This document shows positions 1 through 64,000 of a DNA stretch of 64,000 bases, in pieces. The notes under the pieces were generated by a model. The model was not told the DNA's origin. It worked only from the letters and a program-made list of their open reading frames with translations, and did no database searches. The stretch spans positions 124,001 through 188,000 of the forward strand of contig JARIED010000005.1 in NCBI GenBank assembly GCA_029266945.1, written 5' to 3'. The stretch's first letter is position 1. Each line of letters opens with the position of its first letter. This DNA comes from Slackia sp. (GTDB lineage Bacteria; Actinomycetota; Coriobacteriia; Coriobacteriales; Eggerthellaceae). The position numbers were made by a program, and so were the translations under genes.

Positions 1-514
1 CATCGAGCGCCGCGCCGCGGGCACGCTGGGCGTTCGAAACGCGCTGGAACTCGTCGAGGCTCACGGGAATGAACCTGATTGCAATCGAAAACATGGTGGC
101 GATGTCATCCACGGGCACGCGCACCGCGCGAAGCGGCGCGAGAAACGACGCGAAGGCGCGCACGAGATGCGTGTCGTCGTAGGAAAACGCCACGCACAGC
201 GTGGCAAGCGCCAACAGCAGGATACGAAGCGCGTAATAGAAGCCCTCGCCTATTCCCTGCGGAATATGGGCGAGCACCGTGAACGCCAATATGACGAGCA
301 GCGGCACGATGCCCTTGAACATCGAAGCCACGTTCACACGAGCAAGCGCCAAGACCGTCGCAAGACCTGCGGCCAGCACGCCCATGGCGAGCCACGACTG
401 TGCCACGAAAAGCGCGATCGAATAAAAGAGCACCGCGACAATGGACACGCGCGCATCGATACATGCACGGCGGGACTCCCCAGGGGCGGTTCCAATATGT
501 TGAGATTCAGACAT
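1..514 (-). CDS. ecfT: EcfT-type transmembrane subunit of ECF transporter (3' end off window)
   Basis: Membrane subunit of an energy-coupling-factor importer, which links substrate-binding S components to the EcfA ATPases for uptake of vitamins or metal ions. Only about 171 N-terminal residues are present; the frame stays open to the left edge. A polar start (MSESQHIG) is followed by several hydrophobic helices between about residues 24 and 106, then a cytoplasmic segment with the ARG signature (AQRARGAALD, near residues 161-170) that family members use to engage the ATPases. ATG at 514 has GGAG only 3 nt upstream, so the start is slightly uncertain. No ecfA gene lies between it and rplQ; those genes, if linked, would be further left. 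Confidence 0.85.
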   Translation of the reverse strand, partial: MSESQHIGTAPGESRRACIDARVSIVAVLFYSIALFVAQSWLAMGVLAAGLATVLALARVNVASMFKGIVPLLVILAFTVLAHIPQGIGEGFYYALRILLLALATLCVAFSYDDTHLVRAFASFLAPLRAVRVPVDDIATMFSIAIRFIPVSLDEFQRVSNAQRARGAALD

Positions 515-520
515 GCGCTC

Positions 521-552
521 CAGTATAAAAGAAAGGGGCCCGGAGCCCCTCT
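521..552 (-). terminator. Intrinsic terminator after the 130-residue helical protein
   Basis: On the minus strand the arms AGGGGC and GCCCCT (534-539, 545-550) fold around a 5-nt loop and are followed by TTTCTTTTA. It ends the upstream gene but lies only about 20 nt before the ecfT start. Confidence 0.7.
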
Positions 553-586
553 CTTGTCATGCGTTCTCTACGATGCCGCAGGCAGG

Positions 587-979
587 CTATTCTTCGACAG
601 CCTCTTCCGGCTCGGAGTCCTTCTTGGCGATGCGCTCGACGGTCGCCTTCGCGGCCTCGGCCGCACGGTCGCCCAGCTCCTTGGTCAGTTCGACCGATTT
701 GTCAGCGATCTGAGACGTGGCGTCCATGACATGCTCGGCGACCTCTTTGCGAGTCTCCATGGCACGGTCGGCGACAGCCTTGGCCTCGTCGATCAGCACG
801 GGAATGTTCTCGCGCGTGGCGTTCGCCATTTCCTCGCGCTTCGCACGGGCGCTCTCCATGACGGTCGGCGTCTGCTCTTGGATGACGTCGATGACCTTAT
901 CGCCCGCTTCCTTCATTTCGCTCGCCAGTTCCTGAGCCTTATCGATGGCATCATTGATCAGCTTTCCGATCTCAGACAT
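587..979 (-). CDS. Small, highly charged amphipathic-helix protein (unknown function)
   Basis: A 130-residue cytoplasmic protein with no signal peptide or membrane segment. It is almost entirely predicted helix: long runs of E/K/R alternate with A/V/I, as in apolipoprotein-like, YtxH-like or phasin-like helical-bundle proteins, and the tail is acidic (EEAVEE). I do not recognise a specific family. An in-frame ATG at 1021 exists, but GGAGGG lies 4-9 nt before the ATG at 979, so I use that start. It sits alone between the rplQ terminator and its own terminator at 521-552, so it is probably monocistronic. Binding to membranes, polymer granules or DNA are all possible; the sequence does not decide. 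Confidence 0.75.
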   Translation of the reverse strand: MSEIGKLINDAIDKAQELASEMKEAGDKVIDVIQEQTPTVMESARAKREEMANATRENIPVLIDEAKAVADRAMETRKEVAEHVMDATSQIADKSVELTKELGDRAAEAAKATVERIAKKDSEPEEAVEE

Positions 980-1187
980 GACGCCCTCCTCTCCGCATCG
1001 AGGCGCACGCCCTGAGCGCATCGCCCTCCTTTTCCAAGGTCGGCCTCATCGTATCACGTCAAACGATTGGACGGCAGATGCAGGCTCCCTTTGCAACCGA
1101 GACGAAACCCGTCGCAACCCGCGTTTTCAACGGGTGGACAAGGCTCTCGAACAATGGACGATGGAACGGCGGACCTGTCTGAAAACG

Positions 1188-1215
1188 AAGAAAGGACGCC
1201 GAAGCGTCCTTTCTT
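1188..1215 (-). terminator. Terminator of the ribosomal/rpoA operon after rplQ
   Basis: A 12-bp perfect stem, AAGAAAGGACGC (1188-1199) with its complement at 1204-1215, and a 4-nt loop. It is followed on the minus strand by CGTTTTC and lies 25 nt beyond the rplQ stop. Confidence 0.85.
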
Positions 1216-1239
1216 GAAAACATATGCGCGGGAAAAAGG

Positions 1240-1743
1240 CTACTCGGCCTTCTTCTCCTCGGCCTCGGCGGTCTCCTCGGCCTGAGCCTCGGCGACAGCC
1301 TCGGTCTCCTCAGCCTTCTCGACCTTCTTCGGAGCAGCCTTGGGGGCCTTCTCCTCAGCCTTCTCCTCCTTCTTGGCCACGGGCTCAGTCACGAGCTCCA
1401 TGATGACCATAGGAGCATTGTCGCCCTTGCGGGGGCCGAGCTTCAGGATGCGGGTGTAACCGCCCTGACGATCGGCGAACATGCCCTGAGCAACCTTCTC
1501 GAAGATCTCGCGAACGAGCTCTTTGTCGTTGCCGAGAGCGGCGATGGCGAGGCGACGGGAATGCAGGTCGCCCTTCTTCGCCCAGGTGATGATACGGTCG
1601 ACATCGGGGCGGATTTCCTTCGCGCGAGACTCGATGGTCTTGATGCGGTCGTTCAGGAACAGCGCCTGCACCAGCGACCTCTTCATGGCCTTAGTGTGGG
1701 CGGCATCGGTGCCCAGCTTGCGGCCCTTCTTGTAATGCCTCAT
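1240..1743 (-). CDS. rplQ: 50S ribosomal protein L17
   Basis: Large-subunit protein L17 (167 aa) near the exit-tunnel side of the 50S particle. The conserved N-terminus (MRHYKKGRKLGTDAAHTKAM) and the core through about residue 118 match the family. The remaining roughly 50 residues are an A/E/K-rich low-complexity tail (KKEEKAEEKAPKAAPKK and similar); extended L17 tails are common in actinobacteria. GGAG lies 8-11 nt before the ATG, and the rpoA stop is only 13 nt upstream, so it is the last gene of the rpsM-rpsK-rpsD-rpoA-rplQ operon, ended by the terminator at 1188-1215. Confidence 0.98.
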   Translation of the reverse strand: MRHYKKGRKLGTDAAHTKAMKRSLVQALFLNDRIKTIESRAKEIRPDVDRIITWAKKGDLHSRRLAIAALGNDKELVREIFEKVAQGMFADRQGGYTRILKLGPRKGDNAPMVIMELVTEPVAKKEEKAEEKAPKAAPKKVEKAEETEAVAEAQAEETAEAEEKKAE

Positions 1744-1756
1744 CGTGTATCTCCTA

Positions 1757-2707
1757 TTATTGCTTCAAGTTGAGGTCCATCGAGATCAGCTTGTCCTTGA
1801 CCTCTTCGATGGACTTCGCGCCAAAGTTACGGATGTTGAGCAGGTCGTTCTCGGAGAACTCGACCAGCTGACGCACGGAATGGATACCGGCGCGCTTCAA
1901 GCAGTTGTAGGAGCGGACGGACAGGTCCAGATCCTCGATCTGCTTATCGAGCTCAGCATTGGCCTCCTGGCCCTCCGGAGCGAAGATGGACGGAATTTCG
2001 CCCTCTTCCTCGTCGGCGATATCGGCCAGGGTCAAAAACGCCCCCATGTACTGGTTGATGATGTTGGCCGCGCGGCACACCGCCTCGTTCGGGACGATGG
2101 AGCCATCGGTTTCGACCTCAAGAACCAGCTTATCGTAGTCGGTACGCTGACCCACGCGCGTGTCGCTGACCGCGAGGGTGCAACGACGCACGGGGGAGAA
2201 CAGGCTGTCCACATGGATGATACCGATGGGATCCTCGGTGCGCTTGTTGCGCTCGGCCGAAACGTAGCCACGGCCGACACCGATGCGGATATTCATGTTC
2301 AACGTGCCGCCATCGGCCACAGTGGCGATGACATGGTCGGGGTTGACAAGCGTGAACTCGGCAGGAACTTTGATGTCGGCGCCAGTCACCGTGCACGGAC
2401 CCTCGACGGAAATCGTCGCGACTGCCTCGGTGTAGTCCTCGGAAAGAGCCGCGAAAACGAGACCCTTCACATTGAGGACGATATCGGTGACATCTTCGAT
2501 CACGCCTTCTGCAGTCGTGAACTCATGCTGCACGCCCTCGATCTGAATCGCGGTCGCTTTCGCGCCGTCCAGGGAAGAGAGCAGCACGCGACGCATGCAG
2601 TTGCCCAGCGTATATCCGAAACCACGCTCGAGCGGCTCTACGATGAAGCGAGCGACGGTATCGTTCACTTCTTCGGTAGTGACGGTTGGCCTCATGAACT
2701 CTGCCAT
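1757..2707 (-). CDS. rpoA: DNA-directed RNA polymerase subunit alpha
   Basis: Alpha subunit of RNA polymerase (316 aa): it assembles the core enzyme and contacts UP elements and activators. The amino-terminal assembly domain covers about residues 1-230 (ERGFGYTLGNCMRRVLLSSL is the conserved dimer/beta-contact segment near 30-48). A short acidic linker (DEEEGEIP) leads to the C-terminal domain (about 245-310) containing the helix-hairpin-helix-like DNA-binding part (LKRAGIHSVRQLVEF, NIRNFGAKSIEEV). AGGAGG about 10 nt ahead supports the ATG at 2707. It sits in the standard order rpsD-rpoA-rplQ. Length and motifs are ordinary. Confidence 0.98.
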   Translation of the reverse strand: MAEFMRPTVTTEEVNDTVARFIVEPLERGFGYTLGNCMRRVLLSSLDGAKATAIQIEGVQHEFTTAEGVIEDVTDIVLNVKGLVFAALSEDYTEAVATISVEGPCTVTGADIKVPAEFTLVNPDHVIATVADGGTLNMNIRIGVGRGYVSAERNKRTEDPIGIIHVDSLFSPVRRCTLAVSDTRVGQRTDYDKLVLEVETDGSIVPNEAVCRAANIINQYMGAFLTLADIADEEEGEIPSIFAPEGQEANAELDKQIEDLDLSVRSYNCLKRAGIHSVRQLVEFSENDLLNIRNFGAKSIEEVKDKLISMDLNLKQ

Positions 2708-2739
2708 AGTTTGTAAGCCTCCTAATCAGCCGCTGGTTA

Positions 2740-3336
2740 TTACTTAGAGTAGAGCTCGACGATAAGCTGCTCGTTGATATCCAGGTCGATCTGATCGCGG
2801 TTCGGAAGGGAGAGCACGCTGCCCTGCAGTTTCTCGATGTCGACTTCGAGCCATGCGGGAACCTGCATACGCTCATTGGACACGAGAGCGCTCTTGATGA
2901 CGAGCATTTCCTTGGCCTTGGGAGCCACGGAAACCAGGTCGCCGGGGCGCACGCGGTAGGACGGGATGTCCACGCGACGGCCGTTCACCAGAATGTGGCC
3001 GTGGGTCACGGTCTGGCGAGCTTCCTTACGGGTGCGGGCGAAGCCCAGGCGGAAGACGACATTGTCGAGACGGGACTCGAGAATGCGCATCAGGTTCTCG
3101 CCGGTGATGCCCTGCTGACGCTTAGCCTTCATGAAGTAGCCACGGAACTGCTTCTCCAGAACGCCGTAGATGAACTTGGCCTTCTGCTTCTCACGCAGCT
3201 GCATGCCGTATTCGCTTTCCTTGCGACGGCGCTTGGGCTGACGGATGGATTCTTTCTTGCTGCTGTAGCCCAGCACAACCGGATCAATACCGAGCTGGCG
3301 GCAGCGCTTAAGAACCGGAGTCCTATTGATTGCCAT
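2740..3336 (-). CDS. rpsD: 30S ribosomal protein S4
   Basis: Primary 16S-binding small-subunit protein S4 (198 aa), also involved in decoding fidelity. The N-terminal part is the basic S4 globular domain; residues about 90-150 form the S4 RNA-binding fold ([21 protein letters not shown] then [24 protein letters not shown]). It lacks a four-cysteine zinc cluster at the N-terminus (only one early Cys, RCRQLG), so it is the zinc-independent form. AAAGGA precedes the ATG at 3336. It lies between rpsK and rpoA with short spacers in one operon. Confidence 0.98.
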
Positions 3337-3357
3337 AATGATTCGATCCTTTCTGAA

Positions 3358-3753
3358 CTACACGCGACGACGCTTGCACGGACGGCAGCCGTTGTGCGGG
3401 ATGGGGGTGCAATCCTGGATGCTCGCCACTTCGAGGCCTGCAGCCTGGAGAGAGCGGATAGCGGTCTCGCGACCAGAGCCGGGGCCCTTCACGAAGACGC
3501 TGACCTTCTTGAGGCCGTGCTCCATAGCGGTCTTGGCGGCCTGCTCGGCAGCCATCTGCGCGGCGAACGGGGTGGACTTACGAGAGCCCTTGAAGCCCAC
3601 GGTGCCGGCAGAGTTCCAGGAAATCACGTTACCCTGAGGATCGGTGATGGAAACGATGGTGTTGTTGAAGGTGCTCTTGATATGAGCCTGACCGACCGCA
3701 ATATTCTTGCGCTCGGAGCGCTTGATGCGCGTGCGAACGTTCTTCTTAGCCAT
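3358..3753 (-). CDS. rpsK: 30S ribosomal protein S11
   Basis: Small-subunit platform protein S11 (131 aa), which contacts 16S rRNA near the E site. Conserved stretches include [20 protein letters not shown] (about 23-42), [20 protein letters not shown] (about 46-65) and the basic C-terminus [18 protein letters not shown]. The length is standard. It follows rpsM by 12 nt and precedes rpsD by 21 nt, in the canonical order of the alpha operon. Nothing unusual was seen. Confidence 0.98.
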
Positions 3754-3765
3754 GTGTTAAAACCC

Positions 3766-4134
3766 CTACTTCTTCTTGCCGCCGATTTGACGCTTGGGAC
3801 CCTTGCGGGTGCGAGCGTTGGTGTGGGTGCGCTGACCGCGAACGGGAAGACCCTTGCGGTGACGCAGGCCACGGTAGCAGCCGATTTCCATAAGGCGCTT
3901 AACGTTCTGAGAAACCTCACGGTGCAGGTCGCCCTCGACCGTCAGGTTCTCGCTGATGTATTCGCGAATCTTCTGAAGATCGTCTTCAGAAATGTCCTTG
4001 ACGCGGATGTCCGGGTTGACGCCGGTTTCCGCGACGATCTTCTTGGCGGTGGTGTTGCCGATGCCGTAGATGTAAGTCAAGCCGATCTCAATGCGCTTCT
4101 CGCGAGGGAGGTCGACACCGAAAAGACGTGCCAT
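3766..4134 (-). CDS. rpsM: 30S ribosomal protein S13
   Basis: Small-subunit head protein S13 (122 aa), contacting the P-site tRNA and forming bridges with the 50S subunit. The N-terminal domain ([21 protein letters not shown]) has the helix-two-turn-helix typical of the family; the extended basic tail ([17 protein letters not shown], ending GGKKK) reaches the tRNA. It lies 22 nt downstream of rpmJ and starts the rpsM-rpsK-rpsD-rpoA-rplQ run. It is ordinary in length and motif content. Confidence 0.98.
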
Positions 4135-4156
4135 AGTTTAGCTAGCCTTCCTCTCT

Positions 4157-4270
4157 TTAACCCTGACGCTGCTTATGACGAGGATTCTCGCAGATCACGA
4201 GCACCTTGCCATGACGTCGAATGATTTTGCACTTGTCGCACATCTTCTTGACCGAAGGACGGACCTTCAT
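4157..4270 (-). CDS. rpmJ: 50S ribosomal protein L36
   Basis: A 37-residue ribosomal protein, too short for most ORF finders. Reading back from ATG 4270 gives [20 protein letters not shown], then a short stretch ending [11 protein letters not shown]. The CxxC...C...H pattern (CDKC, then Cys-27 and His-32) is the zinc-binding type of L36. The upstream AGGAGAC is a good ribosome-binding site. It sits between infA and rpsM, the standard place, with a 200-bp spacer on the infA side. The residue pattern and context make the call firm. Confidence 0.97.
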
Positions 4271-4470
4271 GTTTGTCTCCTTTGAATGTGCGGCTTCCCT
4301 TTGGCCGACGGTTCAACCTCCGGGGAACCCTACTGTCTTTTACTCTATGCAACACGCCCAGCCGCAGGCGATGGTTGTCATGTCGTGCGTTGTTGCGGAC
4401 ACGCGGCCGCTGCTTTTAAGCGCAGAAATGCACCCTGTGTTTCGACGGGAAGTCGGAGCAGAGCGGGTGC

Positions 4471-4689
4471 TTACTTGAAGCGATAGGTAATACGGCCGCG
4501 AGACAGGTCGTAGACCGACAGCTCGACGGTTACCTTGTCGCCCGGCAGGATTTTGATGTAGTGCATGCGCATTTTGCCGGAAATATGCGCCAGAATCTGA
4601 TGGCCGTTCTCGAGTTCGACCTTGAACATCGCGTTCGGAAGGGCCTCGAGGACCGTGCCTTCAAGTTCGATGACGTCTTCTTTTGCCAA
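4471..4689 (-). CDS. infA: Translation initiation factor IF-1 (TTG start)
   Basis: IF-1, an OB-fold protein that binds the 30S A site during initiation. The product from TTG 4689 is 72 residues, the usual IF-1 length, beginning (M)[19 protein letters not shown], with the conserved [17 protein letters not shown] core. An ATG at 4710 would add seven residues (MSEEGRF) but has no Shine-Dalgarno, whereas AAGGA sits about 6 nt before the TTG, so the rare TTG start is favoured. A TATAAT box 48-53 nt upstream of this start suggests it heads the operon. The 200 bp to rpmJ contain nothing I recognise. Confidence 0.95.
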
Positions 4690-4736
4690 GAATCTTCCTT
4701 CTTCACTCATCGTTTGCTTAAGCAACAGCCAAAAAA

Positions 4737-4778
4737 TTATACCAAAATTTTCTTTCGTGTGCACGAAATTCATTTTGG
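4737..4778 (-). promoter_or_regulatory. infA promoter with nested palindrome over the -35 region
   Basis: TATAAT on the minus strand (4742-4737). Immediately upstream is a perfect 7-bp inverted repeat, TTTCGTG-TG-CACGAAA (4753-4768), nested inside CCAAAAT (4742-4748) and ATTTTGG (4772-4778). The palindrome covers the expected -35 position, which has no good hexamer, so it looks like an operator or activator site. Confidence 0.6.
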
Positions 4779-5104
4779 CATCACAAAAACAGCGCCTGAG
4801 CAGCTGCCTCGTCGCATTCTAGCACGTTTGACGCGTTTTTTACCGATCGACCTGCGGTATTTTCATTTCTTCAACCATTTATCTTTACCGTCTGATTACT
4901 GAAATTCGTCTAGTTTCAAGAAGAAACTTTCATTAATTTCGCAACGATAGAACCGGAGAAACGGCATCGAGGGAAGCGTCGCGCATCCGGGTCTTCGATG
5001 CCTGCGAAGCGACCCTCCCCCGCCCCGCGAACGCTTTGCGCGGCGGGTGCGACCGCGTATCGAAGCGGACGGCCCGAGAGGCGCAGGCCCTCTTTCGGCG
5101 GCCG

Positions 5105-5110
5105 TATAAT
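5105..5110 (+). promoter_or_regulatory. Candidate -10 box for ltaE
   Basis: TATAAT, a perfect -10 hexamer, 55 nt before the ltaE ATG; no convincing -35 hexamer lies 16-18 nt upstream. Confidence 0.5.
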
Positions 5111-5164
5111 CGACGACGAACCACCAACGCGACGACGCGTTCGCCGCCGATCGAAAGGCACCTT

Positions 5165-6307
5165 ATGCACAGCTTCCGCAACGATTACATGGAGGGCGCC
5201 CACCCGTGCGTCCTCGACGCCCTGGTCCGCACCAACGCTGAACAGCACCCCGGCTACACCGAAGACCCGTGGTGCCGCAAGGCGCGCGGACGCATCCGCC
5301 GGGCCGTCGCGCAAAGCGACGAACAAGGCGCGCTCGCACGCGCCGGCATCGACCCCGAAAGCCTGCAGGTCGAATTCGTCGCGGGCGGCACCATGGCCAA
5401 TCTGGTCACGACCGCAGCATGCCTGCGTCCGCACGAATGCGTCATCGCCGCGCCCGACGGCCACGTCAACGTGCACGAAACGGGCGCGATCGAAGCCTGT
5501 GGCCACAAGGTGCTCGTCACCGCCGACCCCGACGGTCTGCTGAGCATCGCAGGCATCGACGCCGTGATGAGGGAGCACGAATACGGCTGCAACTTCCACA
5601 TGGTCAAGCCGCGCCTTCTGTATATGTCGCTCGCCACCGAGACCGGCCTGGTCTGCACCGCTGCCGAGCTCGCGGCGCTGCGCGCCTACGCGGACGAGCA
5701 CGACCTGCTGTTGTTCATCGACGGCGCCAGGCTCGCCTGCGGCCTCGCTTCGCCGCGCTGCGACGCCACGCTGGCCGACGTCTGCGCCGCCGCGGACGTG
5801 TTCACGATCGGCGGCACCAAGAACGGCGCGCTCTTCGGCGAGGCCATCGTGATCCGCAACGCCGCCGTAGCGCGCGAGTTCCGCTACGTCATGAAACAGA
5901 AGGGCGCCGTCTGCGCCAAGGGAAGGCTGCTGGGCGTTCAGTTCGACGCGCTGTTCTCGGTCACCGGCGCCCAAGCGGGCGTGACCGAGGCCCAAGGCGA
6001 CGAGCCGCTCTACCTCTCGCTCGGCCGCCACTCCGTCGCCACGGCCCTGAAGCTGCGCGAGGTGCTGGCGGCGCACGGGTTCGACGCCTTCGTAAGCGAC
6101 TCGTCCACCAATCAGCAGTTCCTCAGGCTCGACAACGTGACGGCCGACGCGTTCGCGCAGGCCTTCGACGCCGATATCATCGCGCGCCCCGACGCCGACT
6201 CCACGATCGTGCGCATGACCTGCTCGTGGGCCACCGCTGAAGACGATATCGCCGCCGTTGACGAACAGCTTTCCCGCATGGGCGCGAACGCCGGCCGCAC
6301 GGCGTAA
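5165..6307 (+). CDS. ltaE: Low-specificity L-threonine aldolase (beta-eliminating lyase family)
   Basis: PLP-dependent enzyme (380 aa) that splits L-threonine or allo-threonine to glycine and acetaldehyde; a related beta-eliminating lyase activity cannot be excluded. The N-terminus (FRNDYMEGAHPCVLDAL) and EQHPGYTEDPWC match the aldolase fold. The catalytic lysine is in IGGTKNGALFGEA (about residue 218), and a cofactor-binding Asp is in FIDGARLACGL. The frame is open from 5036, but GAAAGG precedes the ATG at 5165 with good spacing and the upstream residues are arginine-rich noise. It stands alone with its own -10 box. Cytoplasmic amino-acid catabolism or glycine supply is the likely role. Confidence 0.9.
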   Translation: MHSFRNDYMEGAHPCVLDALVRTNAEQHPGYTEDPWCRKARGRIRRAVAQSDEQGALARAGIDPESLQVEFVAGGTMANLVTTAACLRPHECVIAAPDGHVNVHETGAIEACGHKVLVTADPDGLLSIAGIDAVMREHEYGCNFHMVKPRLLYMSLATETGLVCTAAELAALRAYADEHDLLLFIDGARLACGLASPRCDATLADVCAAADVFTIGGTKNGALFGEAIVIRNAAVAREFRYVMKQKGAVCAKGRLLGVQFDALFSVTGAQAGVTEAQGDEPLYLSLGRHSVATALKLREVLAAHGFDAFVSDSSTNQQFLRLDNVTADAFAQAFDADIIARPDADSTIVRMTCSWATAEDDIAAVDEQLSRMGANAGRTA

Positions 6308-6367
6308 CGAAAGGGCAACGCGCAGGACACGAAACGCCGGCGCAGACGCTTTAGAACGCTCGAGTGA

Positions 6368-6398
6368 TAGAATGGAAGCGTCCTTGAAAGCAAGGACG
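6368..6398 (+). promoter_or_regulatory. uspA -10 box and leader hairpin
   Basis: TAGAAT (6368-6373) is followed at once by a perfect 8-bp inverted repeat, CGTCCTTG-aaag-CAAGGACG (6379-6398), near the expected start of the transcript. It could stabilise the mRNA 5' end or bind a regulator. Confidence 0.45.
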
Positions 6399-6418
6399 TT
6401 CCAAGGTCAGGAGCAGCC

Positions 6419-6862
6419 ATGACGAAGAAATACACCCGCATTTTCGCCGCGCTCGACGGCGGCAAAACCCAGGACATGGTCGTCGACCGCGCCATCGAGC
6501 TCGCCGAAGGCGCCAACGCATCGCTGATGTTCGGCCACGTGGTGGATTCGGTTCCCTACGAGGCCGCCGGCACCGATTTCGCCGCCCTTGCGGCCGATAT
6601 GAAGGCGAAGCTGGAAGAGTCCATCGCCGACAAGCTCGAAGCCGCGCGCAACAATCCCGCGATCCCCGATGTGCAGGTGGTCGTGAAGGCGGGACGCATC
6701 ACCGAAACGCTGAGCGAGCAGATCATCGAGCCGTACGAGCCCGACCTGGTTATCTGCGGAGAACGCGGCCTGTCCAACATCAAGTACGTGTTCGTGGGCA
6801 GCGTGTCCACCTACCTGATCCGCAACCTGCGCTGCGACGTGCTGGTGGTCAAGGAAGACTAA
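6419..6862 (+). CDS. UspA-family universal stress protein
   Basis: Single-domain universal stress protein (147 aa) of the ATP-binding type. It starts with the beta-strand MTKKYTRIFAALDGG and carries the nucleotide-binding signature GERGLSNIKYVFVGSVS (G-2X-G-9X-G-S) near residues 119-135, followed by the family's last strand (CDVLVVK). AGGAG precedes the ATG. It is monocistronic, with a leader hairpin and a very strong terminator. Role inferred from the family: survival under starvation or redox stress; the client is unknown. Confidence 0.93.
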   Translation: MTKKYTRIFAALDGGKTQDMVVDRAIELAEGANASLMFGHVVDSVPYEAAGTDFAALAADMKAKLEESIADKLEAARNNPAIPDVQVVVKAGRITETLSEQIIEPYEPDLVICGERGLSNIKYVFVGSVSTYLIRNLRCDVLVVKED

Positions 6863-6893
6863 CGCACCGCCGCGAAAACACTGCACGTATGCA

Positions 6894-6927
6894 AGAAGGG
6901 TTCGACCTCGCAAGGTCGAACCCTTCT
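6894..6927 (+). terminator. uspA terminator
   Basis: A 14-bp perfect stem (6894-6907 with 6914-6927) and a 6-nt loop, then CTTATAT. Confidence 0.85.
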
Positions 6928-6996
6928 CTTATATGGGCCTCTTTATATGAGGGCCCTTTTCACAAAAGCCCTTCGCGAGGCGGCGAAACAAGGCCT

Positions 6997-7030
6997 TTCG
7001 GGGCGCACGTTTCGTCCGCTGCGCCCCGAA
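6997..7030 (-). terminator. Probable tsaE terminator
   Basis: A 10-bp perfect inverted repeat TTCGGGGCGC / GCGCCCCGAA with a 14-nt loop, just past the tsaE stop. On the minus strand it continues AAAGGCCTTGTTTC, only a weak U tract. Confidence 0.5.
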
Positions 7031-7056
7031 GCTCCCGCCGCGCGCCTCCTGAGCGC

Positions 7057-7512
7057 CTATGCTTCCAGCGAGGCGGCAAGTGCGTACGCTCGCGGGCCCG
7101 TGGCCGTCACGTCGATCACACGCGCGCCGTCGGCACGAACGGCGAAATCGAGCAGCAGATAGTCATCAGGCGCAGCCTCATCAAACTTATCGCCCCATTC
7201 CACCAGCGAGACGCCATCGCCTTCGGTGATGCCGTAATAGTCGATATCGTCCAGCTCATCGGCGCTTTCCAGGCGATACAGGTCGAAATGGTACAACGGA
7301 AGGCGGCCGCCGCTATATTCGCACACCAAATTGAACGTCGGACTGGTCGGCACGTCGGCAAGCTCGAGGCCGCGCGCGAACCCTTGCGTGAAGTGGGTCT
7401 TGCCCGCCCCCAGGTCGCCGACGAGCAGAATGACGTCGCCCTCTTCGGCGCAGCGGGCCATGCGTTCGGCGTAGCTCTGCGTCTGCTCCACCGACGTGCT
7501 GATAATCTGCAT
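7057..7512 (-). CDS. tsaE: tRNA threonylcarbamoyladenosine biosynthesis ATPase TsaE
   Basis: P-loop ATPase (151 aa) that works with TsaB and TsaD to place the t6A modification on ANN-decoding tRNAs. The Walker A motif is GDLGAGKTHF (about 32-41); PTSPTFNLVCEY and LYHFDLYRL are the other TsaE signatures; VEWGDKF holds the late acidic residue. The length is standard. No tsaB or tsaD is adjacent in the window. AAAGGA precedes the ATG. It is read from an unusually AT-rich upstream region that probably holds its promoter. Confidence 0.95.
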   Translation of the reverse strand: MQIISTSVEQTQSYAERMARCAEEGDVILLVGDLGAGKTHFTQGFARGLELADVPTSPTFNLVCEYSGGRLPLYHFDLYRLESADELDDIDYYGITEGDGVSLVEWGDKFDEAAPDDYLLLDFAVRADGARVIDVTATGPRAYALAASLEA

Positions 7513-7762
7513 CTGTATCCTTTCTTAATATTAGTTACTTTAAGTAGTCTAACACCCAATTCAATGTAGCTATATATTCGACTGCGCTTCAGGAAGTTCG
7601 AATATCTCTTATTCAAAGTAGCTAACTGAAGTCGTGCAACATCGAAACATAAATCTAATTTCTTATGAAAATTAAGCATCCTAAAGATATTGACTCTCTT
7701 TAGGATGCTTAGAAATTAAATAGTAACTTAGTTTCTCAAAGTTACTTTATTTCCCAACAGAC
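7513..7762. other. AT-rich intergenic island rich in inverted repeats
   Basis: The 250 bp between the amidase stop and the tsaE start are far more AT-rich than the surroundings. They hold ATATTCGA/TCGAATAT (7574-7581, 7598-7605), two tandem hairpins (7673-7711, 7722-7746) and repeated AGTTACTT-like words (7533-7540, 7722-7729, 7739-7746). No coding sequence was seen. Confidence 0.7.
7673..7746 (-). terminator. Tandem hairpins, probable terminators of the amidase gene
   Basis: First in the minus-strand direction comes AGTAACTT...AAGTTACT (7722-7729, 7739-7746). The second is a perfect 15-bp stem (7673-7687 with 7697-7711) with a 9-nt loop, then AATTTTC. Both lie within 90 nt of the amidase stop. 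Terminator function fits, but the arms could also be protein sites. Confidence 0.6.
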
Positions 7763-8659
7763 CTACAACGCGAAGCCGTACGCCTCGAGCACATGCTTGG
7801 GAACCATGAAGCGAACCGTTTTCTCGGGATCGACCATCTGGCACACCTCCACATTGCCGCACAGGCTGAACAGCATGACCAGCTCGGCGGGATCTTTGCC
7901 CGTGCGATCGGCCACCAGATCGACCATGCGGTGCACGGCGCCGTCTGCGGCGGCATCGAGCGTCTCGGCGGAATAAATCACGCCGAACTCCGTTTCGTTT
8001 TCGATCAGCGGCGTGTCGATGGCAAGCTCGGGCAGCGCAGTCAGAGTGACCGTTGCATGGCCCGCCGCCTCGGCGCCGGAAACGCTCACTTCGCCATCGC
8101 CCATCACGGCATGCATGTCGCCGCAACCGAACAGCGCGCCGTCGACGGCTACCGGGAAATACAGCGTGGCGCCGGGAGCGACCTTGGCGTTGTCCATGTT
8201 GCCGCCGTGGGCGCCGGGCGTTCCGCAGTTCACGGACTCGCCCGCGGGAGCCACGCCGATTACGCCGATCATCGGGGTCAAGGGCAGGCGCACCCGCTCG
8301 TCCCACACCAGCTCGTCGCCGTCGATGCGGCACAGGCGCGTGCTCCAACACGAAAGCTTGTCGCCGTAGACGCCTTCATCCTTGCCGGTGCAGCTGGCGG
8401 TCTGACCGTCGAACTCGATCGCATCGATGCTCACTTTCAGAGCGCCGCCCGCCACGGCTCCCTCCACATACACCGGACCGGTGGCAGGATTGATCGCGTC
8501 CCAGTCGATTGAATCGAGCTCGTCTTCAGGAGTGCGAATCTGGTTGCCGAAACAGTCTTTCGTGCGAATGCGCACCGTGTCGCCCGATTTCACGGTAATC
8601 ACGGGCTCGAGATCTTTCGAAAACGCATAGAGAACCTTGTCGTCGGAAAGCTCGATCAT
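7763..8659 (-). CDS. Acetamidase/formamidase family protein
   Basis: Amide hydrolase of the FmdA/AmdA fold (298 aa), expected to release ammonia from formamide, acetamide or a related small amide in the cytoplasm. Family features seen: VYVEGAVAGGALKVSIDAIE (about 59-78), MIGVIGVAPAGE (about 129-140), GAHGGNMD (about 147-154), and LYFPVAVDGALFGCGDMHAVMGDGE, the metal/active-site region with Asp and His. An ATG at 8758 is in frame, but GGAGGC before the ATG at 8659 decides the start. It is isolated, with no transporter nearby. The true substrate is not evident; supplying nitrogen is an inference. Confidence 0.88.
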   Translation of the reverse strand: MIELSDDKVLYAFSKDLEPVITVKSGDTVRIRTKDCFGNQIRTPEDELDSIDWDAINPATGPVYVEGAVAGGALKVSIDAIEFDGQTASCTGKDEGVYGDKLSCWSTRLCRIDGDELVWDERVRLPLTPMIGVIGVAPAGESVNCGTPGAHGGNMDNAKVAPGATLYFPVAVDGALFGCGDMHAVMGDGEVSVSGAEAAGHATVTLTALPELAIDTPLIENETEFGVIYSAETLDAAADGAVHRMVDLVADRTGKDPAELVMLFSLCGNVEVCQMVDPEKTVRFMVPKHVLEAYGFAL

Positions 8660-8893
8660 AGGGCCTGCCTCCATTCCGTCGTGAAAACACTTTCGCCCAT
8701 CATACCCGCAAAGCGGCATGAAGCAACATGGCGCGCCGGCGCGCGACGATACCGCCACGCGCCAGGTCGACGCAATGCGGCTTTTATGGGCGTTCCTGGA
8801 ACAAATGGCCTAAAATCAGACGTTCGGCGCGACGACGAGCCGCGCCCCTACCGCCATATCCGCACCGTTGCTCACCACGAAAGCAGGAAGCCC

Positions 8894-10439
8894 ATGCACC
8901 CTCGCGACACGCGTCTCGCCGCAGGCGACGCACCGAGCACCGTTTTCTCGAACCGCCTCTCGCTCATCGTGAGGAACGTCTCGCTCGCCTTGCTGGCGTG
9001 CTGCGTTCTGGCGGTCGTCTTCGTAGCACCGTTCGTACAATACGCATCGAAACACTATTACCTGGTCGAATGGAATTGGATTCTGGTCCCCGCGGCATTC
9101 GTCGCCATCGCAGGTATCGCCTTCTTCATAGGGCGATGGCCCTCGAACGCGCAGCCGCATCGCTCGCGCATCTTCGAGACCTTCGTCGCCGCCGCACCGT
9201 GACGACCCTGGTCCTGCAAGGCCTCATCGTATCGGGAGCATGGTTCGTCACCGACTGGGACTGCGGCACGATCGCGATGAACGACCCTGCAGACATCGTG
9301 GATTACCTGTCCGCCTACCCTAACCAGCTTTTCCTCGTGGGGCTCTTCTTCTGGATACGCCAGGCATCCGCACTGTTCGGCGTCGAAGCTTATCCGGTCA
9401 TGGCATACGGCGGGTGCATCAGCGTGACCGTGTCGGCATGTCTTGCGTCCTTCGTCGCCCGCAAACTCTTCGGCAAACGCGCAGCCATCATGGCGAGCGC
9501 GGCTCTGTTCGTATTCTGCGGGCTTTCCCCGTGGATTCTGGTGCCCTACTCCGACACCTACGGCATGCTCGCGCCCACCGTGATCCTTTTCGCATACGTC
9601 TGCATGAAAGACATGCGCGCGAAAACGGCCGCGATCGCCGCCGCATTCGTCGTCGGCTATTGCATCAAGCCCACAACGATCTTCGCCGTGCTGGCAATCC
9701 TTTGCATCGAGGGATGCCGTCTCGTTCACACGCTTATCACGAACCGTGCGTCGCTGAATGTGAAACGCGGGCTGACAGGCGTCGCAGCCGCCGCGCTCGG
9801 CGGCCTGTTGGCGTTCAGCCTGGTGGCAGTGACGGGAAAAGACCTTCCCGAGCTCGACGAGAACAGGGCCTACAGCGCCGCCCATTACCTCATGCTCGGC
9901 CTGAACGCGCAGACCTACGGCGTCTGGTCGCAAAGCGACGTCGAATACTCCTCGTCGTTCGCCACGCCCGAAGAGCGACGCGTGGGCAATATCGAGGAAT
10001 GGAAGAACCGCGTGCACGAGCTGGGCATCGACGGCACGGCGAAACTCCATGCCAAGAAAGTAATCCGCTCGTATTCCGACGGCGCGTTCTCCTGGGAGGA
10101 GGCGGGCACGTTCTACGCCGACGTGCGCGGCGAAAACGACGCGCTGAAAGCCTGGTGGGGCATCGGCGACAAGGGCGACAACGTCGCCTTACGCGTGGCG
10201 TCTCAAATCGCATGGTTCGCCGTGCTGTTCGGCGTCGTGCTGTTGCTTTCGTCCAGGAAATCGACGCGCGCGGAGGCGGTCATGGCATTCGCCCTGGTCA
10301 TGCTGACGTGCTTCTTGCCGTTTTCGAATGCAACGCCCGTTACCTGTTCTTATACCTGCCCTACTACATCGTGCTGGCATCGGGCGGATGGCTCGCCGCG
10401 TCGCACCGCTTGCCCCGCAAGAACGCGAAACGCCGCTAG
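8894..10439 (+). pseudogene. GT-C fold membrane glycosyltransferase (GT39/PMT-like), broken by two frameshifts
   Basis: The reading frame is split in three. Frame A from ATG 8894 (SD GCAGGAAG) gives two membrane helices and stops at 9202. Frame B continues from about 9199 with FVTDWDCGTIAMND, which holds the Asp typical of the first loop of GT-C enzymes, and many further helices. Frame C from about 10321 restores the C-terminus (ECNARYLFLYLPYYIVLASGG) and stops at 10439. Both changes equal loss of one base, near 9202 and in the TTTT run at 10321-10324. Repaired, the product is 515 aa, a normal length. Frame B could alternatively begin at GTG 9199, overlapping the first stop (GTGA). Family members move sugars from polyprenyl-phosphate donors, which the neighbouring GtrB-like enzyme would make. 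Confidence 0.7.
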
Positions 10440-11416
10440 GATTCGTCCGCGTCCGACGCGTCGCCGAAGCCCGCATGCTGCGACACGATGAAGCGCGGGC
10501 GGCGCTTCGTTTCGAGGTAGGTCTTGCCCACGTACTCGCCGATCACGCCGATGCTGAGAAGCTGCACGCCGCTCAATAGGCACAGCACGCACACCAGGCT
10601 CGCCCAGCCCGCGACGGAATTGCCCATCAAAGCCGTGACGATCGCCCAGATGACGCCGATGAAGCTGACGATCGACACCGCAATGCCGAGCATCGTGATC
10701 GAACGGATCGGCTTTACCGAAAGGCTCGTGATGCCGTCCACCGCAAGCGCGACCATCTTGCGCAGGGGGTAATGGCTCTCGCCCGCCACGCGTTCATGAC
10801 GCTCGTAATAAACGCTGGTCGATTTGAACCCGACCAGCGGCACCATGCCGCGCAGGAACAGGTTCACTTCCTCGAACTGCGAAAGCGCGTCGAGCACCTT
10901 GTTTCCGAGCAGACGATAATCGGCATGGTTATACACCGCTTCGGCGCCCATGCCGGAAAGCAACTTGTAAAACGCCTGCGCACTGCCGCGCTTGAACGCG
11001 GTATCGGTCTTGCGGCTCGAACGAACGCCGTAGACCACCTCTGCGCCGTCGCGGTAGGCCTCGACCATATCGTTCATAGCATTTATATCGTCCTGGCCGT
11101 CGCAATCGATACTGATAGAAATGTCGCATTTCCCGCGCACCTCCATCAGACCCGCAAGCAACGCATTCTGATGGCCTCGATTGCGCGAAAGCCTGATGCC
11201 GCAAAAGACTCCCCAGTCAGCCGCCAGCCCCTCGATCACGTCCCACGTGGCATCGGAGCTTCCGTCGTCGACGAACAACACGTAGCTTCGCTCGGAAACC
11301 ATCCCCAGGCCCACGAGCTCTTCGACTTTGGCCCTGAACGCCGGAGACGTGGCAGGAAGCACCTCGGCCTCGTTGAAACACGGGATGACGATCGCCAGAA
11401 CGGGCGCTTGCTCCAT
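10436..11416 (-). CDS. GtrB/DPM1-like glycosyltransferase family 2 with C-terminal membrane helices
   Basis: Glycosyltransferase (326 aa) expected to transfer a sugar from a nucleotide donor to polyprenyl phosphate at the inner face of the membrane. The GT-A domain spans about 1-220: IVIPCFNEAEVLP, LFVDDGSSDATWDVI, RNRGHQNALLAGL and the metal-binding DxD in ISIDCDGQDD. Two hydrophobic helices follow (about 233-255 and 264-287), then a basic tail, as in GtrB. GAGGAG 5 nt before ATG 11416 decides the start over GTG 11422. It is convergent with the GT-C gene; the two stop codons share the same CTAG (10436-10439). The pair probably decorates a cell-surface glycan. Confidence 0.92.
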   Translation of the reverse strand: MEQAPVLAIVIPCFNEAEVLPATSPAFRAKVEELVGLGMVSERSYVLFVDDGSSDATWDVIEGLAADWGVFCGIRLSRNRGHQNALLAGLMEVRGKCDISISIDCDGQDDINAMNDMVEAYRDGAEVVYGVRSSRKTDTAFKRGSAQAFYKLLSGMGAEAVYNHADYRLLGNKVLDALSQFEEVNLFLRGMVPLVGFKSTSVYYERHERVAGESHYPLRKMVALAVDGITSLSVKPIRSITMLGIAVSIVSFIGVIWAIVTALMGNSVAGWASLVCVLCLLSGVQLLSIGVIGEYVGKTYLETKRRPRFIVSQHAGFGDASDADES

Positions 11417-11649
11417 TAACACTCCTCGAGAAAAGACTGCGGCGAAGCGTCTGTGGGCGCCCGCCGTCCGATTGCTTGGAATAGCCCGCTGCGCGGCCCT
11501 GGGGCGCGACGAGCGAACACCTCGTTACGATACCACTCTTCGAAAGCCGCAACGCGCGACAAGGCCGTCTCCGTCGCGCGTTGCTGCGAAATCCCGCGAA
11601 CCGCTGTATGCTGGGAACACGTTGACACGACCCGCGAAGGACCGCCGCC

Positions 11650-12591
11650 ATGCCGCCTCGAACCGAAACGCCCCCGCTGCACCCCGCCGATACCGCCGCC
11701 GATCGCAGGCCCCGCGAGGGCGGCCCGTCATGGATGGCGAAAAACGCAGGGCTTCTGGCGACGCATCTCGCCGTGCTGCTGTTCGGCCTCGTGGGCCTGT
11801 TCGCCAAGGTCGTCGCGCTGCCCGCCATCATCCTGGTGCTGGGACGCACGTTTTTCTCGTCGGCGTTTCTCGGTGCCTGGCTAGCTTTCAAAAAACAAAG
11901 TTTCGCCCTGAAGACTCGCGAAGACTACGCGCTGATCGCGATCGCAGGCGTCATCCTAGCCGTGCATTGGACTAGTTTCATGCAATCCATCCAGGTGTCG
12001 ACCGTGGCCGTGGGAACGCTAACGCTCGCCACCTTCCCGCTGTTCAGCGCCGTGCTCGAGCCGATTCTGTTCCATGAGAAGATGCGCGTACCCGACATCG
12101 CATGCGCGCTCGTCATGCTGGCGGGCGTCGGCTTCATCGTCGACGATTTCAGCCTCGACGGCACCATGGCCCAAGGCGTGCTGTGGGGACTGCTCAGCGC
12201 GTTCACATACGCGTTGCTCTCGCTTGCGAACAGGCGCTTTTCAAGCGGGTACCCGGCCTCGCTCGTGTCGTTCTACGAACAGACCACGGCCACGGTCGTG
12301 CTGTTTCCCGCCCTGTTCGCGTTCAAGCCCGCGCTTTCCGCCTTCGACATCGGCATGCTCGCCGTCATGGGCGTCGTGTTCACGGCGATCGCCCACACGC
12401 TGTTCATCAGCGGCCTGCGCACGGTGAAAGTACGCACGGCGGGCATCATCACCGGGCTCGAATCGGCGTACGGCGTGGCGGCCGCCATGCTGTTCCTCGG
12501 CGAAATTCCCGGCATCCGCGAAATCATCGGAGGCTGCATCATCCTGGCGGTGGCGCTGTATTCGACCCTCGCATCCACGCGCAGCAATTAG
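11650..12591 (+). CDS. EamA-family (DMT superfamily) transporter
   Basis: Inner-membrane metabolite exporter/permease (313 aa) with about ten helices arranged as two EamA repeats (roughly residues 30-160 and 175-310). Repeat features include LLFGLVGLFAKVVALPA, the HWTSFMQSIQVSTVAVGTL segment, and in the second half SVLANRRF-type loops and ITGLESAYGVAAAMLFLGE. A 26-residue proline-rich cytoplasmic leader precedes the first helix. AAGGA lies about 9 nt upstream. No substrate can be read from the sequence; family members export amino acids or nucleobases. It is divergent from the GT2 gene and convergent with the aldolase. Confidence 0.9.
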   Translation: MPPRTETPPLHPADTAADRRPREGGPSWMAKNAGLLATHLAVLLFGLVGLFAKVVALPAIILVLGRTFFSSAFLGAWLAFKKQSFALKTREDYALIAIAGVILAVHWTSFMQSIQVSTVAVGTLTLATFPLFSAVLEPILFHEKMRVPDIACALVMLAGVGFIVDDFSLDGTMAQGVLWGLLSAFTYALLSLANRRFSSGYPASLVSFYEQTTATVVLFPALFAFKPALSAFDIGMLAVMGVVFTAIAHTLFISGLRTVKVRTAGIITGLESAYGVAAAMLFLGEIPGIREIIGGCIILAVALYSTLASTRSN

Positions 12592-12608
12592 CCGGGCAGC
12601 GCGCATAC

Positions 12609-12634
12609 GAAAAAGGGCCCCTTGCGGAGCCCTT
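12609..12634 (-). terminator. fba terminator
   Basis: Stem AAGGGCCC / GGaGCCCTT (12613-12634) followed on the minus strand by TTTTTCGTAT. It lies between two convergent genes. Confidence 0.75.
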
Positions 12635-12668
12635 CGGAAGCAAGCGGTGCGTCGCGCGAACGCGATGC

Positions 12669-13607
12669 CTACAGCGCGAAATCCTCTTCGCCGTTGAACA
12701 CCTTGAGCGCACGGTCGACGTCGTAGTCGGCCAGCGTGATGGCGCTGATGGCCTTGGTCAAGCGCACCGCCTCATCGAGGCTGCGCTGATGGATGTTGCG
12801 GCCCGTGGCGTTGCCGCATGCGCCGCCGATATGAATCTGGTCATGCAACTGCGTGAGGAAGGTCTGCGCATCCACGGTGGAACCGCCCGCGCACACCAAG
12901 CCCGTACAGCCCGCGGCGGTAGCGGCGATTTTGAGGCTTTCGGCAGACGTAGCCTCGTCGGTGGCCTTCGGCGGGTTCACCTTGACGAAGTCGGCGCCCA
13001 GGCACAGCGCGACGCCCGCGGCGCCAGCGATCAGGGCAGGGGCCTTCTCGTCGGCGACGGCCTTGCCGCGCGGGTAGATCCACAGCACCACGATCAGGCC
13101 GGCCTCGTGGGCCTCGGCGATCAGCTGGCCCGCCTCGGCGAGCATGGTGGATTCGTATTCGCTGCCCAGGTACAGGGTGTAGCCCAGACCCACGATATTC
13201 ACGCCCTCTTCGCGCATGGCCAAAACGGCCTGAAGATCATGCAGTTGGGGGCTATAGGGGTCGTCCTGGGCGGTCTTGACCAGGTTGGTCTTGGAGTTCA
13301 TCTTCACCAGGTAGTTGACCTCGGGATAATCGGCCGCGTAGCGGGCGATCAGGCCGCGCTGGCCTGCCAGCACGCCGCACACGCCCTCAGAGCCGATCTT
13401 GAAGAGATGCTCGGGATCGAGGTCGGAAGGATCGATGTCTTCGCCGTAGAAGTCGCCGTTGAGATGCTCCACCTTCTGGTCGCATGCGAACAGCATCAGT
13501 CGGCCCGTGCCGCGCGTCGCAGCCATGTAATTGTCGATGTAGGTCTCGCGGGCGTCGCGGGGCACATCAACAGGCACCTTCACCTGATCGCGGTCGATCT
13601 TAGGCAT
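12669..13607 (-). CDS. Class I fructose-bisphosphate aldolase (DhnA type)
   Basis: Schiff-base (metal-independent) aldolase of the archaeal/DhnA family (312 aa), splitting fructose 1,6-bisphosphate in glycolysis or forming it in gluconeogenesis. A (beta/alpha)8 barrel is evident: LMLFACDQKVEHLNGDFYG near the start, IVGLGYTLYLGSEYE, IVVLWIYPRGKAV, GADFVKVNPPK with the likely Schiff-base lysine, and LVCAGGSTVDAQTF, the phosphate-binding end. An upstream in-frame ATG (13637) is rejected because AGGAGG precedes the ATG at 13607. The gene stands alone. A deoxyribose-phosphate aldolase-like activity of the same fold is less likely. Confidence 0.9.
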   Translation of the reverse strand: MPKIDRDQVKVPVDVPRDARETYIDNYMAATRGTGRLMLFACDQKVEHLNGDFYGEDIDPSDLDPEHLFKIGSEGVCGVLAGQRGLIARYAADYPEVNYLVKMNSKTNLVKTAQDDPYSPQLHDLQAVLAMREEGVNIVGLGYTLYLGSEYESTMLAEAGQLIAEAHEAGLIVVLWIYPRGKAVADEKAPALIAGAAGVALCLGADFVKVNPPKATDEATSAESLKIAATAAGCTGLVCAGGSTVDAQTFLTQLHDQIHIGGACGNATGRNIHQRSLDEAVRLTKAISAITLADYDVDRALKVFNGEEDFAL

Positions 13608-13859
13608 GATGTTCCTCCTATATAAAGGTTGCTTCATGACGTCGCCTGCGTACAGGGCACGCGACGATTTCTCAGTTTAATTGAAAAGAAAGCGCGGTTT
13701 TTCTCGTTCACGGAAACGGCTTCGGGACGGATGCAGACGGCATCCACCGCGCCGAAAGCGCCATATACCGGCTTACTGGAAAGGAAACGGAGTTTCATCG
13801 AATCGGTCGGGGCCGCATACCGACCCGGTAGAATCGCATCAAGAGACGAGGAGGAAGCC

Positions 13860-14375
13860 ATGTCAGAATCCGCAACCGCGAAACCGACCGTGCCCGAGGC
13901 CGTCGAGGCGGCCGATGAGCGCGCGAACGACGCCGAAGCAGCAGTCGACCCGACCTACGGCATCACGCGCGAAGAAGCCGAGGAGCTTCGCATGCTCATC
14001 GCCACCGAACGCGATGGCGGCGATATGACCTATGCGGCGTTTCACAGCCTCTGCCCCACGGGTGAGGAATACGCCTTCGACGACAAGGCGTGCGCGATCT
14101 ACCGCCTTCTGGAAAAGCGCGGCCTGATCGAAGGCGCCGAGGCCGGAAACGGCTTCTTGTTTTTCGGCCTGACGCAGAACGGCCGCGACGCATCGACGGC
14201 CTACGACGCCGCCCACGCGGCCGACGACGAAGCGCCGAGGCCGCGCAGACCGGCCCTTTCGATGCCGCACATCGAATTCGATAAGACCGTCGTGATCACG
14301 AGCGCCGCGACGGCGGCCGCGGTAGGCCTGATCGCAGGCCTTCTGGGCGCGTTCATCGGAAACGCCCTGTTCTAA
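13860..14375 (+). CDS. Unknown protein with possible winged-helix-like core and C-terminal membrane anchor
   Basis: A 171-residue protein I do not recognise. Residues 1-33 are acidic and low complexity. About 40-120 form a compact region (GITREEAEELRMLIATERDG...LEKRGLIEGAEAGNGFLFFGLTQNGRDA) whose end resembles the strand-turn-strand wing of winged-helix proteins. Residues about 145-170 are one strongly hydrophobic, glycine-rich helix ending the protein, so the body is probably cytoplasmic and tail-anchored. GAGGAGGAAG gives an excellent ribosome-binding site. It is monocistronic: a TAGAAT box lies near 13829 and a long terminator follows. A membrane-tethered regulator is one guess only. Confidence 0.75.
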   Translation: MSESATAKPTVPEAVEAADERANDAEAAVDPTYGITREEAEELRMLIATERDGGDMTYAAFHSLCPTGEEYAFDDKACAIYRLLEKRGLIEGAEAGNGFLFFGLTQNGRDASTAYDAAHAADDEAPRPRRPALSMPHIEFDKTVVITSAATAAAVGLIAGLLGAFIGNALF

Positions 14376-14425
14376 ACCGCAGCCGCACAGATGCGGCCGC
14401 CCATGCACCGACCCGCATAAACGCG

Positions 14426-14466
14426 AAGAAGGGGGCGCCGGAGGAGTCCGGCGCCCCCTTCTTCTA
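14426..14466. terminator. Bidirectional terminator between convergent genes
   Basis: A very GC-rich stem (AAGAAGGGGGCGCCGGA and its complement) with a short loop, flanked by TTCTT/AAGAA on both sides. It serves the 13860 gene and the flavoprotein gene. Confidence 0.8.
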
Positions 14467-14497
14467 AGGGAGGGTCGCTTCGGTAGGATCTAAACGC

Positions 14498-15997
14498 CTA
14501 GGCGTTCTCGGACTGCAGAGCCGCAACCACGGCCTTGCCCGTCACCAGGCCCGAACCGGCGTTCGGAGAAAGGTCGGAGCCGCTGTCGGGAGTGGTCGAT
14601 CCGCAGCAGTACACGTTGGCGATCGGGTTGCCCTGGCTGTCCACCATCTGGCTGTCCGTGGCGATCTTCAGGCCACCGTGGGTCTTGTAGCGGAAGGGGA
14701 AATGCTTCAGAGCATAATAAGGGGCTTCCAGCTTCTCGAGGAACAGCTTCTTGCCGAAGGCTGCGTCCTCGCCGGCGTCGACGAAGCCGTCGTACTCGGC
14801 GAAGGTGGCCTTGAGGTTATCGGCAGGAACGTCCATGGCGGCAGCCAGGTCGTCGAGCGTGTCGCACGGGCCGACGAGACGATCCTCGTGGGCGTTCATG
14901 TTCATCTCGACGTTCCATGCCTGAGAGCCCTCGATGAGCTGATGGTCGAAGATAGTCCACCAGAAGCCCAGGCCGAGCGCCGCAGCGGCATCCGGAGAGT
15001 CGTGGGACTGGTCTTCCTTGATGAAGCGACGTCCCATAGGGGTAACCTGGACATTGCGGCCGAAGTAGCCCCAAACCGTGACCTGAGCGAGGTCGCTCAT
15101 GCGGTTGGATTCCATGTCCATGTGGGCGTAAACGCCGCCGATGGAGCGACCGAGCTCGTGGCCCTCGCCCATGGAGTACACCGTCAGCGGGCACAGCTCG
15201 GCCTGCTGGGGCATGTACTCGGAAACCATGACCTGGTTGCAGGAGAAGCCGCCCGTCGCCAGGACGATCTTCTTGGCCTTCACGTCAGTGATCTTGTCGG
15301 TCTTGGGATCGACGAAGCGAACGCCGATCGGATCGCCGTCGGCGTCGACGATGAAGTTGGTCGCCTTGCGGTTCAGCTCGACCGTGGCGCCCTTGTCCTT
15401 GAGGCCGTTGATGAGCGGGGTCAGGACGGAAGTCATGTCGCCGATGCCGTGCAGCGGCAGCAGCATAGACGTGGGAGCGCCCGTGTCCTTGTAGTCATCG
15501 AGCGGCTGGAACTGTGCGCCGTAATCGGCTTCGACGCGGTCGGCCCACTCGGTCTGATACAGATACAGAGCCTTCTTATACTCCATATCGTCGGTCTCGC
15601 CCTTCTTCTCAAGGACGGGAGCGTACTTCTCCCATTTCTCCTCGGGGTTACCCTCGATACCGGCGCGCTTCTGGGCCTCGGAGCCAGAGACGTTCATGAC
15701 GCCGCAGGCCATGAAGCTCTCGCCGCCGTAGGTATCGCGCTTGTCGGCGAGCATGACGTTGTAGCCCGCCTCGACCGGGTCCATGGCAGCGGAAAGGCCC
15801 GCGATGCCCGTGCCGATGATCAGCACATCGGTTTCTTCAGCGAACTCGATAGGGGCAGAGCCGACGACGGTGTCGCCTTCTGCGCCGTCCTTGGATCCTC
15901 CCGGAGCGCAGCCCGCGAGCGCCGTTCCCGCAACGAGAACCGCGCCGGATGCGATGGCGCCCTTCAGGAAGTTACGTCGATCAAGAGTCGTTTCCAT
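14498..15997 (-). CDS. Tat-exported lipoprotein FAD-dependent reductase (fumarate reductase/flavocytochrome c family)
   Basis: Extracytoplasmic flavoprotein (499 aa). The N-terminus has a twin-arginine motif (DRRNFLKG), a hydrophobic core and a lipobox (TALAGC), so it should be exported folded and lipid-anchored. The FAD-binding Rossmann motif is VLIIGTGIAGLSAAM (about 57-71); GGESFMACGVMNVSG and ATGGFSCNQVM are family signatures; the C-terminus GLVTGKAVVAAL closes the FAD domain. No haem-binding CxxCH or FMN-attachment domain is present, so electrons must come from a separate partner. The SD GGAGGG is good. It is divergent from a membrane LuxR regulator, the usual arrangement for substrate-induced reductases in Eggerthellaceae. 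The electron acceptor is unknown. Confidence 0.9.
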   Translation of the reverse strand: METTLDRRNFLKGAIASGAVLVAGTALAGCAPGGSKDGAEGDTVVGSAPIEFAEETDVLIIGTGIAGLSAAMDPVEAGYNVMLADKRDTYGGESFMACGVMNVSGSEAQKRAGIEGNPEEKWEKYAPVLEKKGETDDMEYKKALYLYQTEWADRVEADYGAQFQPLDDYKDTGAPTSMLLPLHGIGDMTSVLTPLINGLKDKGATVELNRKATNFIVDADGDPIGVRFVDPKTDKITDVKAKKIVLATGGFSCNQVMVSEYMPQQAELCPLTVYSMGEGHELGRSIGGVYAHMDMESNRMSDLAQVTVWGYFGRNVQVTPMGRRFIKEDQSHDSPDAAAALGLGFWWTIFDHQLIEGSQAWNVEMNMNAHEDRLVGPCDTLDDLAAAMDVPADNLKATFAEYDGFVDAGEDAAFGKKLFLEKLEAPYYALKHFPFRYKTHGGLKIATDSQMVDSQGNPIANVYCCGSTTPDSGSDLSPNAGSGLVTGKAVVAALQSENA

Positions 15998-16253
15998 AGT
16001 GTTCCCTCCTCATTCGATGCCGGCTTCCCCACCGGCCCCTCGATAATGGACCGAGAGCTCCGCAAACGCACCGTACAAAATGGACTATTTTTCCATTTAT
16101 ACTGTTCAAAGGCATCAAAATGACACCTATGCCAAAAGGTGAAAATAGATTGCGCACGCTCGACGGAACGTCCGCACGAACGCAAATACGACCCGTACGC
16201 CATATGACGAGCGCGCACCCGTCATATACAATGGTCACCGTAGGAGGAGGGTC
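15998..16253. promoter_or_regulatory. Divergent promoter region, flavoprotein / LuxR regulator
   Basis: On the minus strand TATAAA (near 16096-16102) is a likely -10 for the flavoprotein gene. Inverted repeats around it, ATGGA/TCCAT (16078-16096) and CACCT-atgccaaa-AGGTG (16124-16141), are candidate operators for the adjacent regulator. Confidence 0.45.
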
Positions 16254-17855
16254 ATGAAAACAGAACACGCGCGCAATGCGGCCCGATCATGGCTGCCGGC
16301 GCTCGCTATCATCGTCGGGTACGCGACGTTTCGAGCCGCGAACTCGTCCATATACCTTTCGCGATTCGCGCAGTCGCCCGAATCGTTCATTTTCATGACC
16401 GAGCCCGCATTCAACATCACATCGGCATTGGCCACCGTCATATGCGCGGCGGCGGTCGCGGCCCTGTGCGCCATGGGCCGCCTCAAGGAATTCTCGATGC
16501 CGGTCGTTCCCGCCGTCGCCATTCTGTTTTGCGGCATAGGCGCCACCGCGCTCGAAAGCACGAACCCTCTATCCGCCGACATCATCCTGGCATTTTCGGT
16601 GGTCGCGTTCGCCGTAGGATCGATCATGCTGAAAATGGCATGGATCGAACTGTTCGCGCACGAGGCGCCGCGCCAAGCCATCATCCAGATCGCATGCGCG
16701 GGCATCGCGAGCGCCGTTCTGCAGTACGGCCTTTCCATCCTGGGCGCGTTTTGGACCGTCGTGCTGACTATCGTGCTTCTGGCAACGAGCAGCGCCCTAT
16801 TGATCGCCGTGCGAAACGGCATGAAGAAAGAGGAGGCGCGCATCCTGGGGCATTGGCATCTGCATGGAAATAACACCCCGTGGAAAAACGCCGTGGGAGA
16901 GATCAGCGACGCGCTGCTGGCCCTATGCGTGCTCGAGGCGGTCATCGGCCTGATCAACAGCTTCATGCTGGCGGCGTCTATGACGTTCGCGGGCGCCGCG
17001 GGCATCCCCAGCGCCGCCATGGCGATCGCAGCCGCGCTGTTCTGCTTCGCCGCACTGATCAGCCGGCATCTACCTGCCGCATCGGCCATGTTCCGCGTGG
17101 CGTTTCCCATCGTAGCGGCCATGGTGGTGTTCGTCCCCTTCGCCAGCGAAGGTTACACGCGTCTGTTCAGCACGGTGCTGCTGGTAGGCTACGATTTCGT
17201 CGCGCTGCTGCTTCTGTATCAAGTAGCCTACGCCTCGCATAAGTTCAACGTATCGAGCTACGCCCTCATGGCGCTATTCACGGGCTGCACGAAGCTCTGC
17301 CTACTCGCGGCACTTGTGATCGGCGGCATTTTCGGCGGCAGGGAAAGCGCGGCTGGCTCTTCCACTGTGAGTTTCCTCGTGCTGGCATGCGCGGTGATCT
17401 ACATTCTAGCCATCGCAGCCGTCCTGCTTTCGCGCGACTGCAGGAAGCGCACGGCGCTGAAAGAAGCGGCGCGCGAAGATGAACCCGTGAGCGCCGATGC
17501 GGCGAGCAACACGGACAACAAAGTGAACGGCGTGCACGGCGCCGCAGGGCACGACAGTCCCGCCGTTGCGGGCGAAGCAGACGACGCGGCGGTAGAACCG
17601 CAGCCTGACGCGAGCTTCGCGCCCGCAACGAACGAGGAAGAATCCCTCGAGACCACCTGCCGCCTGCTCGCCGAAAAGCACGGACTCACCGGCAGAGAAA
17701 CCGAGATCTTGAGATACCTCGCGCAGGGTCGCACCAACACGCGCATCGCCGAAGACCTGTTCATCTCGCCTTCCACCGTGCGCGGCCACATCAGGCACAT
17801 TTACACCAAACTCGACGTGCACGACCGCCAGGAGCTCATCGACCTGTTTCATTAG
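16254..17855 (+). CDS. LuxR-family regulator with N-terminal 12-helix membrane domain
   Basis: Membrane-bound transcription regulator (533 aa). Residues about 12-395 make about a dozen hydrophobic helices in an MFS-like arrangement, a probable small-molecule sensor. A polar linker (about 400-465, A/D/E-rich) leads to a C-terminal LuxR/GerE helix-turn-helix: HGLTGRETEILRYLAQGRTN then ISPSTVRGHIRHIYTKLDVH. GGAGGAGG precedes ATG 16254. This architecture is characteristic of Coriobacteriia, where such genes pair with nearby reductases or transporters. Divergence from the flavoprotein suggests it senses that enzyme's substrate and controls the pair; this is inference. Confidence 0.93.
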   Translation: MKTEHARNAARSWLPALAIIVGYATFRAANSSIYLSRFAQSPESFIFMTEPAFNITSALATVICAAAVAALCAMGRLKEFSMPVVPAVAILFCGIGATALESTNPLSADIILAFSVVAFAVGSIMLKMAWIELFAHEAPRQAIIQIACAGIASAVLQYGLSILGAFWTVVLTIVLLATSSALLIAVRNGMKKEEARILGHWHLHGNNTPWKNAVGEISDALLALCVLEAVIGLINSFMLAASMTFAGAAGIPSAAMAIAAALFCFAALISRHLPAASAMFRVAFPIVAAMVVFVPFASEGYTRLFSTVLLVGYDFVALLLLYQVAYASHKFNVSSYALMALFTGCTKLCLLAALVIGGIFGGRESAAGSSTVSFLVLACAVIYILAIAAVLLSRDCRKRTALKEAAREDEPVSADAASNTDNKVNGVHGAAGHDSPAVAGEADDAAVEPQPDASFAPATNEEESLETTCRLLAEKHGLTGRETEILRYLAQGRTNTRIAEDLFISPSTVRGHIRHIYTKLDVHDRQELIDLFH

Positions 17856-17883
17856 GCGACCTGCAACGTGAAAACAAGCCGAA

Positions 17884-17913
17884 AAGAGAAGGACGCCTCG
17901 GCATCCTTCTCTT
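17884..17913. terminator. Bidirectional terminator luxR / nadE
   Basis: A 10-bp perfect stem AAGAGAAGGA / TCCTTCTCTT with a 10-nt loop between convergent genes; arms rich in A and T at their bases suit both directions. Confidence 0.75.
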
Positions 17914-17935
17914 CACAATGCAGCCCGAAGGCCGA

Positions 17936-18742
17936 CTAATATGCAATCGGCGCGAACGGCGGTTCCAGCGCGCGCTTGAACGCATACGCGTCTACGCGAC
18001 CGGTCACGCGCTCCACCTCGGCAGCATCGTGCCCCGCTGCGACGAGCTCCTCGCGGTTCATGCCGTGCTCTGCGTAATCGATCAATAAGCGGTCGAGCTC
18101 GGCGTAAGACCCCAGCGTGTCTTCGTCGCGCTGATCGGGAGCCAGCTCGGCGCTCGGCGGCTTGACCAGCACGTGTTCTGGAATCGGCGCTACGGAGCCT
18201 TCGGCCTGCGCCTTCTCGTTCAGCCGACGCGACATGGCGAACACGTCGGTCTTATACAGGCCGCCGATCGGCGCGAACGCGCCCGCGGTGTCGCCGTAGA
18301 GCGTGGAGTAACCCATCATGGCCTCGCTCTTGTTGCCCGTATTCACCATCATCCAGCCGTGCGCGTTGGACAGCGCCATGAGCACCACCATACGGCATCG
18401 AGCCTGGGTATTCTCGGCGGCAAGCCCGCGCGACATGATGCAGTGCGGGCCCAACGCGTCCGCGAACGCCACGAAGGGCTTGTCGATCGAAATCCGTTCG
18501 GCCCTGATTCCCAGATTAAGAGCAAGCTCCTGCGCATCGACCAGCGAATGCTCGCTCGAATACGGCCCGGGAAGCATGTAACCGTGCACATGTTCGGCGC
18601 CGAAGGCATCGACGCACATGCAGGCGACCAGGCTCGAATCGATGCCGCCTGAAAGACCCAGCACCGCGTCGGTCATGCCGATCCCCCGCGCGAACGATGC
18701 CAGGCCGTCCACGCATGCGCGGTATTTCGCCTCCATATCCAC
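17936..18742 (-). CDS. nadE: NAD(+) synthetase, ammonia-dependent type
   Basis: Last step of NAD biosynthesis: amidation of nicotinate adenine dinucleotide with ATP. The ATP-pyrophosphatase P-loop is LGLSGGIDSSLVA (about 29-41), and the NTGNKSEAMMGYSTLYGDTAGAF region binds the dinucleotide. At 268 aa there is no N-terminal glutaminase domain, so free ammonia is the expected nitrogen source. Start choice: ATG 18748 abuts the AAAGGA site with no spacing, while GTG 18742 lies 6 nt from it and ATG 18736 12 nt; I use the GTG. It follows the aminotransferase gene by about 80 nt, probably in the same transcript. Confidence 0.93.
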   Translation of the reverse strand: MDMEAKYRACVDGLASFARGIGMTDAVLGLSGGIDSSLVACMCVDAFGAEHVHGYMLPGPYSSEHSLVDAQELALNLGIRAERISIDKPFVAFADALGPHCIMSRGLAAENTQARCRMVVLMALSNAHGWMMVNTGNKSEAMMGYSTLYGDTAGAFAPIGGLYKTDVFAMSRRLNEKAQAEGSVAPIPEHVLVKPPSAELAPDQRDEDTLGSYAELDRLLIDYAEHGMNREELVAAGHDAAEVERVTGRVDAYAFKRALEPPFAPIAY

Positions 18743-18821
18743 AAGCATTCCTTTCCCGGGCGCTTCGACACCCCACGAATCGTGCGAATCTCGTCTGCGC
18801 CGCGTACGTCGGCGCAATGCC

Positions 18822-19982
18822 CTAGAGCCCCGCGGCCTCGATCGCCTCGACCGCACGCTGCAATCCCTCGGGCGGCAAGACCAGCGCCATGCGCACGTAG
18901 CCTTCGCCGGAGGGACCGAAGCTCGCACCCGGCGTCACGATAACGCCCGCGCGTTCCATCAGCTCTTCGCAAAACGCCATGGAATCGGTGCGACCGCTCG
19001 GCAGCTTGGCCCACACGAACATGGTGCCGTGCGCATTGGGCCTGTCCCAGCCGATACGCTCGAGGCCGTCGCACAGCACGTCGCGACGGGCCTGGTACTT
19101 CATGCGCTGCTCCTCCACGTGGTCAAGCGGGCCCGTCAGCGCCGCGATCGCAGCCTTCTGGATGGGTAGAAACATGCCGAAGTCGATTTGGCTGCGCAGC
19201 TTGGAGAAAGCCGCCACCACATCGGCACGGCCCACGATGAAGCCGATACGCGCGCCCGTGACATTGAACGACTTCGAGAGCGAGAAGAACTCGACGCCCA
19301 CCTCGAGCGCGCCCGGGTAGTTGAAGAAACTCATGCCCGCGGGGCCGTCGTAAACGATATCGCTGTAGGCGTTATCGTGCACGATCAGCAGGTCGTGCTC
19401 GCGCGCGAAGGCGATCACCTGTCCATACACCTCGGGCGTGCCCACGCTTCCCACCGGGTTCGAAGGCAGCGACACGATCATGTACTTGGCTCGGTCAGCC
19501 ACGTCGGGATCGATGCTCGCCACGTCGGGCAGAAAACTGTTCTGCGCGTTGAGCGGGTAGTATTCCAGCTTGGCGCCTGCCAGCAACGCGCCCGCACGAA
19601 ACACCGGATAGCACGGATCGGGCACAAGAACGCTATCGCCCGGATCGAGCATGGCCATGCCGAAATGGCCCACGCCCTCCTGCGTGCCGCTCACCGACGC
19701 CACCATATCGGGCGTGATGCCCTCGACGCCGAATCGGCGATCGTAATAGTCGCACACGGCCTGTTTGAGCTCGGGCAGGTCACCCAGCGCATACTTCCAG
19801 TTCTGAGGATCGCGCGCGGCATCGGTGAGCGCCGAGACCACGTTGTCGAACGGCTGGAAATCGGGCGTGCCGATCGAAAGGTTGTAAATAGTACGACCCT
19901 CCGCCTCAAGTTTGAGACGGCGTGCGTTCAGCGTCGAAAACACCTCGTCGCCGAACGAATCGAGACGCGAAGAAAACTGCAT
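18822..19982 (-). CDS. PLP-dependent aminotransferase, class I/II (DapL/AatA-like)
   Basis: Fold-type I aminotransferase (386 aa). Key sites: YNLSIGTPDFQP (about 33-44), GTQEGVGHFGMAML in the cofactor phosphate region, PSNPVGSVG with the Asn that contacts the ring, HDNAYSDIVYDG, the PLP lysine in SLSKSFNVTGARIGF, and a C-terminal carboxylate-binding Arg in GEGYVRMALV. The pattern resembles LL-diaminopimelate and aspartate/alanine aminotransferases, but the substrate cannot be fixed. The frame is open to 20066; AGGGG before the ATG at 19982 and the family N-terminus decide the start. It probably forms an operon with nadE downstream. Confidence 0.9.
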   Translation of the reverse strand: MQFSSRLDSFGDEVFSTLNARRLKLEAEGRTIYNLSIGTPDFQPFDNVVSALTDAARDPQNWKYALGDLPELKQAVCDYYDRRFGVEGITPDMVASVSGTQEGVGHFGMAMLDPGDSVLVPDPCYPVFRAGALLAGAKLEYYPLNAQNSFLPDVASIDPDVADRAKYMIVSLPSNPVGSVGTPEVYGQVIAFAREHDLLIVHDNAYSDIVYDGPAGMSFFNYPGALEVGVEFFSLSKSFNVTGARIGFIVGRADVVAAFSKLRSQIDFGMFLPIQKAAIAALTGPLDHVEEQRMKYQARRDVLCDGLERIGWDRPNAHGTMFVWAKLPSGRTDSMAFCEELMERAGVIVTPGASFGPSGEGYVRMALVLPPEGLQRAVEAIEAAGL

Positions 19983-20226
19983 AAGACACCCCTGACTGAC
20001 AAGAACCGCGCCGGCAAACGGTGCGCTCGCGTTACGCACCGGTCGCTTTCCCTGCGCGACCGGCAATAAGTTCGCCTATTGTACACCCGCGCAGGACCGC
20101 TCAACCCTCCGCATCGGGCTCTTCGCAAGCCCCCCTTCCCCGACCACGACAAAAGCTTGCAGGATTTTGCCGACGCTGCGAATCGTTGGTATGCTTGAAC
20201 GAACGGAAACCTCCCGAAAGGAACCC

Positions 20227-21099
20227 ATGAAAGCCATCGACGTCATATCGCGGACCATCGACGCGCGCGCCGACCAGGAATCGATCCGCTGGATCGATTC
20301 AACCCATATGAAGCAGTACCGAGTTTTGAGCATCGCCGGCCTGACGGGGTACTTCGTCTGTCTGTTCGGCCCCATGGCGTCGCTGCCCATATGGCTACAG
20401 CTTCTCGGCCTGGGCGTGGGCATAGCCTGCATCGTCTTTCGCACCGCGGCACGCAAGCGCTTCGAAGACGGCATCGCATCGATGCTCGACACGAAATGCG
20501 ACCCGGCCCTGTACTGCCGATGGACCCTGGCGTTTCTCGCGGCGGGACGGCCCGCGGGCAGCCACGTGCGCGGCGTGTGGAATTATGCCTACGGCCTGAT
20601 GTGGCAGGGGCGCTGGCACGATGCGATCAAGCTGGTGCGCACGATCGAGCCCGATATGAGAGATCCCGGCGTGGCGTTCGCCTACGACAGCTTCATGGCC
20701 GATTGCGCATTCGCCCTGCGCGACCCCGACAAGCTGACGTCCTACATCCAGGCCATGAAGTGCATCCCCAACCGGCGCGTGGCCAAAGAGGCCCACGAGC
20801 ACGCCGCCGAACTCGAGCCCCTACGCGACCTGCTGCTGCTCGAGCGCGAAGGGAAGTTCGACGAAGCGAGTGCGATTGTCGACCGCATCTTGGCCGACCG
20901 GGGCCTTCTTCCGATCGAGCGCCTGCTGGCCACGCTGCACAAGGCCGAATGCCGCATCGACCCCGCCGAGAAGCGGTCGCTGCTTGATTACGTAATCGCG
21001 AACGGCGGCACCACCTGGTGCGTCGCACGAGCACGCGAGCTGCAGGCCCGGCTTGCCGCACAGCAGGCGTATGCGCCCGAAATCGAAAGCGCACGCTAA
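20227..21099 (+). CDS. Unknown membrane protein with TPR-like helical domain
   Basis: A 290-residue protein with no family I can name. Residues about 35-75 hold two hydrophobic helices separated by a short turn (SIAGLTGYFVCLFGPMAS / LQLLGLGVGIACIVF). The rest is soluble and helical, with paired amphipathic helices (WNYAYGLMWQGRWHDAIKLV, LLLLEREGKFDEASAIVDRI) that look like degenerate tetratricopeptide units, a protein-interaction scaffold probably on the cytoplasmic side. AAAGGA before ATG 20227 decides the start. It is monocistronic with a strong terminator. Its upstream neighbour is the divergent aminotransferase-nadE operon, which gives no hint of function. Confidence 0.75.
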   Translation: MKAIDVISRTIDARADQESIRWIDSTHMKQYRVLSIAGLTGYFVCLFGPMASLPIWLQLLGLGVGIACIVFRTAARKRFEDGIASMLDTKCDPALYCRWTLAFLAAGRPAGSHVRGVWNYAYGLMWQGRWHDAIKLVRTIEPDMRDPGVAFAYDSFMADCAFALRDPDKLTSYIQAMKCIPNRRVAKEAHEHAAELEPLRDLLLLEREGKFDEASAIVDRILADRGLLPIERLLATLHKAECRIDPAEKRSLLDYVIANGGTTWCVARARELQARLAAQQAYAPEIESAR

Positions 21100-21112
21100 G
21101 CCATAAAACACG

Positions 21113-21156
21113 AAGACCCGCCTCCCGTACTTCGCGCAGGGAGGCGGGTCTTTCTT
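21113..21156 (+). terminator. Terminator of the 20227 gene
   Basis: A 14-bp stem AAGACCCGCCTCCC with its complement (21139-21152), then TTCTTTG. Confidence 0.85.
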
Positions 21157-21177
21157 TGCATGGAACGTGCCGAACGT

Positions 21178-21771
21178 CTACGACAGGCTGGCGACCACGG
21201 AATCGGTGGTCACGACGCGGCTGTCGTAGCAGCGCGTGAAGTAATCGAGGCCCTGCTCCTGCGTGCCGACGAGGAACGTGCCGCACGCATCGGCCGGCAC
21301 GACGGTCTTATAGCCGCGGAAATACGCGCCCGCGAGCGTCTGCAGCACGCAGATGTTGGTGTCGCAGCCGAAGGCGATCAGCGTATCAACGCCCAGCTCG
21401 CGCAGCGTCAGGTCCAGATCGGTCTGGAAAAAGCCGTCGTAACGGCGCTTCGGCACCATGTAGTCGGACTCCTGCACCTCAAATGCATCGAGCGGGCGGG
21501 CGGAATCGGTGCCGGCGATGCCATGCTCGCCCCACAGCTCGATTTCCTTATCGAGGCCGGCGATGTGCGCGTCGTTCGAAAACACGACGGGCACGCCGGC
21601 AGCGCGGGCGGCCTTCACGATGCGCACCGCGTTATCGGCCATCTCCTCGAGGCCCGGCACCACGCCGCCGCTGCCGCCCAGCACGTCGATCACAAGCACC
21701 GCCGTGCGGGACAGGTCGATTTCGTTCGACTGCTGCCAAGAGGTGGATTGCGCTTCGGGAAGATAGGCCAT
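21178..21771 (-). CDS. Isochorismatase-like cysteine hydrolase
   Basis: Cytoplasmic hydrolase of the isochorismatase/nicotinamidase fold (197 aa). The triad is visible: Asp in TAVLVIDVLGG (about residue 29), Lys in MVPKRRYDGFFQTDLD (about 111), and Cys in FGCDTNICVLQTLAGAYFRGY (about 144, in the usual CDTxxC setting). The substrate could be nicotinamide, another amide, or a ureido acid; the residues do not discriminate. AAAGGA precedes the ATG at 21771; the longer frame upstream is discarded. nadE lies about 3 kb away, which is weak support for a nicotinamidase role. Confidence 0.88.
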   Translation of the reverse strand: MAYLPEAQSTSWQQSNEIDLSRTAVLVIDVLGGSGGVVPGLEEMADNAVRIVKAARAAGVPVVFSNDAHIAGLDKEIELWGEHGIAGTDSARPLDAFEVQESDYMVPKRRYDGFFQTDLDLTLRELGVDTLIAFGCDTNICVLQTLAGAYFRGYKTVVPADACGTFLVGTQEQGLDYFTRCYDSRVVTTDSVVASLS

Positions 21772-22028
21772 GATGCGTCCTTTCGTAAACGGAACCGGTC
21801 GAACCATTGTAGCGTGCGAACGCATCTGGCATGACGGAAAGACGTCGCAAGGACGAAGGAATCGAACGCTATGCGCTATCATGCGTGACAGCAACCCCAC
21901 GAAACATCGCCCGACAGCAGAACGTTTTCACAAATGATGGCAAAACGCCCGATAAAACGCGTGTCAAACGCTTTTAGCTGCACAATTCGACTTCGTTTCA
22001 TACGATGCGGCACGTCGAAAGGAACCTC

Positions 22029-22667
22029 ATGGACATCAGCAATCAGATCAAGAAGCGCCGCACCGACATGGGACTTTCCCAGGAAGAGCTGGCGAAGCGC
22101 ATCTACGTATCGCGCCAGACCATTTCGAACTGGGAAACCGATAAGACCTACCCCGACATCCAGAGCCTGCTGATGCTCAGCGTCCTTTTCGACACGACGA
22201 TCGACGTGCTCGTGAAAGGAGACGTGGAAGTGATGGAGAAAACCGTGGCATCGGCCGATGCGAAAAAGATGCGCATCCTTGGAATAGGCATGTTCGTCCT
22301 GCTGGCGCTCATGATTCCGTTCGCCCTGGCGGGCATAACGTTGTGGGGAGCCCTCGGAGTTTTGCTGGGACTTGCCCCCTGGGCGGCGTCGATGGCAGTG
22401 GCCGTGGTGATCGAGCGCATGAAAATCGAAAACGACGTGCAGACGTATCGCGAGATATTGGCATTCGCGAAGGGCAAAGCCGTCGACCGCTCGGCCCGCA
22501 CGGGCCGCACGATGGCCCGTCAAAGGAAGTTGAAGGCGGCTTACGGCGAAAAGCCGCTTTGGAAGGCGCTCGTGCGCGGATTGGGAATCGGCATCGTCGC
22601 CGTCGTCCTCGGCGCGATCGCGGGCCATGCGAGCGCAATGCTATTCGACATCGCCTTGCCGCTCTAG
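22029..22667 (+). CDS. XRE-family regulator with membrane-spanning C-terminal domain
   Basis: A 212-residue protein with an N-terminal Cro/CI helix-turn-helix (residues 1-66: ISNQIKKRRTDMGLSQEELA, VSRQTISNWETDKTYPDIQSL). Three hydrophobic segments follow at about 86-107, 110-130 and 185-205, separated by a basic loop (about 140-180, RTGRTMARQRKLKA). Such membrane-tethered XRE proteins are common in gut Firmicutes and Actinobacteria; their signals are mostly unknown. AAAGGA precedes ATG 22029. It stands alone, with a palindromic terminator shared with hypB. Confidence 0.88.
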   Translation: MDISNQIKKRRTDMGLSQEELAKRIYVSRQTISNWETDKTYPDIQSLLMLSVLFDTTIDVLVKGDVEVMEKTVASADAKKMRILGIGMFVLLALMIPFALAGITLWGALGVLLGLAPWAASMAVAVVIERMKIENDVQTYREILAFAKGKAVDRSARTGRTMARQRKLKAAYGEKPLWKALVRGLGIGIVAVVLGAIAGHASAMLFDIALPL

Positions 22668-22735
22668 CAAACAACGCTTCGCCGCAGATTCTCAATTGAA
22701 GGCGAAGGCCCTTTGCGCAGCTACGGGCATTGCAA

Positions 22736-22763
22736 AGAAGGAGCCGGCATGCCGGCTCCTTCT
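22736..22763. terminator. Bidirectional terminator xre / hypB
   Basis: A 28-nt perfect palindrome built on AGAAGGAGCCGGC and its complement, between convergent genes. Confidence 0.8.
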
Positions 22764-22794
22764 CGGTTCATCGATATGCGTTACGTATTGCAAG

Positions 22795-23451
22795 CTATGC
22801 GCGGAACGCCTCGATCTTCACACGCAGCCAGTCAGCCCATTCGTCGACGCCCGCACCCTTGGTCGCAGAAATCGGGAAGATCGGTGCGGCGGGATTGAGC
22901 TGCGTGACCGCGTCGCGGAACGCCTGCTCGTCGAAGTTGAACACCTCCATGGTGTCCACCTTGTTCAGGATGATGGCCTCGGATGCCTGAAAGACGCCCG
23001 GGTACTTGAGCGGCTTGTCATCGCCTTCGGGCACCGACAGAATCATCACCTTGGCGCCCTCGCCCAGGTCGAAGTCGGTCGGGCACACCAGATTACCTAC
23101 GTTCTCGACGATGATCAGGTCAAGGTTGTCCAAATCGAGCGCCTCCACGGCGCGGCGAATCATGTCGCTTTCCAGATGGCACGCACCACCCGTATTGATC
23201 TGCACCGCGGCTATGCCCTGCGCGCTGATGCGGGCGGCATCCACGTTGCTGGCGATATCGCCTTCGATGACGGCGATATTGTACTCGTCGCGCAGCGCCT
23301 CGATCGTGGCCAGGATGGTAGACGTCTTACCCGAGCCAGGGCTTGCCAGAAGGTCCAGGACGAACACGCCCTTCTCTTTGAATAACGCGCGGTTATCGGC
23401 CGCAAGACGGTCGTTCTTGTCGAGAATCGGCTGCTTCATATCTATTTTCAT
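22795..23451 (-). CDS. hypB: Hydrogenase nickel incorporation GTPase HypB
   Basis: SIMIBI-class GTPase (218 aa) that delivers nickel during [NiFe]-hydrogenase maturation, or to urease. P-loop: LLASPGSGKTSTIL (about 36-49); the GGACHLESDMI segment carries the inter-subunit Cys/His nickel site; NKVD is the guanine-recognition motif. There is no N-terminal CxxCGC site or polyhistidine tract, so it is the minimal form. AAAGGA before ATG 23451. It lies 72 nt after hypA on the same strand. No other hyp gene, hydrogenase or urease gene is in the window. Confidence 0.95.
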   Translation of the reverse strand: MKIDMKQPILDKNDRLAADNRALFKEKGVFVLDLLASPGSGKTSTILATIEALRDEYNIAVIEGDIASNVDAARISAQGIAAVQINTGGACHLESDMIRRAVEALDLDNLDLIIVENVGNLVCPTDFDLGEGAKVMILSVPEGDDKPLKYPGVFQASEAIILNKVDTMEVFNFDEQAFRDAVTQLNPAAPIFPISATKGAGVDEWADWLRVKIEAFRA

Positions 23452-23523
23452 GACATTCCTTTCGTCGGTGCGAACAAGACTCATCTCGAAGTCCGGCACC
23501 CCGGCACAGAAGGGGCGGGAAAG

Positions 23524-23910
23524 TTAGGATAACTCGCCCTGCGGCTCGTCGGCGTCATCGTCATCAGGCAGGTCGACTTCGATGCTGTCGATTCGAAGCT
23601 CCTTGCCCGATATCAGCTCGCCGAATCCACCGCATTCAGGGCACGACACGTGAAAGCGGTCGTGCTCGTAGACCGTTCCGCATTCCGTGCAGCGGCTGCG
23701 CGGCTCGACCATGGTTATCTCAAGCTGAGCGCCTTCATAGAGCGGGTCGCGATCGGTCAGCGCCTCGAACGCGAACTGCAGCGCATCCTCGATCGCCTCG
23801 GTCATACGGCCCACCGAAAGCGACACCTTGAGCACCTTCAGCGCGCCGTTCGCCTGGGCGGCCTGCGTCACGCTGTCTACGACGCCCGTCATGATTCCCA
23901 GTTCGTGCAT
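23524..23910 (-). CDS. hypA: Hydrogenase maturation nickel metallochaperone HypA
   Basis: Small nickel-binding chaperone (128 aa). The N-terminal MHEL motif (His-2 is the nickel ligand) is intact, as is the zinc site of two CxxC pairs, CTEC (about 73-76) and CPEC (about 90-93). The C-terminal extension is acidic (DLPDDDDADEPQ). It is first in a two-gene hypA-hypB unit and works with HypB to load nickel. AAAGGA precedes the ATG. Confidence 0.96.
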   Translation of the reverse strand: MHELGIMTGVVDSVTQAAQANGALKVLKVSLSVGRMTEAIEDALQFAFEALTDRDPLYEGAQLEITMVEPRSRCTECGTVYEHDRFHVSCPECGGFGELISGKELRIDSIEVDLPDDDDADEPQGELS

Positions 23911-24159
23911 ACCATTCCTTTCGAATCAAGTCGGGCGAAAACGCCCGCACGCGGCCGATGCGCAGCGGAGCCCGCGCGGCATGGTGCGATGTTGCAATCG
24001 TTACCGCGCACGATGAGCCCTCGCAACGGCTTGACACATGCTCCATCCTATCGCAGGAATACCGGCGCGGCGGTGCCGTTTTCCCATTCGAGCCGAATCT
24101 CCCCGAAAGAGAGACGCCGAATGCTTGACGACAAACGACTGGAAACGCAGAAACGAAAA

Positions 24160-24181
24160 GGGCCGCCCCGAAAGGCGGCCC
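24160..24181 (-). terminator. Terminator of the SLH protein gene
   Basis: Stem GGGCCGCC / GGCGGCCC with a 6-nt loop, followed on the minus strand by TTTTCGTTTC. The rest of the 290 bp up to hypA shows nothing else recognisable. Confidence 0.8.
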
Positions 24182-24202
24182 CAGTCAGCGCAGGTTCGAC
24201 GC

Positions 24203-27079
24203 CTACGCGTACAGGCCGTTGATGAAGCACATCACGACCGCGGACGCCTCGGCGCGGGTGGCGCCGTCGGTCGGGTCGAGCCGGCCGTCGCGGCCGGAGA
24301 ACAGGCCCTCGGCTACGGCCCACGACATGGCCTGGGAGGCCCAGGCGCTCGCCTCGGCGCCGTCGGGGAACGCGGACAGGTCGGCACGGGCCGACGTGTC
24401 CAGACCCAGATGCCCGGCGTAGCGCATCAGGAACACGGCCGCCTGCTCGCGGGTGACCGGGTCCTCGCCGCCGAAGACCGACCCGCCGTAACCGTCGACC
24501 ACGCCCGAGGCCTCGCCCCAGGCCGCGGCGTCCTCGAACCACATGCCCTCCGCGTCGGCGAAGCCGGCGTCGGGAGCGTCGGGGCAGGACTCGGCGCGGT
24601 GCAGCATGGTCACGAACATGGCGCGCGTGGTGGCGGCGTCGCCCTCGAAGCGCAGCGCGCCGTCGGCCTGCGGGACGCCCGTCAGGATGCCGCGGGCGCT
24701 GACGAAGTCGGCCACGCCCTGCTTTCCGTACCACGCGCCGGCGGTGTCGGGGAATGCGGACGCGGCGTCGACGACCTTGACCGTCACGTCGCCCGCGGCC
24801 TCGAACACCACGTTGCCGTCGGCGTCCACGCCGCACTTGGGCAGCACGGTCTCTCTGCCGTCGGCGTCGACCGCGAACACGACGACGCCGTAGTCGGGCC
24901 CGTCCACGTCGACCGGGACGGTCACGGCGACGGGCGCCTTCTCGGTCGCCGACGCGGGCATGCCGACCTCGATGGCGGGAGCCTTCCCGGCGTCGGCCGC
25001 GGGCTTGACCGGGTCGATGGGCAGGGTCGCCGCGCCGTCGGCTGCGGCCTTGTCGGAGACGGTCGCCTCGGCGGAGGTCACGTTGCCCTCGGCGTCCTTG
25101 GACACGACGGACCGGCTGCCGTCGGCGGCCTCGGTGGTCACGGTCTGGCTTCCGTCGGGCTTGGTGACGGTGGTGACGGTGGAGCCGTCGGGACGCTGCT
25201 CGACCTCGCCCTCGGGCTGCTCGGGCGTCGGCGGGACGGGCGGCGTGTACCTGGACACGACCCACCTGCCGTTCGACGGCATGGTCACGAATCCACTAGG
25301 AACATACTTGTTCGGATCAACGGAGAAGGTTCCGCCCGTGATTTCGATCGAACCCTTCTTGTCCGCAGCAACCTCGTTGTCCGTGAGAATCGCGATATCG
25401 CCGACGAAATCGCCTGCGGCGATCTTCATCTTTGCGGCGCCCGCGTAATTCTTATTCTCGACAACGGCAACAGCGTAACCGGAAGACGACGTGCCATTGT
25501 TGTTCTCACCGTGAGAAATCTTTCCAGTCGCCTCGACCTTCGTATTGCCGCCGATCTCGACCGTGGCCTCGCCACCCTTGAGCTCGATGCCGGTGAGGCC
25601 CTTGATAGTGGCGCCCTCAATAGTCAGCGCACCGGCCTGGGGGTGATAGATGGCAGCGGCATCAGTCGCCGTAACCTCGGAACCATCATGCAGAACGATA
25701 GTCGTACCAGCGTACTGAGCGCTTCCGTTACCGCTGACGGCGCTTTCCGTGCCAGTCGCGAGAATCTTGCCATAGACATCGACGGACTCGGCGGTCTTGT
25801 CACCGAACACGCTCACGCCATAAGTGTTAGGAGCCTTAACAGTTACGTCCTTACCGATGACCAAGGATGCGTCACGACCAGCGTCGCCGCCATTGTCGCC
25901 GACGCGAATAACGGAGCTCGACTCGCCGAGATTGCCGCCCTCAGGCTTCACGCTCGTCACGATGCCTTCGCCAGCAAGCTCAAGCTTGCCCCCCTTGACC
26001 AAAAATGCGCGGACGTCATTACCCCTGATGGTCTTGCCTGCAAGGTCGATCTTGAGATTCTTGGAAACCTCGACCGTTTGGGCGACCTCGACGCTATCGA
26101 GCATGGTCACCGTAGCGCCAGACTGCGCAGCAGCAACGGCCTCGGCCAACGTAGGATAGACCGTGCCGGCAACCTCGGCCTTTGCCACAACCAGACCGTT
26201 ATCGACCCAGGCAAATCCCTGCGGCGCAGGAACGATAACCGATGCGTCCTTTTTCACAACGACCTTTTCAGCACCAGATTCCGCAATCATCGTGGCCTTA
26301 GAAAGGTCGCCGCCGTCAATCGTGAGCGCGAGTTTGTATTCCTTCTCGGAACTGGAAGAAAGCTCGATAGCACCTTCGATACGACCAGCGGCCGCGGCAA
26401 CGGTGACATCTGCGCCCGCGTAGGCATCAAAACCGCACACGTCAAAAGCGACCTGGGGGGCTGCCTTGCCAGCAATAACGTGGGTATCCTTGCCGATTAC
26501 CGTCTTGCCGTTATTGTTTGACAGCGCGTACTGCGTCGAAGCGCCGCCTTCCAGGCTGACCCCTTCGAGCGTAAGGTTGCTGTAATTCTGGATAAGAATC
26601 TTGGCCTTGTCAGATTTAATAGCGCCATTCTTAATCAGGATATTGCTATCTTTCAGAAGCTGAAAGCCATTGGTCTCCGTACCAGTCGACCCAACCGTAT
26701 TACCGTCGATGGTGTACGTAAAGCCACCAAGATCGAGCGTAAAGTCCGTACGGCTCTTCACCACCACACCATTGCCGGCAGCATTGCCTTCGAGCTTGAT
26801 TTCAACGCCTGATGCCGTCCCTTTCTCGATAGCGTCCACAGCAGCCTGCAGCGTATCGTAAGAAACGTCGCCGATTTTAATTACGGAAGCAGCTGCCGCC
26901 TCGCTCTGGCCTGCCAGCATTTCGTCGACTACGCTACCGCGCTGATAGGCGGTTTCCTGAGCGGCGGCAGACTGATCGACCTCTTCGGCGATGGCGACCG
27001 CGGGAACGCCCAGCGATGCGGCAAGGGTTGCTGCCGTAACGACGGAAAGCGCCTTGCCTCGTTTGCTCTGCATATCCAT
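24203..27079 (-). CDS. Large secreted S-layer-homology surface protein, mosaic
   Basis: Cell-wall-associated protein (958 aa). A Sec signal peptide (about 1-31, cut near VAIAEE) precedes two repeats with the pattern VSYDTLQAAVDAIEKG / VYPTLAEAVAAAQSG, each opening a run of short beta strands. Residues about 60-590 look like a right-handed beta-helix of the pectate-lyase/adhesin kind without a recognisable catalytic site. A Pro-rich linker (TPPVPPTPEQP) and DGSTVTTVTKPDGS-type repeats lead to three SLH repeats at about 770-955 (PDTAGAWYGKQGVADF, FADAEGMWFEDAAAWG, FPDGAEASAWASQAM). The 3' third of the gene is much more GC-rich than the passenger half. GGAG 7 nt before ATG 27079 sets the start. 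Adhesion or surface coating is inferred. Confidence 0.88.
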   Translation of the reverse strand: MDMQSKRGKALSVVTAATLAASLGVPAVAIAEEVDQSAAAQETAYQRGSVVDEMLAGQSEAAAASVIKIGDVSYDTLQAAVDAIEKGTASGVEIKLEGNAAGNGVVVKSRTDFTLDLGGFTYTIDGNTVGSTGTETNGFQLLKDSNILIKNGAIKSDKAKILIQNYSNLTLEGVSLEGGASTQYALSNNNGKTVIGKDTHVIAGKAAPQVAFDVCGFDAYAGADVTVAAAAGRIEGAIELSSSSEKEYKLALTIDGGDLSKATMIAESGAEKVVVKKDASVIVPAPQGFAWVDNGLVVAKAEVAGTVYPTLAEAVAAAQSGATVTMLDSVEVAQTVEVSKNLKIDLAGKTIRGNDVRAFLVKGGKLELAGEGIVTSVKPEGGNLGESSSVIRVGDNGGDAGRDASLVIGKDVTVKAPNTYGVSVFGDKTAESVDVYGKILATGTESAVSGNGSAQYAGTTIVLHDGSEVTATDAAAIYHPQAGALTIEGATIKGLTGIELKGGEATVEIGGNTKVEATGKISHGENNNGTSSSGYAVAVVENKNYAGAAKMKIAAGDFVGDIAILTDNEVAADKKGSIEITGGTFSVDPNKYVPSGFVTMPSNGRWVVSRYTPPVPPTPEQPEGEVEQRPDGSTVTTVTKPDGSQTVTTEAADGSRSVVSKDAEGNVTSAEATVSDKAAADGAATLPIDPVKPAADAGKAPAIEVGMPASATEKAPVAVTVPVDVDGPDYGVVVFAVDADGRETVLPKCGVDADGNVVFEAAGDVTVKVVDAASAFPDTAGAWYGKQGVADFVSARGILTGVPQADGALRFEGDAATTRAMFVTMLHRAESCPDAPDAGFADAEGMWFEDAAAWGEASGVVDGYGGSVFGGEDPVTREQAAVFLMRYAGHLGLDTSARADLSAFPDGAEASAWASQAMSWAVAEGLFSGRDGRLDPTDGATRAEASAVVMCFINGLYA

Positions 27080-27284
27080 GTATATTCTCCTAACCCCTGT
27101 TCAAAGGTATGAATTCTCCCTCTTGACACCCTCGAACAGACCGATCCGATACACTTTTAAAGTACCAATATTCGCCCTTGGCCGCAACGGAAAAATGCCG
27201 TTTTGCTCCCTCGCGGGTCGCAAATCGACAAACGGAGGGCGCCGGCGAACGGCGCATGCGGCAACCGCCCGCCGCGCACGCAAA

Positions 27285-27312
27285 AAGCGGGCCCCCTTTC
27301 GGGAGCCCGCTT
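27285..27312 (-). terminator. tatA-tatC operon terminator
   Basis: Stem AAGCGGGC / GCCCGCTT with an inner CCC/GGG extension, followed on the minus strand by TTTTTGCG. The promoter of the SLH gene must lie in the remaining 200 bp (27080-27284). Confidence 0.8.
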
Positions 27313-27364
27313 CGATGGCTTCGGCATTCATGCAGCCCGCATGATCGCACGGCGGCCTTCGTGC

Positions 27365-28216
27365 TTAATCGTCGGCAAGACGTTTCTTGATGGCCTCTTT
27401 CTTCTGGCCCCATTCCTCTTGCCATTCGGCCTCTTCGCGCGCCTCGCGCTCGGCCTCTTCCTTCTGCTTCTTCACGCGGTTGCCCAGCACCAGGCGCGCC
27501 ACCAGAAGACTGACCTCGTACAGCATGAGCAACGCGGCAAACATCATGAGCATGGTGACAGGCGATGCGTCCAACGTGACCATGGCGGAAATGACCATGA
27601 GCACGATGTAGACCGTACGCCAGGAATTGCGAAGCTTGGCATACGGAATGATTTCGAACACAACCAGATAGAACACCGCCAGCGGCAGTTCGAACGCGAA
27701 GCCGAACGCCAGCTCGAAGTTAATGATAACGTCGATCCACGCCTTGGCGTCGGGGAAGATGTTCGCGAAGCCGTTGGCCTGATCGGTCAGCCACTGCACA
27801 GCCGGATTCAGAATCAGCGTATAGCAGAACACGGTGCCGCCGATGAACAGCAGAACGCCCGCAACGAACGTGGGAATGAACCATTTGCGCTCGTTAGGCT
27901 TGAGCGCCGGCAGGAAAAACGCCAGGACCTGCCACAAAATGATAGGCATGCACGCCACGACCGACGTCCACAACGCCACCTTGAAGCGAATGGTGAACGA
28001 CCCGAACACGTCGAAGACGTTCAGCGCGATGGCGCCCGTGGTGGGGTCTTTCGGCAGGTAGTCATACACCGGCAGGCACATGAACTGAATGATCGTGGGA
28101 GTTGCCATGTAGAAGATGCACATGGCGATGAACAGGCTGACCACGATGCGGACAAGGCGCATGCGCAACTCGCCCAGATGGTCGAAAAGGGGCATACGCG
28201 CCGGACCGATAGGCAT
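27365..28216 (-). CDS. tatC: Sec-independent protein translocase subunit TatC
   Basis: Six-helix membrane subunit (283 aa) that recognises twin-arginine signal peptides. The N-terminus PLFDHLGELRMRLVRI carries the conserved cytoplasmic signal-peptide contact region; several helices follow, ending with a basic/acidic cytoplasmic tail (KKQKEEAEREAREE). Its ATG overlaps the stop of tatA (TAATG), so the two are translationally coupled. The flavoprotein at 14498-15997 in this window is a likely Tat substrate. Confidence 0.96.
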   Translation of the reverse strand: MPIGPARMPLFDHLGELRMRLVRIVVSLFIAMCIFYMATPTIIQFMCLPVYDYLPKDPTTGAIALNVFDVFGSFTIRFKVALWTSVVACMPIILWQVLAFFLPALKPNERKWFIPTFVAGVLLFIGGTVFCYTLILNPAVQWLTDQANGFANIFPDAKAWIDVIINFELAFGFAFELPLAVFYLVVFEIIPYAKLRNSWRTVYIVLMVISAMVTLDASPVTMLMMFAALLMLYEVSLLVARLVLGNRVKKQKEEAEREAREEAEWQEEWGQKKEAIKKRLADD

Positions 28217-28863
28217 TAGTTGTCCTCCTTCTTGGCAGAATCAGACGCCTCGGCGGCATCGGCGGACGCGGAAGCTGCCGCATCCTGGTTCTGAGGTTTT
28301 TTCGCGACGGGCTTGGTGCCGAAGATTTCGTCGGCGAGGTCTTTGTCGGCGGCCTTCTTGGCCTCCTGTTGCGCGGCCACCTTGGCGGTAGCCTCCTTAC
28401 GAGCGCTCATAACCTCTTCATGCACCTGGGTGGGAGTCTTCACCGCAGCGGCGGCCACGGCGGTGCCGGCGGCGGTTGCAGCGACAGCGGCTTCGTCCGA
28501 CGCCTTCTTCTCGGCGGCGGCTGCGGCGCGCACCTCCTTGGCCGCCTCGTTGGCAGCCTCGCGCTTCTTCTTGTCTTCGCGCTCTTTGTCGTACTTGGCC
28601 TTGCGGGAAGCGAAGGATTCTTTCTTCTCCACCTTCTGCTTGTTGTCTTTATCGATCGCGTCGAGCGGGTTTTTCACCGGTTTGTCGCTCATGGGATCGT
28701 AGATTTCGGTCTTGACGACCTTGTTCATCTCGTCCTGCGCGCTGCGGAACTTCTGCACAGCCAAACCGATGGTCTTGGCAAGCTGCGGCAGCTTGTCGGG
28801 GCCGAAGATCAAAAACCCGAACAGCAAGATGAGGAATAGTTCGAATCCACCTATACCGAACAC
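28216..28863 (-). CDS. tatA: Tat translocase TatA/TatB-family subunit
   Basis: A 215-residue protein with one N-terminal membrane helix (FGIGGFELFLILLFGFLIFGPDKLP, with the invariant FGP hinge), an amphipathic helix (QLAKTIGLAVQKFRSAQ) and a long A/K/E-rich cytoplasmic tail (about 90-215), longer than typical TatA and closer to TatB. TTG 28869 directly abuts the GAGAGG site, whereas GTG 28863 lies 6 nt away, so I choose the GTG; the protein then begins (M)FGIGG as in relatives. It is coupled to tatC. Confidence 0.94.
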   Translation of the reverse strand: MFGIGGFELFLILLFGFLIFGPDKLPQLAKTIGLAVQKFRSAQDEMNKVVKTEIYDPMSDKPVKNPLDAIDKDNKQKVEKKESFASRKAKYDKEREDKKKREAANEAAKEVRAAAAAEKKASDEAAVAATAAGTAVAAAAVKTPTQVHEEVMSARKEATAKVAAQQEAKKAADKDLADEIFGTKPVAKKPQNQDAAASASADAAEASDSAKKEDN

Positions 28864-29027
28864 AATCAACCTCTCAAACTCTAGTAGAATAACCCGCCCA
28901 TCTTATCACACGCGCGAGCGGCGACCTGCACCAATGACGCGTGAGAGCGTCTTCATTTTTTATCCGCGCCGATGTCATAGCGGCCCCATGGTTTCGCCAT
29001 GTCCGCGGGCACGTTTCGTGATAAGCG

Positions 29028-29054
29028 GCATGCCGAAAAACCGCATGCCGCACG
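29028..29054. repeat. Inverted repeat GCGGCATGC-N9-GCATGCCGC
   Basis: A perfect 9-bp inverted repeat 40-65 nt past the glnR-like stop. No U tract follows on the minus strand, so a terminator role is possible but weak. Confidence 0.5.
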
Positions 29055-29093
29055 TCGCCCTCCGTCAGGCGGCGGCGCACGCGGCCCGACGCA

Positions 29094-29768
29094 CTAGTTA
29101 GACCACAGGTATCCCGCGCCACGCACGGTTTCGATATGTTGCGCCGCCTCGGGGCCCAGCTTGGCGCGCAGCCTTCGCACGTGGACGTCCACCGTGCGAC
29201 TGCCGCCGTAATAATCGAAGCCCCACACCTGCGAGAGCAGCACCTCGCGCGAATAGATACGGCCCGGATGCGTAATCAGAAACGCCAACAGCGTGTATTC
29301 CATGAACGTCAAATCGACCGGCTCGCCCGCCACCTTCACCTGGTACGTCGCCAGGTTCACCGTGAGCGACCCCACGTGCACGAAATCGGAATCGGACGTC
29401 ATCTCGCCCGGCCACAGAAGCCTTCTGCAGCGCAGTTTCACCTCTTCGTCCGTCGCGTACGCGCACGCGAAATCGGCGTTCACCTGCACGGGAAGGCGCA
29501 CCGACGCCATGTTGCTCTCGTCGAGCAGCAGCAGAAGCGACGCGTGCCCGCCGCGCGCCAAGGCCTCTTCCACCCCGGCGATATCGCAGCCGCCGTCCGT
29601 GGCATCGATCACCAGCAAATCGAACGACGCGCCGCGCATGGCGTCGAGCGCCTGGTCGGGCGACACCTTCAGAGAGCGAGCGTCCACATCCATCGACGCG
29701 AACAGTTGCGAGGCGCGGGCGGGAGTAATCACGCGCCCGCACGAAACGATAACCGTTTTCGAATGCAT
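29094..29768 (-). CDS. GlnR-like OmpR-family response regulator
   Basis: A 224-residue regulator: an N-terminal receiver-like domain (about 1-115) and a C-terminal OmpR/PhoB winged helix (about 130-224: LTVNLATYQVKVAGEPVDLT, REVLLSQVWGFDYYGG, RTVDVHVRRLRAKLG). The receiver has LLVIDATDG but not the usual full acidic pocket and Lys, as in the orphan, phosphorylation-independent GlnR of actinobacteria. No histidine kinase is adjacent. GGAG before ATG 29768 fixes the start. It follows the glutamine synthetase gene by 8 nt in the same operon, so control of nitrogen assimilation is the natural inference. Confidence 0.88.
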   Translation of the reverse strand: MHSKTVIVSCGRVITPARASQLFASMDVDARSLKVSPDQALDAMRGASFDLLVIDATDGGCDIAGVEEALARGGHASLLLLLDESNMASVRLPVQVNADFACAYATDEEVKLRCRRLLWPGEMTSDSDFVHVGSLTVNLATYQVKVAGEPVDLTFMEYTLLAFLITHPGRIYSREVLLSQVWGFDYYGGSRTVDVHVRRLRAKLGPEAAQHIETVRGAGYLWSN

Positions 29769-29776
29769 GATGACTC

Positions 29777-31108
29777 CTAAAGCATGGCCAGATAGCGGTC
29801 GATTTCCCACGAGGTCACATGCGCGCGGTACTCTTCCCATTCGGCGCGCTTGGCACGCACCAGATAGCCGTGGACGGCGTCGCCGAGCACCTCGCGCATC
29901 AACTCGGAGCTTTCGAAGGCGTCGACTGCGCGGGACAGGTCGCGCGGAAGCGGCTCGTAGCCTGCGGCGACGACCTGCTCGTCGGACATGGCGAAGATAT
30001 CGCACGTCGCGGGCGCATCGAGCGTCAGGCCCTCCTCGATGCCCTTCAGGCCCGCCGCTATCGTCACCGCCAGCGTCAGGTACGGATTGGCAGCCGAGTC
30101 GACGCTGCGGATCTCTACGCGCGTCGACGAGCCCTTGCCCGGCTTATAGCACGGCACGCGCACCATGGCCGAGCGGTTCGCCTGGCCCCACGTGGCGTAC
30201 AGCGGTGCGCCCATGCCGTCGACGAAGCGCTTGTACGAGTTGACGTACTGGTTCGTGACCAGGGCGTATTCGGGCGCGTACTTCAAAAGCCCCGCGATGT
30301 AGCATTTGCCGACGGACGAAAGGCCCCAGCCCTGCGGGTCGTCGGCGTCGAAGAAGGCGTTGCCGTCGCCGTCGAACAGCGACTGATGCACGTGCATGGC
30401 GCTACCGGGATGGTCTTCGAGGGGCTTGGGCATGAACGACGCATGCATGCCATGCGCCGAAGCCGCCTCCTTCACCACGTGGCGCGCCGTCACCACGGCG
30501 TCGGCCGCAGCCAAGGCGTCGCAGTAGCGCAGATCGATTTCCTGCTGCGCGGGCGACGATTCGTGATGGGAGTATTCCACCGACACGCCCATCTGCTCAA
30601 GGGTGAGCACCGTGTCTCGGCGCAGGTCGGCTGCATCGTCGAGCGGGGCCAAGTCGAAATAGCCGCCGCGGTCGATCGGATCGGGCGACGTAGCGCTTTT
30701 GAAGCAGAAGTATTCGACGGCGGTTCCCACGTTCACCGAGTAGCCCATCGAGGCCGCCTTCTTCAGCATCTCCATCAGAATATGACGCGAATCGGCGGGC
30801 GCAGGTATGCCTTCGGGGGTGCGCAGGTCGCAGAACATGCGCGCGACGCCGTTGTTGCGCGGGCGCCAAGGCAGCGTCTGGAACGTCGACGCATCGGGAT
30901 GCGCCAGCATGTCGCTCTCGTTCAAAGAGGCCAGGCCCGCGATAGACGAGCCGTCGAAACCGATGCCTTCTTCGAACGCGGTATCGATGTCCGAAGGCGT
31001 GATGGCGATGTTCTTCAGGTTTCCGAACACGTCGACGAACCAGAGGCGCAAGAACCTGATGCCGCGCTCTTCGATCTGCTTGACGACGTACTGCTTGGTA
31101 TCGATCAT
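29777..31108 (-). CDS. glnA: Glutamine synthetase, type I
   Basis: Cytoplasmic dodecameric enzyme (443 aa) making glutamine from glutamate, ammonia and ATP. Beta-grasp domain about 1-105 (IRFLRLWFVDVFGNLKNIAI, GFDGSSIAG); catalytic domain with VEYFCF, EYSHHESSPAQQEIDLRY, the HVHQSLF metal/ATP region, NSYKRF, and GSSTRVEIRS binding glutamate. The length and the absence of the roughly 25-residue insertion fit the GSI-alpha subtype, normally not adenylylated. AAAGGA precedes ATG 31108; an upstream in-frame start is discarded. It forms an operon with the GlnR-like regulator. Confidence 0.96.
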   Translation of the reverse strand: MIDTKQYVVKQIEERGIRFLRLWFVDVFGNLKNIAITPSDIDTAFEEGIGFDGSSIAGLASLNESDMLAHPDASTFQTLPWRPRNNGVARMFCDLRTPEGIPAPADSRHILMEMLKKAASMGYSVNVGTAVEYFCFKSATSPDPIDRGGYFDLAPLDDAADLRRDTVLTLEQMGVSVEYSHHESSPAQQEIDLRYCDALAAADAVVTARHVVKEAASAHGMHASFMPKPLEDHPGSAMHVHQSLFDGDGNAFFDADDPQGWGLSSVGKCYIAGLLKYAPEYALVTNQYVNSYKRFVDGMGAPLYATWGQANRSAMVRVPCYKPGKGSSTRVEIRSVDSAANPYLTLAVTIAAGLKGIEEGLTLDAPATCDIFAMSDEQVVAAGYEPLPRDLSRAVDAFESSELMREVLGDAVHGYLVRAKRAEWEEYRAHVTSWEIDRYLAML

Positions 31109-31219
31109 AGGGCATCCTTTCGCATCGGAACACGCGCATGGGCGTGGGAACCACAACGGCCGGCCCTCGTGCGGACCGGCCGAAAACACGTCGAAGAACG
31201 TCGCGCGGACCGGGCGTCG

Positions 31220-31948
31220 TTAAGAAACGCCGAGCCTGCGCGCCATGACGCGGTTGGCTTCGATCTCCACCGCGTCGTCGAGGGGCGCAAGCTCGCAGGA
31301 TTCGCCCCTACGTTCGAGCGCACGCGCCAAAAGATAATCGGCGACCTGGGGATTTTTCGGCAGGAGCGGGCCGTGCAGATACGTGCCGATCAGGTTGCCC
31401 TGATGAACACCCTCGAAGCCGTCCTCGCCGTTGTTGCCATGCGTTCCGCCCAGGACGCGGCCGAGCGGCTTGACGCCCGGGCCTAGCGTAGTGCGGCCGC
31501 CGTGGTTTTCGAAACCGACGATGGGCATGGCGGCGATATCGCTTTCGATCACCGCGTTGCCGATCAGACGGCCCTGGCCACGCGCGGTTTCCATGTCGAC
31601 GATGCCCAGGCCCTCCACGGACTCTTCGCCCATGGTGTAGCGGTGACCCAGAAACTGGTAACCGCCGCAGACGGCCAGCAGAACGCCGCCATCGGCCACA
31701 TACGAATGCAGCTCGGCCTTGCGCGCGGCGATGGCGTCTTTGGCGATCATCTGCTCGCGGTCGGCGCCGCCGCCGACGAACACGATGTCGGCGTAGGAGA
31801 AATCCATCTCGTCGCCCATGCCCACTTCGGTCACCTGCACGGGAATGTCGCGCCACTCGCAGCGGCGGCGCAAGGCGATCACGTTGCCGCCGTCGCCGTA
31901 CAGGTTCAAAAGCTCGGGGAACAGATGCACGATGTTGAGAGGCTTCAT
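31220..31948 (-). CDS. gatD: Lipid II isoglutaminyl synthase, glutaminase subunit GatD
   Basis: Class I glutamine amidotransferase (242 aa) that releases ammonia for MurT to amidate D-glutamate in lipid II. The CobQ/CobB-like triad is visible: nucleophile Cys in LLAVCGGYQFLGHRY (about residue 94) and His in TYLHGPLLPKNP (about 189), with GFENHGGRT typical of GatD. Start ATG 31948 lies 2 nt after the murT stop with GGGGAG overlapping murT's end, indicating translational coupling. The huge upstream open frame over murT is spurious. It acts in the cytoplasm on peptidoglycan precursors. Confidence 0.95.
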   Translation of the reverse strand: MKPLNIVHLFPELLNLYGDGGNVIALRRRCEWRDIPVQVTEVGMGDEMDFSYADIVFVGGGADREQMIAKDAIAARKAELHSYVADGGVLLAVCGGYQFLGHRYTMGEESVEGLGIVDMETARGQGRLIGNAVIESDIAAMPIVGFENHGGRTTLGPGVKPLGRVLGGTHGNNGEDGFEGVHQGNLIGTYLHGPLLPKNPQVADYLLARALERRGESCELAPLDDAVEIEANRVMARRLGVS

Positions 31949-31950
31949 GG

Positions 31951-33321
31951 CTACTCCCCTTCCTTGCACGCGCGGCCGTCGACAGATGCCTTCTCGAGCG
32001 CTTCGAGCTCGCGACGCAGCGGCGGCAGCGCGGTGTAGTTGGCGATCACGTACACTTTGCCGTCGGATTCTTCGGCGGCGGCAAGCACGTCCGCGGCGCT
32101 TTCGACGATCGTCGAATCGATGCCGGCATACTTCAGACGCACCTGCATGTCGTTGGCACGCGAGCCGCCGACGAACGCCTTGAGGCCTTCGATCTGCGAC
32201 CAGCGCTCGAAATCGATATCCCAGAACCACGACACATCGCAACCGTCGGCTTCTTCGTCGTTGACGAAAAGCGCCAGCACGCGACCGCCTTCGTTGAGCA
32301 CGATGCGGATGTTCTGGTTGAAGCCCGTGGGGTTTTTGGCCAGGTTGGTCATCACGCTGCGCTCGCCCAAACGAAACGTCTGCAAGCGGCCGTTCGTGGG
32401 ACGATACGCCTCGACCGCTCGCTGGAAGCCTTCGAACGACACGATTTCGGACGCCTTGCTCAACGCGTAAACGGCCAGCGTGTTGTACACCATGTAGACG
32501 CCCGTCTGTCCTGTCTGCACCGTATGGCCATCGATGTCGAAAGCCAGCGAGCCGCCTAGCATGCGCACGTTTTCGGCCGCGCACGAAAGTTCGGGGCGGC
32601 CCCAGCCGCACGACGGGCAACGATAGGCGCCCAGCTGGCCGTAATGCACGTAATCGTACTCCAATGCGGCGCCGCACTGCTGGCAGAAGCGGCTGTCGCT
32701 GATACGGTCGGCATCGAGGCCCATGTCGCACGCGATGCCGAAGGCCATCGAGCGATTGGACACGCGATCGGCGATGGCGGCACACAGCGGGTCGTCGCCG
32801 TTGTAGAGGAACACCGTGTCGGGCGAGCCCTCGAGCGCCGCGGCGATCGCGCCCTGCACGTGCTCGATTTCGCCCACGCGGTCGAGCTGGTCGCGGAACA
32901 GGTTGAGCAGCAGGAAGAAACGCGGCTTGACGCGCGGCACCACGTAGCGGGTATACATTTCGTCGCATTCGAAGCACGACACGGGCGATTCGGACGAAGC
33001 GCCTTCGGCCGTACGCTCGGGCTTGACCAAATACGCCGTGACCACGCCCGATTCCAAGTTGTTGCCGTCGCGGTTGCAATACAGCGGTCGGCCCGAAGAC
33101 GCCAGGCAATCGGCCGCCAGGTTGGTGGTGGTGGTTTTGCCGTTCGTGCCCGTGATCACCGCGATGTTATCGGCCGCGCCCGACAAGTCGGCCAGCACGG
33201 CGGGGGCTGCCTTCATGGCGATGACGCCCGGCAGATTTCCAGCCGAACGACGCATGAACGTCTCGCCCGCCCAGCGGGCGCTCTTGCCGAGGAATGCGGC
33301 AAACGAAGAACGGAATCCCAT
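31951..33321 (-). CDS. murT: Lipid II isoglutaminyl synthase, ligase subunit MurT
   Basis: Mur-ligase-like subunit (456 aa) amidating the alpha-carboxyl of D-Glu in lipid II with GatD. ATP site ITGTNGKTTTTNLAAD (about 56-71); an inserted four-cysteine zinc ribbon (FCQQCG...YRCPSCGWG, about 214-245) typical of MurT; C-terminal DUF1727 domain (TNLAKNPTGFNQN, VSWFWDIDFE, YAGID). AGGAGG before ATG 33321 decides the start over ATG 33360. The amidation affects peptidoglycan cross-linking and may influence sortase substrates such as those of the class B sortase here. Confidence 0.96.
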   Translation of the reverse strand: MGFRSSFAAFLGKSARWAGETFMRRSAGNLPGVIAMKAAPAVLADLSGAADNIAVITGTNGKTTTTNLAADCLASSGRPLYCNRDGNNLESGVVTAYLVKPERTAEGASSESPVSCFECDEMYTRYVVPRVKPRFFLLLNLFRDQLDRVGEIEHVQGAIAAALEGSPDTVFLYNGDDPLCAAIADRVSNRSMAFGIACDMGLDADRISDSRFCQQCGAALEYDYVHYGQLGAYRCPSCGWGRPELSCAAENVRMLGGSLAFDIDGHTVQTGQTGVYMVYNTLAVYALSKASEIVSFEGFQRAVEAYRPTNGRLQTFRLGERSVMTNLAKNPTGFNQNIRIVLNEGGRVLALFVNDEEADGCDVSWFWDIDFERWSQIEGLKAFVGGSRANDMQVRLKYAGIDSTIVESAADVLAAAEESDGKVYVIANYTALPPLRRELEALEKASVDGRACKEGE

Positions 33322-33363
33322 GGTTCCTCCTGCAGATATCTTTGCAAACTTCGCCATCATAAG

Positions 33364-33402
33364 CGAAAAAACCCCGCGCCGTCGGGCTTGCGGGGTTTTT
33401 CA
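33364..33402 (-). terminator. Terminator of the amidohydrolase operon
   Basis: Stem AAAAACCCCGC / GCGGGGTTTTT (33367-33377, 33390-33400) between the 33422 stop and the murT start. Confidence 0.85.
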
Positions 33403-33421
33403 GAAATGCTCTAAACGGGCA

Positions 33422-33616
33422 CTAGGCCGCGCCTCCCATGGCCATGATGGCCACCGTGGGAATGCCGAGGGCCAACACCAAGACCACGCACACCACCACG
33501 GTGAAGACCTTCCTGGTGCGCGCCGCGTTCTCGCGACGTTTCTTCTCGGCTTCTTCGCGTCTGCGGGCCGCTTCCACCTGGGCCGCGCGCTGTTTCGCCG
33601 TCATTTTCTGCGCCAT
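33422..33616 (-). CDS. Small single-pass membrane protein, charged N-terminus
   Basis: A 64-residue protein: residues 1-36 are a highly charged helix (QRAAQVEAARRREEAEKKRR), residues about 37-60 a single hydrophobic helix (VFTVVVCVVLVLALGIPTVAIM), and the tail is GGAA. Its ATG lies one nucleotide after the amidohydrolase stop, so it is probably translated by coupling; the only nearby Shine-Dalgarno is a weak GAGAG. The neat topology and terminator directly downstream argue it is real. I know no function; small membrane proteins of this shape often modulate a partner enzyme or transporter. Confidence 0.7.
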   Translation of the reverse strand: MAQKMTAKQRAAQVEAARRREEAEKKRRENAARTRKVFTVVVCVVLVLALGIPTVAIMAMGGAA

Positions 33617-33617
33617 G

Positions 33618-34997
33618 CTAATCTCTCAGCTTTCCACGAATATGAATACCGCGGTGTGCCACCTCGGCAGGATCGACATTGGTGTTCCAGTGGCCGCCTC
33701 GCTCGTAGCGGATAACGCCTTCGACCATGGTGAAGACCACATCGGCCGCAGCGGCGCCGGTGACGACCGCCGTGACGGGGTCGACCAAGGGCGTCTGACG
33801 CGAACCGGAAAGATCGACCGCAATCACGTCGGCGCGCTTGCCGAGCTCGAGGCTGCCTACTTCGTCATCGATGCGCAGGGCGCGGGCGCCGCCGATGGTG
33901 GCAAGCTCGAGCATGGTCTGTGCGGTGAGGAAGTCGGAGCGGTCCACCGAGCGGTGAATCAGCGTGGCCAGGCGCATCTCCGTGAACATGTCGGAAGTGT
34001 CGGTGGCCGCCGGCGAGTCGGTGCCGAGGCCCACGCGAATGCCCGCCTGCAGGAACTTCTGCAACGGCGCCAAGCCCATGCCCAGCTGCGCGTTGCAGCG
34101 GGTGCACACGGCGATCGCCGCGTCGTATTCTTTCAGCTTGGCGATATCGGCCTCGTCAACATGGACGCAGTGCACGGCCAGCACGTTCTGGCTATGGAAG
34201 GCGCCCCAGTTCAGCGCGTAGTTGACCGGCGTCACGCCCGTGGGAAGCCACATGGGGCGATCGGTCAGGCTGTCGTTGCCCGCATCGATGCCGCGCACCG
34301 AAAGCGGCGTGGAGCCGTTTTTGATGTACCGATATTCCTCGTAGCTGCCGGACATATGCATGGCCACGGGAATTCCCAGCTTGTCGGCCACTTCGTTCAC
34401 GCGCGCGAAAACGGTGGGATGGCAGGCGTGCAGCGCCTTCGGCGCGATGCCGATGCGCGTGATGGCCGGATCGGAATCGGCCGCCCATTCCTGCACGTCT
34501 TTCACGGCCGCTTCGATCGCGGCATCGACCTTGGCCTTCTCGGGGACGCCGACGCTGCGGTAAATCACGGAACGCAGGCCAAGGTCGCGCGTCGCTTCGC
34601 GCGAAGCGCCCGTGTTCGTGAAGTCAGCCACCGTGGTGACGCCGCCCGAAAGCATTTCCATGCCGCCGAGAAGCGCGGAATCGTAGCGATCGTCGCGCGT
34701 CATCATGTCGGCCTTGGCGTGCTCATGAGCGAGCCATTCCGCGTAGGGAACGTCGTGGACGACGCCGCGCAGCACCGTGTATTCAAGATGCGTATGGCAA
34801 TCAACGAAACCCGGCATGATGGCGGCACGGCCGAAATCGCGCACCTCCTCTTCGGGGTAGCGCGCTTTCATACGTTGGGCACCGCCTATTTCAACGATGC
34901 GCCCATCGCGCACCAAGACCGCGCCATCATCGATCGGCGGTTGCGTGACGGGGATGATATGTTCTGCACACAAAAGCATGCGGACATAATAGCGCAT
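33618..34997 (-). CDS. Amidohydrolase (SsnA/chlorohydrolase, adenosine-type deaminase family)
   Basis: Metal-dependent amidohydrolase (about 459 aa) of the TrzA/AtzA/MtaD group. Metal site 1 HxH in MPGFVDCHTHLEY (about 67-79); a further His in HMSG and VHCVHVDE; Asp in GLGTDSPAATDT. A small composite beta domain surrounds the barrel, ending with a typical KRADVIAVDL strand. Likely deaminates a purine-type or S-adenosylhomocysteine-like substrate; which one is not readable. Starts at ATG 34997 or 34979 are equally possible because neither has a clear Shine-Dalgarno. It is divergent from menG, and a 64-residue membrane protein follows in the operon. Confidence 0.88.
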   Translation of the reverse strand: MRYYVRMLLCAEHIIPVTQPPIDDGAVLVRDGRIVEIGGAQRMKARYPEEEVRDFGRAAIMPGFVDCHTHLEYTVLRGVVHDVPYAEWLAHEHAKADMMTRDDRYDSALLGGMEMLSGGVTTVADFTNTGASREATRDLGLRSVIYRSVGVPEKAKVDAAIEAAVKDVQEWAADSDPAITRIGIAPKALHACHPTVFARVNEVADKLGIPVAMHMSGSYEEYRYIKNGSTPLSVRGIDAGNDSLTDRPMWLPTGVTPVNYALNWGAFHSQNVLAVHCVHVDEADIAKLKEYDAAIAVCTRCNAQLGMGLAPLQKFLQAGIRVGLGTDSPAATDTSDMFTEMRLATLIHRSVDRSDFLTAQTMLELATIGGARALRIDDEVGSLELGKRADVIAVDLSGSRQTPLVDPVTAVVTGAAAADVVFTMVEGVIRYERGGHWNTNVDPAEVAHRGIHIRGKLRD

Positions 34998-35008
34998 CGG
35001 CTTTGGGC

Positions 35009-35014
35009 TATACT
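35009..35014 (+). promoter_or_regulatory. Candidate -10 box for menG
   Basis: TATACT 89 nt before the menG ATG; no good -35 hexamer. Confidence 0.35.
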
Positions 35015-35102
35015 GGCAAGTCGCACAAAAAAGGGCGACGGCGCGCGTTTGCCGCCGAAAACACAGATTCGAAAACCGTCTACCGTTTGCAAAGGCTCCG
35101 CT

Positions 35103-35960
35103 ATGACTCAAAACGCTTCTTCGACCGACACCGAACCCAAGACCTCCGGCGAGTATCTGCGCGCCTCGGCACGGGCATCGGCCGAGAAAGCGTGCGGCGC
35201 GCAGGACATCCACGCGGGCCACACCGTGATCGACACGGCCACCGGCGGCGAAGCCGACGCCGCGGTGTCCGAGCAGCGCGTGCAGCAGATCTTCGGAGCC
35301 ATCGCCAAGAAATACGACCGCTTTAACGCCGTTTCGAGCTTCGGCCTGTACAAGCGTTGGCTGCGCGCCACCGTCGCCGCCGCCAACCTGACGCCGCAGT
35401 CCGACCTGCTTGACCTCGCGGGCGGCACGGGCGACGTCAGCTACACGGCCGCCAAAATCGATCCGCCGGCGCACATCCAGCTGACCGATTTCGTCCCCGA
35501 GATGCTCGACGTGGCGCGCGACCGCGCACGCCAGGGCGCCACCTGCGGCGTCCCCACCGATTTCGACGTGGTCGACGCGCAGAACATCCCCTACGCCGAC
35601 GATTCCTACGATGCGCTCACCATGGCCTACGGCATTCGCAACATCCCCGACCGCGAACAGGCGCTCGCCGAAACCTACCGCGTGCTGAAGCCGGGCGGCA
35701 CCTTCGCCTGCCTCGAGTTCTCCACGCCGCCGAACGCGTTGTGGCGCGGCCTGTACCACATCTACCTCAAGCTCATGATTCCCTTCTGGGGCAAGGTGTT
35801 CACGGGCCAGACGAAAGGCTTCGTGTACCTGGCCGATTCAATCCGCGCCTTCCCCGACCAGGAAACGTATGCGGCCATGCTACGAAAGGCCGGCTTCAAA
35901 GACGTGACCTGGAAGAACTACGCTGGCGGCATCGTCGCCGTCCACACAGGCCGCAAATAA
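35103..35960 (+). CDS. menG: Demethylmenaquinone methyltransferase (MenG/UbiE)
   Basis: SAM-dependent C-methyltransferase (285 aa), the last step of menaquinone biosynthesis. After an unusual polar N-terminal extension of about 55 residues (rich in S, T, A, D) comes the UbiE core: FGAIAKKYDRFNAVSSFGLYKRW, the SAM-binding motif LLDLAGGTGDVSYTAAK, DAQNIPYADDSYDALTMAYGIRN and LKPGGTFACLEFSTPPN. The enzyme supports anaerobic respiration, for which the flavoprotein in this window is a candidate terminal reductase. It is monocistronic with a strong terminator. Confidence 0.95.
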   Translation: MTQNASSTDTEPKTSGEYLRASARASAEKACGAQDIHAGHTVIDTATGGEADAAVSEQRVQQIFGAIAKKYDRFNAVSSFGLYKRWLRATVAAANLTPQSDLLDLAGGTGDVSYTAAKIDPPAHIQLTDFVPEMLDVARDRARQGATCGVPTDFDVVDAQNIPYADDSYDALTMAYGIRNIPDREQALAETYRVLKPGGTFACLEFSTPPNALWRGLYHIYLKLMIPFWGKVFTGQTKGFVYLADSIRAFPDQETYAAMLRKAGFKDVTWKNYAGGIVAVHTGRK

Positions 35961-35990
35961 CGCCGACCGCCGAACGACATCGGATGCGAA

Positions 35991-36029
35991 AAGAGGGCGC
36001 CTGCCGCACGAGACGGCAGGCGCCCTCTT
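35991..36029. terminator. Bidirectional terminator menG / MFS
   Basis: A 15-bp perfect stem starting AAGAGGGCGCC (35991-36005 with 36015-36029), loop 9 nt, between convergent genes. Confidence 0.85.
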
Positions 36030-36065
36030 CGTCTAGGCACCCTTTTATGCGACGACCCGCGGCCT

Positions 36066-37454
36066 TTACGAGACCGTCACCTCGAAGCCTTCCGCATCGA
36101 GCTCCGGCGCGCCTTCGGCGCGACGGCGCGCCACCAGCTTGCGCGCAGCGGGAATGGAGGCCAGAAGCGCAGCGCCCATCAGCACCGATGCGATGCCCAT
36201 CATGACCCACACGGGGACGAACGACAGATACGCGTCGAACAGCAGACCCGATGCCACCGATCCGATGGCCGCGCCGAACAGTTCGAAAGCCGTCACGATG
36301 CCGGTCACCGTGCCGAAATCCTTCTTGCCGTACTGCTTGGCCACCACGACGGGCGGCGCCACCGTTCCCATGCACGTGGCGAACGCGAAGAACACGCATG
36401 CCACGATGGGACCCCAATCGGTGTCGGCGAAGCACAGCGCCACGGCAGCGGCCGTAGACGCGATGGTGCCGAGCGTCGTACCGACCTTCAGACCGAAACG
36501 GTCGTAGATCGCGCCGAGCGACACCTTGGCCACGATGACGAGGCCCAGGTAGAACGACCACACGGCACCCGCCCACATGACGGAATGGCCGCCCGTGACC
36601 ACCTCGACGCCGCCCACCGTGACCGACGTCATGTTGGCCACCGCATTGGTGATGAATGCGCCGTTGGCAATGCCCATCATGACGAAGCCGAACACGAGCT
36701 CCCAAAAGCCCGCGTTCTTGCGCAGCACGGCCCACCCCACCGAAACGGTGACAGGAGCGTCGGGCGAGCGATCGGCCTTGGCCTCTTCGGCCAGGCCCGC
36801 GCCATAGGGCGCGAGGCCCTTATCGCTCGGGCGCGTCGCGAAAGCCGCCAGCGTGACGGGCAGGGCCGTCACCAGGCAGATAGCCGCGAGCACCGCGAAC
36901 GCCGTGCGCCATCCGTACGACGCGATGACCGCGCTCGTGATGGGCGACAGGATGACGCCGCCCACGCCCGAGCCCGAAAGGGCGATCGAAACCGCCAAGC
37001 CGCGCTTGAGCGTGAACCAGTTCGAGATGATCACCGACACGAGCAGGCGCGTGCCCGCGACCACCACCATGCCGGCGATGATGCACAGCACGTAGAGCTG
37101 CCACACTTCCTGGATCATAGACAGGCCCACGAGGGCCACGGCGCTCGTCACGATGGTGAAAGCGCCCAGGGCGCGCGCCGGGTATCGGTCGGTCAAGCGC
37201 CCGATGACCAGCGACGCGAATACCGCGACCACCGTGCACAGCGACACGCCGGTGTTGAACTGCCCCACCGTGATGTCCAGGTCGCGCACGATATGGGTCT
37301 GAAACAACGGAATGCAGTTCACGAACGCCGTGTAGCAGGTCGCCATGATCAGCAGGCCGCCGACGACCACCCACCAGCCGAAGAAGAAGCCTTCTTTGCG
37401 CGCGGGCGCCGTCTCGGCCTTCGCCGCGGGCGTCTCGTTTCGATTGTCAGCCAT
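36066..37454 (-). CDS. MFS transporter, OFA/monocarboxylate-like
   Basis: Twelve-helix major facilitator protein (462 aa). The opening FFFGWWVVVGGLLIMAT and the loop SNWFTLKRGLAVSIALSGSGVGG resemble oxalate/formate antiporter and monocarboxylate carriers; the helix 2-3 loop GRLTDRYPARAL is the MFS signature. Both ends are cytoplasmic, the N-terminal one A/E/K-rich. GAGG precedes the ATG, only 6 nt after the stop of the M20 hydrolase, so the two are co-translated and probably handle the same compound: uptake of the substrate or export of a product. Confidence 0.9.
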   Translation of the reverse strand: MADNRNETPAAKAETAPARKEGFFFGWWVVVGGLLIMATCYTAFVNCIPLFQTHIVRDLDITVGQFNTGVSLCTVVAVFASLVIGRLTDRYPARALGAFTIVTSAVALVGLSMIQEVWQLYVLCIIAGMVVVAGTRLLVSVIISNWFTLKRGLAVSIALSGSGVGGVILSPITSAVIASYGWRTAFAVLAAICLVTALPVTLAAFATRPSDKGLAPYGAGLAEEAKADRSPDAPVTVSVGWAVLRKNAGFWELVFGFVMMGIANGAFITNAVANMTSVTVGGVEVVTGGHSVMWAGAVWSFYLGLVIVAKVSLGAIYDRFGLKVGTTLGTIASTAAAVALCFADTDWGPIVACVFFAFATCMGTVAPPVVVAKQYGKKDFGTVTGIVTAFELFGAAIGSVASGLLFDAYLSFVPVWVMMGIASVLMGAALLASIPAARKLVARRRAEGAPELDAEGFEVTVS

Positions 37455-37460
37455 GGAACC

Positions 37461-38912
37461 TCACTTTTCCAGCATGTCAAGATGGCGAATGAATTCGATG
37501 TAGAAGCCCACGCCGCGCTTGTAGGCATCGACATCGAGGTTTTCGTCCTGGCCGTGGATGCGCATGCGCTGGTCGCCGCGGAACAGAATGCCCGCGAAGC
37601 GATACGTGCGCGGGCAGACGCGGGAGAAATGGCGGGCGTCGCTGCAGCTAGTCTGCACGTAGGGGGCGATGCCGGCCTCGGGATAGACGCTATGCACGAT
37701 GCGGCGCAGATAGTCGAAGGCGGGGTCGCCGTCGAAGGGCGAGACGGGCGAAGGCTCGCACACCTCGTCCAGTTCGTAAGTGGTCTGGTCGTCGAAGCGC
37801 TCCTTGATGCGACCGAGCGCGATAGCGACCGATTCGCTCGGGTCGATGCGCACGTTCACCGTGCCCTTCGCCTTCTTGGGAATGACGTTATGGGCGCGCG
37901 AGCCCTCGAGCTGCGTAAGCGCGTAGGTGGTGCGCACCATGGCGGCCGTCTCGGAGCTGCCCTTCATGATCTTCACCACGAGCGGGCGGAACAGCCACAG
38001 GTTGCCGAACACGAGACGCAGGCCGAAGCCGCCGCGGGCGGCGAGCTCTTTGAGCATCGCGGCCACGGGTTCGCTCAGCGCGGCGCGCGGCGGGTTTTTC
38101 TGCAGGTCGTCAAGACCGGAGACAAGCTTGGCCGTGGCATCGCCCAGAGAAGGCGTGGAAGCGTGGCCTCCCGACGCCGACGTTTCGATATAGGCGTCGA
38201 AGATGCCCTTCTCGGCCACGCCGATCGCGGCGAATTCGCCCTGCACGCCCAGCGGCGGATTATCGATGACCGCGCCGCCCTCGTCGAGCACCATGTAGGG
38301 AACGCGGCCGATTTCCTTGAGATGCTCCACCATATGCGGAGCGGTATCACCTCCATCCTCCTCGGTATTCGACGAGAAGAAGTACACGTCGCGCGGAGGC
38401 ACGTAGCCCTCGCCGACCAGCGTGTCGGCGGCCTCCATGAGCGCCGCCCAGATGCACTTGGTGTCGACCGAGCCGCGGGCGTAGATCTTGCCGTCCTCGA
38501 TATCGGCCGCGAACGGGTCATGCGTCCAACCCGCAGGGTCGGCCTCGACCACGTCGTGATGCGCCATGAGCACGATCGGCGCGAGCTCGCGGTTTTCGCC
38601 CTTCCACAGAAGCGAGATGCCGTAGGTGTCGATCATTTCGAGCTCGCAGGCCTCGAAGACGCGCGGGTACAGGCCGCGCAGCTTCGGCACGAATTCGTCG
38701 AACGCCGCGTGATCTGCATCGGGATCGGCCGCAGCCCAGACCGTCTTGCTGCGCAAGATCTCGCGGAAGCGCTCCACCGCCTCGTCGGATCCCATGACGT
38801 CGCTCTGCGGCAACGGGTCGCTTACCGGCGTCGGCTTCAGCCGCATGGCGTTCACCGTTAACACAATGGCCAGCACAACGATCAGGGCCGCTATCACGGC
38901 AAGCACGAGCAT
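37461..38912 (-). CDS. Membrane-anchored M20 family metallohydrolase (CPS1/PM20D1-like)
   Basis: Zinc amidase/peptidase (483 aa) with one N-terminal hydrophobic helix (LVLAVIAALIVVLAIVL), so the catalytic domain is probably tethered outside. Metal and catalytic residues: IVLMAHHDVV (His, Asp), GSVDTKCIWAALMEA (bridging Asp), SSNTEEDGGD (catalytic Glu pair) and the C-terminal His in SDARHFS. The spacing and the SVDTK motif resemble carboxypeptidase S and PM20D1, which act on N-acyl amino acids or dipeptides. Start: ATG 38918 abuts the AGGAGG site, so ATG 38912 is preferred. It is coupled to the downstream MFS gene. Confidence 0.88.
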   Translation of the reverse strand: MLVLAVIAALIVVLAIVLTVNAMRLKPTPVSDPLPQSDVMGSDEAVERFREILRSKTVWAAADPDADHAAFDEFVPKLRGLYPRVFEACELEMIDTYGISLLWKGENRELAPIVLMAHHDVVEADPAGWTHDPFAADIEDGKIYARGSVDTKCIWAALMEAADTLVGEGYVPPRDVYFFSSNTEEDGGDTAPHMVEHLKEIGRVPYMVLDEGGAVIDNPPLGVQGEFAAIGVAEKGIFDAYIETSASGGHASTPSLGDATAKLVSGLDDLQKNPPRAALSEPVAAMLKELAARGGFGLRLVFGNLWLFRPLVVKIMKGSSETAAMVRTTYALTQLEGSRAHNVIPKKAKGTVNVRIDPSESVAIALGRIKERFDDQTTYELDEVCEPSPVSPFDGDPAFDYLRRIVHSVYPEAGIAPYVQTSCSDARHFSRVCPRTYRFAGILFRGDQRMRIHGQDENLDVDAYKRGVGFYIEFIRHLDMLEK

Positions 38913-39088
38913 GCCCATCTCCTCCTTCCGACACCGGCGAACGGCCGTCCTTCGGCACGGTTCGAGCTCAGCGTCTCGTTTTTCGGTATACGGACGGCGA
39001 TTATAGCGCGACGGGCCGAAGCCCCGGCGAGTGGCACCCGAGCGCCGCGAGCGGCAAAACGCACGCATCCTGGATGCTTCCCATGAAA

Positions 39089-39124
39089 AAGCCCCGCTTC
39101 TCGCTTTCGAGAAACGGGGCTTTC
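39089..39124 (-). terminator. Terminator of the redox operon
   Basis: Stem AAAGCCCCG / CGGGGCTTT with an inner TTCTCG/CGAGAA hairpin, followed on the minus strand by TTCATGGG. It lies 50 nt after the TlpA-like stop. Confidence 0.8.
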
Positions 39125-39175
39125 GGCGCTTCTGCTTTCACGGGCGCGAACGCGCGAAAACGCAGGGGCGCTGCG

Positions 39176-39802
39176 CTATGCGGCGGCCTCTTTGACGGCC
39201 TGCTCGAACTTGGAATACATGTCGGGGCCGGAGCCAGCGAAAATCTTGGTCACCACGCCTTCGGCATCGATTACCACGGTATAGGGAATACCGCTCGTGG
39301 GATAGGCGCGCTGCGCGTCGAAGTCGAGGTCGAGCGCCCAATCGAAGCCGTAATCGTGCTGCGCGACGAAATCCGACACGAGCTCCTCTTCCTCGCCGCA
39401 GTTCACCAGCACCACGTTGGTTTCGGGATAGTTCTCTTTGACTTTCTGCAGGTCGGGCATCTCTTTGATGCAGTACGGGCACCACGTGGCCCAGAAGCTC
39501 AGAACGGTGACGCCGCCCTGATAATCGGCGACGCTTTTCGTCGAACCGTCGAGCAGCTCAAGCACGGCGTCGGGGGCAGGATGGCCTTCCGCCGCACCGC
39601 GCATCTTCGTAGAATCGATGGCCGTCTGGCCGCCTTGCTGCACTTCAGGCGCGGCGGGCTCTTCGGGCTGACAACCCATCAAAAGAACGCTCGCAAGGGC
39701 GCATGCCGCGAATGCACTCGCGGCCAACCCCGCCGTGCGGCGCATGCTGCTGCGGGAATCGCCGCTCGCAGCGGCCGTTTCGACAATGCGGGATTTCATC
39801 AT
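39176..39802 (-). CDS. TlpA-like thioredoxin-fold lipoprotein
   Basis: Extracytoplasmic thiol-disulfide oxidoreductase (208 aa). The signal peptide ends in a lipobox (ASVLLMGC), so the mature protein is lipid-anchored outside. The redoxin domain (about 80-205) has the active site FWATWCPYCIKEMPDL (CPYC) and the cis-proline region TSGIPYTVVID. GGAGG 5 nt before ATG 39802 sets the start, 70 nt past the ferredoxin stop. It should exchange thiols with an exported partner, probably drawing reductant through the two upstream membrane proteins. Confidence 0.92.
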   Translation of the reverse strand: MMKSRIVETAAASGDSRSSMRRTAGLAASAFAACALASVLLMGCQPEEPAAPEVQQGGQTAIDSTKMRGAAEGHPAPDAVLELLDGSTKSVADYQGGVTVLSFWATWCPYCIKEMPDLQKVKENYPETNVVLVNCGEEEELVSDFVAQHDYGFDWALDLDFDAQRAYPTSGIPYTVVIDAEGVVTKIFAGSGPDMYSKFEQAVKEAAA

Positions 39803-39872
39803 AGGAACCTCCATCATCCTTTTGTATAGCGACCGCCTCATGGCAGCCATCAGGCGCCGGCGCGGCACTGTC

Positions 39873-40793
39873 CTAGGACCGTTCGTCATGATCGGACGAA
39901 ACGTTTTTCACGGGCGCAGGTGCATCGGCCATGCCGAGACGCTTCGAACCGGGCAGCGATACGCTGAAGCGAATGGCGCCGTGGGCGCATGCCTTCTTAC
40001 ATTCGCCGCACTCGATGCACTCGCGATCGCCCACGTGCCTCACGTCCATGCGACACGTTTCCACGCAGGCGTTGCAGCCGGTGCATGCATTCCGATCGAC
40101 CACGTAGCGAAGCGCGCAGAACCGGTTGAAAAATCCGTACAGCGCCCCCAGCGGACACAGGAATCGGCAGAACGGGCGATACACCGCCATGGCACCGAGC
40201 ACGATCGCCGCCAGCACGAAAGTCTTCCAGCCGAACAGCATGCCGACCACGGACTGCAGCTCGGGCGCCGCGGAGACGAGCGCTGCGCCCGCCAGGGTTC
40301 CCGCTGGGCAGACGTAGCTGCAAAACAGCGGCGACCCGATGCCGTCGATCGCCAACGTGACCATCGGGCCCACGATGACGAGCGCCAGCATGACGTATTT
40401 CAGCAGGCCGAGGCGGCGGCTCCATGCACCCTTGCGCACCTGGGGAACATGCAGCAAGCGGCCGAGCTTGTCGACCATATCCTGGATGAATCCGAAAGGA
40501 CACGCCCATCCGCAGATCGTGCGGCCGAACAGAGCACCGAACGCGAGCAGGCATCCCGCCACGTAGAAAGGAAGCTTGAGCGCCGAGGCGCCGAGCGCCT
40601 GCTGCAGCGCACCGATCGGACAGGCGCCCACGGCTCCCGGGCACGAATAGCAATGCAGGCCGGGAACGCAGACCGCCTTGGAAGGCGTACGGTTCACCGT
40701 CATCGTAGCGATGCCCTGAAAATCGAGGTTGTACAGAAGCGCCGCAAGCAGCTGGATGAAATGACGCTTCGTGCGCGCGATGAAGTTCTTCAT
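39873..40793 (-). CDS. NapH/RdxH-like membrane ferredoxin with multiple [4Fe-4S] motifs
   Basis: Polytopic iron-sulfur protein (306 aa). About four or five helices carry membrane-proximal cysteine motifs (LHCYSCPGAVGACPIGALQ, GRTICGWACPFGF, CSYVCPAG, FCRFLCPLGA), and the C-terminal cytoplasmic part holds two classical ferredoxin clusters (CTGCNACVETC, CIECGECKKAC). NapH- and MauN-type relatives move electrons between cytoplasmic or quinone donors and exported acceptors. It begins 4 nt after the CXXC miniprotein and is followed by the TlpA-like lipoprotein, suggesting electrons are passed across the membrane to thiols. Confidence 0.92.
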   Translation of the reverse strand: MKNFIARTKRHFIQLLAALLYNLDFQGIATMTVNRTPSKAVCVPGLHCYSCPGAVGACPIGALQQALGASALKLPFYVAGCLLAFGALFGRTICGWACPFGFIQDMVDKLGRLLHVPQVRKGAWSRRLGLLKYVMLALVIVGPMVTLAIDGIGSPLFCSYVCPAGTLAGAALVSAAPELQSVVGMLFGWKTFVLAAIVLGAMAVYRPFCRFLCPLGALYGFFNRFCALRYVVDRNACTGCNACVETCRMDVRHVGDRECIECGECKKACAHGAIRFSVSLPGSKRLGMADAPAPVKNVSSDHDERS

Positions 40794-40797
40794 AACC

Positions 40798-40995
40798 CTA
40801 CCCTATGCCGATGCATTCATAGCAGATAAGCGACGCCTTGCGCCAGACGTCGAGCACATCGTCCTGCATGACGCCGAGCGCGATGAGCGCGGCGGCCAGC
40901 GCGAGCACGATCGCCCATGCGGGCACGCGCGATCTACGCTTCGAAGGCGAAGCGGCGGAATCGTTTCGAGGGCGCTGTTCGTTGATCGTAGCCAT
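40798..40995 (-). CDS. CD1871A-type CXXC-motif small membrane protein
   Basis: A 65-residue protein: basic N-terminus (KRRSRVPAW), one hydrophobic helix (IVLALAAALIALGV, about 29-43), then a short tail ending in RKASLICYECIGIG with the CXXC pair almost at the C-terminus. That tail matches the CD1871A-type CXXC small-protein family known from clostridia and related anaerobes, typically next to NapH-like and redoxin genes. No strong Shine-Dalgarno precedes ATG 40995. Position and motif suggest it relays electrons or a disulfide between the membrane ferredoxin and the TlpA-like lipoprotein; this is inference. Confidence 0.88.
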   Translation of the reverse strand: MATINEQRPRNDSAASPSKRRSRVPAWAIVLALAAALIALGVMQDDVLDVWRKASLICYECIGIG

Positions 40996-41056
40996 GCGCC
41001 GCATTGTAGCATGCACCGCGTCTTCTACGCGGTCGAACGACGTCGCCGCATACGCA

Positions 41057-41082
41057 AGAAGGCGACCCGAAGGTCGCCTTCT
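41057..41082 (-). terminator. purH terminator-like hairpin
   Basis: An 11-bp perfect stem AGAAGGCGACC / GGTCGCCTTCT with a 4-nt loop, 40 nt past the purH stop; the U tract is poor. Confidence 0.6.
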
Positions 41083-41120
41083 CGAACAAAGCGTCGAATC
41101 GGCCCGTGCGGCTTTCGATT

Positions 41121-42707
41121 CTAGTGGCGGAAGTGGCGATGGCCGGTGAAGACCATGGCGATGCCGTGCTCGTCGCACGCCTGGATGACTTCCTCGTCGC
41201 GCACGGAGCCGCCAGGCTGGATGATGGCGGTCACGCCGTAGCCGGCCAACTGGTCGACGCCGTCGCGGAACGGGAAGAAGGCGTCGGAGGCGGCCATCAG
41301 GCCATCGGCCGACATGCCCATGCGCTCGCAAGCCTCATGGGCGCGCTCGCAAGCCAGCTTCGCGGAGTCGACGCGGTTCGGCTGGCCGGGGCCCATACCG
41401 ATGCCCGCGCGGCTCTTGGAAACCAGGATGGCGTTGGACTTGACGCCCTTGCAGACCTTCCAGGCGAACATGAGCTCGTCCATCTCGGCCTCGGTGGGCT
41501 TGCGCTTGGTGGGAACGGTGAAGTCCTCGGGCTTTTCGTTCACGCGATCGAAGGCCTGGGCGAGCATGCCGCCGTCGACCGAGCGGAACTCGATCGCGGC
41601 CGGCGCGTCGACGCCGCCGGTGCGCAGGACGCGCAGATTCTTCTTCTGCTGCAGCAGCTCGAGGGCGGCAGGCTCGTAAGAAGGCGCGATCAGCACCTCG
41701 ACGAACTGCTTGTTCTCGTTGATGTGCTCGACCATGGCGAGCGACACCTCGACGTTGGCCGCGATGATGCCGCCGAACGCGCTCTTCGGGTCGCACGCGA
41801 AGGCCTTGTCGTAGGCCTCCTCCACCGTGGCGGCGGTAGCGGAACCGCAGGGGTTCTGGTGCTTCAGGATGACGACCGCCGGGTCGGTGAACTCGCGGGC
41901 GATGGCCCAGCAAGCGTCGGTGTCGAGGATATTGTTATAGGAGAGCTCCTTGCCATTGAGCTGATCGGCGTTGACCAGGGAGTGCTCGGTGGCAAACTCC
42001 GGCATGCGGTAGTACATAGCGGCCTGGTGCGGATTCTCGCCGTAACGCAGATCCTGCTGCTTCACCAGGCGAAGGTCGCGCTGCGCGGGATGCAGATCGA
42101 CCTGCTGGCCAAGCTGGCCGCCAAGCCAACGGGCGATCGCGCCGTCGTAGGCGTTGGTGGTCTGGAACACCTTGAGGGCCAGGGCTACGCGGGTCTCGCG
42201 GGTGGTGGCGCCGTCGTTGGCGCGCATCTCCTCGAGGATGGCGTCGTAGCGCTCGGGCTCGGTGACCACGGCGACGCTCTCGAAGTTCTTAGCGGCGGAA
42301 CGCAGCATGGAGGGGCCGCCGATGTCGATGTTCTCGATACAGGTGCCGAAGTCGGCGCCGGACTCGACGGTCTGCTCGAAGGCGTAGAGGTTGACGACCA
42401 CCATGTCGATCATGCCGATGCCGTGCTCTTCGGCCTGGCGCATATGCTCGGCATTGTCGCGCTTGGCAAGAAGGCCGCCGTGCACCTTGGGGTGCAGGGT
42501 CTTCACGCGACCGTCCATCATCTCGGGGAACCCGGTCAAGTCGTCGATCGGACGCACGGGAACGCCGGCGGCCTCGATGACTTTGGCGGTACCGCCCGTA
42601 GAGACGATTTCGACGCCGAACTCTTCATAAAGCGCGCGGGCGAATTCCACGATGCCGGTCTTGTCGGTGACCGACATGAGCGCTCGTTTGACCTGAGGAT
42701 TGCTCAT
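41121..42707 (-). CDS. purH: Bifunctional AICAR transformylase / IMP cyclohydrolase PurH
   Basis: Last two steps of de novo purine synthesis (528 aa). The N-terminal IMP cyclohydrolase domain (about 1-190) opens with [19 protein letters not shown] and has STGGTAK; the transformylase domain has [21 protein letters not shown] and the C-terminal [12 protein letters not shown] and FTGHRHFRH signatures. The family length is normal. It is monocistronic, separated from the purM-purN unit by the XdhC-like gene. A palindrome sits in its upstream region. Confidence 0.97.
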
Positions 42708-42732
42708 CCTGCTTTTTCCTTCCTGCTAGGCC

Positions 42733-42750
42733 GGCCATTATCGAATGGCC
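42733..42750. promoter_or_regulatory. Palindrome GGCCATT-atcg-AATGGCC upstream of purH
   Basis: A perfect 7-bp inverted repeat with a 4-bp centre, 26-43 nt before the purH start. The spacing suits an operator or a 5' leader stem. Nothing else was recognised in the 270 bp up to 42980. Confidence 0.45.
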
Positions 42751-42980
42751 CTATAGTAACGCCACCCGCGCCCGATGCCTTCGGCAAGCGGCATCGTTCG
42801 GCGAATCGCCACGAATCCACCCATCATGTCGTGTGCACAGCAACATCGACCGCCTACCGGCTGTGGAGAACGCTTGCCCCGCGCCCTGACCGGCGGCGCG
42901 GGCGAGCGTAAAGATGCTGCGGCCCGATCGAATCCGCGGTGCTTCGTCGCTATCGAAAAAAGCGTTTCGAAAACAACGCC

Positions 42981-43961
42981 TTACCACAGGCCGTTGTCGT
43001 GTTTATCGCGCGCCTCCTGACAGTAGCGCTGCTTGTAGCGCACGTCCACCAGCTCGGCCACAATGGAGATGGCGAGCTCGGCGGGCGTCTTCGCGCCGAA
43101 TTTCAGGCCGATCGGGCGCTTGACGGCCTCCCACTGCTCCTCGGTCATGCCGGCATCCAGGCACAAATCATGCACGCGGCTGTTCTTACCCTTGCAACCC
43201 ATCATGCCCACGTAATGAACGCCTTGCCGGCCTGCCCACACGCAGCCCTCGGGATCGTGCATGTGTCCGCGCGTGACCACGCACACGTAATCGGCCGGGT
43301 CGGCCTTCATGTCGGCGAGCTCGTCGAACGAACCGATCAGGGTGCGCTTCGCGTCAGGGAAACGCTCCTCGTTGAGGAAGGATGCGTCATCGTCGACCAC
43401 CTCCACGACGAAGCCCACGTGACGGGCAAGAACGGCCGTCTCGACCGCCACGTCGGAAGCGCCGAGCAGCCACACCTTCACCGGATCGAACAGCGCGACC
43501 GACGTCCACGTAAGGCCGTCGAACTGGTCGTTGTGCATGGAAGGGCCGCGCGTGACGTCTTTCATCTGGAAGAAGTCGCGAGCGGAATATTCGCGGGCCG
43601 CCACCGCCTCTTTGGCGTCGTTGCAGAAAAATACCAGGTCGCGGCCGTCGGCGCTGCCCACGTCGCCGTACTTCTTCGTCACTTCGTTATCGACGTTGGC
43701 GACCGCGGCGTCGGCGTCTTCGACCACCTTGAAGCCGATCCAGGCAAGGTCGTGCTCGTCAATAGCGCGAGCCGCGCGCTCGAACACGCAGGCGTCGTCG
43801 GCCGTCAGCGCAGCGGAAATGCGCGCCAGCGCCTCAGGAGACGTGCGCTTATCGGCCTCGGCGGCCTCGGCGGAAAAGCACGGGAAGTCGTCAACGGAAA
43901 GCTCGACGGGGCGTCCCGCGTGCAGGTCGGCCGCGATGGCAAGAAGCGTTTCTTTACGCAT
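42981..43961 (-). CDS. XdhC/CoxI-family protein (molybdoenzyme maturation)
   Basis: A 326-residue protein with the XdhC layout: an N-terminal helical part (about 1-140) and a C-terminal Rossmann domain (VWLLGASDVAVETAVLARHVGFVVEVVDDD, about 173-202; VCVVTRGHMHDPEG; YVGMMGCKGKNSRV; LKFGAKTPAELAISIVAEL). XdhC-type factors bind and sulfurate molybdenum cofactor before its insertion into xanthine dehydrogenase-like enzymes. No molybdenum hydroxylase gene is present here. The N-terminal half lacks the typical CxxC-type start of short XdhC proteins. AAAGGA precedes the ATG at 43961. Confidence 0.85.
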   Translation of the reverse strand: MRKETLLAIAADLHAGRPVELSVDDFPCFSAEAAEADKRTSPEALARISAALTADDACVFERAARAIDEHDLAWIGFKVVEDADAAVANVDNEVTKKYGDVGSADGRDLVFFCNDAKEAVAAREYSARDFFQMKDVTRGPSMHNDQFDGLTWTSVALFDPVKVWLLGASDVAVETAVLARHVGFVVEVVDDDASFLNEERFPDAKRTLIGSFDELADMKADPADYVCVVTRGHMHDPEGCVWAGRQGVHYVGMMGCKGKNSRVHDLCLDAGMTEEQWEAVKRPIGLKFGAKTPAELAISIVAELVDVRYKQRYCQEARDKHDNGLW

Positions 43962-44037
43962 GTCTGATTCCTTTCATGTAATGCACCCGCTGCGGAAGCA
44001 TGCCCGCACGAACGCACGACAAGCCCCCTTCGCACAA

Positions 44038-44062
44038 CGGACCCCCGAAAAACGAGGGTCCG
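44038..44062 (-). terminator. purM-purN terminator
   Basis: Stem CGGACCC / GGGTCCG with an 11-nt loop, about 80 nt past the purN stop and before the XdhC-like gene. Confidence 0.6.
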
Positions 44063-44142
44063 TCTATCCTTGATTCAGAATATATCAGCATTCGCCTCAT
44101 GCGACAAATGAGAACTCCCGGACGAAGCCGGTGCGCGGCGCG

Positions 44143-44760
44143 CTAGCCTCGGGGCGCGATGTGCACCTTGCGGTCGTCGCCGACCGTCACGCGGCCTTCG
44201 GCGATCATCTGCAGCACCTCGGGATACACCTGGTGCTCGACCGCATGGATTTTCTCTTCGAGCGAATCGAGCGTGTCGTCCTCGGCGATTTCCACCGCAC
44301 GCTGGGCAACGATGGGGCCCTTGTCGTATTCGGCGTTGGCGAAATGCACCGTGACGCCCGTCATCTTCACGCCCGCCTCGTAGGCGTCGCAGATGGCGTG
44401 CGCGCCCTTGAACGACGGGAGCAGCGCCGGGTGCAGATTCAGCACACGGTCGGGGAACGCCATCAGAATGGGGTCGGTCACCATGCGCATGTAGCCGGCC
44501 ATGACCACGTATTCGCAGCCCGCGTGCACGAGCTCGGTGGCGATGGCTTCGTTGGCCGTCTCGTAATCGGCATAGACGTCCTTGGAAAGCGCGACGGTCT
44601 GGATGCCCGCCTCCTGCGCGCGGACGAGGCCGTAGGCGTCGGGGCGGCTGGAAATGACCACGCGGATCTCGGCGTCGAGGCGACCGGCCTCGATTTCGTC
44701 GATGATAGCCTGCAGATTCGATCCCGATCCGGAGATGAGAACACCGATTTTCAGCGCCAT
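44143..44760 (-). CDS. purN: Phosphoribosylglycinamide formyltransferase PurN
   Basis: Folate-dependent GAR transformylase (205 aa), third step of purine synthesis. The phosphate loop ISGSGSNLQAII (about 9-20), MAGYMRMV, the folate/catalytic segment LNLHPALLPSFKGAHA with His, and VHFANAEYDKGPIVAQ with the catalytic Asp-containing loop are all intact. AAAGGAG precedes the ATG at 44760. It follows purM by 100 nt on the same strand; a 10-bp hairpin lies between the two genes. Confidence 0.97.
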   Translation of the reverse strand: MALKIGVLISGSGSNLQAIIDEIEAGRLDAEIRVVISSRPDAYGLVRAQEAGIQTVALSKDVYADYETANEAIATELVHAGCEYVVMAGYMRMVTDPILMAFPDRVLNLHPALLPSFKGAHAICDAYEAGVKMTGVTVHFANAEYDKGPIVAQRAVEIAEDDTLDSLEEKIHAVEHQVYPEVLQMIAEGRVTVGDDRKVHIAPRG

Positions 44761-44798
44761 GGCGCTCCTTTCTATGGTTTCGTGCGAAAAACGAAGAA

Positions 44799-44831
44799 GC
44801 GAAGCCCGCCTTCGCGATGCTTCGCTTCCCC
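44799..44831 (-). repeat. Intra-operon hairpin between purM and purN
   Basis: GAAGCGAAGC and GCTTCGCTTC form a perfect 10-bp stem with a 13-nt loop. It has no U tract; RNA processing or partial attenuation are possible roles. Confidence 0.5.
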
Positions 44832-44860
44832 TACGTCGGAAAAACCCGACGGCGACATCG

Positions 44861-45910
44861 TTACGCAGGATAACGAACGCAGCCCGTGCCCTCGATGATC
44901 GAGCCGATCACGCAGGGTTCCTCGCCTGCGGCCTTGAGGTTCTCGATCACGGCATCGACCTGGGAGGCGTCCACGATCAGCGCCATGCCGATGCCCATGT
45001 TGAAGGTCTTGAGAGCCTCTTCGTCGGACAGGCCCGCGGCCTCGACGACCATCTGGATGATGCCGGGAACTTCCCACTTCACGGGATCGACCAGCGCGTC
45101 GAAATTCTTCGGCAACGCGCGGTTGAGGTTCTCGGTCATGCCGCCACCCGTGATGTGGGCCAGCGCATGCACAGCGCACGGAAGCTCGCGCAGGCAAGAC
45201 AGGACAGGCTTCACGTAGATGCGCGTGGGCTCGATCAGCGCCTCGCCGATGGTCTTGCCGCCCAGTCGTTCGTCGGTCTTGGCCAGGTCTTCGGCGGTCT
45301 TGCCTTCCACCATGACCTTGCGGACCAGCGAATAGCCGTTGGAATGGAAGCCGCTCGAGCGCAGGCCCACCACAACGTCGCCGCAGGTCACGTTGTCGGG
45401 ACCGATCATCTTCGGACGGTCGACGACGCCCACGCAGAAGCCGGACAGGTCGTAATCGTCTGGGTCCATGACGCCCGGATGCTCGGCCATCTCGCCGCCG
45501 ACCAGAGCGCAGCCCGCCTGACGGCAGCCGTCGGCGATACCGCCCACAACGCCAGCGACGTGTTCTTTGCGCAGCTTGCCGATGGCGATGTAATCGAGAA
45601 AGAACAGGGGCTCGGCACCACAGGCAAGAATATCGTTGACGCACATGGCCACCAGGTCGATGCCCACCGTGTCATGCTTGCCGATCAGCTGGGCCACCTT
45701 AAGTTTGGTGCCAACGCCGTCCGTACCGGAAATAAGGATAGGATCCTCCATGTCTTTCATGGCGGCGGCGGAGAACAGTCCGCCGAAGCCACCGATATCG
45801 CCGATCACTTCGGGACGATACGTCGAATGCACCGCGTCCTTGATGGCGTCGACCGCAGCCGCGCCCTCTTCGATGTCGACGCCGGCGTCGGCGTAGGTTA
45901 CCTGAGTCAT
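44861..45910 (-). CDS. purM: Phosphoribosylformylglycinamidine cyclo-ligase (AIR synthetase) PurM
   Basis: Fifth step of purine synthesis, ATP-dependent ring closure (349 aa). Family segments: YADAGVDIEEGAAAVDAIK at the start, ISGTDGVGTKLKVAQ, DLVAMCVNDILACGAEPLFFLDYIA (metal/ATP region), GGEMAEHPGVM, and AHITGGGMTENLNR. GGGAG precedes the ATG at 45910, discarding a longer open frame. It is the first gene of the purM-purN pair. The 138 bp between the sortase stop and this start hold a hairpin (GGCGCAT / ATGCGCC near 45982-46010), likely the sortase terminator. Confidence 0.97.
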   Translation of the reverse strand: MTQVTYADAGVDIEEGAAAVDAIKDAVHSTYRPEVIGDIGGFGGLFSAAAMKDMEDPILISGTDGVGTKLKVAQLIGKHDTVGIDLVAMCVNDILACGAEPLFFLDYIAIGKLRKEHVAGVVGGIADGCRQAGCALVGGEMAEHPGVMDPDDYDLSGFCVGVVDRPKMIGPDNVTCGDVVVGLRSSGFHSNGYSLVRKVMVEGKTAEDLAKTDERLGGKTIGEALIEPTRIYVKPVLSCLRELPCAVHALAHITGGGMTENLNRALPKNFDALVDPVKWEVPGIIQMVVEAAGLSDEEALKTFNMGIGMALIVDASQVDAVIENLKAAGEEPCVIGSIIEGTGCVRYPA

Positions 45911-46049
45911 GAGTCTCCCTTCATACCGGTGCACGCGGAACCCGCCGCGTTTGCTCGCTTCGTTCCATAATGACATGTAAAGGCGCATACCGCCACATGC
46001 GGCATGCGCCTCGATACGAAAAAACAACCTGTTCGGACGAATGCGGACA

Positions 46050-47144
46050 CTATGGCGCCGCATTAGCGGGCGCGGCCGCCTCGACCACAGCGCCAAACAA
46101 CACCGCACGCGTGGTCGCGTAATCGTCGCCGCACGTGACCAACGTGAACAGCTTCGTCGCCGCGCTTAGGTCGACATCCGTCGGCGCCGCAACCGTCGAG
46201 CTTTCGACATTCGCAGCCGTATAGTCGTCTCGGCTGCCACGGTCGGGGAAGTTGAACTGCAGAATCGACGTCTGAGACGCGTCGACGATATCGGCGGCAT
46301 AGGTCATGCAGCGATAATTGCAGTCGGGCGTGAACACGTAGAACGTGCGCGCCACGTCGAACGCGGGCTGTTCGGTCATGGCCAAGACATGAGCGAACAT
46401 GGTGTCGTCGTTCATGTTGTGGCCGTAAATCACATTGTTCTGGTCGGTCATCGCGGATGCGTTGTCCGACGAAAGGAAAATCGAACCCTTATGAACAAGC
46501 CCGCCCGACCCTCCCATGAAGTCCTTCTTCAGGTATTCTTCATCGGTTGAGCCTTGGACGATCGGATAGTCGATGCTCGTACCCGGCATATAAATCCAGC
46601 CCACCGTGTCGGGATTGCGGCTCAACAGGGCATCCCAATCGACCGTCATCGAAGAAAGAGCATCGGCCTCCTTCTGAATCGAGGCCTGAACAGCCACGTC
46701 ATCGTAAGATTTGGTGCCGCTCCAGTAGCCGTAGCCGATCACGCCCAATACGGCCACGCTGGCCGCGAGCATCAATATGGCGATGACGAACACCGCCGTC
46801 CAGATGCGGTTCTTCCTTTTGCGGCGCTTGCGCTCTTCGGCATCATGGGCTGCCGCACCATAGCGGGCTCGGGCATACGCCTGAGCTTCCTCGGCCAAAG
46901 CGGGCGACGCCCCCCTGCGCGAAGATCCAGCCGAACGAATCGGCGCAGCAGGCACGAAGCCCGCCACGCAGTTCGCATCCGGCGCGGAAGCCGATGAGGG
47001 CCGGTCCGCATCGATGCGGGGGATGAACCCTGAAAGATCGCTACGTTGCATCGGCACCGCGCCCTGGGAGTAAGGGCATGAAGGCGCGCCTTGCCTGCGA
47101 GCATCGCTTCCGGGACTGCGTGAGGTGTCGTTTCGTTTCTTCAT
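46050..47144 (-). CDS. Class B sortase with long cytoplasmic N-terminus
   Basis: Membrane transpeptidase (about 364 aa) that joins sorting-signal proteins to peptidoglycan or pili. Residues about 1-110 are polar, with many S/P/R/A, then a basic stretch (ERKRRKRKNRIW), one helix (about 115-140), and the extracellular sortase barrel. Catalytic His is in VIYGHNMNDDTMFA, Cys in LFTLVTCGDDYAT, and Arg in TTRAVLFGAV, as in class B. ATG 47144 is the most plausible start, but the site is weak and several upstream or downstream Met codons are possible. No LPxTG/NPxTG substrate gene is adjacent. Confidence 0.88.
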   Translation of the reverse strand: MKKRNDTSRSPGSDARRQGAPSCPYSQGAVPMQRSDLSGFIPRIDADRPSSASAPDANCVAGFVPAAPIRSAGSSRRGASPALAEEAQAYARARYGAAAHDAEERKRRKRKNRIWTAVFVIAILMLAASVAVLGVIGYGYWSGTKSYDDVAVQASIQKEADALSSMTVDWDALLSRNPDTVGWIYMPGTSIDYPIVQGSTDEEYLKKDFMGGSGGLVHKGSIFLSSDNASAMTDQNNVIYGHNMNDDTMFAHVLAMTEQPAFDVARTFYVFTPDCNYRCMTYAADIVDASQTSILQFNFPDRGSRDDYTAANVESSTVAAPTDVDLSAATKLFTLVTCGDDYATTRAVLFGAVVEAAAPANAAP

Positions 47145-47201
47145 ATTCCCCATCATAAAGAAAAGAACGCGACGGGTGTGCAAATTCGCCTCAAGAACGC
47201 A

Positions 47202-47237
47202 AAAGGCCTGTCAGAATCGAGAACCCGACAGGCCTTT
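47202..47237 (-). terminator. Terminator of the 38-residue membrane protein gene
   Basis: An 11-bp perfect stem AAAGGCCTGTC / GACAGGCCTTT with a 14-nt loop, 25 nt past the stop codon. Confidence 0.7.
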
Positions 47238-47261
47238 CCGTCACATACGAATGGTACGACG

Positions 47262-47378
47262 CTATTTCTTCATCTCTTCGATGAAGCCCTTCACAATGAA
47301 GCCGACCACAATAACCACCACGATGGCGGCAACGATCCAAATGGCCGCCATGGGCACCTGAATTCCAAAAAGATCCAT
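47262..47378 (-). CDS. 38-residue single-pass membrane protein
   Basis: A very short gene reading MDLFGIQVPMAAIWIVAAIV followed by a valine-rich helix end and GFIEEMKK. One membrane helix fills residues about 8-30; the C-terminus is charged. The evidence that it is real is the excellent Shine-Dalgarno (GAGGAGGAAG, about 8 nt before the ATG) and a dedicated terminator directly after the stop, so it forms a complete small transcription unit between the sortase and ppk1 genes. I do not recognise the family. The 197 bp upstream to ppk1 should hold its promoter. Confidence 0.75.
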   Translation of the reverse strand: MDLFGIQVPMAAIWIVAAIVVVIVVGFIVKGFIEEMKK

Positions 47379-47575
47379 GTCTTCCTCCTCGAGGCGCTGA
47401 CTTTTCCTTTTCGCTGAGGATGGTACCGCACGCCTCGACTTCACGCAATCTTCACGAGCGGCGGTTGCCGAACCGGCACCTTCGCCGAGCCGGGCCGGCG
47501 CGAAAGAAAGCGGCAGCGCGACCAGAGAGGTCACGGAGCCGCGATCACGGCGCGCAGCGGAATGCCGCGCAGGTC

Positions 47576-50500
47576 CTAGCGTCCGAACAAGCGCGCGAAG
47601 AAGCCCTTTTTCTTCTTGGGCATCTCGATCGAACGGCCAGGCGCCTTGTGCTCGGGCAGGTCGTCGGCGGGAGCACCCACGGGCTCCTTGCGTGCCGCGG
47701 CATATTCGCTCCTCACCTCGACGGCGGGCGTCTTGATCGGCTCGACCGCAGCCGCATCCGTCTCGGGCAGCGGGATCGTCGTGTACGCCTGGTCAGCAGG
47801 AGTCTTCACGTCATCGGCCTCGGCGGCAGGCTCGGCGAGCCCCTTCGCCTCATCGGAGACGGACTCCTCGGCAGGCTTGACGGCCTCGGCGGCCTCATCG
47901 GCTGCAGACGCTTCGTCGGCGGCATCGGTCGCAAGCTGTGGCTCCTCGGCAGGCGCGGCCTCCTGAACGGGCTCTTCCCTCTTCGCGTGGGCGCCCACCG
48001 ACTCGCCCGCCAAAGCGGACGCGCGCACCGTCGACTCGACGACGGCAGACGCTGCATGGGCCGGCACTCGCTCGGCGTTCGCGGCAGGCTCGGCTCCAGG
48101 CTCCGCCTCGACGGCCGCTTCGAGCTCTTCGGAATCGGTCGGCTCAGGCTCGGCCGACGCCTTGCCCTCGTAACGCACGGGCTCGGCTTCCATTTCCATG
48201 TCGATGGCCCTCGCCTTGCGCTCAGGCTCTTTGCCGTAGACCAGGTCGTCTTTCGCCTCTTCGGCCAGCGCTTCGATCTGCGTGGAAAGACGGCCGTGCA
48301 TAACCATGTTCGGAGCCGCGGGGTGCGGAGCGTTTTCGGCGGCCACGTAGGCCTCCTTGATCAGGTGGTCCTGAGCGTCGAAGGGGCGCGCCGTGGGCTT
48401 GCCCGACGCATCCTTCGGAACGAAGTAGCCCAGATCGGTGTAGGTGCCGTCGGATTTCAGCTCGCGCAGCTTCGCCGTGTCGGAAAGCATGGTGTCAAAG
48501 TAGCCGAGCACCTTGGCGCGCAGGCTCGGGTCGTTGACAGGCCAGGCTATCTCGACGCGCTTATCCAGGTTGCGCGTCATAAGGTCGGCGCTGGACAGAT
48601 AGACCCTCTTGTCATCGCCCGCGCCGAACACGTAGATGCGCGAATGCTCGAGCAGGCGTCCCACCACGCTGACCACGCGGATGTTGTCGGTCTCGCCCGG
48701 AATGCCGGGAACCAGGCAGGAAATTCCACGCACCAGCATGGTGATCTTCACGCCGGCGCGGCTTGCCTCGGCCAGCTTTTCGATCACATCCTTATCGGTG
48801 ACGGAGTTCGTCTTCATCATGACTTCCGCAGGCAGGCCGGCCTTGGCCTTCTCGATTTCGCGATCTACCATGATGCACAGGCCCTGTTTGATCATGAACG
48901 GTGCCACGAGCAGCGTCTGATACGCGTCGGTCGCGCTTTCCAGCTGCATGCTGCGGAAGAACATGGCCGCATCCTGGCCGATTTCCGGATCGGCGGTGAT
49001 CATGGACAGGTCGGTGTAGAGCTTCGCCGTCTTCTCGTTGTAATTGCCAGTGCCGAGCTGAGTGATGAACTGAAGGCCGTTTTCGGAACGACGCGTAATC
49101 GCACAGATCTTGCTGTGCACCTTGTAGTCGCGGAAGCCGTAGATGATATTGCATCCGGCCTGCTCGAAGCGCTGCGACCATTCGATGTTGTTGCTCTCGT
49201 CGAAACGCGCGCGCAGCTCGAACAACGCCGTGACCTCCTTGCCGTTTTCGGCCGCGGTGATCAGGGCCTCGGCCAGACGCGACTGGCTTGCCAGGCGATA
49301 CAGCGTGATCTTGATGGACAGGACGTCGGGGTCGACCGCGGCCTCCTGCAGAAGGTGGACGAAGGCGTCCATGGTCTCGTACGGATACGACAGCATGACG
49401 TCTTTCTGCAGCACCTGGTCGATGATGCTGCGGCCGCGCACCAGCTCGGCCGGCCACTGGGGGCTTGCGGGTTCGTCGACGAACAGAGCGGCCAGTTCGC
49501 AGCCCACGATGCTCGGCAGCGCGAACGCGTAGCCCATGTCGAGCGGCAGACCCACGGAGTAGATCTGGTTGCGCTTAAGCCCCAGGCGCTTGGCCAAGAA
49601 GCGCTCGGTCACCGTCGACAACGGGCGCTCGCTTTCCAGGCGGACGGGCGCCAAGCGGCTGCGCTTCTTCAGGATGCGCTTCATATGGCTACGGAAATCC
49701 TCGTCGTATTCGTCGGATTCCTCGTAGGTGTCGAGGTCGGCATTGCGCGTGACCTGGATGACGTTGGCATGCTTGACCGGGTACATGCTGAAGATCTTAT
49801 CGGCCACCATTTCGAGCGCATGCTCGAGCAGGATAAAGGAATAGCCGCCGTTCTCGCTGTCGAGTTTGATGGTACGCGGACAGTTCAGCGGCATGGGGAT
49901 GATGCCCATGACCACGTCTTCGGCCGCCTTCGCGCGATACGCCTTGCGGCGGTCCTTCGACATCTTGGTCGACTCTTCGGGCAGGTCGTCAAGGCGCACG
50001 GCGATGTAGAGCGCGCCGTTTTCCAGATGCGGGAACGGATGCGTCGCGTTGACGATCTGCGGCGACACGAGCGGTAGCACGTTGGCCTTGAGGTACTGCA
50101 TGAGCTGGTCGTGCTGCTTCGGCGTGAGCTCGTCGGGATACAGCTGATGGACACCCTGGGCCTCGAGCTGATGGCGCACGGTGCGGAAGTCTTCGGACAC
50201 CTGCGGCGTCAATTCGCGCACGCGGGCGTACACGGCCTCGAGCTGTTCGGCGGGCGTCATGCCCGTCTTGCTGTCGTACACCGTTTCTTTGGCCAGCTCA
50301 AGATCGAGCAGGCTGCCCACGCGCACCATGAAGAACTCCTGCAGATTGGAGCGCCAGATGGCGATGAATTTCATACGCTCGAGCAACGGAACGTTGGGAT
50401 CGGTCGACTGATCGAGCACGCGCTCGTTGAACGAGAGCCAGGAAAGCTCGCGATTCTGCATGTAGGATTTCGTCTTCGGGCGCCCCTTAGTCTTGACGGC

Positions 50501-50578
50501 CTTCGCTTCTTTGACTCCGGATCCGACCTGGCCTTCGTACGGCGCTTTGTCGGTTTTGACGATTTCGTTGTCGGCCAT
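47576..50578 (-). CDS. ppk1: Polyphosphate kinase PPK1 with 285-residue C-terminal extension
   Basis: Membrane-associated enzyme (1000 aa) making polyphosphate from ATP. The core (about 36-715) shows the N-domain start MQNRELSWLSFNERVLDQS, the N-terminal bundle with FFMVRVGSL, the ATP/His-phosphate region YKVHSKICAITRR, and the second PLD-like segment VYLSSADLMTRNLDKRVEIAWPV. Residues about 715-1000 are an A/E/P-rich, low-complexity tail not found in standard PPK1 (about 690-720 aa), ending in a basic-hydrophobic patch, KKKKGFFARLFGR. GAGGAGGGC precedes the ATG at 50578. It is divergent from a tandem PPK2 gene, with direct repeats in between. Confidence 0.95.
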   Translation of the reverse strand: MADNEIVKTDKAPYEGQVGSGVKEAKAVKTKGRPKTKSYMQNRELSWLSFNERVLDQSTDPNVPLLERMKFIAIWRSNLQEFFMVRVGSLLDLELAKETVYDSKTGMTPAEQLEAVYARVRELTPQVSEDFRTVRHQLEAQGVHQLYPDELTPKQHDQLMQYLKANVLPLVSPQIVNATHPFPHLENGALYIAVRLDDLPEESTKMSKDRRKAYRAKAAEDVVMGIIPMPLNCPRTIKLDSENGGYSFILLEHALEMVADKIFSMYPVKHANVIQVTRNADLDTYEESDEYDEDFRSHMKRILKKRSRLAPVRLESERPLSTVTERFLAKRLGLKRNQIYSVGLPLDMGYAFALPSIVGCELAALFVDEPASPQWPAELVRGRSIIDQVLQKDVMLSYPYETMDAFVHLLQEAAVDPDVLSIKITLYRLASQSRLAEALITAAENGKEVTALFELRARFDESNNIEWSQRFEQAGCNIIYGFRDYKVHSKICAITRRSENGLQFITQLGTGNYNEKTAKLYTDLSMITADPEIGQDAAMFFRSMQLESATDAYQTLLVAPFMIKQGLCIMVDREIEKAKAGLPAEVMMKTNSVTDKDVIEKLAEASRAGVKITMLVRGISCLVPGIPGETDNIRVVSVVGRLLEHSRIYVFGAGDDKRVYLSSADLMTRNLDKRVEIAWPVNDPSLRAKVLGYFDTMLSDTAKLRELKSDGTYTDLGYFVPKDASGKPTARPFDAQDHLIKEAYVAAENAPHPAAPNMVMHGRLSTQIEALAEEAKDDLVYGKEPERKARAIDMEMEAEPVRYEGKASAEPEPTDSEELEAAVEAEPGAEPAANAERVPAHAASAVVESTVRASALAGESVGAHAKREEPVQEAAPAEEPQLATDAADEASAADEAAEAVKPAEESVSDEAKGLAEPAAEADDVKTPADQAYTTIPLPETDAAAVEPIKTPAVEVRSEYAAARKEPVGAPADDLPEHKAPGRSIEMPKKKKGFFARLFGR

Positions 50579-50878
50579 GATGCCCTCCTCGACGCATGGC
50601 TTGCAGAGAGAATTCTTTCCCTTCTAGACTTGCAATTATAGCGTGATGCCTGATAGGAGACGTACGTTGTAAGAATCGTTTGACATCCGTTTGACATCTA
50701 TTTGACGTAGAGCGTCCATTTCGCCTCGAATGTCGGCGCGATGCGGCGAAATGCGCGCGTAAACACGGAGACGAGAGCAATCGACGAATTCGTCCGCGCT
50801 TTTTACGCGGCGGATGCTCACGACAGCAGAAACGCGCGTACACTGGCTTGCAGGCACTATCGAGCGAAAGGAGTCCTC
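50579..50878. promoter_or_regulatory. Divergent ppk1/ppk2 regulatory region with 11-bp direct repeats
   Basis: Three contiguous 11-bp units start TTTGACATC, TTTGACATC and TTTGACGTA (50679-50689, 50690-50700, 50701-50711); a degenerate fourth may precede them (50668-50678). The 11-bp period matches the architecture of Pho boxes. On the minus strand TATAAT (50640-50635) is a likely ppk1 -10 with a poor -35 (50658-50663), which fits activation by a regulator bound just upstream. TACACT near 50837 could serve ppk2. Confidence 0.65.
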
Positions 50879-52525
50879 ATGCTCGAACAGGTAGACCTTT
50901 CAGAGAAAACCCCGAAGGAAACCTACAAGCCTCTCTACGACGAACTTATGGCGAGGCTCGTAGTGTTGCAGCAGCGGGCGCACGCCGCGGACATCGGCGT
51001 CGTGGCGCTGTTCGACGGCTGGGACGGCGCTGGAAAAGGCAGCCGCATCGGCGACCTTCTGTACAACCTGGACGCGCGCATGACGCACGTGCACGTGCTG
51101 TCCACCTTCGACGAAGAGCAGGCCGCGCGCTTCCGCGACATGAAGACCGGCGTCACCGGCTTCGCGCCGCTCATGCAGGAATTCTGGCAGGCCCTCGGCC
51201 CGCGCGGCGACATGACCATCTACGAACGCGGCTGGTACACCGCGGCGGCGCAGCGCCTTCTGTATACCGATAAAAAAAACCATATGCGCGCCTACGAATC
51301 GGCCGTCGAAGAATTCGAGCGCCAGCTGGCCGCGGACGGCTACATCGTGATGAAGTTCTTCGTGCACATTTCCCAGAAGGCGCAGAAGAAGCGCCTGACC
51401 CGCCTGCATGAAAACCCCGACACCGCCTGGCGCGTGAGCAAACAGGAGCTCAAACACATCGACGACTACGACGCCACCTACGCCAAATACGACGAGCTGC
51501 TGCGTCGCACCGATTTCGACTTCGCCCCCTGGACCCTGGTCAACGGCGAAGACAAGCGCACCGCGAACCTCACCGTATGCCGCACGCTGGTCACCGAGCT
51601 CGAACGCGCGCTGGCCAAACAGGCAGACCCCGCCGCCACGGCAGCCGCGGCCAAGGCCGCCGAGAATAGCGCAGGCCTGCTGACCGAAAGCGACCCGCGC
51701 GAACGCAGCGCCGAAGAGACCGAAGCCGTGCTGGCGGCGGCGCATCAGGCGGCCCTCGAACAGAGCGCCCTGGCGCCCGCGCATTCGCGCTTCACCATGG
51801 TGGCCCGCCCGCCGCGCCTCGAAGACATCGACTACACGCTCGCCCTGGAGCGCGAGGAATACCTCGAAGCCCTGAAGAAAGAGCAGAAGCGCCTGGGAGA
51901 GCTGGAGCTGAAGATGTATCGGACGCGCATCCCGCTGATGCTGCTCTACGAAGGCGACGACGCGGCCGGCAAGGGCGGCAACATCAAGCGCGTGGCGCAG
52001 GCGATCGACGCGCGCGCCTACACGGTGTTTCCCAGCCCCGCCCCCACCAAGCCCGAGCTCATGCATCCTCACCTGTGGCGCTACTGGACGCGCCTGCCGC
52101 GCGCGGGCCACGTGGGCATCTACGACCGCAGCTGGTACGGCCGCGTGCTGGTGGAGCGCGTGGAGGGATTCGCGAGTCCCGAGCAGTGGGGCCGCGCCTA
52201 CGACGAAATCAACGAATTCGAGCACGAACTGCAGGCATGGGGCGCGATCCTGCTGAAATTCTGGGTGGCGGTCGATCCCGACGAGCAGCTGAAGCGCTTC
52301 AACGACCGCGAGACCAACCCCGACAAGCAGTGGAAGATCACGCCCGAGGACTGGCGCAACCGCGACAAGCGCCCGCAGTACGCCGCCGCGGTGGACGACA
52401 TGTTCCGCCTGACCTCGACCGCTTACGCCCCCTGGCGCATCCTGGAGTCGAGCAATAAATACTACGCGCGCGTCAAGGCGCTGCACATCATCAACCAGGC
52501 GCTTGAAGAACGCTTGGGGCTGTAG
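50879..52525 (+). CDS. Polyphosphate kinase 2, class II, tandem PPK2 domains (polyphosphate:AMP phosphotransferase type)
   Basis: Cytoplasmic kinase (548 aa) that uses polyphosphate to phosphorylate nucleotides; two-domain PPK2 enzymes usually convert AMP to ADP. Domain 1 (about 15-235): Walker A LFDGWDGAGKGSRIG, lid/Walker B TIYERGWYTAAAQR. Domain 2 (about 310-545): LLYEGDDAAGKGGNIKRVAQ and IYDRSWYGRVLVERVEGF. The C-terminal copy has the sharper catalytic motifs, as in characterised tandem enzymes, where it is the active one. AAAGGAG before ATG 50879 decides the start. It is divergent from ppk1, so storage and reuse of polyphosphate sit side by side. Confidence 0.93.
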   Translation: MLEQVDLSEKTPKETYKPLYDELMARLVVLQQRAHAADIGVVALFDGWDGAGKGSRIGDLLYNLDARMTHVHVLSTFDEEQAARFRDMKTGVTGFAPLMQEFWQALGPRGDMTIYERGWYTAAAQRLLYTDKKNHMRAYESAVEEFERQLAADGYIVMKFFVHISQKAQKKRLTRLHENPDTAWRVSKQELKHIDDYDATYAKYDELLRRTDFDFAPWTLVNGEDKRTANLTVCRTLVTELERALAKQADPAATAAAAKAAENSAGLLTESDPRERSAEETEAVLAAAHQAALEQSALAPAHSRFTMVARPPRLEDIDYTLALEREEYLEALKKEQKRLGELELKMYRTRIPLMLLYEGDDAAGKGGNIKRVAQAIDARAYTVFPSPAPTKPELMHPHLWRYWTRLPRAGHVGIYDRSWYGRVLVERVEGFASPEQWGRAYDEINEFEHELQAWGAILLKFWVAVDPDEQLKRFNDRETNPDKQWKITPEDWRNRDKRPQYAAAVDDMFRLTSTAYAPWRILESSNKYYARVKALHIINQALEERLGL

Positions 52526-52557
52526 CGTCCGCGCGGCGCGATTCCCCCGAAACGACG

Positions 52558-52586
52558 AAGGGCCCCGGAATGATTCCGGGGCCCTT
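52558..52586. terminator. Bidirectional terminator ppk2 / ATC-hydrolase-like gene
   Basis: Near-perfect palindrome, AAGGGCCCCGGAAT and its complement (52558-52571, 52573-52586), between convergent genes; CCCTTTTG follows on the plus strand. Confidence 0.8.
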
Positions 52587-52614
52587 CCCTTTTGCGGTAC
52601 GGAGCCGCTTGCCA

Positions 52615-53115
52615 TCAGCGATGATAGATCAAATGGCACACGTCGTCGCCGCGGGCGATCGTCTTCGGCAGGTCGAGCGAGCAGCCATACGCCTCGCCGA
52701 TGCCGCGGTCGCCGCACATGGCCCAGTCGCACAGGTTCGAAATCTCCTCGTCGGTACAGCCCTGCTTCTGCCACGCCTTCACGAGCGGGCAGTAATGGAA
52801 CTCCAGCTCGAAGCGGTCGTCCTGCACGTCTTTGATATCCATTTCGAACACCATCTGCGCAGGCTTGCCGAACAAGCCCTTCTTCAGGCTTTTCATGCTC
52901 TTGGTGCCGCCGCCCTTTGCCACCAGCTCGGCGCCCTGGAACAGACCGCAGCGCTTCACCGCCGCGGGTGCGAACACGGCCGGGTCGGCGCCCGCCTTCT
53001 TCGCCTCGTCAGTCAGAAGATAGAGCCACAGAGCGCGATGCTCGAGCAGTTCGCGAATGGCCTTGATCAGCGGGTTTTTGATACGCGGCTCGTTAGTCAC
53101 GACGCTTTTCGCCAT
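52615..53115 (-). CDS. L-2-amino-thiazoline-4-carboxylic acid hydrolase-like protein
   Basis: A 166-residue cytoplasmic protein resembling the ATC-hydrolase family (Pfam ATC_hydrolase type), whose founding member opens a thiazoline ring to give S-carbamoyl-cysteine. Features: IRELLEHRALWLYLLTDEA near the start, FEMDIKDVQDDRFELEFHYCPLVKAW (about 89-114), and the Cys-rich end ISNLCDWAMCGDRGIGEAYG with CHLIYH. Most family members in gut anaerobes have unknown roles, so the substrate should be taken as open. The SD is GGGGGAG. It follows groEL on the same strand but after a terminator. Confidence 0.75.
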   Translation of the reverse strand: MAKSVVTNEPRIKNPLIKAIRELLEHRALWLYLLTDEAKKAGADPAVFAPAAVKRCGLFQGAELVAKGGGTKSMKSLKKGLFGKPAQMVFEMDIKDVQDDRFELEFHYCPLVKAWQKQGCTDEEISNLCDWAMCGDRGIGEAYGCSLDLPKTIARGDDVCHLIYHR

Positions 53116-53132
53116 GATGCTCCCCCTCCTTG

Positions 53133-53164
53133 CAAAAGACGCCGCCCCTTGCGAGACGGCGTCT
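53133..53164 (-). terminator. groEL terminator
   Basis: Stem AGACGCCG / CGGCGTCT with a 12-nt loop, then TTTTGC on the minus strand, about 30 nt after the groEL stop. Confidence 0.8.
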
Positions 53165-53194
53165 GCGACACGGTTTCTTGGAACCGAAACGACC

Positions 53195-54919
<1,725 letters not shown>

Positions 54920-54946
54920 TTAGCACTCTTTTATTGAGAGTGCTAG
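54920..54946. promoter_or_regulatory. CIRCE operator (HrcA binding site) of groEL
   Basis: TTAGCACTC-N9-GAGTGCTAG, the conserved CIRCE inverted repeat with 9-bp spacer and one mismatch at the outermost base. The spacer holds AATAAA on the minus strand, a plausible -10. Confidence 0.95.
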
Positions 54947-55031
54947 GGCGCAAGCGCTCTGTTGAACGCCGGTTTGGAAACGAATAGGAAACGTCCACGG
55001 GCGGCTTCGGAAGCACCCGCCCGCACCGCGC

Positions 55032-55514
55032 CTAGCGCAGCAAGGCGAACAGCGCCTCGCAGCCGCGCAGCACGTCGTCGTAGGTGGTTTCGAAATCGCC
55101 CGTATACCAGGGGTCGGCCACGTCGGCGGCCGCATCGACGTCGCTTCCCTCGGGGAATTCGAGCAGCTTGTGCACCTTCGCCTGCGGATCGCCCTTCAGC
55201 ATGCGGCGCATGTTGCGGATATTCGCCGCATCCATGCCCACGAACAGATCGTACACGTCGTAATCGGCGGCGCGCAGCTGCACGGCGGCACGGGGCGCAA
55301 AGGCCACGCCATGGTCGGCCAGCACGCGCTTAGTGCCGAGATAGGTGTCGTTGCCGATTTCCTCGGTGCTCGTCGCCGACGACGCGATGACGAAGTCGGC
55401 TTCGCGACCTACACGCTTCACCAGGTCTTTCATGACGAATTCGGCCATCGTGGAGCGGCAGATGTTGCCGTGGCAGACGAACATGATGCGATGGACGGGG
55501 CGGCGTTGCTGCAT
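55032..55514 (-). CDS. Low-molecular-weight protein-tyrosine phosphatase
   Basis: Cytoplasmic LMW-PTP (160 aa). The P-loop CHGNICRSTMAE (C-x5-R-S, about 14-25) and the general-acid loop DPWYTGDFETTYDD (about 133-146, with the DP motif) are intact. Such enzymes dephosphorylate tyrosine kinases controlling capsule or exopolysaccharide, arginine-phosphate proteins, or small phosphoesters; there is no kinase partner next to it to tell. AGGAGG about 8 nt before the ATG supports the start at 55514. It lies downstream of the divergent antiporter promoter. Confidence 0.93.
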   Translation of the reverse strand: MQQRRPVHRIMFVCHGNICRSTMAEFVMKDLVKRVGREADFVIASSATSTEEIGNDTYLGTKRVLADHGVAFAPRAAVQLRAADYDVYDLFVGMDAANIRNMRRMLKGDPQAKVHKLLEFPEGSDVDAAADVADPWYTGDFETTYDDVLRGCEALFALLR

Positions 55515-55602
55515 GGCGCGTTCCTCCTGTGACGGTCTGTCGAATACGAATCGCCGCCATTATGACAGACGCGCGCCATAACGAGGCGGCGCGAACGCAT
55601 CG

Positions 55603-56901
55603 ATGCATCGCCGGCGCCCGTACTGCGGCGGCCCTGTGCTACCCTTGAGACGTTCTATCGGCGCCATCGAACGGAAGGCCACGACTCACGATTTCGTATC
55701 GCTCGCCGCCATTGCGTTCGTCGCGGCGGCGGCGCCCATCATAGCGAACCTCATCCCGCGCAAACCCATCCCCGAAACGGTGCTCCTTTTGGCAGGCGAC
55801 GCCGTGCTGGGGCCGGCTATGCTCAATGCTATCTGGACCGACGAAAGCGTGATGCCTCTGTCCGACCTGGGATGCGCCATGCTGTTCCTGCTGGCGGGCT
55901 ATGAAATAGACCCCAAGACCATCATGGGCCGCGAAGGAAAACGCGGGCTTGCCACATGGCTCGTCACGCCGATGCTCGCCTTCGCCGCCGTGCATTGTTT
56001 CACGAGCGTTTCGGCACGCGGGCTGGACGGATTGGCCGTCACCATCGCGCTCACTACCACGGCCATCGGCGCGCTCATGCCGATCTTGAAAGAGCGCGGG
56101 CAACTGAACACGCGCCTGGGCGAATCGGTGCTCGCTTACGGCACGTGGGGCGAGCTGGGGCCGATCGTCGCCATGGCGCTGCTGCTGTCGACGCGTTCGA
56201 CCTGGGTGACCATCGCCATCCTGTTCCTGTTCGTGGCTATCGCCGTGCTTACGGCGGCGTTCGGCCATCAGTCTTCGCGCAAGGAAGGCCCTATTCGCGA
56301 TATCTTCTTCGCAGGACGCGACACCACCTCGCAGACGTTCGTGCGCACCACGCTGATGCTGCTTATCGCGCTGGTGGCCGTATCGGCTCTGTTCCACCTG
56401 GATATCGTGTTGGGCGCATTCGCCGCGGGCTTCATCCTGCGTTACCTCATTCCCGAAGGCGACCACGAGCTTGAAAAGAAGCTCAACGCGATCGGCTACG
56501 GGTTTTTCATTCCGCTGTTCTTCGTGGTATCGGGCGCCAAGATCGACCTTTTCGCTGTGTTGGAAGACCCGCTGCTGCTTGTCGGGTTCATCGTCATGCT
56601 GGTGCTGATCCGCACCGTGCCGATTTTTCTTTCCATGCACCGGGACAAAGACCCCGACGTGGCGGCCATGGGCAGACGGGCGCATGCCACGGTGGCGGTC
56701 TATTGCACCACCGCGCTGCCGTTGATCGTGGCTGTGACGTCGGTCGCCGTGGGCGCGAGCGCCATGGACGCCTCGACCGCGTCGGTGTTCGTTTCGGCGG
56801 GCGCGCTCACCATGCTGATCATGCCGCTTTTGGCGGGGACGATCTATCGCGTGGCCGACACGCATCCCATCGAGTTCCTGAAAGAGCACGTTTCCCGCTG
56901 A
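55603..56901 (+). CDS. Cation:proton antiporter (CPA family), start uncertain
   Basis: A polytopic transporter (about 400-432 aa) with around 12 helices in the Na+/H+ or K+/H+ exchanger fold. Features: NLIPRKPIPETVLLLAGDAVLGPAML in the first helices, FLLAGYEIDPKTI, ESVLAYGTWGELGPIV in the ion-path region, and FFIPLFFVVSGAKIDL (typical KefB/NhaP-like). The start is a problem. The conserved part begins at about THDFVSLAAIAF (55687); ATG 55603 has no Shine-Dalgarno and adds an Arg-rich leader, and GGAAGG at 55673-55678 faces ACG at 55681, not a normal start codon. Confidence 0.82.
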   Translation: MHRRRPYCGGPVLPLRRSIGAIERKATTHDFVSLAAIAFVAAAAPIIANLIPRKPIPETVLLLAGDAVLGPAMLNAIWTDESVMPLSDLGCAMLFLLAGYEIDPKTIMGREGKRGLATWLVTPMLAFAAVHCFTSVSARGLDGLAVTIALTTTAIGALMPILKERGQLNTRLGESVLAYGTWGELGPIVAMALLLSTRSTWVTIAILFLFVAIAVLTAAFGHQSSRKEGPIRDIFFAGRDTTSQTFVRTTLMLLIALVAVSALFHLDIVLGAFAAGFILRYLIPEGDHELEKKLNAIGYGFFIPLFFVVSGAKIDLFAVLEDPLLLVGFIVMLVLIRTVPIFLSMHRDKDPDVAAMGRRAHATVAVYCTTALPLIVAVTSVAVGASAMDASTASVFVSAGALTMLIMPLLAGTIYRVADTHPIEFLKEHVSR

Positions 56902-56955
56902 TGCGATCGGGCGAAGCCGCAGAAGACGAAAAGCATGAACAAGAGAGGAGCCGCT

Positions 56956-57156
56956 ATGTCGAGAACGCACAAAGACAGGCCTTGGCGCCTCGGCGGCGAC
57001 AGGCACAAGTGGATGACCGCGGCAAACCACAGAGCCCACAGCAAGTTCACCGCGGCGATGCGACGCAAGCGTAGACGCAAAGAAAGCCCGCTGGTAAGAA
57101 ACGGCGAGGAAAAGCCTTCGCCACGCAGCCGTTGGCGCCACGAATACTTCGACTGA
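56956..57156 (+). CDS. Small, very basic protein (unknown)
   Basis: A 66-residue protein with many Arg, Lys and His (SRTHKDRPWRLGGDRHKWM, AMRRKRRRKE) and an aromatic end, RWRHEYFD. A strong Shine-Dalgarno (GAGAGGAG) precedes ATG 56956, and a terminator follows at 57192, so it is a credible gene. It lies 52 nt after the antiporter stop and may be co-transcribed. The composition suggests binding to RNA, DNA or the ribosome, but I recognise no family. Confidence 0.7.
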   Translation: MSRTHKDRPWRLGGDRHKWMTAANHRAHSKFTAAMRRKRRRKESPLVRNGEEKPSPRSRWRHEYFD

Positions 57157-57191
57157 CGCCCGACGGGGGCGAGGAGGCCAAGACAACCCCC

Positions 57192-57225
57192 AAAAGAAGG
57201 GCGGCCTGCGGGCCTCCCTTCTTTT
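57192..57225. terminator. Bidirectional terminator
   Basis: AAAAGAAGGG / CCCTTCTTTT (57192-57201, 57216-57225) with an inner GGCC/GGCC stem, between the 56956 gene and the convergent carbonic anhydrase gene. Confidence 0.85.
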
Positions 57226-57237
57226 CGTATCTTGAAG

Positions 57238-57765
57238 CTATTTCACAGGAACCGGGTAATGTGGGGCCGCGGCGTAGGCGAACGCGTCGTCGGTATACAC
57301 CTCGTCGTTGTTCTCCTGCGGGCGCTGGCCGGGCTCGAAGGTCTTCTTCACGACTCCGGGGACGCCTGCCACCAGCGAATAGGGAGGAACGACCATGCCC
57401 TCTTTCACCAGCGCGCCCGCGGCGATAATCGAACCCTCGCCGATGACGGCGCCGTTCATCACGATGGCGCCCATGCCGACGATCACGCGGTCTTCGATCG
57501 TGGCGCCATGCACGATGGCGCTGTGACCGATGGAAACGCGCTCGCCGATCGCGACAGGGCAATCGTAGTCGGCGTGGAGCATCACGTGGTCCTGCACGTT
57601 GCTCAGAGCGCCGATGGTGATGGGGGCCACTTCCGCGCGCATGACGGCATTGAACCAGACGGAGCTGTTCTCGCCGAGCGTCACGTCGCCGCTGATCGTC
57701 GCGTTCTCCGCGATGTAGGCCGCTTTATCGATATCGGGACGCATTCCCTTGAACTCGATGATCAT
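57238..57765 (-). CDS. Gamma-class carbonic anhydrase family protein
   Basis: Left-handed beta-helix hexapeptide-repeat protein (175 aa) of the gamma-carbonic anhydrase/PaaY/YrdA group. Repeats run from about residue 18 (ENATISGDVTLGENSSVWFNAVMRA) to 140; zinc-ligand histidines appear in VMLHADYD and IGHSAIVHGATIE; the C-terminus is a helix. It works as a trimer with zinc (or iron in anaerobes) at the interfaces. Carbonic anhydrase activity is not certain, since many relatives are inactive or act on thioesters. GGAGG before ATG 57765 decides the start; the upstream frame into the AT-rich island is discarded. Confidence 0.9.
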   Translation of the reverse strand: MIIEFKGMRPDIDKAAYIAENATISGDVTLGENSSVWFNAVMRAEVAPITIGALSNVQDHVMLHADYDCPVAIGERVSIGHSAIVHGATIEDRVIVGMGAIVMNGAVIGEGSIIAAGALVKEGMVVPPYSLVAGVPGVVKKTFEPGQRPQENNDEVYTDDAFAYAAAPHYPVPVK

Positions 57766-58434
57766 TTCGGTTCCTCCATTAATGTTGGTTACTATTGGTA
57801 ACCCTATTTCTTTTTGATTCTTAGATTCTATCCAATATGAATAGCGCCGCAGCCGCACGATGCCGCATGCGAGCACACCGCTTCATCGTTCGACGGCTCC
57901 CTTCCAGTCTACCCCGTATGCTTTATTAGACTCTAATAAATACTTAGTTACGAATACATATCTAATTCCCTATTGAAAACTAGCAGCTTTTTCACTGTTG
58001 ATAACTTTTTCAACAAGAGGAACTTTTCAACATTCTTGTTAATAGTTTCTTCCACATACCTTGATAACTTAAGGGTTTTCAACAATACCTGGTGCCACCT
58101 CGGGTTTTTCTCCCATATATTCAAGTATCGAAAAGTAACTTAAACCCTTGTTTTACACTTATTACTCAAAGATTGTTGAAAACTTGCTGGATTCCACAGC
58201 ATCTTGTGCTTAAAACCCCCTACCCCACCGGAAAAAGTTTCTACAGCCATCGCGCCTTCCTGAAATTCAACAAAAGTCGCCTATACGTCCATGTATTCCT
58301 TTCATCCGTCGAAGACGACCGCTCGCAGCCGACGCCTCTCGCAAGCCCCTCTTACGCAAACGACCCGCTGGCATGAACGCCGACGGGTCGTCGAAAAAAC
58401 CTCGGTATGCGATTTTCCAACGCGAGAAACGCGT
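57766..58434. other. AT-rich intergenic island with DnaA-box-like repeats
   Basis: About 670 bp without a credible gene, strikingly AT-rich between about 57900 and 58210. TTTTCAACA occurs at 58007-58015, 58024-58032 and 58076-58084, its complement TGTTGAAAA at 58174-58182 and TGTTGATAA at 57996-58004, plus weaker TCTTCCACA (58048-58056). Inverted repeats: GGTTAC-N5-GTAACC (57787-57803) and TTTATTAG-act-CTAATAAA (57922-57940). DnaA boxes are TTATNCACA-like, so an origin-type or DnaA-binding function is possible; AGTTACTT-like words are also shared with 7513-7762. Confidence 0.6.
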
Positions 58435-59316
58435 CTAGCGGCATAGCTCCCAGAACGTGACAGCCGATGCCGCCGCCACGTTGAGGCTGTCGACGCCGTG
58501 CATCATCGGGATACGCACCGTGAAATCGCATCCTTCGATGGTGCGATGCGACAGCCCGTCGCCCTCGGTGCCGAACACGAGCGCCAGCTTGTCGCACGCG
58601 GCAAGCGCCTCGTCGCCCAGCGGCACGGATTCGTCCGACAGCGCCATGGCCGCCGTCTTATAGCCCAAAGCGCCCAGCCTGTTAAGACCCGCCGCAGACC
58701 AATCGCGCACGGTTTCGCCGATACGCGTCCAAGGAACCTGGAACACGGTGCCCATGGAAACGCGCACCGCACGGCGATACAGCGGGTCGCAGCACGTCGG
58801 CGTGACAAGCACGGCATCGATGCCCAACGCCGCAGCCGAACGGAAGATGGCGCCGACGTTCGTGTGGTCGACGATGCCCTCTAACACGGCGATGCGGCGA
58901 CGGCCGTTATCGTCTCCCGACGCGGCGCGCACGGCGTCGATACCCGCAAGCAGCTCCTCGACGCTCGGCAGCGCGGGACGGCGCATCGCGCACAGGATGC
59001 CGCGCGTCAATGCGAAGCCGGTCAGCTTCTTCAGCTCCGCCTCGGGCGCCACGAACACCGGCACGTCCTCGCCATGCTGCACGCCCGCCTGCTCGATAGC
59101 CTCGATCGTCGAAGCGGCCGCTTCTTTCCATTCGGGCGTCATCAACACCGACACGGGCTGCATGCCGCCCGCGAGCGCGCGGTCGATCACCTTGATGCTT
59201 TCGGCGATGAAGATGCCCTTCTCGGGCTCAAGCTTATTGCGCAGCTGAGCCTCGGTCAGGCGCGCGTAGGCGTTGAGCCGAGGATCGTCCAGTCTGGTTA
59301 TTTCAACATACGACAC
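58435..59316 (-). CDS. TrmH/SpoU-family RNA 2'-O-methyltransferase
   Basis: SAM-dependent rRNA or tRNA ribose methyltransferase (293 aa) with the SPOUT knot. The N-terminal substrate-binding domain covers about 1-120 (PEKGIFIAESIKVIDRAL). The catalytic domain has motif 1 LEGIVDHTNVGAIFRSAAALG, motif 2 KLALVFGTEGDGLS and motif 3 IPMMHGVDSLNVAAASAV, all intact. The precise nucleotide target is unknown. Start: ATG 59322 abuts the AAGGAG site, while GTG 59316 is 6 nt from it, so the GTG is preferred. It lies on the far side of the AT-rich island. Confidence 0.92.
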   Translation of the reverse strand: MSYVEITRLDDPRLNAYARLTEAQLRNKLEPEKGIFIAESIKVIDRALAGGMQPVSVLMTPEWKEAAASTIEAIEQAGVQHGEDVPVFVAPEAELKKLTGFALTRGILCAMRRPALPSVEELLAGIDAVRAASGDDNGRRRIAVLEGIVDHTNVGAIFRSAAALGIDAVLVTPTCCDPLYRRAVRVSMGTVFQVPWTRIGETVRDWSAAGLNRLGALGYKTAAMALSDESVPLGDEALAACDKLALVFGTEGDGLSHRTIEGCDFTVRIPMMHGVDSLNVAAASAVTFWELCR

Positions 59317-59499
59317 GTTCATCTCCTTGCTTTGGCCGGTCCGACCGAAAGACCGCACGGGCGGCCCGTATGCGGCCTTCGCTTCCCTGCGAGGCCGTCG
59401 GACAATGCTCCCGATTATAGGCCACCGCGAAATCGCCGCCGCGCGCCGGCATGCGCGAAACGTCAAGAACGGCAGAAGCCGGCGCCGCGCCCGCCAACG

Positions 59500-59535
59500 A
59501 AAAACGCCGCCGAGCCCCAGGGCCCGACGGCGTTT
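59500..59535 (-). terminator. Terminator of the UPF0237/UPF0210 operon
   Basis: AAACGCCG / CGGCGTTT (59502-59509, 59528-59535), followed on the minus strand by TTCGTTGG, 35 nt past the stop. Confidence 0.75.
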
Positions 59536-59568
59536 CGAACCGTACGCGGCGCCGATGCGCCGGGCGGC

Positions 59569-60933
59569 TTAGTTCTTGAACGAATGGATCGGCGCAGGAA
59601 TGCGGCCGCCGCGGCTGATGAACGCCTCGCAGCTCTTCGTATTCACCGGCATGATGGGGGCGTATCCCAGCAGGCCGCCGAACTCGGCCGTCTCGCCGAT
59701 GCCCTTGCCGATCACCGGGATCACACGCACGGCCGTGGTCTTCTGGTTCACCATGCCGATCGCGGCTTCATCGGCGATGATGCCCGAAATGGTGGAAGCC
59801 GTCGTGTCGCCAGGAATGGCGATCATGTCCAAGCCGACGCTGCAGACGCAGGTCATGGCCTCGAGCTTCTCGATGGTCAGGCAGCCGTTGGCCGCGGCGT
59901 CGATCATATTCTTATCCTCGGACACGGGAATGAACGCGCCCGACAGGCCGCCGACATAGCTCGATGCCATGACGCCGCCCTTCTTCACCTGGTCGTTGAG
60001 CATGGCAAGCGCGGCCGTAGTGCCGGGCGCACCCACCTGCTCCAGGCCGATCTCCTCGAGGATTTCGCCGACCGAGTCGCCTACCGCAGGCGTCGGCGCC
60101 AGCGAAAGGTCGATGATGCCGAACGGCACACCCAGCCTGCGACTTGCTTCCTGAGCCACCAGCTGGCCGACGCGCGTGATCTTGAACGCAGTCTTCTTGA
60201 TGGTCTCGCACAGCACCTCGAAATCCTTGCCGCGGGCGGCCTCGAGCGCGCTTTTGACCACGCCGGGGCCGGAGACGCCCACGTTGATCACAGCATCGCC
60301 CTCTGTGACGCCGTGGAAAGCGCCCGCCATGAACGGGTTGTCGTCTGGCGCGTTGCAGAACACCACGAGCTTCGCGCAGCCGAGGCTGTCGTTATCGGCC
60401 GTGGCCTCGGCGGTCGCGCGCACCACTTCGCCCATCAGCTTCACGGCATCCATGTTGATACCCGTCTTCGTGGAGCCGACGTTCACACTGGCGCAGACAC
60501 GCTCGGTCTCGGCGAGAGCCTGGGGGATCGACCGGATGAGCAACTCTTCGGCGGGCGTCATCGATTTGCTCACAAGCGCCGAATAGCCTCCCAGGAAGTT
60601 GACGCCCACCTCGGCCGCGGCCTTGTCGAGCGCGTGGATGACCTTGACGAAATCGTCCGTCGTCCTGCACGCGCGGGCACCCACCAACGAAATCGGCGTC
60701 ACGGAAATACGCTTGTTCACGATAGGGATGCCGTACTCGCACTCAATCGCCTGGCCCGTCGGAACGAGGTCTTTCGCGTACGAAACGATCTTCTTATATA
60801 TGTTGTCGCACAACTCGTCCACATCGTCGCATGCGCAGTCGAGCAGACTGATACCCATGGTGATGGTACGCACGTCGAGCTTTTCCTGCTCGATCATCTG
60901 ATTGGTCTCATGGACCTCCATGATATTCAGCAT
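59569..60933 (-). CDS. UPF0210 (DUF711/PFL-like) protein
   Basis: A conserved cytoplasmic protein of 454 aa whose fold is related to glycyl-radical (PFL-like) barrels, though it has no radical-glycine motif that I can see. Typical segments: [17 protein letters not shown] (about 21-37), [54 protein letters not shown] and [19 protein letters not shown]. The biochemical role is unknown. It is the second gene of a pair with the ACT-domain UPF0237 protein, which begins 282 nt earlier and ends 9 nt before it, a linkage found across many bacteria and archaea that suggests a functional complex. Confidence 0.93.
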
Positions 60934-60942
60934 ACGGAACCC

Positions 60943-61215
60943 CTAGACTCTATGCATCTTCGTGAAGATTTCTTCCTTCTGGCAGCGGATGCGCACGCCG
61001 ATTTCCTCGCCGATCGCTTCCAGGTCGCCGACCATCGTGCCGAAGTCCTTGGCGGCATCGGTGACGTCCACGATCATCATCATGTTGAAGAATCCGTCGA
61101 TGATGGTCTGAGAAATATCCAAAACGTTGACGTTGCTATCGGACAGATACGTGCAGACGCGGGCGATGATGCCCACGGTGTCCTGGCCGACCACGGTGAT
61201 AATGGCTTTGTTCAT
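60943..61215 (-). CDS. UPF0237 ACT-domain protein
   Basis: A 90-residue single ACT domain: AIITVVGQDTVGIIARVCTY, then NVLDISQTIIDGFFNMMMIVD, matching the beta-alpha-beta-beta-alpha-beta fold that binds amino acids in allosteric proteins. AAGGAGG precedes ATG 61215; the longer frame is discarded. It lies 9 nt ahead of the UPF0210 gene. The inferred role is a ligand-sensing subunit of that partner; the ligand is unknown. Confidence 0.93.
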   Translation of the reverse strand: MNKAIITVVGQDTVGIIARVCTYLSDSNVNVLDISQTIIDGFFNMMMIVDVTDAAKDFGTMVGDLEAIGEEIGVRIRCQKEEIFTKMHRV

Positions 61216-61423
61216 GCCGAAAGCCTCCTTGTTTGAGACAGGGTTTGGATGCGGATATGCGTCCATCCGCGCTTACTGACACTTTATCACGATGTAGCGC
61301 CGCCGCACACGAGACCGGGTCAGCGGAGCGTTATTCGCCAGGGAACGCCCACGGCGGGCCGATGGAGCGCCGCACCGCCTACCGCTTCGCCATTCCCCAT
61401 GCCGACCTGCGGCGCTTTTCCAC

Positions 61424-61429
61424 TATAAT
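61424..61429 (+). promoter_or_regulatory. Candidate -10 box for the NSS transporter gene
   Basis: TATAAT 61 nt before the ATG at 61490; -35 weak. Confidence 0.5.
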
Positions 61430-61489
61430 GTGCCGACTACGTGAAAGAGACGCGCCCACCCGCGGCGCGTGCGAAGAAAGCGAGCTACC

Positions 61490-62905
61490 ATGAGCGAACC
61501 GCAACCGTCGCGCGAGAAATTCGCATCGCGCATCGGATTCATCCTCATCTCGGCCGGCTGCGCCATCGGCCTGGGCAACGTCTGGCGTTTCCCCTACGTC
61601 ACCGGCGAATACGGCGGCGCCGCGTTCGTGCTGCTGTACCTTCTATTCCTGGCCATTCTGGGCCTGCCCATCCTGGTCATGGAATTCTCGGTCGGCCGCG
61701 CGTCGCAGAAAAGCTGCGCGCGAAGCTTCAACATCCTCGAGCCCAAAGGCACGAAGTGGCACCTGTATAAATGGTTCGCCATCGCCGGCAACTACATCCT
61801 CATGATGTTCTACACCACAGTGGCCGGCTGGATGGTGGCCTACGCATTCAAGATGGGCACCGGCCAGCTTAACGGCGTGGCCCCTGAAAATACGGGCAGC
61901 GTGTTCGCCGCCCTTCAGGCGGATCCGCTGCAAATGTTCGGCTGGCTGCTACTCATCTGCCTGATCGGCTTCGGCATTTGCGGCATGGGCCTGCAGAAAG
62001 GCGTCGAGCGCATCACCAAGATCATGATGGCCTGCCTGTTCGTGGCGATCCTCATCCTGGCGGTCAACAGCCTCCTTCTGCCGAACTCCGGCGAGGGCCT
62101 GGCCTTCTACCTGCTGCCCGACTTCTCGCGCCTGTTCGCGGGCGACACCGTGGCCGAGCAGATGGGAACCTTCGGCGACGCCGTGTACGCGGCCATGGGC
62201 CAGGCGTTCTTCACGCTATCCATCGGCGCTTCGGGCATGGCCATCTTCGGCAGCTACATCGGTCGCGACCGCCGCCTGACGGGCGAGGCCGTCTCGGTCG
62301 CCGGCCTGTCCACCCTGATCTCGCTGCTCGCGGGCCTCATCATCTTCCCCGCCTGCTTCTCGTTCGGCGTCAGCCCCGACTCAGGCCCCAATCTGGTGTT
62401 CGTCACGCTGCCCAGCGTGTTCAACCAGATGTGGCTCGGCCAGCTGTGGGGAACTCTGTTCTTCATCTTCATGAGCTTCGCGGCGCTGTCCACCGTCATC
62501 GGCGTGTTCGAGAATATCATCGCCTTCGCCATGGACCAGTGGGGCATTTCGCGCAAGAAGGCCGTCGCCGTCAACGCTGTGGCGATCGTCATCCTGTCGC
62601 TGCCCTGCATCCTGGGCATGAACGTGTGGAGCGGCTTCCAGATTCCCGGCATCGGCGACATCCAGGGCCTCGAGGACTTCATCGTCTCGAACAACATCCT
62701 GCCGCTGGGTGGCCTGCTGTACGTGCTATTCTGCACAAGCCGCTACGGCTGGGGCTGGAAGAACTTCAAGGCCGAGGCCGACGCGGGCTCCGGCGTGAAG
62801 TTCCCCGCATGGAGCTTCTTCTGGATCAAGTACTGCATCCCCGTGCTGATGATCATCATCTTCATCATGGGCTACGTGCCGAAGTTTCAGATCTGGTTCG
62901 GATAA
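61490..62905 (+). CDS. Neurotransmitter:sodium symporter (NSS/SNF) family transporter
   Basis: Sodium-coupled amino-acid importer with the LeuT fold (471 aa, about 11-12 helices). The first helix carries the family hallmark GFILISAGCAIGLGNVWRFP (sodium sites and the unwound segment), followed by YVTGEYGGAAFVLLYLL; helix 6 has TLSIGASGMAIFGSY and helix 8 FMSFAALSTVIGVFEN (Na2 site). Bacterial relatives import tryptophan, tyrosine, leucine or similar amino acids; the substrate is not readable here. The start ATG 61490 has only a weak GAAAG upstream. It is divergent from the UPF0237 gene and monocistronic. Confidence 0.94.
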   Translation: MSEPQPSREKFASRIGFILISAGCAIGLGNVWRFPYVTGEYGGAAFVLLYLLFLAILGLPILVMEFSVGRASQKSCARSFNILEPKGTKWHLYKWFAIAGNYILMMFYTTVAGWMVAYAFKMGTGQLNGVAPENTGSVFAALQADPLQMFGWLLLICLIGFGICGMGLQKGVERITKIMMACLFVAILILAVNSLLLPNSGEGLAFYLLPDFSRLFAGDTVAEQMGTFGDAVYAAMGQAFFTLSIGASGMAIFGSYIGRDRRLTGEAVSVAGLSTLISLLAGLIIFPACFSFGVSPDSGPNLVFVTLPSVFNQMWLGQLWGTLFFIFMSFAALSTVIGVFENIIAFAMDQWGISRKKAVAVNAVAIVILSLPCILGMNVWSGFQIPGIGDIQGLEDFIVSNNILPLGGLLYVLFCTSRYGWGWKNFKAEADAGSGVKFPAWSFFWIKYCIPVLMIIIFIMGYVPKFQIWFG

Positions 62906-62968
62906 CGGCCCTTTCCACGGCCGCGCGTATCGCACGCGCGGCGCCGCACGCCGCCACATAGCATGTCG

Positions 62969-63004
62969 AAAGCCCCGGAAAGCGCGCGCTTTCCGGGGCT
63001 TTTT
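62969..63004 (+). terminator. NSS transporter terminator
   Basis: A 15-bp perfect stem beginning AAAGCCCCGG (62969-62983 with 62988-63002), then TTGCTG. Confidence 0.85.
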
Positions 63005-63052
63005 GCTGCCTTCTGCCAAACGCCGAGCCGAGCGCGAGCGCGTCGGAGCATG

Positions 63053-63086
63053 AAAAAGCGAGGTCGCCGAAGCTCCCCCGCTTTTT
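63053..63086 (-). terminator. Terminator of the metallohydrolase gene
   Basis: AAAAAGCG / CGCTTTTT arms (63053-63060, 63079-63086) with an 18-nt loop, 13 nt past the stop. Confidence 0.6.
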
Positions 63087-63098
63087 TCGAAGCGGCCG

Positions 63099-64000
63099 TT
63101 ACGCCGCGTAATAGCGATAGACGCCCTGGTCGTCGCATTCGCGCACGATCAGGCCTTCGCGCACCTGATGCTCCAGGATGATGATGCCGCTTTCCAGAAT
63201 GCACCACTTCTGCGCCGTGGAAATGTCGTCCCACTCGTACGGCACGTTCCATTTGAGGCCACGGATCACCTCGGCGCCGATGGAGCCCGGATGCTCACGC
63301 ACGAAATCGACCGCACGCTGCAGGCGCCTTCCGTGATGGTCGAGCAGCCACTGCACACGTTCGCGCCAGCCGTCGCGCAAATCACCGTGCGACACCAGCA
63401 GGCTGCTGATATCCATATCGAGCATCTTGGCCACATTGCCCAGATACACCGCCATGGAATCGGTCGAATCGGGCCTGAAGCCGAGACCGGGCGATATCAC
63501 GAACAGAACGTGGTCGCCGCCGAAGAACAGCCCCGATTCCTCATGGAACAGCGACTGGTGGCCGGGCGTGTGGCCCGCCGTCGAAACGACGTGTAGGACA
63601 TGGCGCCCCACCGCGATTTCGTCGCCGTCTTCGACGAAACGGAGATTGCGGCCCTCGGCCTTGAAACTGTCGATGCCCGTGCCGTAACGGCCCTCGCGGC
63701 AGTACAGGCGAGCGCGCTCGGACGGCACGCCTTCGGCCATCACGCGCCGCTCGACGCGACTCCAAAAAGCGGAGTCGTTCGCGGCGACCATCAGGTCGAA
63801 GTCGACGCGGCTCACATACAGCGGCGCATCCAGGGGAACCAGACGGTCGACGAGGCCGGCGTGGTCCATGTGCAGATGCGTCAGGAAAAACGACGCGCGC
63901 GACGGGTCGACGCAGATTTCGTCGAAGGCGCGCTCCAGAACCACGGCGCCTTCGTCGGTCGGCGCGCCCGTGTCCACCACGAGCACTTCGCCTTCGTCTT
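63099..64000 (-). CDS. Metallo-beta-lactamase-fold hydrolase (5' end off window)
   Basis: MBL-fold metallohydrolase, about 300 C-terminal residues visible; the frame continues past the right edge (GEVLVVDTGAP lies within the fold, where an N-terminus of some 40-60 residues would normally precede it), so GTG 63986 is probably not the start. Metal ligands: THLHMDHAG (HxHxDH), STAGHTPGHQSLF (His), FFGGDHVL (Asp) and SLLVSHGDLRDG (His). A C-terminal helical part of about 90 residues, including IRGLKWNVPYEWDDIS, resembles GloB-like or RNase-type extensions. The substrate is unknown; glyoxalase II-like thioester hydrolysis is one option. Confidence 0.87.
   Translation of the reverse strand, partial: DEGEVLVVDTGAPTDEGAVVLERAFDEICVDPSRASFFLTHLHMDHAGLVDRLVPLDAPLYVSRVDFDLMVAANDSAFWSRVERRVMAEGVPSERARLYCREGRYGTGIDSFKAEGRNLRFVEDGDEIAVGRHVLHVVSTAGHTPGHQSLFHEESGLFFGGDHVLFVISPGLGFRPDSTDSMAVYLGNVAKMLDMDISSLLVSHGDLRDGWRERVQWLLDHHGRRLQRAVDFVREHPGSIGAEVIRGLKWNVPYEWDDISTAQKWCILESGIIILEHQVREGLIVRECDDQGVYRYYAA

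Follow-up and report, generated by a model that had tools for sequence, protein, structure and literature searches.

A predicted Pho box of 11-bp direct repeats upstream of the polyphosphate kinase gene ppk1 in Slackia

The window, that is, the whole stretch of 64,000 nucleotides analysed here (G000:C9:124001-188000), belongs to a Slackia genome of 1.52 Mb in the family Eggerthellaceae. Two polyphosphate genes are divergently arranged in it. The first, ppk1 (47576–50578, minus strand), encodes polyphosphate kinase 1 with a long C-terminal tail, and its product scored 721.4 bits against the PPK1 model TIGR03705, the cut-off of which is 465.85. The second (50879–52525, plus strand) encodes a tandem-domain PPK2-type protein in which PF03976 was matched in two stretches. 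Its closest model was TIGR03708, polyphosphate:AMP phosphotransferase, with 528.9 bits, just under the cut-off of 547.65; from the domain and model evidence, the product appears most like a polyphosphate:AMP phosphotransferase. In the case of ppk1, the Shine-Dalgarno sequence GGAGGG was read directly at 50583–50588 (minus strand), and a -10 element, TATAAT, lies at 50635–50640 (minus strand), with no -35 element 16–18 bp upstream of it. This -10 element is conserved across species as TATAATTG, which was kept in the five species that carry the box described below and in S. piriformis. The divergent gene is preceded by the Shine-Dalgarno sequence AAAGGAG and by a likely -10 element, TACACT (50839–50844, plus strand), kept in five species. 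The PPK1 proteins of Eggerthellaceae (window ppk1 and L003–L067) had long C-terminal tails that were rich in Ala/Pro/Glu and differed in length. Many of these tails ended in a short basic-hydrophobic peptide, KKKGFFARLFGR in Slackia and KPSLLVRILSKFVR in Gordonibacter and its relatives, and the tail could be membrane- or partner-binding.

Between the two genes, three predicted Pho-box units follow one another head to tail at 50679–50711 (plus strand) with a pitch of exactly 11 bp: unit A, TTTGACATCCG (50679–50689), unit B, TTTGACATCTA (50690–50700), and unit C, TTTGACGTAGA (50701–50711). All three were predicted from the pattern, the matrix, and the relatives. The unit word is TTTGACATC / GATGTCAAA, of which GATGTCAAA is the reading on the ppk1 strand, and the third unit agrees with the nine-base word at seven positions. 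An earlier note had described the divergent genes with the array between them, units starting at 50679, 50690, and 50701 exactly 11 bp apart, and a ppk1 TATAAT without a good -35, and reading of the sequence confirmed each of these points. Pho boxes made of at least two 11-nt units have been described for E. coli, Bacillus, Corynebacterium, Sinorhizobium, and Streptomyces, the word varying from species to species (PMC4415409), and the three direct repeats at ppk1 have this form.

For the searches, YTGAYN6YTGAYN6YTGAY was used as the three-unit pattern and the reversed pattern as the control. Patterns were searched throughout the own genome, and the matrix ranking covered the window (about 128,000 positions). 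Allowing at most one mismatch, the three-unit pattern occurred at two places in the own genome, the ppk1 and pstS promoters, both without mismatch, compared with one place for the control. The search that the earlier note had proposed, for 11-bp-spaced units near phosphate genes, thus led to ppk1 and to the pstSCAB-phoU-response regulator-histidine kinase operon, which is the only other place of the three-unit pattern, and to nothing else. The exact two-unit pattern was found at five places, four of them in the ppk1 and pstS promoters (control, none), and both of its exact matches in the window stand in the ppk1 array. Taken alone, the loose two-unit pattern with up to three mismatches matched four times in the window against 1.8 expected, which was not significant. 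In 12 Slackia genomes, three units without mismatch were found at seven places, six before pstS and one at the ppk1 of the window (control, one), and the exact two-unit pattern at 36 places, compared with six for the control. Two-unit matches of 21–23 bits in G004 and G005 (L245, L251) were set aside, as they were not beside recognisable phosphate genes.

A matrix made from the two central units of the pstS promoters of other Slackia, with the own genome excluded, placed 50679 first in the window. With three units, the Slackia pstS matrix gave 31.8 bits at 50679 and 2.8 bits at the next separate site, and a matrix from non-Slackia Eggerthellaceae also placed 50679 first in the window (27.5 against 12.7). 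As the non-Slackia matrix with two units did not separate the ppk1 site from three others in the window, the matrix evidence rests on the three units and the Slackia matrix.

The pstS promoters of eight Slackia genomes hold four 11-bp units in register, in which TTTGAC reads towards the gene and the last unit starts 16 bp before TAGAGT or TAAAGT. Similarly, 17 further Eggerthellaceae pstS promoters hold four units, the cores of which follow the type CTTTAC - TTTGAC - TCNNACA - TTTGAT. In both sets (8 arrays from Slackia and 17 from outside it), the last unit starts exactly 16 bp before a -10-like hexamer, which outside Slackia is mostly CATCAT. Since the pstS arrays had been chosen by their best pitch-11 score, other pitches were compared. 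In the Slackia pstS upstreams, 11 bp alone stood out, with 21.4 against 15.1 for shuffled sequences, and in those of 24 other Eggerthellaceae, 11 bp gave 19.3 against 15.1 (sd 0.19), while pitches of 7–10 and 12–16 bp gave 14.9–16.3. The pstS array was weaker or absent in several Eggerthellaceae genomes (e.g., L218 and L220), and a similar array was present in one genome from another family of the same order. As for PstS itself, PF12849 was matched in swapped order in the Slackia genomes (L137:967-1857 in the own genome, and other pst loci), with profile positions 128–267 followed by 3–125, as if the protein were circularly permuted.

In four other Slackia genomes, paralogue a of the PiT phosphate transporter has boxes of the same kind (22–31 bits), one of which was recovered blind through the pattern search. 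No box was found at PiT paralogue b of the own genome, which is its only PiT, or of S. faecicanis. At L272 and L274, three-unit boxes of 24–25 bits lie at about -250 of pit paralogue b and read away from it; these perhaps belong to a divergent gene. The Na/Pi cotransporter gene nptA was rejected as a third target in the own genome, as its best match falls within a conserved dyad and not a direct repeat. In five Slackia genomes (L184:3370-3425, L126, L127, L129, and L130), the dyad GACTTTGCA...TGCAAAGTC with a downstream TATACT precedes a Na/Pi cotransporter gene with PhoU domains, and this dyad resembles an operator for a different regulator.

In the case of ppk1, the box was kept in a two-unit form in four other Slackia, namely, S. 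faecicanis, two Slackia MAGs, and G008. Across the window and these relatives, it reads G(T/C)CAAATAGRT(G/A)TCAAACG, and GTCAAATAG (ppk1 strand), which spans units B and C, is the core common to the four other species. The distance from the box to TATAATTG is 34–36 bp in all five species, and the sequence between them diverges while the box is conserved, with nothing like a -35 element present. No box was found at this place of ppk1 in several other Slackia species, and in a matrix scan most other Eggerthellaceae ppk1 promoters were without one. The suggestion of the earlier note that the word is the Pho box of this lineage is supported by its presence at ppk1 in four other Slackia and its enrichment before pstS and pit. 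Upstream of the Senegalimassilia ppk1 (L021), an A+T-rich site scored 21.9 bits, with no divergent PPK2 seen, and is a weak lead.

Relative to S. faecicanis, units A and B are an 11-bp tandem duplication. The extra copy, GATGTCAAACG (ppk1 strand), is exact, and its immediate flanks are identical. Three exact units before ppk1 were absent from every other genome examined, and the third unit, seen in the one assembly of the species, may be polymorphic or result from misassembly.

The pst operon of the own genome is ordered pstS-pstC-pstA-pstB-phoU-response regulator-histidine kinase, with genes that overlap or adjoin; pstC, pstA, and pstB were named from reading of their translations. The regulator, a protein of 244 aa encoded at L183:5533-6267, is of the OmpR family, with PhoB as its closest NCBIfam model and M. 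tuberculosis RegX3 (2oqr) as its closest solved chain, and the kinase is PhoR-like. A PhoB-type regulator and a PhoR-type kinase are linked to phosphate genes, with the family identity taken from domains. As the two proteins scored below the NCBIfam PhoB and PhoR equivalog cut-offs, the regulator is termed PhoB/RegX3-like. Its recognition-helix region, TRTVDAH[IV]QTLRKK, varies among seven Slackia genomes at the I/V position only.

As the word is otherwise found only before the phosphate-uptake operon in the own genome, polyphosphate making is very probably under the switch of the phosphate-starvation regulator. On the sequence evidence, the array is likely to be a Pho box that the pst-linked PhoB/RegX3-like regulator binds, activating ppk1 when phosphate is short. 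It would form a head-to-tail site for a PhoB/PhoP/RegX3-type regulator encoded in the own pst operon, and each 11-bp unit, about one helical turn, would accommodate a single DNA-binding domain. Under phosphate scarcity, the kinase would phosphorylate the regulator, which would then bind the four units before pstS, the last of which starts 16 bp before the -10 element, and the units at about -51 to -83 of ppk1, of which the relatives have two and the window has three. At ppk1, the bound regulator would recruit RNA polymerase to the TATAAT promoter that is without a -35 element, activating from this distal site perhaps via the alpha subunit. In this account, we infer the binding of the regulator, the activation and not repression of ppk1, and phosphate limitation as the signal. 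A wider proposal is conceivable but doubtful, namely, that the distal inverted array (about -51 to -83) drives ppk1 and grows by duplications of single 11-bp units, with a promoter strength tunable per protomer, and that the whole family Eggerthellaceae shares the word as its Pho box.

The geometry of the ppk1 box requires consideration. The classical arrangement, in which the box lies beside the -10 element and replaces the -35, was found at pstS (16 bp), whereas the ppk1 box lies 34–36 bp from its -10 element, is reversed relative to the pstS and pit boxes, and is about 26 bp farther away. With this opposite direction and this extra distance, activation of ppk1 could not use the pstS geometry. 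This non-classical placement limits a claim of classical action and not the identity of the word. The direction of the units also raises the reading that the box serves the PPK2-type gene, alone or jointly with ppk1, as TTTGAC reads towards this gene just as it does towards pstS and pit. This reading is unlikely, since no conserved -10 element was found on that side: at 16 bp from where the last unit begins, the species have CATTTC, CGCTAC, CGGGGG, or CATATG, and TACACT lies 122–251 bp from the box, varying among the five species, whereas the ppk1 -10 element is at 34–36 bp in all of them. The box was also rejected as a set of -35 elements for the PPK2-type gene, as no -10 element lies at a fitting distance. 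With a constant spacing to the ppk1 -10 element and a variable one to that of PPK2, the box is hence tied to ppk1 and not to the divergent gene. The term polyphosphate divergon used in the earlier note is too strong, as the spacing is conserved towards ppk1 only.

The regulator might bind and yet repress ppk1, or both genes, as the orientation is reversed and the place is unlike that at the activated pstS promoter. Such repression is rather improbable. At about -51 to -83, the site is upstream of the core promoter and does not cover it, and a ppk1 promoter without a -35 element fits the need of an activator. Moreover, ppk is among the PHO-box genes of Streptomyces, and induction of Ppk under phosphate starvation is said to occur in most bacteria (PMC4415409, PMC7866108).

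Activation of ppk1 by the pst-linked regulator also has to be weighed against use of the word at both promoters by a different OmpR-family regulator. The own genome has eight matches to the OmpR-type DNA-binding domain, and the pairing of regulator and site thus rests on operon linkage. A different regulator is nonetheless highly improbable, as phosphate is the common theme of the sites before pstS, pit, and ppk1 and the regulator gene sits inside an operon preceded by the box. A chance origin of the repeats, or of three sigma-70 -35 words, is a reading prompted by TTGACA being the -35 consensus and by the loose two-unit pattern not being rare in the window. It has a negligible probability and was in practice refuted by the Slackia pstS matrix and the genome pattern searches, as the three-unit pattern occurs at two genome places only, the other one before pstS, the box is kept in five species while its surroundings diverge, and no promoter-like -35/-10 pair was found.

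Compared with known systems, the kind of switch is familiar. The PhoP boxes of Bacillus subtilis are TTAACA-type repeats, in which several units of a TTxAC-type word stand in front of activated genes, as in Slackia. The E. coli PhoB box has the same 11-nt pitch, and at pstS it ends just before the -10 element and replaces the -35 (PMC4415409). Its word, CTGTCAT (PMC4415409), is not matched by the Slackia unit, which shares TGTCA alone, on the ppk1 strand; at the Slackia pstS, unlike in E. coli, TGTCA falls on the other strand, and the four-unit array is rigid. In Streptomyces, PhoP boxes are also tandem 11-nt units of an actinobacterial OmpR-family response regulator, with PHO boxes at pstS and ppk (PMC7866108, PMC4415409), but the word there is GTTCACC (PMC4415409) and that of Slackia TTTGAC. 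In contrast to Streptomyces, the regulator and kinase of Slackia are in the pst operon, and the ppk1 units are reversed and distal relative to the pstS boxes. The statement of the earlier note that the word is not the E. coli or Streptomyces consensus thus holds for CTGTCAT and GTTCACC, with the qualification that TGTCA is common to E. coli and Slackia. In the case of M. tuberculosis SenX3-RegX3, RegX3 is the closest solved relative, and the Slackia pair differs in lying inside the pst operon.

In the literature searched, outside which most subscription papers fell, no Pho box of Coriobacteriia and no paper on an Eggerthellaceae Pho regulon was found. The Eggerthellaceae version of the word therefore appears undescribed, and the ppk1 placement of the Slackia box is unusual. 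For these common gut bacteria, a Pho-box consensus can be offered as CTTTAC - TTTGAC - TCNNACA - TTTGAT, in which the last unit starts exactly 16 bp before the -10 element, and ppk1 and a PiT transporter join the likely regulon. Moreover, the Slackia species with zero, two, or three ppk1 units are a natural series on the origin of tandem regulator sites, and the same series bears on whether activation is possible from a Pho box that is distal and inverted.

In S. equolifaciens and a sister genome (L006, L059), other words were observed between ppk1 and PPK2. TTTTACGCGAATTTKAC lies there in the opposite direction with 17–19 bits and overlaps TAAAAT on the other strand, and TTTTACGCGAATTT(T/G)AC reads towards ppk1, far from it. 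It is possible that the intergenic word of this type is a separately evolved box.
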